32,041 bases of DNA, from assembly GCA_029251865.1 (NCBI GenBank), contig JAQXCN010000044.1:1-32041 (forward strand), given 5' to 3'. Both the position numbers and the translations under genes were made by a program. The notes under the pieces were generated by a model. It made no database searches and had not been told where the DNA came from. It saw nothing but the letters and a program-made list of their open reading frames with translations. Shown piece by piece: positions 1-32,041 of this stretch (position 1 is the stretch's first letter; every line of letters starts with the position of its first letter). This DNA is from Crocinitomicaceae bacterium. GTDB lineage: Bacteria > Bacteroidota > Bacteroidia > Flavobacteriales_D > Crocinitomicaceae.

Positions 1-175
1 GAAAATAAAGATTAAGTTTAAATCCTCTTCTGAATAGTAATAATCTTGGAACGTATGCAATGCATTCATTCTTAAACTATTCGATTATGTTCTTATCTTC
101 GTGAAGCACACCTAGAATAAAAACGATTCTCAACCTTAAAGGTGCAAAAGCGCATTATATTCAAAAAAATCAAAA
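1..175. other. Left-edge intergenic region
   Basis: No reading frame that I can support. A possible -7 promoter element TATCTTCG (94-101, one base off TAnnTTTG) faces the NYN gene, which would give a leader of about 70 nt. An 11-bp inverted motif ATGCA-A-TGCAT lies at 55-65. I see no RNA gene or terminator. Confidence 0.35.
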
Positions 176-934
176 ATGGATCAGAATAACAATCTTGCAG
201 TTCTAATTGACGGTGATAATATCCCATCAGCTCAGGTGAAAGAAATGATGGAAGAAATTGCCAAATACGGTAATCCCTCTATAAAAAGGATCTATGGAGA
301 TTGGACAAAACCACATTTATCAAAATGGAAAAATTTGCTTTTAGAAAATGCGATAACTCCAATACAGCAATATGGATATACTACTGGAAAAAACGCAACA
401 GATTCAGCAATGATTATTGATGCAATGGATATTTTGTACTCAAGAAAAGTTAATGGCTTCTGCTTGGTGTCAAGTGATAGTGATTTCACACGACTCGCAA
501 CACGTTTAAGAGAAGCAGGAATGCAGGTCATTGGGATTGGTGAAAAGAAGACGCCAAATCCATTTATTGTGGCTTGTGATAAATTCATTTATATAGAAAT
601 ACTGAAATCTAGAGCTGCAAATTCAGAAAACCAGAAAGAAAAACAGCAGGACAAGTCTAGTGTTGATGTTGTCACGAAAAAAGTTATTCAGTTTATTGCT
701 TCAACAATTGCCGATGTTTCAGATGACGACGGATGGGCCTTTCTCGGAGATGTTGGTGGTCTATTGGTTAAAAAGCAACCTAATTTCGACTCTAGAAATT
801 TTGGATTTGATAAATTAACGCCTTTAATCAAGTCAATAGGGGAATTCGAGGTAGAGCAGAGAGAGAATTCTAAAAGCCGCCACAAATTGATTTTTGTAAG
901 ATTAAAAGAGAAAAAAAACAAGCGTAAAAAATAA
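176..934 (+). CDS. NYN domain putative ribonuclease with C-terminal LOTUS/OST-HTH domain
   Basis: This is a 252-residue soluble protein of the NYN (LabA/DUF88-like, PIN-fold) family. Its predicted role is metal-dependent RNA cleavage in the cytoplasm, but the substrate is unknown. The acidic residues expected for the PIN-like active site are present: L-I-D-G-D-N at residues 10-15 (D12, D14), T-D-S-A-M-I-I-D at 75-82 (D76, D82) and S-S-D-S-D-F at 99-104 (D101, D103). A charged linker (about 145-165) leads to a region of about 80 residues (166-247) resembling an OST-HTH/LOTUS RNA-binding domain, with W-A-F-L-G-D-V-G followed by a basic tail. The ATG is preceded by an A-rich stretch without a strong Shine-Dalgarno, as is usual in this phylum. 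The gene stands alone; the next gene is convergent. NYN assignment is firm, LOTUS likely, the RNase function is inferred from family. Confidence 0.88.
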   Translation: MDQNNNLAVLIDGDNIPSAQVKEMMEEIAKYGNPSIKRIYGDWTKPHLSKWKNLLLENAITPIQQYGYTTGKNATDSAMIIDAMDILYSRKVNGFCLVSSDSDFTRLATRLREAGMQVIGIGEKKTPNPFIVACDKFIYIEILKSRAANSENQKEKQQDKSSVDVVTKKVIQFIASTIADVSDDDGWAFLGDVGGLLVKKQPNFDSRNFGFDKLTPLIKSIGEFEVEQRENSKSRHKLIFVRLKEKKNKRKK

Positions 935-1098
935 CTTTCGGTTTTATATTCTGATTAACCTTATTTTTTCTTTGTTTACAAAAACATATTGTATGATTCT
1001 ACCATCTATATTTGATGTTCTGGTTCATTTAAGGCATTCTTAATTCGGATATTAGATCCCCTTATCCAAACTTTTCGACAAGTCTTACAAAAGAGTCT

Positions 1099-1587
1099 TT
1101 AATCTTTATTCATGGAGTGTATATCATTGTGCGTTTCTTCTATTTTATCTTTTACTTTTTGGATACTCTTGGCTAAAATAGCAAGTTGAGTTCGTTTTTT
1201 TATGGCCAACCACTTCCAACTATCCTGCTCATAGTCAATAGCACGAGCAACATGATATAAATTATGAAAACCAAACTCCAATAACCATTTCTGAGCATGA
1301 ACATTACCTTCACACCCATTTATCATAGCCATAAGATGCGCATACCCATTATCCATAAGCCACACCCTTGAATCTTCTTTTAATCTAATAGCAAATGAAA
1401 AGTGAACAAGCTCTTCATATCCATTTTCAACCAACCATTTTTGAAGATCTTGATTTCCTTCAACAGCTTTCGCCCAAGCCAAAATAACCATATTCGAATA
1501 TTGAATAGGGCGCAATGGCACTTTTGTCAAAGATTCCTTTTCTGACGTCTTCTCCTTGCTTTTTTTATTTTTCTTAAACCATCCCAT
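1099..1587 (-). CDS. Hypothetical protein made of four 25-residue W-L repeats
   Basis: I do not recognise a named family. The 162-residue protein has no signal peptide or membrane segment. A Lys-rich start (residues 1-20) precedes four consecutive units of exactly 25 residues: 36-60, 61-85, 86-110 and 111-135. Each unit has Ala/Ile-rich helix positions, then D/S-x-x-W-L, then (in units 1-3) a G-Y/F-x-x-L end. The conserved Trp falls at 51, 76, 101 and 126. The pattern looks like a short alpha-helical solenoid, so a binding or scaffold role is a reasonable guess, but no partner can be named. A charged helix (136-155) ends it. It lies 54 nt downstream of the SpmA/SpmB gene on the same strand and may be co-transcribed with it. 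ATG at 1587 is the only sensible start. Confidence 0.8.
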   Translation of the reverse strand: MGWFKKNKKSKEKTSEKESLTKVPLRPIQYSNMVILAWAKAVEGNQDLQKWLVENGYEELVHFSFAIRLKEDSRVWLMDNGYAHLMAMINGCEGNVHAQKWLLEFGFHNLYHVARAIDYEQDSWKWLAIKKRTQLAILAKSIQKVKDKIEETHNDIHSMNKD

Positions 1588-1641
1588 GATACAATTTATA
1601 AAAAATTGAAGTTAAATAAATATGAAATAATAGAAATACGC

Positions 1642-2868
1642 TTAACCGAAGAATATATAGGACACGATAATTGCTGCTATAATACCAATTAAATCAGCAA
1701 ACAAACCAGCTGTTACAGCATAGCGTGTTTTTTTAATACCGACAGAACCAAAATATACGGCAATTACGTAAAAGGTTGTTTCTGTACTTCCTTGCATCGT
1801 CGCCGCAATCAGTTCTTGAAGGGAACCAACACCGAAATTATTCATAACCTCAACGTACGCACCTCTTGCCCCACCACCACTCAGGGGTTTCATAAATGCA
1901 ACAGGCAAAGCATCAACCCATTCCGAGACGGATAAACCAACACCCAAAACCAACCACCGAATTGCATCGAGAATTCCATCTAATGCACCAGAAGCGCGAA
2001 ACAGCGCAATGGCGCACAATATGGCGATCAAATAAGGAATAATGCTGATCGCAACATTAAAGCCTCCTTTTGCACCATCAATAAATGATTCATAGACATT
2101 AACTTTTTTCCGAATGGCCAAGAGTATAAATACTGAAATTATGCTAAACATAATACCACCACCAACCACTACAGAGATCGCTTCGCCTTGACTCGGGTGC
2201 TGAACTACATAATGGAGCAACAAACCAATCAGAAGAGATAATCCTCCGAGGTATGAAATAACTGTGGGGTTAAAGAGATTAATTTTTTGTCTAATGGCTA
2301 CAAAAGTCAAACCTGCCAAAGAAGCTATGAACGTTGAAATAAGAATCGGTAAAAAAACCTCAGTTGGTGATTCTGCACCACTTCTTAAAGCGAAAATCGA
2401 AATTGGTATAATCGTTAAACCAGATGTATTTAAAACCAGAAACATAATTTGTGCATTAGATGCACGGTCCTTGATTGGATTAATTTCTTGTAATTCCTTC
2501 ATCGCCTTTAAACCAAGAGGTGTTGCCGCGTTATCTAAGCCAAGCATATTCGCGCTAAAGTTCATCATCATTGACCCAACAGACGGGTGGCCCTCTGGTA
2601 TATCTGGGAAGAGTTTTGAAAATAATGGTGAAACTGCCTTAGTCAGTAGTTTAATAGCTCCTCCATTTTCACCAACTCGCATAATTCCAAGCCAAAGACA
2701 CATCGCTCCCGTAAGGTATAATGAAAGTTCAAATCCTACCTTTGCCGAAGAGGAAAGGCTATCAATCATATCTTTCATAACTGCATAATCACCTAAGAGG
2801 AATGTTTTGTAAAAACCTAACGCGATTGCTATTAAAAACATTCCAAACCAAATCCGATTCAATACCAT
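1642..2868 (-). CDS. Fused SpmA/SpmB nucleoside-recognition (Gate) domain membrane protein
   Basis: This 408-residue polytopic inner-membrane protein matches the fusion of spore maturation proteins SpmA and SpmB found in many non-sporulating bacteria. The N-terminal half (about 1-195) contains the SpmA-like core with M-M-M-N-F-S-A-N-M-L-G-L-D-N-A-A-T-P-L-G, a hallmark of the family. The second half (about 205-408) resembles SpmB, with L-S-G-G-G-A-R-G and G-S-T-E-T-T-F-Y. Both halves carry Gate (nucleoside recognition) type segments. The transported substrate is not established; in Bacillus the separate proteins affect spore-core dehydration, a role that cannot apply here. The length fits the fused family. 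The gene is divergent from the subtilisin gene across 157 bp and precedes the 25-residue repeat gene. Confidence 0.87.
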   Translation of the reverse strand: MVLNRIWFGMFLIAIALGFYKTFLLGDYAVMKDMIDSLSSSAKVGFELSLYLTGAMCLWLGIMRVGENGGAIKLLTKAVSPLFSKLFPDIPEGHPSVGSMMMNFSANMLGLDNAATPLGLKAMKELQEINPIKDRASNAQIMFLVLNTSGLTIIPISIFALRSGAESPTEVFLPILISTFIASLAGLTFVAIRQKINLFNPTVISYLGGLSLLIGLLLHYVVQHPSQGEAISVVVGGGIMFSIISVFILLAIRKKVNVYESFIDGAKGGFNVAISIIPYLIAILCAIALFRASGALDGILDAIRWLVLGVGLSVSEWVDALPVAFMKPLSGGGARGAYVEVMNNFGVGSLQELIAATMQGSTETTFYVIAVYFGSVGIKKTRYAVTAGLFADLIGIIAAIIVSYIFFG

Positions 2869-2925
2869 ACTACTAATTTCGAATTTATTTAATTAAAAAC
2901 TTAAACCTCAACAAAAAGCTATTAA

Positions 2926-2933
2926 CAAAACTA
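2926..2933 (-). promoter_or_regulatory. Candidate -7 element for the SpmA/SpmB gene
   Basis: On the minus strand this reads TAGTTTTG, matching TAnnTTTG, 57 bases before the ATG. No clear -33 TTG is seen at the expected distance. One such match is expected by chance every few kilobases, so confidence is modest. Confidence 0.4.
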
Positions 2934-3013
2934 TTTTAATCTCCAGCTTGAATAAATGAGGTAATAACTCATTTGCAACCATTTGAAAGAATCGTAATCT
3001 AAGCCCTTTTCAT

Positions 3014-3021
3014 TACATTTG
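3014..3021 (+). promoter_or_regulatory. -7 element immediately before the subtilisin ATG
   Basis: TACATTTG matches the Bacteroidota -7 consensus TAnnTTTG and ends four bases before the ATG at 3026. With usual spacing, transcription would start at or next to the A of the ATG, which would give a leaderless mRNA. No good -33 TTG is evident. Confidence 0.5.
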
Positions 3022-3025
3022 GATC

Positions 3026-5197
3026 ATGACACTTACTAAAAACCTGATTTTTTTGATACTCATAATGAGTTATCTCGTTGGTCACTCCCAAAATTTTTTG
3101 AGTAAAATTGACCAACATGATTTGAACGAAATATACCAGTCGTTTATTGAAAATAAAATAGATCAAGAGAAGCTTAATAAATTTTCAATTCAAAAGGAAG
3201 GATCTGATTATTTTATATCTCTTATTGCGAAGACTTCCGAAGCCTTCAGACCAAGTCAAATTGAAGCGCTCGGAGGTAAGGCGCGAAAAACAATAAATAA
3301 CATAACGAACATCAAATTACCGTTATCAAGTATTGAATCAATTCATGAAATTGAAAATATTGAATACGCATCGATTGCAAAAAAATTCAAACCTTTTATG
3401 GACAAGGCCTTAATAGATACTCATGCCGACTCAGTTCATCAGGGTCTAGGTGGATTATCTGAAGGATATGAAGGTGAAAATGTTCTTATTGGTGTTACAG
3501 ATTGGGGCTTTGACTACACATCACCCGTTTTTTATGACTCCCTACTGCAAGAAACCAGAATTCTCGCAGCTTGGGATCAATACAAGCTAAGCGGTCCGAG
3601 CCCACAGAATTTCAATTATGGTACAGAATTTAATACACCCAACGACTTAATGGCTGCAGGGAGTGACACTTCAAATATCTACAGCTATTCTACACATGGA
3701 ACACATGTGGCTTCAATCGCAGGCGGAAGTGCCGTAGGGACGGACTTTAAAGGAATTGCTCCTGGTGCTCAGTTTTTATTTGTCACCTTTCTTGTGAACG
3801 AAAGTGCTGTTCTCGATGCCTGGGAGTGGATGTATCAAAAATCACTTGAGGAAGGAAAAAGACTCGTTATTAATATGAGCTGGGGTCTCTATCATTTTGG
3901 CTCTTTGGATGGGAATTCGATTCTCAGCAGTGCAATTACGGCGTATACCGATTTGGGTGTTGTCTTCGTAAATTCAGGAGGAAACAATGGAAATGTTAAT
4001 TTTCATCTCAAGCATGAATTCAACGATGATACAATGGCAACAAGAATTCAATTTTATTCATACGCATCAAATCCAAATATGTGGGGACAAAGCATTCATA
4101 GTTGGGGAGAAGCTGGCAATTCATTCTCAAATAGACTTCAAATTAAAAATACTGGCGGACAAGTTGTTTCGGAGAGTCCTTTTTATAATACCGCAACACT
4201 TTCAAATTATGTAGATTCTCTTTTGGTAATTGATCAAGATACAATATGGTACAATATTTCTGCAGAAAATGAGCATCCTTTAAATGGCAGACCACAAATG
4301 CGTTTAAGGGTAAAATGTACATCAAGCGCCTATCGTGTGATGTTAAATGCTCATGCATCCGAAGGAACTGTTCACAATTGGAATGTTACAGAACTCACAA
4401 ATGATGTTGGAAATTGGGGCATGCCATTTTCAGCATATGGAACAGGTACTTTAAATGGAGATAAAAAAAATGGAATAAGCGAACCTTCATGTGCCGATGA
4501 TGTCATAAGCGTTGCCGCATATGCCTCTGGCTGGGTAACACCGACCGGTATAACCACTGGCGGGGCTATTGCTTCATTCTCCAGTCAAGGACCAAGATAT
4601 GATGGAATAATGAAGCCGGATATTGCAGCACCAGGAGTTTCTGTTGGTGCGGCTATTTCATCTTTTACTGACGCTTCCTATTCTTCTATTGAAAGTATAG
4701 ACTTTAATACAAGAACTTATCACTTTGCGAGACTCTCAGGGACATCTATGGCGGCACCCATGGTCGCCGGAGTAGCTGCTTTGTTACTCGATGCCAAACC
4801 AGAATTAGGTGCTAGGGACCTTAAGGAAATTCTTCTTTTAACAGCTAGAGAAGACAACAAAACAGGTGTACTTCCAGAACTTGGGGATCCTAAATGGGGC
4901 CATGGGAAAGTTGATGCAATGGCAGCAATAAGAGAAGCTCTTGATCTGGGAGTTTTTGACAACCTTCAACTTCAGAGTTCACTTCGGGTTTATCCAAATC
5001 CTGTAACCGAGATATTAACCATTGAAAATTTAAAAGGAATACCTACAGCCGCTCAATTAACAGATTTTACGGGTAAACAATTTGATATTGAACTATATGA
5101 AGGGCATGTAGATTGCTCAAATATTCAATCAGGTCTCTATATTTTGAGCTTTTCGATTGAAAACGAAGAACAGCGGATCACGTTCATAAAACAATAA
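3026..5197 (+). CDS. Secreted S8 (subtilisin-type) serine protease with type IX sorting domain
   Basis: This 723-residue protein is predicted to be an extracellular or surface endopeptidase. Residues 1-22 form a signal peptide ending in G-H-S-Q. A propeptide-like region (about 23-125) follows. The catalytic triad is visible: Asp159 in V-T-D-W-G, His224 in S-T-H-G-T-H-V-A-S and Ser574 in S-G-T-S-M-A-A-P. Asn320 (G-G-N-N-G) is the likely oxyanion-hole residue. The stretch between Asn320 and Ser574 is about 254 residues, far longer than the roughly 66 in classical subtilisin, so an inserted beta-rich domain is likely (about 325-480). Residues 650-723, with L-R-V-Y-P-N-P and a final K-Q, form a type A C-terminal sorting domain for type IX secretion. 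The GNAT gene starts one base after the stop. It probably supplies peptides for uptake; substrate specificity is unknown. Confidence 0.93.
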   Translation: MTLTKNLIFLILIMSYLVGHSQNFLSKIDQHDLNEIYQSFIENKIDQEKLNKFSIQKEGSDYFISLIAKTSEAFRPSQIEALGGKARKTINNITNIKLPLSSIESIHEIENIEYASIAKKFKPFMDKALIDTHADSVHQGLGGLSEGYEGENVLIGVTDWGFDYTSPVFYDSLLQETRILAAWDQYKLSGPSPQNFNYGTEFNTPNDLMAAGSDTSNIYSYSTHGTHVASIAGGSAVGTDFKGIAPGAQFLFVTFLVNESAVLDAWEWMYQKSLEEGKRLVINMSWGLYHFGSLDGNSILSSAITAYTDLGVVFVNSGGNNGNVNFHLKHEFNDDTMATRIQFYSYASNPNMWGQSIHSWGEAGNSFSNRLQIKNTGGQVVSESPFYNTATLSNYVDSLLVIDQDTIWYNISAENEHPLNGRPQMRLRVKCTSSAYRVMLNAHASEGTVHNWNVTELTNDVGNWGMPFSAYGTGTLNGDKKNGISEPSCADDVISVAAYASGWVTPTGITTGGAIASFSSQGPRYDGIMKPDIAAPGVSVGAAISSFTDASYSSIESIDFNTRTYHFARLSGTSMAAPMVAGVAALLLDAKPELGARDLKEILLLTAREDNKTGVLPELGDPKWGHGKVDAMAAIREALDLGVFDNLQLQSSLRVYPNPVTEILTIENLKGIPTAAQLTDFTGKQFDIELYEGHVDCSNIQSGLYILSFSIENEEQRITFIKQ

Positions 5198-5198
5198 A

Positions 5199-5684
5199 AT
5201 GATTAAAAGGCTCCAGAAATCAGAACTGGATACCATTCAAAAAATGGCCAATGAAATATGGCCTGTTTGCTTCAAAGAAATGATCAGTCAGTCGCAAATA
5301 GAATATATGCTCGATTGGATGTATACCCAAAAAAAACTTGAAGACAATTTCGATAAGGGGCATGCATTTATTATTTTAAAAAAAGAAAATAAAAAAATCG
5401 GCTTTGCATCCTTTGAAAAAAAGAGAATTAAAGGGCGTATTCGGCTCCATAAACTTTATGTCGATCCAAATCAACACCATAATGGCGCGGGCCGTGAGCT
5501 GATAAACTACATTATTAATGAAGGTAAACGCAACAGCCTGTCCACCTTAGACCTTTTTGTCAACAGAACAAATCCGGCAGTAACGTTTTATGAGAAGATA
5601 GGATTTGAAATCGTCGAATCTATTGACCTAGAAATTGGAAATGGATTCTTCATGAATGATTATAGAATGGAAATTGAAATTTAA
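5199..5684 (+). CDS. GNAT family N-acetyltransferase
   Basis: This 161-residue cytoplasmic protein belongs to the GCN5-related acetyltransferases, which move an acetyl group from acetyl-CoA to an amine. Motif A is clear: L-Y-V-D-P-N-Q-H-H-N-G-A-G-R-E-L (about 88-103), giving the Q/R-x-x-G-x-G/A pyrophosphate-binding loop. The C-terminal N-P-A-V-T-F-Y-E-K-I-G-F (about 126-137) is the usual motif B. The acceptor cannot be deduced. The ATG lies one base after the subtilisin stop codon, so the two genes are almost surely co-transcribed, although no functional link is obvious. The protease could acquire it as a passenger, or the enzyme could act on peptides; the latter is only a guess. Confidence 0.9.
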   Translation: MIKRLQKSELDTIQKMANEIWPVCFKEMISQSQIEYMLDWMYTQKKLEDNFDKGHAFIILKKENKKIGFASFEKKRIKGRIRLHKLYVDPNQHHNGAGRELINYIINEGKRNSLSTLDLFVNRTNPAVTFYEKIGFEIVESIDLEIGNGFFMNDYRMEIEI

Positions 5685-5686
5685 TT

Positions 5687-5706
5687 GTATTATGCATGCA
5701 TAATAC
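5687..5706. promoter_or_regulatory. Perfect 20-bp palindrome upstream of acyl-CoA dehydrogenase
   Basis: GTATTATGCATGCATAATAC equals its own reverse complement. It ends 12 bp before the -7 element at 5719-5726 and so covers the place where a -33 element would lie. This suits a dimeric repressor site. It is also two bases after the GNAT stop and is followed by TTTT, so an AT-rich hairpin terminator (8-bp stem, CATG loop) is an alternative. Confidence 0.6.
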
Positions 5707-5718
5707 TTTTAGTTTTCA

Positions 5719-5726
5719 TATATTTG
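5719..5726 (+). promoter_or_regulatory. -7 promoter element for acyl-CoA dehydrogenase
   Basis: TATATTTG is a full match to TAnnTTTG, 26 bases before the ATG at 5753. The expected start of transcription is near 5731. The 20-bp palindrome sits at about -45 to -25 relative to that point. Confidence 0.55.
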
Positions 5727-5752
5727 ATAAAATAATTCTATAATCAACAACA

Positions 5753-7537
5753 ATGAGTGATAAACAACCGATAAAAGGTGGTGAATTCATCATCAGAAAC
5801 ACTGAACCCAAAGATATTTTCACACCAGAAGAATGGACCGAAGAGCATAAAATGATCGCAGGTATGTGTGAAGATTTTATTCATCAAGAAATCATACCTC
5901 ACCTCGATAGGATAGACAGCCTTGAAGAAGGTTTGATGCCTTCATTATTAAAGAAAGCGGGTGATTTAGGTTTATTGGGGCTTTCTGTACCCGAGGAGTA
6001 TGGTGGTATGGGAGTTGATTTTAAAACGACTTTATTAGCTACAGAGTATCTTGGCTTAGGATTTTCATTTTCGGTAGCCTATGGAGCACATACAGGCATT
6101 GGTACGCTTCCTCTACTCTACTATGGTAATACAGAACAAAAAAACAAATACGTTGCAAAACTAGCATCTGGAGAGTGGGCGGCTGCCTATTGCTTAACAG
6201 AACCAAGTTCTGGTTCTGATGCAAACTCTGGTAAAACAAAAGCTGATTTATCTGAGGACGGTTCGCATTATACTATTAACGGTCAAAAAATGTGGATTAC
6301 AAATGGAGGGTTTGCAAACCTCTTTACAGTCTTCGCAAAAATTGAAGACGATGAAAACTTAACTGCCTTTCTTGTAGAGGCGGATAGTGAAGGAATTACC
6401 TTAAACCCTGAAGAGAAGAAAATGGGAATCAAAGGCTCCTCTACCCGTCAGGTTTTCTTTAATAATGTTAAAGTTCCCGTAGAGAACATGTTATCCGATA
6501 GAGGTAATGGTTTCAAAATCGCACTAAACATCTTAAATATCGGAAGAATTAAACTTGGTGCAGCTGTTATGGGTGGTGCTAAAGGTGGTATTGATGAATC
6601 CATAAAATATGCTCTTGAAAGAGAACAATTTGGGCGTTCAATTTCTAAATATGGTGCAATACGTTACAAATTAGCAGAACAAGTTATTCAAACTTACGCA
6701 GTGGAATCGGCTACATACAGAGCCGGGCAAAATATCGATGATGCCATTAAAGGTTTAATGGAAAGCGGAATGGATAAAGCTCAAGCGACACTAAAGGGCA
6801 TTGAGCTCTTTGCTCCCGAATGCGCAGTAATAAAAGTTGCAGGTTCCGAATGTTTAGATTACGTCGTTGATGAGGCGGTTCAAATCTACGGAGGCATGGG
6901 TTATTCAGCAGAATCTACAGTTGAGAGAGCCTACAGAGATTCAAGAATTAATAGAATATTTGAAGGCACTAATGAGATCAATCGAATGCTTACGGTAGAC
7001 ATGGTTTTAAGAAGAGCCATGAAAGGTGAGTTAGACCTTATGGGACCAGCTATGAAAGTAGCCGGAGACCTTATGAGTATTCCTGAAATTAAGGAACCGT
7101 CGAACACACCCCTTGGAGATGAAGAAAATATGCTAGAAGGATTCAAGAAAGTAATTCTAATGGTTGCAGGTTCTGCAGTTCAAAAACTCATGCAAACTTT
7201 GGCAAAAGAGCAAGAGGTGTTAATGAATATAGCAGATGTCGCAATTTGGACCTATCTCGCTGAATCCGTTTACTTAAGAGTTCAGAAAAAAATTGATAGT
7301 CAAGGAGAAGCGGCATGTGAACATGACATTGCAATTGCGAAAACCTATTTCTTTGATATTGCAGATAAAATTGCAAAAGCAGCTAAAGACGCCATACTGT
7401 CCTTTGCTGAAGGAGATGAAGCAAGAATGATGTTGATGGGATTAAAACGATTCACAAAAACACAAGCCTTTAATCCAAAAGCCGCAAGACAAACTATTGC
7501 ACAAAAATTAATTGCAGATAAGAAATATAATTTCTAA
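5753..7537 (+). CDS. Acyl-CoA dehydrogenase, long/very-long-chain type
   Basis: This 594-residue flavoenzyme is predicted to catalyse the first step of fatty acid beta-oxidation, making trans-2-enoyl-CoA with FAD as cofactor. The N-terminal helical domain (about 27-135), the beta domain with C-L-T-E-P-S-S-G-S-D and W-I-T-N-G-G, and the C-terminal helical domain with R-E-Q-F-G-R are all present. The signature G-G-M-G-Y and the stretch I-F-E-G-T-N-E-I-N-R place the likely catalytic base at Glu404, as in VLCAD. The extra C-terminal domain of about 150 residues (about 440-594) makes it VLCAD-length rather than the 380-residue short/medium form. It is monocistronic: its own -7 element lies upstream and a terminator follows. 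The palindrome at its promoter suggests control by a repressor, possibly an acyl-CoA-responsive one (inference). Confidence 0.93.
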   Translation: MSDKQPIKGGEFIIRNTEPKDIFTPEEWTEEHKMIAGMCEDFIHQEIIPHLDRIDSLEEGLMPSLLKKAGDLGLLGLSVPEEYGGMGVDFKTTLLATEYLGLGFSFSVAYGAHTGIGTLPLLYYGNTEQKNKYVAKLASGEWAAAYCLTEPSSGSDANSGKTKADLSEDGSHYTINGQKMWITNGGFANLFTVFAKIEDDENLTAFLVEADSEGITLNPEEKKMGIKGSSTRQVFFNNVKVPVENMLSDRGNGFKIALNILNIGRIKLGAAVMGGAKGGIDESIKYALEREQFGRSISKYGAIRYKLAEQVIQTYAVESATYRAGQNIDDAIKGLMESGMDKAQATLKGIELFAPECAVIKVAGSECLDYVVDEAVQIYGGMGYSAESTVERAYRDSRINRIFEGTNEINRMLTVDMVLRRAMKGELDLMGPAMKVAGDLMSIPEIKEPSNTPLGDEENMLEGFKKVILMVAGSAVQKLMQTLAKEQEVLMNIADVAIWTYLAESVYLRVQKKIDSQGEAACEHDIAIAKTYFFDIADKIAKAAKDAILSFAEGDEARMMLMGLKRFTKTQAFNPKAARQTIAQKLIADKKYNF

Positions 7538-7556
7538 TCGCTAAAGACCTCAAAAC

Positions 7557-7585
7557 AAAAGGGCCTCATCAGAGGCTCTTTTTTT
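7557..7585 (+). terminator. Rho-independent terminator after acyl-CoA dehydrogenase
   Basis: Stem GGGCCTC (7561-7567) pairs with GAGGCTC (7572-7578) with one G-T wobble and an ATCA loop. It is extended by flanking A and T bases and followed by a run of seven T. Confidence 0.9.
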
Positions 7586-7602
7586 ATGTATCTTCGTTTC
7601 TC

Positions 7603-7618
7603 ATGCATTGAAATGCAT
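7603..7618. promoter_or_regulatory. Short inverted repeat upstream of the ACMSD-like gene
   Basis: ATGCATT-GA-AATGCAT is a perfect 7-bp inverted repeat with a 2-bp spacer, 18 bp before the ATG at 7636. A weak -7 element, TATCTTCG (7589-7596), lies just before it, so the repeat would fall at or just after the start of transcription. An operator is possible; chance is not excluded. Confidence 0.35.
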
Positions 7619-7635
7619 CAAAAGCGCACGCTAAC

Positions 7636-8658
7636 ATGAAAAAAATCAACGGACACGGACATATTTTACCAGAGCCTAATCAAATCCCCAAATTCATGAA
7701 GGAAAAAAAACTTTTCTGGATTGATGACGATAAAAAATTCATGAGACAAGGTTCTTGGAGCCGACCAATTACAGACCCAAGTTTCTTCCTGAAAGAAAAA
7801 TTAGTTTGGATGGAGGAATACAAGATTGATCATGGTGTAATGCTCAACCTCTCACAAATTTATTGTAATGGTTGGCAAAAACAGGATGCCAAAGATGCCA
7901 TTATGTGGCAAAATGATTTCAACGCTTCTGTACAGTCTGAATACCCAAAAAAGTTTACAAGCGGTTTTGTAGTTCAACCCTTATACATGGATGATGCATT
8001 AAAAGAAATCGAACGAAACGTGATTCAAAATGGACTTAAATTATTGTGTTTACCCACACACTTTTTGAATGCAAACGAACAATGGACTTCTATCGCGGAC
8101 CAATCCGTTTTCCCTATTTATGAATTAGCAAACAAATACAACTTAGCAATAGAAATACACCCTTATGATGGAGAGAAAATAGTAAATCTTAAAGACCAAT
8201 ATTGGCGTTTTCATTTGGTTTGGATGATGGCCCAATGTGCTGATACCTTGCATTTATATACGCTAAATGACATACCGAATAAGTACCCAAACATAAGGAC
8301 TTGTTTTGCCCACGGATGTATGCTTGGTATTGCAAATTATGGGAGACGATTACAAGGATACGATGGAAGACCTGATCTTTTTGAAGATGTCGAAAACCCT
8401 AGGGCGTCACTCGGTCATAAAAATTTATTTTTTGACTCTCTAGTTCATGATTCATATACGCTAGAACTTCTTAAAAGAAGAGTTGGGGTGTCGCAAATCG
8501 TTGCAGGACTGGATGACCCTTATCCCCTTGGTGAAATGGAAGGTGTTGGGAATTCATTCCCAGGAAGAGTAATTGATTTTGCGGTTGAAGTAGATATTTT
8601 AACACAAAGAGAAGCAGATGAGATCTGGCGAGATAACGTTCTTATGTGGCTCGGTTAA
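7636..8658 (+). CDS. Amidohydrolase-family decarboxylase, ACMSD-like (kynurenine pathway)
   Basis: This 340-residue protein closely resembles 2-amino-3-carboxymuconate-6-semialdehyde decarboxylase, a zinc enzyme that diverts tryptophan/3-hydroxyanthranilate breakdown away from quinolinate. The metal ligands are recognisable: His7 and His9 in G-H-G-H, His175 in E-I-H-P-Y-D, His226 in C-F-A-H-G, and an Asp at 293 or 294 in G-L-D-D-P-Y-P-L-G-E, which parallels G-T-D-Y-P-F-P-L-G-E of the human enzyme. F-D-S-L-V-H-D also aligns. The length matches the family (about 335). No other kynurenine gene is nearby, so pathway membership rests on similarity alone; another 2-hydroxymuconate-type decarboxylase is possible. 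The stop codon overlaps that of the convergent SIMPL gene by four bases. Confidence 0.9.
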   Translation: MKKINGHGHILPEPNQIPKFMKEKKLFWIDDDKKFMRQGSWSRPITDPSFFLKEKLVWMEEYKIDHGVMLNLSQIYCNGWQKQDAKDAIMWQNDFNASVQSEYPKKFTSGFVVQPLYMDDALKEIERNVIQNGLKLLCLPTHFLNANEQWTSIADQSVFPIYELANKYNLAIEIHPYDGEKIVNLKDQYWRFHLVWMMAQCADTLHLYTLNDIPNKYPNIRTCFAHGCMLGIANYGRRLQGYDGRPDLFEDVENPRASLGHKNLFFDSLVHDSYTLELLKRRVGVSQIVAGLDDPYPLGEMEGVGNSFPGRVIDFAVEVDILTQREADEIWRDNVLMWLG

Positions 8659-9395
8659 TCGATTTCATAATTTAAACGCATCGTTATACTCGCTGTCTTT
8701 CTTTTAGAAGAAGTATTAAAACTTCCTCCCCAAGAATATTCATCACTTGAATTTTCCGCAGTAATCTGAAAAACTCCCATGTTTGCGTAAGTAAGCTTAC
8801 CGAGAGTCCCTCCTCCATTTGTCGCTATGGTTTCAGCTCTATTTTTGGCATCCTTTGTAGCCGCTTCGATCATTTTAATTTTCAGGGCCGCTAGTTTTGT
8901 GTAGTAATATTGTGGTGCAAATGAATTGAGCTCTATACCCGTATCTATCAACTTAGATACCGCTCTAGAGGTTTTTTCAACGGCATCAACCGATTTTGAT
9001 TGCACCTCGAAGGTTTGTCCTAATTCATAACCGCGAAAAACACGCGTTTTAAAATTCCCGTTTTCATCATAAATACGGTCGTAAAGTTTATTAATATCCG
9101 CTGCATCAAAAACCACTTCACTTTCGGCAATACCTTGGCTCGTTAAAAACTTTTTAACCTCTATTATATCTCTATTCAGAAAAGCATAAGCCTGCTTAAG
9201 GTCCATTGCATTGCTCGAAAAACTTGCGCGCCAAACAATTAAATCAGAATCAAAAGACTGCTGACCTAAACCTTTAACTGTTACTGATGGATCTGACTTC
9301 CCTCTCGTTAAATAAGAAGAACCAAGAATATATCCGGTGAGTATTACCGCTAAAGCAATTAGTATTGTAGGTATTAATTTTTTGATGAATTCCAT
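8655..9395 (-). CDS. SIMPL (DUF541) domain protein, membrane-anchored
   Basis: This 246-residue protein begins with one hydrophobic segment (about 8-26), which is either an uncleaved anchor or a signal peptide. It is followed by the SIMPL/DUF541 fold, seen here from S-V-T-V-K-G-L-G (about 37-44) to the C-terminal S-I-T-M-R-L-N-Y. The family includes the mouse SIMPL signalling protein and bacterial periplasmic proteins such as BP26 and YggE. Its biochemical role is not settled, though YggE has been tied to oxidative stress. Topology predicts a periplasmic domain. It is the last gene on the strand of the hpt-adk-obgE-PAP2-crcB run, 48 bp after crcB, and may be the distal gene of that operon. 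No terminator is visible after it. Confidence 0.85.
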   Translation of the reverse strand: MEFIKKLIPTILIALAVILTGYILGSSYLTRGKSDPSVTVKGLGQQSFDSDLIVWRASFSSNAMDLKQAYAFLNRDIIEVKKFLTSQGIAESEVVFDAADINKLYDRIYDENGNFKTRVFRGYELGQTFEVQSKSVDAVEKTSRAVSKLIDTGIELNSFAPQYYYTKLAALKIKMIEAATKDAKNRAETIATNGGGTLGKLTYANMGVFQITAENSSDEYSWGGSFNTSSKRKTASITMRLNYEID

Positions 9396-9443
9396 AGTTA
9401 ATATATTAGTTTACATATTCCTTAATGCAAGGATTAATTTTAG

Positions 9444-9800
9444 TTACATTTTATCTGAAACCCAGTAAAAACAAAACATACCGGGAAGAATTGAAATTAA
9501 AATATTCAGAAGTAATAGTCCATAACTTGCTTGTTGGTAGAGCTGGAAATTTTCGAAAGAAAAAGTACTAAAAGTACTAAACCCTCCACATAGACCAACC
9601 AAAGCAAAGGGTAAAACCCAATCACCTCGTAAATCTTTTGTCCAAAAATAAAGAATTAAGGTGAAAAGAATACAAGCCAAGAAGTTAGAAATTAATGTGG
9701 CTATTGGAAAAGCGGAGGTCCATTTTACACAAGCCTTACCTACACCAAATCTCAACATACTACCAATACCCCCGCCGAGAAATACCAAAAGATAATTCAT
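9444..9800 (-). CDS. crcB: Fluoride channel CrcB/Fluc
   Basis: This 118-residue protein with four membrane helices belongs to the Fluc family, which exports fluoride passively as a dual-topology dimer. Family marks are G-G-G-I-G-S-M-L-R-F (about 9-18), the pore Asn in L-I-S-N-F-L-A (about 36-42), and G-G-F-S-T-F-S-T-F-S-F-E (about 71-82), which carries the phenylalanine and serine/threonine track lining the pore. The length is typical. A single copy fits a homodimer. The start ATG overlaps the stop of the PAP2 gene by four bases (9797-9800), so the two are translationally linked. No fluoride riboswitch precedes it, consistent with being inside an operon. Confidence 0.93.
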   Translation of the reverse strand: MNYLLVFLGGGIGSMLRFGVGKACVKWTSAFPIATLISNFLACILFTLILYFWTKDLRGDWVLPFALVGLCGGFSTFSTFSFENFQLYQQASYGLLLLNILISILPGMFCFYWVSDKM

Positions 9801-10375
9801 ATTCTTCTAACTTTTCTTAAAAGTAAGAAATGTAAAACAATTTGGGCTAAAGTAAATCCCAAAAGGCAACCGCAAATAATATCACTGAAATAATGAACAC
9901 CGAGGTAAATGCGACTGTATAATACAAGAAGCGTAATTGACAGGAGTAAAAACTTGACCCATTTTATCGAAATAAGGGACCAGAAAATGGTAAGCAATCC
10001 AAAATAATTTGCCGCATGGGATGAAACAAAACCATATTTACCACCGCGATATAAACTACCATCATCATATTGGTGAAGATGAATTTTTTCCATGAGCAAT
10101 AAATTATGAGAAGGCCGGTAACGCTGAAAAACTTCTTTAAAGGCATGCACTGAAAGCTGATCTGTTAGCACAACAGCGAGAATGACACCTATCAAAATCC
10201 AAAGTAACTGTGCTTTATTATAGGCACGAAAAATAAAGTAAAAAATAAACGGCAATAACAGCAATACAAGCCATGGTCCTGAAACAAACCACATAAAAAC
10301 ATCAAGAAAATCTGAATGATGCCCATTTACAAAGAGCAAAAAGCGTTGATCTAATGCCTCGAGTGCATTAATCAT
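9797..10375 (-). CDS. PAP2 family membrane phosphatase
   Basis: This 192-residue integral membrane phosphatase of the PAP2 superfamily probably acts on a lipid phosphate such as undecaprenyl diphosphate, phosphatidylglycerol phosphate or lipid A. The three signature stretches are visible: K-E-V-F-Q-R-Y-R-P (motif 1), S-S-H-A-A-N-Y-F-G (motif 2, with S-S-H in place of P-S-G-H, a form I associate with this phylum) and [12 protein letters not shown] (motif 3). There are about five to six membrane helices. I chose the ATG at 10375, which overlaps the obgE stop by eight bases. A start at 10399 would lengthen the overlap and add a non-conserved leader of eight residues. It is also overlapped by crcB downstream. 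The substrate is undetermined. Confidence 0.87.
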
Positions 10376-11372
10376 CCTGTAATAATTTCCAAATTTCATC
10401 CTTCAGCTCGACAAGCCCTGACTGGGCAACAGATGATATAAAAAGATAAGGAACAGCTTTTAAATTTTCATTAAGTTCTTTGCGTATTTCATCCATAAGC
10501 TCCTCATCGAGCATATCTGATTTTGTGATTGCTAAAATTGAATCTTTATGTAGTAATTCTGGATTATAAGCTTGTAGTTCATCCTTTAAAATCCTATACT
10601 CTTGAGCGATATCATCTGCATCAGCCGGCACCATGAACAACAAAAGAGAGTTCCGTTCAATATGCCTTAAAAAACGATAACCTAGTCCTTTACCTTTAGA
10701 AGCCCCCTCTATGATTCCCGGTATATCTGCCATAACAAAGGAACGGTGGTCCCTGTAGGACACAATGCCTAAATTTGGACGAATCGTAGTAAAGGGATAA
10801 TCACCAATTTCGGGTTTTGCGGCAGAAACTACCGATAAGAGAGTGCTTTTGCCGGCATTTGGAAATCCAACAAGACCAACATCAGCAAGAATCTTTAGCT
10901 CTAAAACCTTCCATCCTTCAATCCCCAATTCTCCGGGCTGCGCATGTCTGGGTGTTTGATGCGTGGATGATTTGAAATTATTGTTTCCAAGACCACCCCG
11001 TCCTCCTTTTTGTAAAATTTTCTCTTCGCCTTCTTCCGTGATTTCGAATAAAACCTCATCTGACTCCTCATCACGCACAATAGTGCCTAAAGGAACGTCA
11101 ATGTATACATCTTTACCCTGGGATCCTGTCTTGAGATTACTAGATCCATGAGATCCGTGCTCGGCCTTGACATGCTTTTTGAACTTTAAATGTAGAAGTG
11201 TCCATAACTGTTTGTTTCCTCGAAGGTATACATGACCGCCTCGTCCACCATCTCCGCCGTCAGGACCACCTTTAGGAATATACTTTTCTCTTCGGAAGTG
11301 CGTAGAGCCTCCTCCTCCATTACCTGATTTTACATGGATTTTTACGTAATCAACAAAATTATCTGAGGCCAT
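10368..11372 (-). CDS. obgE: GTPase Obg/CgtA
   Basis: This 334-residue essential GTPase works in large ribosomal subunit assembly and stress response. The N-terminal glycine-rich Obg domain occupies about 1-160 ([20 protein letters not shown]). The GTPase domain follows, with G1 G-F-P-N-A-G-K-S-T (169-177), switch I P-F-T-T-I-R-P-N (193-200), G3 D-I-P-G (216-219), and a G4 that reads T-K-S-D (283-286) rather than N-K-x-D. The C-terminal extension found in some Obg proteins is absent, as is common in this phylum. It lies 9 bp after adk and overlaps the PAP2 gene, within the hpt operon. Confidence 0.96.
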
Positions 11373-11381
11373 TGCTCTAGA

Positions 11382-11954
11382 TTAAAGCGCATCAATTGAA
11401 ACAAACAGTCTTTCTGTAATTTCGTTAACACTTCCCATTCCTTTAATGGAAATCAATTTATCTTGTAAATCATAAAATGACTTTACAGGAGCTGTTTCTT
11501 TATGATACACAGCTATACGGTTATCAATGATTTTAGGATCGGCATCATCTGCACGACCACTCACCTCTGCCCTTTTCAGAAGACGCTTTTTAAGCTCCTC
11601 ATCCTCTACATCCAAAGAAAGCATCACAGTAATAGATGCGCCCATACTCTTCAAGAAAACATCAAGTGCTTTAGCCTGTGCATTTGTTCTGGGAAATCCG
11701 TCGAAAATAAATCCTTTTGCTGAATCGTGCTTTAGGACCTCTGCTCGAAGTAAATCGATGGTTACACTATCTGGAACTAACTTTCCCTGATCCATGTAAC
11801 TCTTTGCAAGATTACCTAAGTCAGTCTGACCTTTTATATTTGACCTAAAAATATCACCCGTTGATAGATGAACAAGCCCATACTTGTTAATCAATCTTTC
11901 TGATTGTGTTCCTTTCCCTGCACCTGGGGGGCCAAATAGCACAATATTCAACAT
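11382..11954 (-). CDS. adk: Adenylate kinase (short-LID form)
   Basis: This 190-residue enzyme interconverts ATP + AMP with 2 ADP. The P-loop G-P-P-G-A-G-K-G-T is at 8-16, the AMP-binding part L-S-T-G-D-I-F-R follows at about 30-37, and F-D-G-F-P-R-T is at about 84-90. The LID region (R-A-E-V-S-G-R-A-D-D) is short and lacks zinc-binding cysteines, which explains the length of about 190 rather than 215. It lies 5 bp after hpt and 9 bp before obgE on the same strand, so it is co-transcribed. The neighbours hpt and, divergently, purK give a purine theme. Confidence 0.96.
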   Translation of the reverse strand: MLNIVLFGPPGAGKGTQSERLINKYGLVHLSTGDIFRSNIKGQTDLGNLAKSYMDQGKLVPDSVTIDLLRAEVLKHDSAKGFIFDGFPRTNAQAKALDVFLKSMGASITVMLSLDVEDEELKKRLLKRAEVSGRADDADPKIIDNRIAVYHKETAPVKSFYDLQDKLISIKGMGSVNEITERLFVSIDAL

Positions 11955-11959
11955 AATAT

Positions 11960-12499
11960 TTATTCTTTTAATTGATAAATCTCATTCAAATTTCTTCCGG
12001 CCTCATCATAATCCAAGCCGTATCCGACAACAAATTTATTAGGAATTTTGAATCCAACGTACTTTGGCTCCTCAATACCTTCAAAAGCATCTGATTTATA
12101 CAACAATGTGCACATTTCTATACTCATTGGGTTTTTCTCCTTCAAATATTCAAAAATCCGATCCGCTGTTCTACCAGTATCAACAATATCTTCTATAATT
12201 ACTACATGCTTACCTTCTAAAGAATTATTCAGCCCAATAAGATCTTTTACAACTCCTGTGGACGCCGTCCCTTCATATGAGGCTACTTTTACAAAAGAAA
12301 TTTCCAAATCAAAGTTTATGGATTTCATCAAGTCAGAAGCAAACATGAAAGCGCCATTTAAAACCCCTACAAACAACACTTTTTCGTTTCTGTAGTCCTG
12401 TCGAAGTTGACTTGCAATTTCATCGACGCGACTTAAGATTGAATCTGCCGACAAATAAGGCGTAAATGTTTTATCTAAAAGTCTAATATCTCGGTTCAT
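11960..12499 (-). CDS. hpt: Hypoxanthine phosphoribosyltransferase
   Basis: This 179-residue salvage enzyme makes IMP (and probably GMP) from the base and PRPP in the cytoplasm. The PRPP loop I-I-E-D-I-V-D-T-G-R-T-A is at 101-112, and the base-binding end F-V-V-G-Y-G-L-D-Y-D is at about 156-165. V-L-F-V-G-V-L-N-G-A-F-M-F (41-53) is the usual N-terminal signature. It is the first gene of the minus-strand operon hpt-adk-obgE-PAP2-crcB(-SIMPL). A -7 element TATCTTTG lies eight bases upstream on the minus strand. It diverges from purK over 69 bp, so salvage and de novo purine genes share one short control region. Confidence 0.96.
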   Translation of the reverse strand: MNRDIRLLDKTFTPYLSADSILSRVDEIASQLRQDYRNEKVLFVGVLNGAFMFASDLMKSINFDLEISFVKVASYEGTASTGVVKDLIGLNNSLEGKHVVIIEDIVDTGRTADRIFEYLKEKNPMSIEMCTLLYKSDAFEGIEEPKYVGFKIPNKFVVGYGLDYDEAGRNLNEIYQLKE

Positions 12500-12507
12500 A
12501 GAAGCAG

Positions 12508-12515
12508 CAAAGATA
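12508..12515 (-). promoter_or_regulatory. -7 element of the hpt-adk-obgE operon
   Basis: On the minus strand the sequence reads TATCTTTG, a full TAnnTTTG match ending eight bases before the hpt ATG. Expected transcription start is about 12503, leaving a leader of only a few bases. Confidence 0.6.
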
Positions 12516-12556
12516 CAATTTTAGTGAGGAAGATGAAAATAAATTGATTAGAGACG

Positions 12557-12564
12557 TATCTTTG
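12557..12564 (+). promoter_or_regulatory. -7 element immediately before the purK ATG
   Basis: TATCTTTG ends four bases before the ATG at 12569, the same spacing as at the subtilisin gene. A leaderless purK transcript is predicted. No -33 TTG lies at the usual distance; a TTG at 12544-12546 is too close. Confidence 0.55.
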
Positions 12565-12568
12565 TACT

Positions 12569-13705
12569 ATGAATAGAAGATGGAACTCTGGAGATTTTAA
12601 ATTGGGCGTGTTAGGCGGCGGCCAACTTGGAAGAATGTTAATTCAAGAAGCCATTGATCTAGATGTGCATTTGCATATGATGGATGAAGACCCAAATGCC
12701 CCATGTGCGCAAATTGCGCATTCCTTCACCTGTGCTTCGATAACGGACTTTGAGGCCGTAATGGCATTCGGAAAGGATAAAGATTTAATTACAGTTGAAA
12801 TTGAAAATGTTAATATCGAAGCACTTGAAGTTTTAGAAAAAAAAGGAATCAAAATTTACCCACAACCGCGAGTCCTGAGAATTATAAAAGATAAAGGCAT
12901 TCAAAAACAATTCTATTCTGAGCACTCGATTCCAACAGCTCCTTTCAAACTTTATGATAATGCCGATGCTGTCGCAAGGGATAACATAAATTACCCCGTC
13001 ATTCAAAAAATGAGAACCGGTGGCTATGATGGTAAAGGTGTTCAAATGCTAAAAAGTGCTAGCACCTCTTTTAAAGGTCCAAATTTATGTGAATCACTCA
13101 TAGATTTTGATAAAGAATTATCCATAATTGTTGCAAGAAATCAAAATGGGTCCATGCATTGCTTTCCTGCGGTTGAATGCGAATTTAACCCGGAGGCCAA
13201 TTTGGTGGAATATTTATTTTCTCCTGCAAACGTTTCGAAAGAAACAGAAAAAGAGGCAATGAAAATTGCAGAAGATGTGATTCAGAAGCTAGACATGATT
13301 GGACTTTTGGCTGTTGAATTTTTTCTTTGTAAAAATGGAGAACTCTTAGTGAATGAGGTTGCACCTAGACCACACAACAGTGGTCACCATACTATCGAAT
13401 GTTGTAATACTTCACAGTATGCCCAACATTTAAGATCAATCTTAAACCTACCATTGGGGGACACAGATCTTCTTCACCCTGGGGCAATGATAAATCTTTT
13501 AGGAGAAAAAGGGTTTGAAGGACCCGCTATTTATGAGGGGCTGCATAAGATCCTCAGCCTGCCTGGTGTTCATCCACACATATATGGAAAAAGCCACACC
13601 AAACCTTTTCGGAAAATGGGCCATATCACAATAACAGGAAATTCACTTCAAGCCGTGAAAAATGTTGCCGATCAGGTAAAAGAAATCATAAAAGTAAAGG
13701 CATAA
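12569..13705 (+). CDS. purK: 5-(carboxyamino)imidazole ribonucleotide synthase
   Basis: This 378-residue ATP-grasp enzyme converts AIR, ATP and bicarbonate into N5-CAIR in de novo purine synthesis. It shows the N-terminal L-G-G-G-Q-L-G-R-M-L (15-24), then K-M-R-T-G-G-Y-D-G-K-G (about 147-157, ATP-grasp loop), and N-E-V-A-P-R-P-H-N-S-G-H-H-T (about 263-276, metal and nucleotide binding). The start is fixed well: no other ATG precedes the G-G-G-Q-L-G motif. That makes the -7 element, four bases upstream, significant. purE is not in this window. A bidirectional-looking terminator follows, shared with the convergent secreted-protein gene. Confidence 0.96.
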   Translation: MNRRWNSGDFKLGVLGGGQLGRMLIQEAIDLDVHLHMMDEDPNAPCAQIAHSFTCASITDFEAVMAFGKDKDLITVEIENVNIEALEVLEKKGIKIYPQPRVLRIIKDKGIQKQFYSEHSIPTAPFKLYDNADAVARDNINYPVIQKMRTGGYDGKGVQMLKSASTSFKGPNLCESLIDFDKELSIIVARNQNGSMHCFPAVECEFNPEANLVEYLFSPANVSKETEKEAMKIAEDVIQKLDMIGLLAVEFFLCKNGELLVNEVAPRPHNSGHHTIECCNTSQYAQHLRSILNLPLGDTDLLHPGAMINLLGEKGFEGPAIYEGLHKILSLPGVHPHIYGKSHTKPFRKMGHITITGNSLQAVKNVADQVKEIIKVKA

Positions 13706-13706
13706 A

Positions 13707-13738
13707 AAAAGCCACCGAAGTGGCTTTTCACGTTTTTT
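13707..13738. terminator. Terminator between purK and the Omp28-like gene
   Basis: A perfect 9-bp stem, AAAAGCCAC (13707-13715) with GTGGCTTTT (13720-13728), has a CGAA loop. T-rich sequence follows on the plus strand and A-rich sequence on the other side, so it can serve both convergent genes. Confidence 0.9.
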
Positions 13739-13747
13739 CAATGCCGG

Positions 13748-15790
13748 TTATTCAACGACGAATCGTTTCATAACTGTTCCACCAATGTGGGTATAAGAAA
13801 CTCCGTAAATACCGGCGGCCAAATCTGAAATATCTAAAGCATAGTTCCAATTACCTATGTTTTCTTTTAAATCAAGTGTTTGAATGATTTCGCCTTTATA
13901 ATTAAATACCTTTAATTCATTCGTAGGAGAATCTGAAAGTGCAATAGTGACATTCAGTATTGTTGAGGCTGGATTTGGATAGACCTTAAGCACGTCATCT
14001 ATTTGAAAATCCAAAGGATTTATTAAACCTAAGTTTGGACCTACTTCATAACCATTTGAGACCGCCTCAGAAATACTCGTTGAACCTGCATTGTCAATAC
14101 GTCCATTCGGAGAAATCAACATACCGATGATATGCATATTTTCAGCATTCCAGTCCGCGGGAAGTATGAAGGAATAATTACTTACCACACTTTCTCCAGG
14201 ATTAACAGTTGCTGGGAAAAAGATTGAAGATCCATCAAAACTTGGAGCAATTGCACGTGCAACGTGATCATAAACCATTTGAGCCGCAGGTACAGAACTC
14301 GGAAGAGACTCGTAGCCTCCCATAATACCATTCCCCCCACCGGCATATGCATTAGATTGATTGTAACCTGCATCAGTTCCTGTAACACCATCTTCAGACA
14401 ATACACATGCTAAGCGGTACGCATTAGTTACAGACTGAGAAAATGTTGATTTTACAGAAACCTCTAATTCTCTGCTTACTGGATCCCAAGTAGCACCGTT
14501 CATTATTACGCCTGCAGGCGCTGTTAAAAGTCGGTCTAAAAAGTCTGCATTCATTGCAGAAGGATCCACATCCGCACCTCTATCAACGACTGCACTTGGA
14601 TAGCCACCTATCATAGAGCCAATCCCTGCATCATATACAGCATCTGTCATTGGATCCCCGTTATGTACAGCAACCCCAACCCAATAATCTCCATATTGCT
14701 GGGCAAATTGATCCATATAAACCGCGCCTCTCGGACACCATTGACACCAGGTTCCTGTTGCCTCCTCTCCTACGACAACTTTTCCTGCTGCAGGTACAAT
14801 TGGATCGATTCCAATCACTTTAGAATCATCTGTTGGATCATCGTCTAACACCCCATTCACGTTTGAGATGGTAACCATCAAATCATTGTTTCCTAAAATA
14901 GGAGTCAATTGAGTAGTAAATGTATGCTCATAAGTATCGAGAGAAACCAAGTTTAATCCCGTTATGTTTTCGGTAACATCTGCACCATTGTAACTATAGG
15001 TCAAATCAAAAGAATTGATTTCTAATACACCTAAATTTCTTGCTGTTGCAACTACATCATAACTTAATCCAGAAATTCCTGAAATTTGATTGATAAAGGA
15101 CACTCCGCCATTTAACCCAGGTAAATTCGCAGGTAAGTGCGTATAGCTAATATCATCAACATAATAACCTGAAATTCCATTCCCGCCTTGACCTGCAGGA
15201 TTTACTGGATATAAATCCAAAATTCCGATTTGTCCTGTCGGGTTTGAAAAAGAACCTTGTGAAACGTTATCAATGAAAAGCTCCCAAACATTGGACGTTA
15301 GGTCCATATCAACCCTGAGATTAAACCATTGTGCGCTTGGATAATTCGCATTTATATATGGTGTTCCCTGATTGGAAAGCTTCAAGGTACCGTCTTCTAA
15401 CATATAACAATCAAGCGCCCAAACCTGAGCAACAACAAGTGTACCCTGAAGGTTGAAGTAAGCTCCTTTTCCCGCCTCAACATAAAAATTAGCCTCAAAA
15501 GAAAAGTTACCAGAATTGTAGACCTGATCAAAAGGGAGTACCACATCGGCGGGCCCACCGTTAGGTGAAGTTGAGCTGAAATAGATTGAATTCGAACCAC
15601 TACTTGCGTTGTTGTCGGTAATTTGAACATCCTCGGCGCCACCTTCGGTGCCACTCCAGGTTGTCCAGTCAGCAGAACTAGATCCCAAATACGATCCTGT
15701 TGCATACGATTCAAAATCATCGGAAAAGGTTTGGGAAAAGGATAGATGGGAGAGACAACACGCTAGAAATAGTAAAAATGTTTTTTTCAT
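13748..15790 (-). CDS. Secreted Omp28-like thioredoxin-fold protein with type IX sorting domain
   Basis: This 680-residue protein is exported. Its signal peptide ends at about residue 20 (L-S-F-S-Q). Residues 22-215 look like a concanavalin/LamG-type beta-sandwich, ending in Y-Y-V-D-D-I-S-Y. Residues 225-330 form an Ig/CARDB-like beta domain. From about 335 an Omp28-related region begins, with the redox-type motif T-G-T-W-C-Q-W-C-P-R-G (Cys349, Cys352) typical of thioredoxin-like folds. The end (about 598-680), L-K-V-Y-P-N-P through K-R-F-V-V-E, is a type A sorting domain for type IX secretion. The protein is therefore probably on the cell surface or released. Its function is unknown; the carbohydrate-binding-like N terminus and the C-x-x-C pair suggest adhesion or a redox role (inference). 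The gene stands alone, convergent with purK. Confidence 0.88.
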   Translation of the reverse strand: MKKTFLLFLACCLSHLSFSQTFSDDFESYATGSYLGSSSADWTTWSGTEGGAEDVQITDNNASSGSNSIYFSSTSPNGGPADVVLPFDQVYNSGNFSFEANFYVEAGKGAYFNLQGTLVVAQVWALDCYMLEDGTLKLSNQGTPYINANYPSAQWFNLRVDMDLTSNVWELFIDNVSQGSFSNPTGQIGILDLYPVNPAGQGGNGISGYYVDDISYTHLPANLPGLNGGVSFINQISGISGLSYDVVATARNLGVLEINSFDLTYSYNGADVTENITGLNLVSLDTYEHTFTTQLTPILGNNDLMVTISNVNGVLDDDPTDDSKVIGIDPIVPAAGKVVVGEEATGTWCQWCPRGAVYMDQFAQQYGDYWVGVAVHNGDPMTDAVYDAGIGSMIGGYPSAVVDRGADVDPSAMNADFLDRLLTAPAGVIMNGATWDPVSRELEVSVKSTFSQSVTNAYRLACVLSEDGVTGTDAGYNQSNAYAGGGNGIMGGYESLPSSVPAAQMVYDHVARAIAPSFDGSSIFFPATVNPGESVVSNYSFILPADWNAENMHIIGMLISPNGRIDNAGSTSISEAVSNGYEVGPNLGLINPLDFQIDDVLKVYPNPASTILNVTIALSDSPTNELKVFNYKGEIIQTLDLKENIGNWNYALDISDLAAGIYGVSYTHIGGTVMKRFVVE

Positions 15791-15908
15791 TAGTTTAAGT
15801 TTTGAATTTAATTCCCTGTTCGATAAGAAACTTAAAAGAACGAGGTGATTACGAATATCGCGATTTTAAATGAAAAACCATTTAAAACGAACAATTGTTA
15901 CAATTTGA

Positions 15909-15937
15909 TTGTTTCACAGCAATTTTTCTTAAATTCG
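15909..15937 (+). promoter_or_regulatory. Promoter of the peptide transporter gene
   Basis: TTG at 15909-15911 and TAAATTCG at 15930-15937 (one base off TAnnTTTG) are 18 bases apart, close to the phylum's -33/-7 spacing. The leader would be about 15 nt. A 10-bp palindrome, AACAATTGTT (15890-15899), lies just upstream. Confidence 0.5.
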
Positions 15938-15956
15938 GACACTAAAGAAAAAAATA

Positions 15957-17738
15957 ATGAGCAATACTATCCAAAAAGGACACCCGGGAGGTTTATACCT
16001 TCTATTTACAGTTGAAATGTGGGAACGTTTTAGCTACTACGGAATGAGAGCAATCTTTATTCTTTATTTAACAAAAGCACTTTTAATGGATACGGAAGCG
16101 GCTGGATCAATTTATGGAATCTACACCTCTCTTGTATATGCGACTCCTTTACTAGGGGGATTTATCGCTGATAGATATTGGGGAAACAGACGCTCTATTC
16201 TTGTCGGCGGAATCCTAATGGCAATTGCTCAGTTTTTGATGTTTTTCAGTGCCTCAGCATATGGAGACCCGAGTTCATCAATTCCAATTATGTATGTTTC
16301 ACTTGGGTTTTTAATTCTAGGAAATGGGTTTTTCAAACCAAATATCTCTAGTATGGTAGGTACCTTATATCCCAAGGGAGATTCAAGGGTTGATTCTGCT
16401 TATACTATTTTCTATATGGGGATTAATGCGGGAGCATTAGTTGCTCCATTGGTATGTGGTGGATTAGGCGATACTGGAAGTGCCGCAGATTTTAAATGGG
16501 GGTTCCTTTGCGCTGGCATTGGTATGGTTGTCGGTACTATTATTATGTTACTCGGTCAAAACAAATATATCGTAGATCCTGAAGGAGAGCCGATCGGAAT
16601 GAAACCTTCTTTTTATAAAGAAAAAAGAGCTTCTGAAGGCAAAACAGAAGAAGAAACGAAAGAGGTATTAACGAAAGTTGAGAAAGATAGAATTTGGGCT
16701 ATTTTCATTATTACAGCATTTGTAATTGCTTTTTGGGCAGCATTTGAACAAGCGGGAGCTTCACTAACAATATTTGCGGATCAGAATACAGATAGAGGTC
16801 TATTTGGATTTACTGTACCGGCATCCTTCTTTCAAAGTATAAATCCGATTTTCATTGTAATGTTCGCTCCTATTTTTAGTGTTTTGTGGTCAACATTGGC
16901 ATCAAGAGGAAAAGAACCATCCTCCCCTATGAAAATGGTTTGGGGACTTGCGCTACTTGCTTTAGGATACGTAGTTATTGCCTTTTCGGTAAAAGACATG
17001 GGCATGGAATCAAAAATATCTATGTTCTTTCTAATAGGTATGTATTTCCTTCACACTTGTGGTGAACTCGCAATTTCGCCTGTAGGATTATCCGTTGTAA
17101 ATAAACTCTCTCCTAGACGATTTGCTTCCATGATGATGGCTGTATTCTTCTTATCATCGGTAGTTGGAAACTTTACAGCAGGTCTTTTCTCAGGAATCAT
17201 ACCTCAACCAGAAGTAAAAGAAATATTATTTGTTGAAGGTACAGGCTACTCAAAAGCTGACATTCAGTTATATACGGCAAATTTATTGACAAAATCGGAC
17301 AACCCTTTGGAGGGATGCTTAACGAAATCCTACAGTAAAACAAATCCAAAGTTTGAAGACTCAAAATTAGCTGCTAGTAAAAAGAGATACGTAACAAAGG
17401 ATGCAACGAATCTAAATGCTATGCTACTTTTTACCGGTACGGACTCTCTAAAGATGTCATTTACCAGCGCTGTGAACACACCGAACGATGTTACGCGCTC
17501 AGAAAATACCGTTGCTGCCTATGCTAAAAGTAATGATGTGATGGTAAGAGATGTTGTCATTAACGGTGAGCATGTTGCGAGTTACATTTTTCACAATTCG
17601 CAGAAGCAACTCTTTGGAATTAAAATTAATACGCTTTATAGCTTCTTTATAATCTTTATAGTGATGGCTGGGGCAACGAGTGTTCTTCTTCTATTACTGC
17701 ATAAAAGATTAGAAAAGCTCATGCATGGCATACGCTAA
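15957..17738 (+). CDS. POT/PTR family proton-coupled peptide transporter with periplasmic insert
   Basis: This 593-residue MFS transporter of the POT family imports di- and tripeptides with protons. Family marks are E-M-W-E-R-F-S-Y-Y-G (about 20-29, the E-x-x-E-R proton motif), G-N-G-F-F-K-P-N-I-S-S (about 121-131), and F-Y-M-G-I-N-A-G-A (about 151-159). I count about 12 membrane helices, with a charged cytoplasmic loop (about 203-243) between helices 6 and 7. A soluble stretch of about 140 residues (about 418-557) sits between helices 11 and 12, on the periplasmic side by topology. Typical bacterial POT proteins lack this. The start at 15957 is set by the conserved N terminus. A terminator follows directly. 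With the nearby subtilisin and M3 peptidase it fits a peptide-using lifestyle. Confidence 0.92.
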   Translation: MSNTIQKGHPGGLYLLFTVEMWERFSYYGMRAIFILYLTKALLMDTEAAGSIYGIYTSLVYATPLLGGFIADRYWGNRRSILVGGILMAIAQFLMFFSASAYGDPSSSIPIMYVSLGFLILGNGFFKPNISSMVGTLYPKGDSRVDSAYTIFYMGINAGALVAPLVCGGLGDTGSAADFKWGFLCAGIGMVVGTIIMLLGQNKYIVDPEGEPIGMKPSFYKEKRASEGKTEEETKEVLTKVEKDRIWAIFIITAFVIAFWAAFEQAGASLTIFADQNTDRGLFGFTVPASFFQSINPIFIVMFAPIFSVLWSTLASRGKEPSSPMKMVWGLALLALGYVVIAFSVKDMGMESKISMFFLIGMYFLHTCGELAISPVGLSVVNKLSPRRFASMMMAVFFLSSVVGNFTAGLFSGIIPQPEVKEILFVEGTGYSKADIQLYTANLLTKSDNPLEGCLTKSYSKTNPKFEDSKLAASKKRYVTKDATNLNAMLLFTGTDSLKMSFTSAVNTPNDVTRSENTVAAYAKSNDVMVRDVVINGEHVASYIFHNSQKQLFGIKINTLYSFFIIFIVMAGATSVLLLLLHKRLEKLMHGIR

Positions 17739-17752
17739 CCAAAAACAAATTG

Positions 17753-17778
17753 AAAGGCTGCCTAGAGCAGCCTTTTTT
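17753..17778 (+). terminator. Terminator after the peptide transporter
   Basis: Perfect 9-bp stem AAAGGCTGC (17753-17761) / GCAGCCTTT (17767-17775) with a CTAGA loop and a six-T run. It shows that the DUF819 gene cannot start as far upstream as 17750. Confidence 0.92.
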
Positions 17779-17806
17779 ATGTCTTATTTTAAACGAAAAC
17801 GGAATC

Positions 17807-19414
17807 ATGAGGAATATTAGCTACCTAATCATCTTAATTATAGTAGGTTTTGGATTTCAATCCTTTAGTCAAACTTCAATTGAAATGTCAAATAAACTGA
17901 ATTCAGATACGGTAACCAAGATAATTGCATTTGAAAAGTTAGAAGGAACGTTCTATGCTTCAGAAGACCCGAACTTAAAAGTAACATTTGAAGAACTTTA
18001 TGACTATCAAATCAACTTTGATGGCAATCCTACCAACCTTATTTCTAATAGAGATATTTTAATTAAAAATCTTGAAAGAGGTGACCACACCATAACATTG
18101 ATCTCCAAGGATAATTTAAAGCAAGTAAGTAAATCATTTAAAGTTAAGGCTTCCAGGCCTTGGTTTTCAAATGATGCGACAGTCTTTGGTCTATTAATGA
18201 TTGTTCTATATTTTGTATTCAGAACAGCAAACAGTCAAAGGAATGTATTTAAGAAATTCTATAAAGTGGTACCTGCCCTTTTACTGTGTTACTTCATTCC
18301 AGCAGGTCTTAACTCATTCGGTGTTATCTCTTCTGAAGAATCCAACCTCTATTTTATTGCGTCTAGATACCTGCTCCCGGCTAGTTTGATCTTGTTATGC
18401 TTAAGTATTGATATACCTGCGATTAAACGATTAGGCTCAAAGGCGATTATAATGTTTTTCGCTGCGACTATTGGTATTGTTGTAGGAGGCCCATTGGCGC
18501 TATACGTTGTGTCATTGTTCGCGCCAGAGGTGCTTAATGACGAGATCTGGAGAGGCTTATCTACGGTGGCTGGATCTTGGATTGGAGGTGGTGCGAATCA
18601 GACGGCAATGAAAGAAATATATGGTGCAAGTGACCAAATGTTTTCAGCCATGATTGTTGTAGATGTTTTCGTAGCAAACTTATTTATGTCTGTTCTTCTT
18701 TTAGGGACAGGCTATAATAAAAAGTTAAATAAATTTTTCAAAGCCGATGATTCGGCGATAGAAAGTTTAAAAACGAAAATGGAAAAATTCCAACTCAGCG
18801 TATCTAAAGTAGCCACATTTAATGACCTCATTTATATGCTCGGTATCACGTTCTTCTGTGTTGGGGTTGCGCATCTTGGCGCCGATTATATCGGGCCTTG
18901 GATAACTGAAATTTTAAATAACATGGAAAATAAAACAGCTGCACAGTTGATGGTATCATTTGGAAATGGTTTTTTCTGGCTTGTTGTGCTCTCTACAATT
19001 TTTGGCGTTGGACTTTCGTTCACAAAATACAGAAACTTCGAAGGCGTAGGCGCCTCTAAAATGGGCAGCTTATTCCTTTATGTTTTAGTCGCAACCATAG
19101 GAATGAAAATGGATATCATGGAACTTATTGCTAATTGGGGCGTTTTTAAATTTCTACTCTCGATTGGTTTAATCTGGATAATGGTTCACGCCCTTTTTTT
19201 GTTTGTCGTCGCAAAAATAATCAAAGCCCCCTTCTTCTATGTTGCCGTTGGTAGCCAAGCAAATGTTGGAGGCGCAGCGTCTGCTCCAATCGTAGCGAGT
19301 GCATTCAGTCCGTCTCTTGCACCTGTTGGTGTTTTATTAGCCGTCTTGGGATATGCCGTTGGTACATTTGGAGCGATTTTATGTACACTAATGATGCAGG
19401 CGCTTTCGTCTTAA
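17807..19414 (+). CDS. DUF819 family membrane protein with N-terminal periplasmic domain
   Basis: This 535-residue polytopic membrane protein belongs to DUF819 (YjcL-like), a family without a settled function. The core runs from about residue 125 to the end. Recognisable pieces are G-S-W-I-G-G-G-A-N-Q-T-A (a conserved glycine-rich stretch) and, near the C terminus, V-G-S-Q-A-N-V-G-G-A-A-S-A-P-I-V-A. I place the start at ATG 17807: a TTG further upstream falls inside the terminator of the preceding gene. Residues 1-22 form a signal peptide (F-Q-S-F-S-Q). About 100 residues then form a beta-rich domain (about 30-117) ending in S-K-S-F-K-V-K-A-S-R-P-W-F, reminiscent of Ig-like sensor domains, before the first membrane helix. 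This fusion is unusual. Transport is a guess from topology. Confidence 0.87.
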   Translation: MRNISYLIILIIVGFGFQSFSQTSIEMSNKLNSDTVTKIIAFEKLEGTFYASEDPNLKVTFEELYDYQINFDGNPTNLISNRDILIKNLERGDHTITLISKDNLKQVSKSFKVKASRPWFSNDATVFGLLMIVLYFVFRTANSQRNVFKKFYKVVPALLLCYFIPAGLNSFGVISSEESNLYFIASRYLLPASLILLCLSIDIPAIKRLGSKAIIMFFAATIGIVVGGPLALYVVSLFAPEVLNDEIWRGLSTVAGSWIGGGANQTAMKEIYGASDQMFSAMIVVDVFVANLFMSVLLLGTGYNKKLNKFFKADDSAIESLKTKMEKFQLSVSKVATFNDLIYMLGITFFCVGVAHLGADYIGPWITEILNNMENKTAAQLMVSFGNGFFWLVVLSTIFGVGLSFTKYRNFEGVGASKMGSLFLYVLVATIGMKMDIMELIANWGVFKFLLSIGLIWIMVHALFLFVVAKIIKAPFFYVAVGSQANVGGAASAPIVASAFSPSLAPVGVLLAVLGYAVGTFGAILCTLMMQALSS

Positions 19415-19429
19415 ATCGAGGATTATATA

Positions 19430-20005
19430 TTAATTAAAAGTGCCTATTCTTTTGGTTACTAACGCTTCCACTTTTTGACAGAATTGTAAAGGTCGAAAGG
19501 TACGCCAATCAAGTTCTTCCATTTCTCCACCCATTACAAAGTAATGGTCAAGGTTTGCATTAATAAACTCCTTGACTACATGCTCATGAAAATTCACCAT
19601 TGCAATCCAACCATCTTCAACATCATCGAACCATTCATCGTAATAACATTCATCTGAGGAATGAAAATTCAATACATTTTCGCCTATCAGAATAAACTTA
19701 TCGATACCATGATACATTATGTGTTCGATCACATCTCTTTTGAACAGCATAATATCATTCTCAATAGCATCATTCCATTCGCCAATGAGCTCAATCACAG
19801 CATGCCCCAGGTCATAGTCAACAAATAAAATTTTTGCGAATAACGTCGGAGAACCAAAAGAATCCCATTGTGGATGGATCACAAAATTGTAAACACGGTT
19901 AGAATATTCAAATTCACTGTAAATACGCTCATAAAATGGAGAAGACGTATCTTCAGAAGCGATGTAATATCCTCTCCAATTGTAATGGGGTTCAATGAAA
20001 TGCAT
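19430..20005 (-). CDS. Conserved-looking hypothetical protein, acidic and aromatic-rich
   Basis: I do not recognise this 191-residue protein. It has no signal peptide or membrane segment, so it should be cytoplasmic. It is rich in Tyr, Phe, Trp, Asp and Glu, with stretches such as W-R-G-Y-Y-I-A-S-E-D near the N terminus, a central I-D-K-F-I-L-I-G-E-N-V-L-N-F-H-S-S-D-E-C, and a C-terminal L-D-W-R-T-F-R-P-L-Q. Codon use and density of coding signal look like neighbouring genes, and the frame is open without competition, so it is a real gene. The ATG at 20005 is preferred over a TTG two codons upstream. It is convergent with the DUF819 gene (15-bp gap, no visible terminator) and divergent from the lipoprotein gene. 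Confidence 0.78.
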   Translation of the reverse strand: MHFIEPHYNWRGYYIASEDTSSPFYERIYSEFEYSNRVYNFVIHPQWDSFGSPTLFAKILFVDYDLGHAVIELIGEWNDAIENDIMLFKRDVIEHIMYHGIDKFILIGENVLNFHSSDECYYDEWFDDVEDGWIAMVNFHEHVVKEFINANLDHYFVMGGEMEELDWRTFRPLQFCQKVEALVTKRIGTFN

Positions 20006-20041
20006 ATTCAAATTTAGTTAAGTGCATTGATATATTCTTAT

Positions 20042-20049
20042 TAATTTTG
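20042..20049 (+). promoter_or_regulatory. -7 element of the DUF4836-trmB transcript
   Basis: TAATTTTG matches TAnnTTTG, 24 bases before the lipoprotein ATG at 20074. The expected leader is about 19 nt. No well-spaced -33 TTG is visible. Confidence 0.45.
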
Positions 20050-20073
20050 AGGAACTTTAAAACCATGTAATTC

Positions 20074-21546
20074 ATGCGCATTTTCATATCCTGTATCCTA
20101 GTTGTTTTATTTCTTTCTTCATGCTCAAATGAAGAAGAAACTACAAAAAACAACATCTCAAGTGCGGATTGGGTTCAAAAAGGAACGAAGTTTTGTTCAA
20201 ACTCAAATGATGTCATAGCATTTGGCGCAATCAACCTTGAACAACTTTTGTCTAAAGGAATCTATAAATCTGAGTTGGGTCAATCTGGATTACTCCCAAT
20301 TAGTATGATTGATGATTACAAAAAGGTTCTATTTACAGAATTGCCTTTTTATTACACCGTTTACGCGAAACCCGAACTAACAAAATTACCTCGCATTACC
20401 ATACTCGCCAGACACAAGAATAGAGAGCGCCTAATAAAAACACTAAAAAAAGACCTTTCAATAAATAAAAGAAGTACTGCAGGTGCTCTTGAAATATTAT
20501 TTTTTGACCGCTTTACAATAGGCATTGGGCCTAGTGACTTAGTATTAATGATACATGATCGAATATCAGAAAAGGAAATCATTGATTCGATAGAAAAATC
20601 ATTCGAGGCTCTTGAAAGTAAACCAGAAAACGAGAAAACGAGAGAAATACTTGAAGAATCAAAAGACTTAAGTCTTGCGGTGAATATTGGAAATATTCAA
20701 GATATGGCAATGCAAACTTTACTCAAAACTGATACTTCATCTCAAGTTTTTGATTCTAAAATAGCAATTCATTTAAGTTTTAAAGATGGTAAAATTGAAC
20801 TTGAAAATAAAAACTATCTCAGTGATGAGATTTTGGCTTGGGGTATACTAGAAGAAAACAGTAAAGTAATGTTGTCTAAACTAGGTGCTGGAACTCCTGC
20901 GGCAGCTTTTCTTGCCAACATAAATGTTTCAGCGTTGGAAGACTTAAAAGAAAAATACTTAGAAAATGGAATTGCCAATACACTCCAAGATTCAGGTTTA
21001 GATCAGAGTCTTTTGGATCTAATCCCTAATGAACTTGCCGTAATTGAGGCACTTTTGGCAAAAGATGGTGTTCAAAGCTATACCAACGGAAAAATGGCTT
21101 TGGCTGCTTATTCATCTGATAAGATCCATACGGAGTATAGTGCGTTTCTCGGTATTGGCGCTAACCTTGCACCTTTGCTTAAAACGGAACTAGAGCCATT
21201 AACTGGCCTATTTGGTGAAGTCACTTTGACAGATTCATCATTAGCGATATACACATCGTCAAATAATGGTGCTCAAGATCAATCATCATTACTGAGGTTA
21301 TCCCCTGATTTAAACGAACTTGGATCGGCACCACTTTCAGGGTTTATTGATTTTGACCTTATACCTTTGGAAGAATCTCTGATCAAGGAATCAAAACCCA
21401 TTGTTGCACTTTTTTCGAAAGGTATTCTCAACGTGAATACAACAGGTTCATCAATCATAGTAACGATGCATGATACTAAAACGAATGCACTCACACAAAT
21501 CTGTAATACAATACCCGGTATCATTATCGGATCAATCTTTCAATAA
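20074..21546 (+). CDS. Lipoprotein, DUF4836-like
   Basis: This 490-residue protein starts with a lipoprotein signal peptide (lipobox L-S-S-C, lipidated Cys17) followed by acidic residues, which in Bacteroidota often directs a lipoprotein to the outer surface. The rest is soluble. The overall length, the position of the repeated beta/alpha units (an opening with D-V-I-A-F-G-A-I-N-L near 46-55, and a similar stretch at about 275-300) and the closing part resemble DUF4836, a family of unknown function common in the phylum. That assignment is from memory of the pattern and is moderately certain. trmB begins two bases after its stop codon, so the two genes share a transcript, although no functional connection is evident. 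Confidence 0.72.
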   Translation: MRIFISCILVVLFLSSCSNEEETTKNNISSADWVQKGTKFCSNSNDVIAFGAINLEQLLSKGIYKSELGQSGLLPISMIDDYKKVLFTELPFYYTVYAKPELTKLPRITILARHKNRERLIKTLKKDLSINKRSTAGALEILFFDRFTIGIGPSDLVLMIHDRISEKEIIDSIEKSFEALESKPENEKTREILEESKDLSLAVNIGNIQDMAMQTLLKTDTSSQVFDSKIAIHLSFKDGKIELENKNYLSDEILAWGILEENSKVMLSKLGAGTPAAAFLANINVSALEDLKEKYLENGIANTLQDSGLDQSLLDLIPNELAVIEALLAKDGVQSYTNGKMALAAYSSDKIHTEYSAFLGIGANLAPLLKTELEPLTGLFGEVTLTDSSLAIYTSSNNGAQDQSSLLRLSPDLNELGSAPLSGFIDFDLIPLEESLIKESKPIVALFSKGILNVNTTGSSIIVTMHDTKTNALTQICNTIPGIIIGSIFQ

Positions 21547-21548
21547 TA

Positions 21549-22214
21549 ATGGGCAAAGATAAATTATGGCGATTTTCTGAAATTAAAAGGTTCCCAAATG
21601 TAACGGAAGCACCATTTTCAGAGCCGTTCCCTCAAAAAGGGAAATGGAAGCAAGAAATCTTTAAAAATGATAAACCTATTGTCTTAGAGCTAGGATGTGG
21701 GAAAGGTGAATATGCCGTAGGGCTGGGTAAAATGTATCCAGAAAAAAACTTCCTAGGTATTGACATTAAAGGAAACAGAATGTATATCGGTGCAAAAGAA
21801 GCGTTAGAACTGGGAATGGATAATGTGCAATTTCTAAGAACGAGAATAGACTTTATCGAAAACTTTTTTGCCGAAGGTGAAATTGATGAGATATGGCTCA
21901 CTTTCTCTGATCCCCAACCCAAAAAACCACGAAAGAGACTTACCTCTCCCCTTTTCATAGGACGATATCGATCCTTTTTAAAGAAAAATGGATTAGTCCG
22001 TGTGAAAACTGATAGTGATGTTTTGTTCGAATACACAGAGGAACAAATTCAAAGTGAAGGATATAAGTGTCATGAGCTGACCTGGGACCTGTATGGTGCA
22101 TTTCAAAATAAGCTGTCAGACAAGGAAAAAGAGATTTTTAAAATAAAAACCCATTACGAGGAATTATTCGCAAGTAAAGGTTCAGTAATTAAATATTGCT
22201 GTTTTGAAATCTAG
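21549..22214 (+). CDS. trmB: tRNA (guanine-N7-)-methyltransferase
   Basis: This 221-residue SAM-dependent enzyme forms m7G46 in the variable loop of tRNAs. The SAM-binding motif I, L-E-L-G-C-G-K-G-E-Y, lies at 46-55; motif II contains G-I-D-I-K-G-N-R (70-77); and the family signature T-F-S-D-P-Q-P-K-K-P-R-K-R (118-130) corresponds to F-P-D-P-W-P-K-K-R-H. V-K-T-D near 156 is the next conserved piece. The length is typical. It follows the DUF4836 gene with a two-base gap. Its TAG stop is immediately adjacent to the convergent gatC stop (no bases between). Confidence 0.95.
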   Translation: MGKDKLWRFSEIKRFPNVTEAPFSEPFPQKGKWKQEIFKNDKPIVLELGCGKGEYAVGLGKMYPEKNFLGIDIKGNRMYIGAKEALELGMDNVQFLRTRIDFIENFFAEGEIDEIWLTFSDPQPKKPRKRLTSPLFIGRYRSFLKKNGLVRVKTDSDVLFEYTEEQIQSEGYKCHELTWDLYGAFQNKLSDKEKEIFKIKTHYEELFASKGSVIKYCCFEI

Positions 22215-22505
22215 TTACTTATCCAGGACTTTGGGGATTCTAAAGTAATCTGAATCTTTCTTAGGCGCATTCAATAGTGCGTCCTCCTTTGTTAAAGTTT
22301 GATTGACTGTATCCTCACGTAAGACATTTAATTCTTCATTCATAAAAATTAATGGCTCGACATTTTCAGTATCAACTTCAGAGAGTTTATCCATAAAACC
22401 AATGATTTTCTCCATATCACCTTTAATCGCCTCAAGCTCGTCTCCTTTAAAATCAAGTCTCGCAAGATGCGCGATATGGCTTACAGTGTCGTCAGTTATT
22501 TTCAC
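22215..22505 (-). CDS. gatC: Asp/Glu-tRNA amidotransferase subunit C
   Basis: This 96-residue subunit stabilises the GatCAB complex, which converts Glu-tRNA(Gln) (and/or Asp-tRNA(Asn)) to the amide form. The family pattern is clear: V-S-H-I-A-H-L-A-R-L (about 8-17), E-K-I-I-G-F-M-D-K-L (about 32-41), V-D-T-E-N-V-E-P (about 44-51), and L-R-E-D (about 62-65), ending with D-Y-F-R-I-P-K-V-L. gatA and gatB are not in the window, so the subunit genes are split. It lies 9 bp after plsC on the same strand. It is convergent with trmB. Confidence 0.94.
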   Translation of the reverse strand: MKITDDTVSHIAHLARLDFKGDELEAIKGDMEKIIGFMDKLSEVDTENVEPLIFMNEELNVLREDTVNQTLTKEDALLNAPKKDSDYFRIPKVLDK

Positions 22506-22514
22506 GTTGTAAAG

Positions 22515-23291
22515 TTAAGCATTTACACGAGTTGAATACAAGTGTGGGTATTCCTTTTTTAATGGCGCTTCGACCCGACTAAAACAAAGCTCATTAAGTT
22601 CAGTAAATGACATGGAAGCCACAACTTCTTTGGATATGTACTTGCCGATATAAAATCGAGCTATACCAGGGCGCGCTGGTCCAAAAATCATTGTAGGATC
22701 AGAAAAAAGTAAATGATTGGTGGTAAATGTAATAGGAACAATCGGTACCCCTGCCTCTTTTGCTATTTTAAACGTTCCGTTTTTAAATGACACCATTTTC
22801 GGAATATCTGCCTCTGGAATTGTACCTTCAGGGAAAATCACCAAAGACCATCCATCCTTTAAAGCATCTACGGCTAACTGAAACGCAACACCTACTTTTT
22901 TGCGGTCATTTCTAAATACAGGTATATTCAAGTTTTTGAAATAAGTCCTTATAATTGGATAGGTTAATATTTCACTTTTTCCTAAAAACACAAATGGATG
23001 CTTGGGCAGTATGGAATACATAAAAAATATATCTAAATAGGAAGTGTGATTCGCCGCAATTATATAAGGCCCTTCTGGAAGTTCTTCGCGCTCAACACAA
23101 CGCACAACATAGAAACAAAAAATCCGCATCAACCAACTCCAAACCATAAAAAGCTTAAAGCTGAATTTATTCCATGATTTCTTGAGCAGAACAATTCGAA
23201 AAAAGGGATACAATAAAATTGCAAACACTGAAAACACCAAAAAGATGTATATCTTCCATAGATTACCAAATAAACCTTGTAAAATCCTCAT
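22515..23291 (-). CDS. plsC: 1-acyl-sn-glycerol-3-phosphate acyltransferase
   Basis: This 258-residue membrane-associated acyltransferase makes phosphatidic acid from lysophosphatidic acid. An N-terminal hydrophobic segment (about 10-30) is followed by the catalytic N-H-T-S-Y-L-D (H-x4-D, motif I), F-R-N-D-R-K (motif II region), F-P-E-G-T (motif III) and V-P-I-V-P-I-T (motif IV). I use the ATG at 23291; a 22-residue upstream extension to 23357 is low-complexity, Phe-rich and would nearly fill the control region shared with trpS. It is divergent from trpS over 69 bp and is followed by gatC at 9 bp, probably as an operon. Substrate preference is inferred from the family. Confidence 0.92.
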   Translation of the reverse strand: MRILQGLFGNLWKIYIFLVFSVFAILLYPFFRIVLLKKSWNKFSFKLFMVWSWLMRIFCFYVVRCVEREELPEGPYIIAANHTSYLDIFFMYSILPKHPFVFLGKSEILTYPIIRTYFKNLNIPVFRNDRKKVGVAFQLAVDALKDGWSLVIFPEGTIPEADIPKMVSFKNGTFKIAKEAGVPIVPITFTTNHLLFSDPTMIFGPARPGIARFYIGKYISKEVVASMSFTELNELCFSRVEAPLKKEYPHLYSTRVNA

Positions 23292-23360
23292 TTGAAAGAA
23301 AATTAAGAAAAAGAATTGGAAATCAAAGGAAATATATTTTCTACTTTTACAATACAACTT

Positions 23361-24335
23361 ATGGCAAGAATTTTAACGGGTATTCAAAGCACAGGAACAA
23401 CACATCTAGGAAATCTTTTAGGTGCAATTATACCGGCAGTGCATTTATCGAGAGAAAGCGAAAATGAATCCTTTCTTTTCATTGCTGACCTGCATGCCCT
23501 CACCCAAGTAAAAGATTCGGAATTATTAAAAGAAAATACCTACAAAACAGCAGCAGCATGGCTCGCATGCGGTTTGGACCCTGAAAAAACAGTGTTTTAT
23601 CGCCAAAGTGACATCCCTGAAGTTACAGAACTGATGTGGCATTTATTATGTTTTTACCCTTATAAAAGACTTACTTTAGCTCACTCATTTAAAGATAAAG
23701 CTGACCGACTTGATGATGTAAATGGAGGTTTATTCACCTATCCTATGCTGATGGCTGCGGATATTCTTTTGTACGATGCAGAAGTTGTACCTGTAGGTAA
23801 AGATCAAAAGCAGCATATTGAAATGACGCGTGACGTCGCTACAAAATTCAATATTAAGCATGGTGAGACTTTTGTTATCCCTGAGGATTCAATTGCTGAA
23901 GACACGCAACTTATTCCTGGAACTGATGGACACAAAATGAGTAAGTCAAGAAATAATCTTATCGACATTTTCCTTCCAGATAAAAAATTAAGAAAACAAA
24001 TAATGTCTATCGTTTCGAACAGCGAAGCACTTGAAGATCCAAAAGACCCAGATTGCTGTAATATATTTGCATTATTTTCTATTCTTGCTTCACCCGAAGC
24101 TATTTCAGAAATGAGAGACAATTACGAAAAAGGTGGCTATGGTTATGGACATGCGAAGCAAGCCTTGTTTGAACTAATACTTTCAAAATTCGAAAGGGAA
24201 AGAGCCCTATTTAGGCATCTTATGGAAAATAAAAATGAGATTGATCACGCATTGGAGATAGGAGCTGGTAAAGCGAAAAAGATAGCTCAAAAAGTCATTC
24301 AAAAGGTCAGGGTAAAATCTGGAACTGCGCGTTAA
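23361..24335 (+). CDS. trpS: Tryptophanyl-tRNA synthetase
   Basis: This 325-residue class I enzyme charges tRNA(Trp). The HIGH-type motif T-H-L-G-N is at 14-18 and K-M-S-K-S at 192-196. G-I-Q-S-T-G (7-12) and V-P-V-G-K-D-Q-K-Q-H-I-E complete the set. The ATG at 23361 gives the usual short start M-A-R-I-L-T-G; an in-frame extension to 23316 would be an atypical leader. A near match to the -7 element, TACTTTTA (23342-23349), precedes it. Its stop codon overlaps that of the convergent TIGR03643 gene by four bases. Confidence 0.96.
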   Translation: MARILTGIQSTGTTHLGNLLGAIIPAVHLSRESENESFLFIADLHALTQVKDSELLKENTYKTAAAWLACGLDPEKTVFYRQSDIPEVTELMWHLLCFYPYKRLTLAHSFKDKADRLDDVNGGLFTYPMLMAADILLYDAEVVPVGKDQKQHIEMTRDVATKFNIKHGETFVIPEDSIAEDTQLIPGTDGHKMSKSRNNLIDIFLPDKKLRKQIMSIVSNSEALEDPKDPDCCNIFALFSILASPEAISEMRDNYEKGGYGYGHAKQALFELILSKFERERALFRHLMENKNEIDHALEIGAGKAKKIAQKVIQKVRVKSGTAR

Positions 24336-24592
24336 GTCACTTTATTATTGCTAATACCGCGCTGTCTAGAACACCGGTGTCTTCCCACCGTAAAAACACG
24401 TTTCGCTTGATGTTTGGTTCCTCTTCCCTGAACTCTTTTCCTCCAACGCTTCCAGCTGCTTTGTTTAAGATGCGTTCGCATTAGAACAATTACCTCTTTT
24501 TCAGATAAGCCAAACTGAAATGCAATGGCATCGAACGGGGTTCTGTCCTCCCAAGCCATTTCAATTACACGATCAACGTCCTCAATTTGCAT
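24332..24592 (-). CDS. TIGR03643/DUF2805 family small protein
   Basis: This 86-residue basic protein matches the TIGR03643 (DUF2805) family: [18 protein letters not shown] at 3-20, then [13 protein letters not shown] (27-39), and S-W-K-R-W-R-K-R-V (about 46-54). The D-R-T-P-F...F-G-L-S-E-x-E-V part looks like a helix-turn-helix, so nucleic-acid binding is possible but untested. The family function is unknown. As I recall, it is often found near photolyase/cryptochrome genes in marine bacteria; none is in this window. The gene lies back to back with the DUF2256 gene and overlaps the trpS stop. Confidence 0.85.
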
Positions 24593-24631
24593 AATGTTAA
24601 AACATTTAAATCGATAAAATGTTTAGGCTTT

Positions 24632-24781
24632 GTGAAAGCCTTAAAAAAAGAAAACCGGCCCTCAAAAAACTGTTTGGTTTGTAACAAACCTTTTACATGG
24701 AGAAAAAAATGGAAGCGTTCGTGGGAAAATGTAAAGTACTGCAGTGAGCGCTGTAAGCGAACAAAAAACCCTAACGAATAA
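24632..24781 (+). CDS. DUF2256 zinc-ribbon-like small protein
   Basis: This protein of about 49 residues matches DUF2256. Four cysteines, C14-x2-C17 and C37-x3-C41, flank [16 protein letters not shown], a very conserved family core and a likely zinc site. There is no in-frame ATG. I choose GTG at 24632 because it yields [12 protein letters not shown], which aligns with the usual start, and AGG lies four bases upstream. A TTG at 24587 would give 64 residues and overlap the start of the divergent gene. The last 11 bases overlap the convergent DUF6089 gene. Function is unknown. Confidence 0.82.
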
Positions 24782-25598
24782 CGGGACAATTATTTCCTTT
24801 ACCGAGTCTAAAAGTAAGCATACCACCAGCATATATATACCAATCTTTGTTGGAAGAATCACCTCTTCGACCCTGAAAAGAGCCATTGATACTTCTATTC
24901 GATAAAGCTACTGCGTCCGCTCCATTAATAGCATCTAAACTTTCGGGAGACATATACGTGTCTGCACCAATATCATCTATATAATCTGTGAATGTCTTTC
25001 TAATCGCAATATCTAAATTAAAAGAGCAAAACTTACCAAGTGAGAATTTAACGCCGAGACCTAAAGGTACACACAGCTGATACTTCCCATAAGGTTTCGT
25101 ACCTCCCTCTTTGTTTTGCCCCTCAGTACCTACAGATTGAAGATCCACTAACGCACCATTAAATTCTGTTTGTGGATTCATATGAAAAAGGCCAATTTGC
25201 GTAATCATATATGCTGTTCCTATGTACCGTCTGTTTCCAAATTGAAAGGGCATGTAGTGAAACTCTAAACCTCCAGCAATTTCCGAAATTTGAGATTGAA
25301 AATTTAAATTCCGATTTACCATTAAAGCTTGCTTTGCGTCTTTATCGTCGGCTGCAATATTTCCATAGGTGGCATTAAAGCGCAAAGTAAGGCGGGAGTG
25401 CACGTTAAATCTATAAACCAAACTTCCTGCAAACTTACTCTTATAAAAGGGTTTAAACTGATTTAAGTCACCAATATAAAACATGGTACCCGCGTGCACG
25501 CCAATCTCTGAACGAGAAAAAAAATTAGGTTGTTGTGCCCTTGCATTCATAGCAAAAAGCATTACAAACATGAAGAAACATCGAGTAGCCACAGTCAA
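24771..25598 (-). CDS. Outer-membrane beta-barrel protein, DUF6089-like
   Basis: This 275-residue exported protein has a signal peptide ending in M-N-A-R-A-Q (about 17-22) and then alternating beta-strand sequence with many aromatic ends: [15 protein letters not shown] (about 32-46), [10 protein letters not shown], and a final [10 protein letters not shown]. This fits the DUF6089 / PorT-like barrel group common in Bacteroidota. There is no in-frame ATG that leaves a full signal peptide: a stop codon stands right before the TTG at 25598, and the first ATG (25571) gives only 13 leader residues. The start is thus TTG 25598 or GTG 25592. It follows typA by 45 bp. Role unknown. Confidence 0.8.
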
Positions 25599-25643
25599 TT
25601 AACGATTCGAAAACTATTTTATTACGGTTTTAGCGTTATAAAT

Positions 25644-27443
25644 TTAACTTTTTTGAGCGCGCTTTCTATCCATTTCCGTTAAATGCACTTTTCGGATACG
25701 CAATGTTTTTGGAGTAACTTCAACATATTCGTCTCGTTGGATGTACTCAAGGCTTTCTTCAAGACTAAATATTCTTGGCGGTATAATTCGAACCTTAGCA
25801 TCTGTTCCAGACTTACGCATGTTCGTCAATTGTTTCGTTTTTGTAACGTTAACAACCAAGTCGCTCGCCCGACTATTTTCACCGATTACTTGTCCTTCAT
25901 AAATACTTTCACCTGGAGCAATAAAGAATGTTCCTCTTTCCTGTAGGTTGTTCAGTGAGAAAGGAATCGAAGTCCCCAACTCCATGGAGATTAAAGAACC
26001 ATTTAACCTTCCTGGTATCTCACCCTTGTATGGCTGATAGTCAACAAAACGGTGGGTCATGATCGCTTCTCCAGCTGTCGCTGTTAACAAGTAGTTTCTC
26101 AAACCGATGATACCACGTGATGGAACTGAAAATTCAATAGTCATACGGTCACCTTTAGGAACCATATTTGTCATTTCACCTTTTCTTTTGGTTACTGCAT
26201 CAACAGCGGTTCCACTATGTATTTCTGGAAGATCTATCGTCAATTCTTCCATCGGCTCACATTTCTTACCGTTAATTTCTTTGATCAATACCTGTGGCTG
26301 ACCAACTTGAAGCTCATAACCTTCTCTTCGCATGGTTTCTATAAGAACCGACAAGTGCATAACACCACGTCCATAAACCAACCATTTGTCAGCCTTATCT
26401 GTTTTTGAAACACGCAACGCTAGGTTCTTTTCTAGCTCTTTATCCAAACGCTCTGAAATATGACGAGACGTTACAAACTTCCCTTCTTTCCCAAAGAATG
26501 GCGAATCGTTAATTGAGAACATCATACTCATCGTAGGTTCATCAATTGAAATTGTTGGAAGTGGGTCTGGATTTTCAATATCACAGATTGAATCACCAAT
26601 TTCAAATCCTTCTAAACCTGTAATTGCACAAATGTCTCCTGGCTGGACTGCATCAACTTTTAATCGGTCTGTTCCTTCAAAAACAAATACATCTTTTATT
26701 TTATGCTTCTCTTTTGAACCATCTCTTTTCGAAAGAATGATAGGCATATTTGACTTAATAACACCTCTATGCAAACGACCTATTGCTATTCGTCCTACAA
26801 ATGAGGAAAAGTCCAAAGATGTAATTAACATTTGCGTATTTCCTTCTTGAATCACTTTGGGTGGAAAATGTGTAAGAATCATCTCAAGGAGTGGCTCAAT
26901 ACTTGTCGTTGGTTTTTTCCAATCGTCGGACATCCAATTGTTCTTTGCAGAACCGTAGGCGGTTGGGAAATCCAATTGTTCTTCAGTTGCATCCAAATCA
27001 AACATGAGGTCAAAAACTTTTTCATGAACCTCATCCGGTGTGCAATTGTCTTTATCGACCTTATTTACCACAACGATTGGTTTCAAGCCTAAAGCAAGTG
27101 CTTTACCAAGGACGAATCTTGTCTGCGGCATAGGTCCTTCAAATGCGTCTACGAGTAAACAAACACCATCTGCCATGTTAAGTACTCTCTCGACCTCTCC
27201 ACCAAAATCGGCGTGTCCAGGAGTATCAATAATATTGATCTTCGTTCCCTTATATGTTACCGACACGTTCTTAGAAGTAATCGTAATCCCACGTTCTCGT
27301 TCTAAGTCGTTGCTGTCCATAATGAGTTCTCCTTTGGGACGGTTTCTTTCGTCTTTAACTTCCCCGAGCTCAATCATTTTGTCTACCAAAGTTGTTTTAC
27401 CGTGGTCAACGTGCGCTATTATCGCAATATTTCTTATCTCCAT
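25644..27443 (-). CDS. typA: Translational GTPase TypA/BipA
   Basis: This 599-residue ribosome-associated GTPase of the EF-G family acts in ribosome assembly and stress adaptation. The P-loop A-H-V-D-H-G-K-T-T spans 10-18. R-G-I-T-I (about 50-54, switch I), D-T-P-G-H-A-D-F (switch II) and N-K-V-D (G4) follow. The C-terminal half has the BipA-specific region with R-G-V-M-H-L and P-S-R-G-I-I-G-L-R. The length is typical (about 600). It begins 15 bp after the helicase stop on the same strand, so the two genes are probably co-transcribed; both serve ribosome/RNA functions at low temperature in other bacteria. Confidence 0.96.
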   Translation of the reverse strand: MEIRNIAIIAHVDHGKTTLVDKMIELGEVKDERNRPKGELIMDSNDLERERGITITSKNVSVTYKGTKINIIDTPGHADFGGEVERVLNMADGVCLLVDAFEGPMPQTRFVLGKALALGLKPIVVVNKVDKDNCTPDEVHEKVFDLMFDLDATEEQLDFPTAYGSAKNNWMSDDWKKPTTSIEPLLEMILTHFPPKVIQEGNTQMLITSLDFSSFVGRIAIGRLHRGVIKSNMPIILSKRDGSKEKHKIKDVFVFEGTDRLKVDAVQPGDICAITGLEGFEIGDSICDIENPDPLPTISIDEPTMSMMFSINDSPFFGKEGKFVTSRHISERLDKELEKNLALRVSKTDKADKWLVYGRGVMHLSVLIETMRREGYELQVGQPQVLIKEINGKKCEPMEELTIDLPEIHSGTAVDAVTKRKGEMTNMVPKGDRMTIEFSVPSRGIIGLRNYLLTATAGEAIMTHRFVDYQPYKGEIPGRLNGSLISMELGTSIPFSLNNLQERGTFFIAPGESIYEGQVIGENSRASDLVVNVTKTKQLTNMRKSGTDAKVRIIPPRIFSLEESLEYIQRDEYVEVTPKTLRIRKVHLTEMDRKRAQKS

Positions 27444-27458
27444 TAAAATAAAATTGTA

Positions 27459-29351
27459 TTAACGTCCTCTATGTCTTGGTTTATCCGAACCTGATCTTCG
27501 GTCTGAACCTCCATTTCTATCTCCTGAACGACGGTCTGAACCTCCTCGTCCACCATCTCTATCTCTACTCCCTGATCGTTTACTTCTAAAGTTACTACCA
27601 CCTGACCTGCGAAACCCTCCGCCTCCAGAACGGTCACCACCAGAACGACCTCCGCCTGATCTTCGGCCACCACCAGAACGACCTCCGCCGGACCTTCGAT
27701 CGCCTCCTGATCCTTTCGATCCTCCATTTTGAGTATTAGTGACCTCGACTGAAAGCTTGTTCCCTTCAAATTCAGCGCCATTTACGCTTTTCAAAATCCG
27801 TTCCGTATGCGCCTCATCAACATCGAAAAACGCATAGGACGTCATAATATCAATGCGGCCAATACCATCTGATTTTATTCCTGCTGCATCACACACAACG
27901 CGCAACAATGCACCTGGATTCAAGCCATCTCTGCGTCCTGCACTAAGGAAGAAACGAGTTTTTCCTTCATCTCGAGCTCTTTGACCTTTGTCTTTTCTGT
28001 CGCCTCTTTCGCGACCAGAGTCTTGCTTTGCTCTTTGGTTTAAATCTCCTGCACGGTCGTAGTATTCTATAAATCTATTGAACTCTGCAGAAACGAATTT
28101 TTTAATGATCTCCGTTTTATCCATTGATTCAAAAGAGGCCAAAATTTGAGGCATAAATTTTTCAATGTCCTTTTCTTTAACATTGATATCAATTGTGTTC
28201 TGTATAAGCTTCATCAACTGAATTTCACAAATCTCTTCAGCATTAGGAACCTGACCTTGCGCAAATTCAGTACGCATCTGTTTTTCAATAGATTTTATCT
28301 TGAACCCTTCTTTCGGTGTAATCAGAACCAATGACTGACCTTTTTTACCTGCACGTGCTGTACGTCCACTTCTGTGGGTGTAATTCTCATTGTCGTCAGG
28401 AAGATTATAGTTGATTACATGTGTAATATCATCCACATCAATACCTCTAGCTGCCACGTCAGTTGCAACCAAAATCTGAAGCTCTTTGCTTCTAAATCTC
28501 GCCATAACTCGATCTCGCATGGGCTGCGTTAAATCACCATGCAAAGGCTCTGCATTGTAACCTTCACGAGCAAGCTTCTCAGCCACTGTTCCCGTTTCAT
28601 GTTTTGTTCTACAAAAAATCAAACCATAAATCTTAGGGTGAAAATCAATCAAACGCTTCACAGCCTCGTAACGATCTCTTTCTTTAACCACATAATAAAT
28701 GTGCTCTATATTTTCATTGGATTGGTTCTTATGACCAATTGAAACTTCTAAAGGGTCTGTCATGTATGTCTGCGCAATTCGAGCCACATCTTTCGGCATC
28801 GTTGCTGAAAACAACCAAACATTTTTTGAATCAGGAGTAGTCTCTAAAATATCATCAATATCCTCCTTAAAACCCATGTTTAACATTTCATCTGCCTCAT
28901 CCAAGACTACGTTTTGAATTTCAGACAATTGAATTGCTTTTCTTTTTATAAGATCTAGAAGTCTACCTGGCGTAGCAACGATAATCGCTGCTCCCTTTTT
29001 AATCTGCGTCATTTGACGTCTTATGTCAGCGCCTCCATAAACAGATACAACCGGGCAATTTACATATTTGGAAAAAACCTCTAAATCTCTCGTGATTTGC
29101 AAGCACAACTCACGGGTTGGACAAATAATTAAACCTTGGGGTCGATTCGACTTGGGGTTAATTGCATTAATTAATGGCAAACCAAATGCTGCCGTTTTCC
29201 CCGTTCCTGTCTGTGCTAACCCAACGAAATCACAATCGTCTTTCATTAGGTGGGGAATTGCTTGTTCCTGGATGGGAGTCGGTGCTTCAAAACCCAATTC
29301 TTTCAACGACTTAAGCACCTCTTCTCTCAATCCCAGCTCTTCAAATGTCAT
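27459..29351 (-). CDS. DEAD-box RNA helicase, CsdA/DbpA-like, with Arg/Gly-rich tail
   Basis: This 630-residue ATP-dependent RNA helicase probably works in ribosome assembly or cold adaptation. The Q motif with T-P-I-Q (25-28), Walker A A-Q-T-G-T-G-K-T (46-53), P-T-R-E-L (78-82), D-E-A-D (151-154) and S-A-T (182-184) are in domain 1. A-T-D-V-A-A-R-G-I-D and H-R-S-G-R-T-A-R-A-G are in domain 2. A DbpA-type RNA-binding domain (F-F-L-S-A-G-R-R-D-G) follows, then a tail of about 90 residues of R-S-G-G-G and D-R-R-S-G repeats. I use ATG 29351: the upstream extension to 29489 includes the promoter. A -7 element TACCTTTG lies just before. It is upstream of typA. Confidence 0.94.
   Translation of the reverse strand: MTFEELGLREEVLKSLKELGFEAPTPIQEQAIPHLMKDDCDFVGLAQTGTGKTAAFGLPLINAINPKSNRPQGLIICPTRELCLQITRDLEVFSKYVNCPVVSVYGGADIRRQMTQIKKGAAIIVATPGRLLDLIKRKAIQLSEIQNVVLDEADEMLNMGFKEDIDDILETTPDSKNVWLFSATMPKDVARIAQTYMTDPLEVSIGHKNQSNENIEHIYYVVKERDRYEAVKRLIDFHPKIYGLIFCRTKHETGTVAEKLAREGYNAEPLHGDLTQPMRDRVMARFRSKELQILVATDVAARGIDVDDITHVINYNLPDDNENYTHRSGRTARAGKKGQSLVLITPKEGFKIKSIEKQMRTEFAQGQVPNAEEICEIQLMKLIQNTIDINVKEKDIEKFMPQILASFESMDKTEIIKKFVSAEFNRFIEYYDRAGDLNQRAKQDSGRERGDRKDKGQRARDEGKTRFFLSAGRRDGLNPGALLRVVCDAAGIKSDGIGRIDIMTSYAFFDVDEAHTERILKSVNGAEFEGNKLSVEVTNTQNGGSKGSGGDRRSGGGRSGGGRRSGGGRSGGDRSGGGGFRRSGGSNFRSKRSGSRDRDGGRGGSDRRSGDRNGGSDRRSGSDKPRHRGR
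27635..27689. repeat. 33-bp period repeat in the helicase tail
   Basis: The 22-mer starting CACCACCAGAACGACC occurs at 27635-27656 and 27668-27689, exactly 33 bp apart (11 codons). It encodes the Gly/Arg/Ser tail units. Such in-frame tandem units can expand or contract by slippage. Confidence 0.85.
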
Positions 29352-29373
29352 TCCTATATTTTTAAATTGGGTG

Positions 29374-29381
29374 CAAAGGTA
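29374..29381 (-). promoter_or_regulatory. -7 element of the helicase-typA transcript
   Basis: On the minus strand TACCTTTG, a full TAnnTTTG match, is followed by the common GCACCC and by the ATG 22 bases later. It supports the shorter helicase start. Confidence 0.6.
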
Positions 29382-29476
29382 CGTATAAAAGAGTGCTTTG
29401 ACGATTATTCTACCTTTATTTACTTGGATTACAGATATTAGAGAAGAAAATCTATGCTTTGCAAGTGAAGTTTTTC

Positions 29477-29484
29477 TATTTTTG
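29477..29484 (+). promoter_or_regulatory. -7 element of the DUF5606-M3 peptidase transcript
   Basis: TATTTTTG matches TAnnTTTG, 14 bases before the ATG at 29499. A TTTG at 29458-29461 may be the -33 part, though its 15-base spacing is short. The leader would be under 12 nt. Confidence 0.5.
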
Positions 29485-29498
29485 AACAAATTTTTTAA

Positions 29499-30044
29499 AT
29501 GGAATTACAGGAAATTATATCAATTACGGGTAGACCAGGCCTTTTCAAAGTTGTAGCTCAAGGGAAAAACAACGTAATCGTTGAATCTATAGTAGATCAG
29601 AAAAGGTTTCCTGCATACGCCAAAGATAGAATATCAACATTAGGTGATATTAGTATTTATACTACTGACGAAGACGTCAAACTTACAGACGTTCTCTCTT
29701 CTTTTCATGATGAATACAAAGGAAAAGAATGCCCTTCACACAAAGAGGACCTTTCTGTACTTGAAGGATTGTTAAAGAAAATTCTACCGAATTACGACAA
29801 GGAACGGGTCTACAAATCAGATCTGCGCAAAATATTTCAATGGTACAATATCCTAATTAAAGCTGGCATTACTATTAAGGAAGAATTAGAGGCTCCAAAA
29901 GAGAAATCGGAAGGAAAATCTACTAAAAAAGCAGCTCCTAAAAAAGCAACTCCTAAAAAAGCTTCACCGAAAGCAAAAGGAGGCAAACCATCTTCAGCCA
30001 AAAAATCAGGACCATCAAAAACAGGTTCGCAACGCGGTAAATAA
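29499..30044 (+). CDS. DUF5606 family protein with Lys/Ala/Pro-rich tail
   Basis: This 181-residue cytoplasmic protein opens with I-I-S-I-T-G-R-P-G-L-F-K-V-V-A-Q (5-20) and continues with F-P-A-Y-A and D-I-S-I-Y-T-T-D-E-D, the conserved core of DUF5606 in Bacteroidota. The core ends at about 130 with K-I-F-Q-W-Y-N-I-L. From about 137 the sequence becomes low-complexity, with units such as K-K-A-A-P-K-K-A-T-P-K-K-A-S-P-K, resembling histone H1-like tails and likely to bind nucleic acid or be disordered (inference). Function of the family is unknown. The M3 peptidase gene starts 14 bp later on the same strand. Confidence 0.88.
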   Translation: MELQEIISITGRPGLFKVVAQGKNNVIVESIVDQKRFPAYAKDRISTLGDISIYTTDEDVKLTDVLSSFHDEYKGKECPSHKEDLSVLEGLLKKILPNYDKERVYKSDLRKIFQWYNILIKAGITIKEELEAPKEKSEGKSTKKAAPKKATPKKASPKAKGGKPSSAKKSGPSKTGSQRGK

Positions 30045-30058
30045 GTCAAAATTACACC

Positions 30059-31768
30059 ATGAATAAATATCGTCGCACCTTTGTAGACGACCAATTGGTC
30101 ATTGATTCATTTGAATCAGTTGAGAAATATCTTATAGATTTACAAAACAGGAATCTTGACTCCTTAGCCTCCTTAAAACAATGGCTAAAAGACAAAAGCG
30201 AACTAGAAGCCGTTTTGGAAGAGGATATGGCCTGGCGCTATATTCGTATGTCTATAGATACCGGGAATGAAACACATCAAAAATCCTATACATTTTTTGT
30301 GACAGAAATTCAGCCCAAGCTTGCTCCTATTGATGATGTCCTAAATAAGAAATTCATCGCTTGTCCATATGTCTCTGAATTGGAAAAAGACGAAGCCTAC
30401 GCAATACACATTCGCAGCGTAAAAAGTCAACTCGATTTGTATCGTGAAGAAAACATTGCAATCCAAGCTTTCCTGGCGGAAAAAACGCAGGAATTTGGAG
30501 CTGTAAGTGGTGCACAAAGCATTGAACACGAAGGAGAAACAATTACAATGCAAAAAGCAGGATTGTTACTTAAAGAACAAAATGAGCCATTAAGAAAATC
30601 AGTTTTTGAAAAGATGGCTGAAAAAAGATGTGCTGATGTTAGCACCTTAGATGGGCTTTTTGACACCTTAGTAAATAAAAGGACAGCATTAGCAAAAAAT
30701 GCCGGATTTGACAATTATAGAGATTACAAATTCAAACAAATGGGACGCTTTGACTACACCAAAGAATCTTGCTTTGAATTTCATAATGCTGTAGAAAAAC
30801 ATATTGTTCCACTCGTAAAAAAAATACAACAGAAAAAGCTCAGTAAAATGGGTAAAACAATCTTCTCTCCATGGGACACCGCTGTTAACGCGGAAGGAAA
30901 AGCACCACTAAAACCATTTCAATCAGGACAGGAAATGTTGGATGGAACTATCGCTGTTTTCGAAAAAATAAATCCCGAATTCGCAGGCTTTTTAAAAACT
31001 ATGGAGGAGATGAAGCATCTAGACCTTGAATCTAAGCCGGGAAAAGCACCTGGGGGTTATAATTACCCCTTGTATGAGACAGGCGCACCATTTATATTTA
31101 TGAATGCCGTTGGTTCTCAGGGTGATCTTTCAACAATGATTCATGAAGGCGGACATGCCGTTCATAGCTTTCTTACACATGGTTTAGAATTAACGGCTTT
31201 CAAGAGTTTTCCTTCTGAAATCGCGGAACTTGCTTCAATGAGTATGGAATTACTTTCAATGGATTATTGGGAGGAATTCTATAACGAAACGGATGATCTA
31301 AAACGCGCAAAAAAAGAACAATTACAAGGCACTATAACTATTTTGCCTTGGATCGCGCAAATAGATGCCTTTCAGCATTGGGTATATGAAAACCATAACC
31401 ATACCGCTGAGGAGAGAACTAAGTTTTGGATGGAGCTAAACGAAAGATTTGGTACAGGGCTAGTCGATTGGACTGGATATGAAGAAACTCTCTCTTCTTC
31501 ATGGCAAAGACAAATGCATTTATTTGAAGTACCATTTTACTACATCGAATACGGTATTGCTCAGCTCGGTGCTATTGGCGTTTGGAAAAACAGCAGAAAC
31601 GACTTTAAACAATCTGTGGCAGATTACCGCACTGCATTAAGTTTAGGCTATACGAAGTCTATGCCTGAAGTTTATAGAAAAGCAGGTGTTGATTTTAAAT
31701 TTTCAAGTGACCATATCTGCATGCTTGCAGATTTTGTTGCCGAAGAGCTTGAAAAGCTTGGTGCATAA
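30059..31768 (+). CDS. M3 family oligoendopeptidase (PepF-like)
   Basis: This 569-residue zinc metallopeptidase probably hydrolyses short peptides in the cytoplasm. The zinc motif H-E-G-G-H is at 362-366, and Glu390, in S-E-I-A-E-L-A-S, is the probable third ligand by comparison with other M3 enzymes. There is no signal peptide, so imported peptides are likely substrates, in line with the POT transporter in this window. The length is close to the usual 560-600. It follows DUF5606 by 14 bp and is probably on the same transcript. The substrate range is inferred from the family. Confidence 0.93.
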   Translation: MNKYRRTFVDDQLVIDSFESVEKYLIDLQNRNLDSLASLKQWLKDKSELEAVLEEDMAWRYIRMSIDTGNETHQKSYTFFVTEIQPKLAPIDDVLNKKFIACPYVSELEKDEAYAIHIRSVKSQLDLYREENIAIQAFLAEKTQEFGAVSGAQSIEHEGETITMQKAGLLLKEQNEPLRKSVFEKMAEKRCADVSTLDGLFDTLVNKRTALAKNAGFDNYRDYKFKQMGRFDYTKESCFEFHNAVEKHIVPLVKKIQQKKLSKMGKTIFSPWDTAVNAEGKAPLKPFQSGQEMLDGTIAVFEKINPEFAGFLKTMEEMKHLDLESKPGKAPGGYNYPLYETGAPFIFMNAVGSQGDLSTMIHEGGHAVHSFLTHGLELTAFKSFPSEIAELASMSMELLSMDYWEEFYNETDDLKRAKKEQLQGTITILPWIAQIDAFQHWVYENHNHTAEERTKFWMELNERFGTGLVDWTGYEETLSSSWQRQMHLFEVPFYYIEYGIAQLGAIGVWKNSRNDFKQSVADYRTALSLGYTKSMPEVYRKAGVDFKFSSDHICMLADFVAEELEKLGA

Positions 31769-31793
31769 TTAGATTCTTTTTTAAAAATCTCCT

Positions 31794-31801
31794 TATATTT
31801 G
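31794..31801 (+). promoter_or_regulatory. -7 element of the tRNA gene
   Basis: TATATTTG, a full TAnnTTTG match, is followed by GCACCC and lies 10 bases before the tRNA. This arrangement is common ahead of tRNA genes in this phylum. Confidence 0.6.
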
Positions 31802-31811
31802 CACCCGAAAT

Positions 31812-31885
31812 GGCGAGGTAGCTCAGTTGGTTAGAGCGCCGGATTCATAACCCGGAGGTCGGGAGTTCAAATCTCCCTCTCGCTA
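31812..31885 (+). tRNA. tRNA-Met (anticodon CAT)
   Basis: The 74-nt cloverleaf is clear. The acceptor stem is GGCGAGG with TCTCGCT (G-T wobbles at both ends), the D arm GCTC...GAGC, the anticodon loop TTCATAA, and the T arm GGGAG-TTCAAAT-CTCCC, with discriminator A. The anticodon stem closes with an A-C mismatch (31-39). Position 1 pairs with 72, unlike initiator tRNAs, which have a 1-72 mismatch, and the three G-C pairs of an initiator anticodon stem are not all present, so an elongator Met is likely. A tRNA-Ile with lysidine-modified CAT cannot be ruled out from sequence alone. CCA is not encoded. Confidence 0.93.
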
Positions 31886-31908
31886 CAACAAGGGGTCTCA
31901 ATCCCAAG

Positions 31909-31942
31909 AAAGGTTTCAGACAATCATCTGGAACCTTTTTTT
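31909..31942 (+). terminator. Terminator after the tRNA
   Basis: A 12-bp stem, AAAGGTTTCAGA (31909-31920) with TCTGGAACCTTT (31927-31938), has one T-G wobble, a CAATCA loop and a run of seven T. Confidence 0.92.
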
Positions 31943-31957
31943 ATTTCCTATACCCTC

Positions 31958-31993
31958 TTGTGCTAGGAACTGTGCTAGGTCTTGTGCTAGGAA
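31958..31993. repeat. Three tandem 12-bp repeats after the tRNA terminator
   Basis: Units TTGTGCTAGGAA (31958-31969), CTGTGCTAGGTC (31970-31981) and TTGTGCTAGGAA (31982-31993) are in direct tandem; the first and third are identical and all share TGTGCTAGG. No reading frame with a proper start covers them in the window. Possible roles are a protein-binding array or part of an integration site at the tRNA 3' flank (inference). Confidence 0.7.
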
Positions 31994-32041
31994 TTTCCTG
32001 GTTTTAGGGTTTTTAGAAACAAAAAAAGACCCTCATTTCTG

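Follow-up and report, generated by a model that had tools for sequence, protein, structure and literature searches.

In Bacillus subtilis, the genes dacB, spmA, and spmB form an operon. The latter two are listed, in the relevant part of a 2012 survey, among the widespread sporulation genes, with neither activity data nor structural characterization recorded for them at that date (PMC3533761). SpoVV, a Gate family protein of B. subtilis, is reported to carry dipicolinic acid across the outer forespore membrane and to resemble the concentrative nucleoside transporters (PMC5629000). How does the locus described here compare? It lies in a 32,041-nucleotide stretch of DNA from a Crocinitomicaceae bacterium, referred to below as the window. 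The likeness to SpmA/SpmB and SpoVV resides in one gene, which encodes a fused SpmA/SpmB protein (SpmAB) with two stretches matching PF07670 (Gate, nucleoside recognition; E 2.5e-18), and it concerns that gene only. The difference resides in the adjoining gene, which encodes a small protein built of predicted helical repeats; the parts of the two papers that deal with SpmA/SpmB and SpoVV mention no accessory repeat protein.

The features of the locus are collected in Table 1. The lineage to which the window belongs is not known to sporulate. The original prediction had placed the repeat gene correctly, leaving its strand unstated, and had described tryptophan-leucine (W-L) pairs at residues 51, 76, 101, and 126, which are present at exactly those positions. 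Units 1 to 3 were said to end in G-Y/F-x-x-L, and GYEEL, GYAHL, and GFHNL are indeed found there; the matching position of the fourth unit reads KRTQL. Additional Trp residues occur at positions 3, 38, and 124.

Table 1. Coordinates of the repeat-protein gene, its parts, and the SpmAB gene in the window
Feature	Position	Strand	Basis or remark
Fused SpmA/SpmB membrane protein, two Gate domains	1642..2868	minus	Upstream, codirectional; Pfam match
SpmAB/repeat-gene gap, 54 bases, no terminator-like site	1588..1641	minus	Gap inspected
Helical-repeat protein gene	1099..1587	minus	Open reading frame, 162 aa; homologues in relatives and class
N-terminal tail, residues 1-22, MGWFKKNKK..., aromatic-basic	1522..1587	minus	Low model confidence
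Unit 1, residues 32-56 (W51-L52)	1420..1494	minus	Predicted helices 32-42, 46-54
Unit 2, residues 57-81 (W76-L77)	1345..1419	minus	Predicted helices 58-67, 71-79
Unit 3, residues 82-106 (W101-L102)	1270..1344	minus	Predicted helices 83-92, 96-104
Unit 4, residues 107-131 (W126-L127)	1195..1269	minus	Predicted helices 108-117, 121-129
Unit 5, residues 132-156, long capping helix without W-L	1120..1194	minus	Predicted helix 133-160
C-terminal motif K-D-x-I-E-x-x-x-N-D-x-H, residues 146-157	1117..1152	minus	Row conservation

Is the repeat more than a chance pattern? None of 100,000 residue shuffles produced four W-L pairs in even register, with any step from 10 to 50 accepted. When residues 32-162 were shuffled 20,000 times, 10 shuffles reached the self-identity of 17.9% seen at a lag of 25, a match at any lag from 15 to 45 being counted. 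Conservation is a stronger argument than these statistics. In an alignment of 105 distinct homologues (45 rows from the window's own family, Crocinitomicaceae, 38 other near rows, and 22 distant rows), W is kept at positions 51, 76, 101, and 126 in 93, 94, 93, and 90 rows, respectively, and successive W-L pairs lie exactly 25 residues apart in 97, 104, and 103 rows. The 25-residue repeat in the window protein is real. Of the four equal, gapless units that had been proposed, the equal length stands and the number does not: there are five, the last lacking a W-L pair. Their predicted A-type helices begin at residues 32, 58, 83, 108, and 133. Repeat number, which might have varied among orthologues, is constant, with five units filled in all 105 homologues and the equivalent of residues 32-143 spanning 111 to 114 residues.

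Outside the W-L ladder, conservation depends on the lineage considered. The aromatic-basic tail, which has a pLDDT below 50 at residues 1-21 of the AlphaFold2 model, is FKK-like (by a pattern of our own) in 35 of the 43 Crocinitomicaceae rows other than L125 and L126 and in one of those two, as well as in 2 of the 38 other near rows and none of the 22 distant ones. In the C-terminal motif, K146 is conserved in 100% of Crocinitomicaceae rows and 94% of other near rows, E150 in 100% and 84%, D155 in 97% and 97%, and H157 in 97% and 94%; the motif is lost in the 22 distant rows. Along with these four, R74, N80, H84, and E93 make up the conserved polar residues of the near rows. Residue 40 was considered as a marker of linkage to SpmAB and rejected. 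It is K in 42 of 43 Crocinitomicaceae rows, and also in both rows of that family that are unlinked, and E in all 38 other near rows, so it marks lineage rather than linkage.

What fold would such units adopt? A compact alpha-solenoid of equal units had been proposed, and the secondary structure of two AlphaFold2 predictions agrees with it; both were made from shallow alignments (eight close relatives and one distant row), and the two targets, the window protein and a trimmed homologue from locus L010, are 43-45% identical to each other. The window protein (ten sequences) gave a mean pLDDT of 84.8 and a pTM of 0.76, with pLDDT values of 88-97 in ten-residue blocks over residues 31-150, and its nine predicted helices alternate with a period of 25. 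The homologue gave a mean pLDDT of 94.0 and a pTM of 0.87 with the helix pattern unchanged. Neither model contains strands. Tandem helix pairs of regular period, the mark of an alpha-alpha solenoid, are present in both, as a matter of prediction rather than experiment.

Comparison of the two models with known structures turned up only weak resemblances. Foldseek searches, which covered the PDB and viral structures, gave best E values of 0.81 and 1.5 in the PDB, nothing at E 0.001, and a best E of 0.47 among viral structures. In a further structural look-up, the top row for the window model was AhpD (Z 4.3, rmsd 3.7 over 93 residues). The L010 model was best matched by the phage Rap protein, which we take to be TPR-type (Z 5.7, rmsd 4.2 over 110 residues), followed by Sec17 and PPR proteins (PPR 6een, Z 4.9, rmsd 6.8 over 103 residues). 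For that model, the Z values of TPR and PPR chains range from 3 to 5.7; such matches are weak and may reflect a mere common arrangement of helices; HEAT, Sel1, and ankyrin chains are absent among the matches listed for both models. Judged from the models, the fold appears to be a generic helical-hairpin superhelix with a unit shorter than usual, and no novelty is claimed for it. The protein had been likened to a solenoid of a type that could not be named, which holds in part: the structural look-up offers weak matches to generic helical-hairpin superhelices (best Z 5.7), and DUF4116, the nearest in unit length of the repeats compared, shows no profile similarity beyond controls.

Might the fold carry an active site? 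R74, H84, E93, D155, and H157 could form one, making the protein an enzyme or a metal-binding protein on a helical-repeat scaffold, and their conservation of 76-100% in Crocinitomicaceae and near rows exceeds what a passive scaffold needs. However, D155 and H157 sit where the last helix ends and model confidence drops, and most distant rows lack them; no enzyme fold stood out in the structural searches, AhpD being the top row for the window model. We regard a catalytic or metal-binding role as improbable.

The relationship of the repeat gene to SpmAB is close within the window's family. Co-transcription of the two had been proposed and is likely, because the pair stays adjacent and the 54-base gap of the window shrinks to overlapping codons in several relatives. 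A 9/12 promoter-like match lies at 1615-1586 on the minus strand; 8 such sites occur in 950-3100, against a shuffle mean of 8.7. In 49 of 61 genomes of the genus, the gene just upstream, in the same orientation, is SpmAB, and the pair is adjacent in the four other genera of the family that were sampled, by one genome each (L044 to L047), with gaps of -4, 2, 51, and 1. The stop and start codons of the two genes overlap at L006, L008, L016, L017, L034, and L044. Gaps elsewhere reach 72 bases, plus a single one of 142 (L031), while negative gaps of 11 to 56 bases (L010, L026, L028, and L035) depend on the chosen start codon.

The remaining genomes of the genus show how the pair comes apart. Both genes are present on separate contigs in G041 and G052, where the repeat gene sits close to the end of its contig, and present but apart in G014 and G029. 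The repeat gene occurs without SpmAB in G012 and in G045, near a contig end in the latter. SpmAB occurs without the repeat gene in G018, G039, and G047, and neither is found in G031, G046, and G051. In G047, the repeat gene is gone from its usual place and a convergent gene lies 12 bases after SpmAB. Do orthologues stay beside SpmAB more widely? They mostly do within the window's family; outside it, no adjacency was seen in the neighborhoods examined, and at three loci of family f17 the two genes are convergent and 5.9-8.6 kb apart. The link to SpmAB is real and strong but local to the window's family.

Two genes with VanY D-Ala-D-Ala carboxypeptidase domains (L160:3735-5353) precede SpmAB (L160:2501-3727), and L161 is alike by eye. 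In this arrangement, found in G029 and G014, SpmAB does not adjoin the repeat protein, and the order resembles dacB-spmA-spmB of B. subtilis. At the f17 loci, S46 and S51 peptidases and a MORN protein lie between SpmAB and the repeat protein (L149 scanned; L150 and L151 by eye). An S8 subtilase adjoins SpmAB in the window (3026-5197), so that, together with f17, peptidases recur near SpmAB. At 176-934 on the plus strand, the window also encodes an NYN domain fused to an OST-HTH/LOTUS domain.

Has the repeat gene always been next to the same SpmAB? A tree of 57 SpmAB rows, in which several long branches were flagged, splits with 100/100 support into clade A (26 rows, mostly shorter) and clade B (31 rows, mostly longer), and 17 rows of clade A and 22 of clade B are adjacent to the repeat gene. 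The repeat protein of L034 is sister to that of L033 inside the clade-B-linked group (99/95, and 96/93 in a smaller tree), whereas the SpmAB of L034 belongs to clade A and that of L033 to clade B. A longer stretch of the L034 locus (L119) retains the flanking clusters c5 and c6, as at 13 clade-B loci. Monophyly of all clade-B-linked repeat proteins, a group named after the first tree, is rejected (p-AU 0.0012). The two histories conflict, which suggests that the partner was exchanged with adjacency kept; given the tree conflict and the retained flanks, the simplest reading would be that SpmAB was replaced in place. Recombination in the flanks needs no functional selection, and the exchange therefore supports, rather than proves, a working partnership. 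At a different locus, L145 (G159, family f63), SpmAB nests in the clade-B SpmAB of the genus (94/88) and the genome has no match to the repeat protein; this pattern suggests that the transporter moved horizontally on its own.

One reading of the exchange is that the repeat protein is a dedicated cytosolic subunit of SpmAB-type Gate transporters in a single family of Bacteroidota, drawn from a new 25-residue repeat family and kept with its slot while the transporter clade was exchanged. We know of no accessory subunit of an SpmAB-type transporter reported before. If true, this would be the first, and it would offer a handle on the substrate of the transporter; we think it rather unlikely.

How widely does the repeat protein itself occur? 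The window's genome has one copy, and by either query the protein is present in 92 genomes of a related set of 100 that includes this one. In a sample of the class, a narrow profile (A1) matches 87 of 296 genomes and a wide one (A2) matches 92, the distant A2 rows being 17-29% identical to the window protein. The 92 positives mostly carry one copy, with two in five genomes and three in one. In a sample of the phylum, the narrow profile matches 3 of 296 genomes, all in the window's order. Two distant genomes (L077:3515-4345 and L078:3935-4864) carry two diverged tandem copies, possibly a paired form. The SpmAB and repeat-protein pair of the window's family, with a repeat protein 43% identical to that of the window, also turns up on a contig filed under the actinobacterium Candidatus Planktophila lacus (L010, CALPOI020000018.1). 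Its gene order matches L128 of the window's family, and the contig is most likely misassigned.

Viral and plasmid sequences yielded no credible homologue. In a scan of viral contigs, none of 600 candidate stretches was confirmed as the repeat protein, and tblastn gave one match at E 6 against phages and none at E 1 against plasmids. A phage origin was considered and rejected: the PHROG family phrog_8035 (unknown function) has an E of 1e-4 with the window protein, but is matched by 1 of 28 members. Fusions were also set aside. In the class search, open frames of 259-652 aa surround seven homologues, and those at L065, L066, and L068 are judged to be chance read-through in G+C-rich DNA, with the real gene beginning at an internal ATG.

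This wide distribution bears on what the protein does. SpmAB is found in 52 of 92 repeat-positive genomes of the class sample versus 78 of 204 repeat-negative ones, a modest co-occurrence (Fisher p 0.004, a value that ignores relatedness). The other 40 of the 92 have no SpmAB match at E 1e-20, and the repeat protein therefore does not need SpmAB. Clustering of the genes around 70 loci, some of them duplicates of one place, showed that neighbors outside the window's family are mostly lineage-specific. The clusters that cross lineages are c11 (TonB-receptor-like by eye, 7 loci) and c3 (21 loci), the latter consisting, by eye, of envelope proteins with gliding-type C-terminal domains. The repeat protein might then be a general housekeeping scaffold of Bacteroidia, with a job unrelated to SpmAB and merely a shared transcript in one family. 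The genomes without SpmAB speak for this, as do neighbors that vary by lineage (TonB-dependent receptor-like, methylmalonyl-CoA mutase-like, and RluD-like, by eye) and the persistence of either gene alone in some members of the genus. On the other hand, the adjacency outlasts the apparent exchange between two SpmAB clades, and the codons of the two genes overlap in several genomes. A housekeeping role is a fair possibility, somewhat short of an even chance.

The reading that is tentatively preferred, at not far below an even chance, is that the repeat protein acts as an adaptor scaffold in the cytosol, working with SpmAB in the window's family. Its five 25-residue helical hairpins would stack rigidly as a single solenoid, and the W-L pairs would pack where each unit meets the next, as the predicted helices and their conservation suggest. 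In the window's family, the protein and SpmAB would be made from one transcript. The protein would be cytosolic (no signal peptide was seen by eye) and would most likely dock on the inner face of the Gate-domain transporter SpmAB, or hold a client protein there; it may thus attach to the membrane and might affect transport. The N-terminal tail, with its aromatic and basic residues, would help in this, as would the C-terminal motif. In other lineages of the class, the scaffold would act away from SpmAB, probably with other partners. If the partnership is right, the protein would provide a soluble handle for finding the cargo of SpmA/SpmB proteins.

Is the repeat described under another name? 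The original prediction would have fallen to a clear profile match with TPR, HEAT, Sel1, or ankyrin, and the profile searches gave none. The window protein has no Pfam match at E 1, models for TPR, HEAT, and Sel1 included, and these three are also missing among the 25 listed of 34 families matched by 28 diverse members. The best repeat model listed is Ank_4, in 2 of the 28, with a best E of 0.032 and a score of 15.0 bits that falls short of the 22.7-bit cut-off. The best family overall, LNS2_PITM1-3 (E 4.5e-5, 5 of the 28 members at E 1), was rejected as an identity. Ten members, not including the one with the E of 4.5e-5, were rescanned. Two of them matched LNS2 over spans of 24 and 48 residues, scoring 15.5 and 16.1 bits where the cut-off is 27.7, and no match to any family reached its cut-off. 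The weak Pfam matches of relatives are treated as chance. NCBIfam gave a best E of 0.039 with the window protein and 0.002 among the 28 members (TQXA domain, 6 members), and PADLOC had no match for the window protein. Among PDB sequences, the window protein alone had no match at E 10, and a profile had a best E of 0.74. The literature search found nothing on 25-residue alpha-solenoid repeats and, among the papers listed on short repeats, none on this family, judged by title. The repeat family is uncatalogued and conserved. With its wide conservation and a unit that is strictly kept and shorter than usual, it would be suited to structure determination and to repeat-protein design.

Could the protein instead belong to a known repeat family from which it has diverged strongly? 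DUF4116 (PF13475), a short helical repeat family, is the most plausible candidate, followed by ankyrin or TPR. DUF4116 units are mostly 25 residues long as well and in tandem, as L164 and four of the spacings at L165 show, and have an Ala/Leu-rich pattern and, by eye, paired helices. A first profile comparison gave P 0.0017, from six rows of which one was two residues out of register. The match did not hold: once 60 to 68 rows were used, hhalign gave P values of 0.076 to 0.34, and the apparent similarity was gone. In the controls, which included real TPR and ankyrin alignments, ankyrin was no worse (P 0.035 and 0.081), TPR gave 0.33 and 0.29, and reversed or shuffled profiles came close (best 0.11). 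A search of the window's genome for DUF4116 gave none at E 0.001, and the family is absent among the 25 of 34 families listed for the 28 members. The two repeats share a unit length, with profile similarity no better than controls. With the Ank_4 scores falling short as well, descent from any of these families is quite unlikely.

DUF4116 arrays vary in length and include some 22-residue units (L182), whereas the repeat protein has five fixed units, and DUF4116 lacks the W-L ladder. TPR and PPR proteins share stacked helix pairs and are among the best structural matches of the L010 model, but there is no sequence match, and their units are 34-35 residues long (34 in TPR) against 25 here. The second-helix pattern resembles LLLExGA of ankyrin by eye, and Ank_4 matches weakly in those two members; the ankyrin unit, however, has 33 residues with a beta-hairpin, the models have no strands, and the Ank_4 scores are below the family cut-off. 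Set beside all of these, the repeat very probably represents a variation on the solenoid kind already known, not something new in kind.
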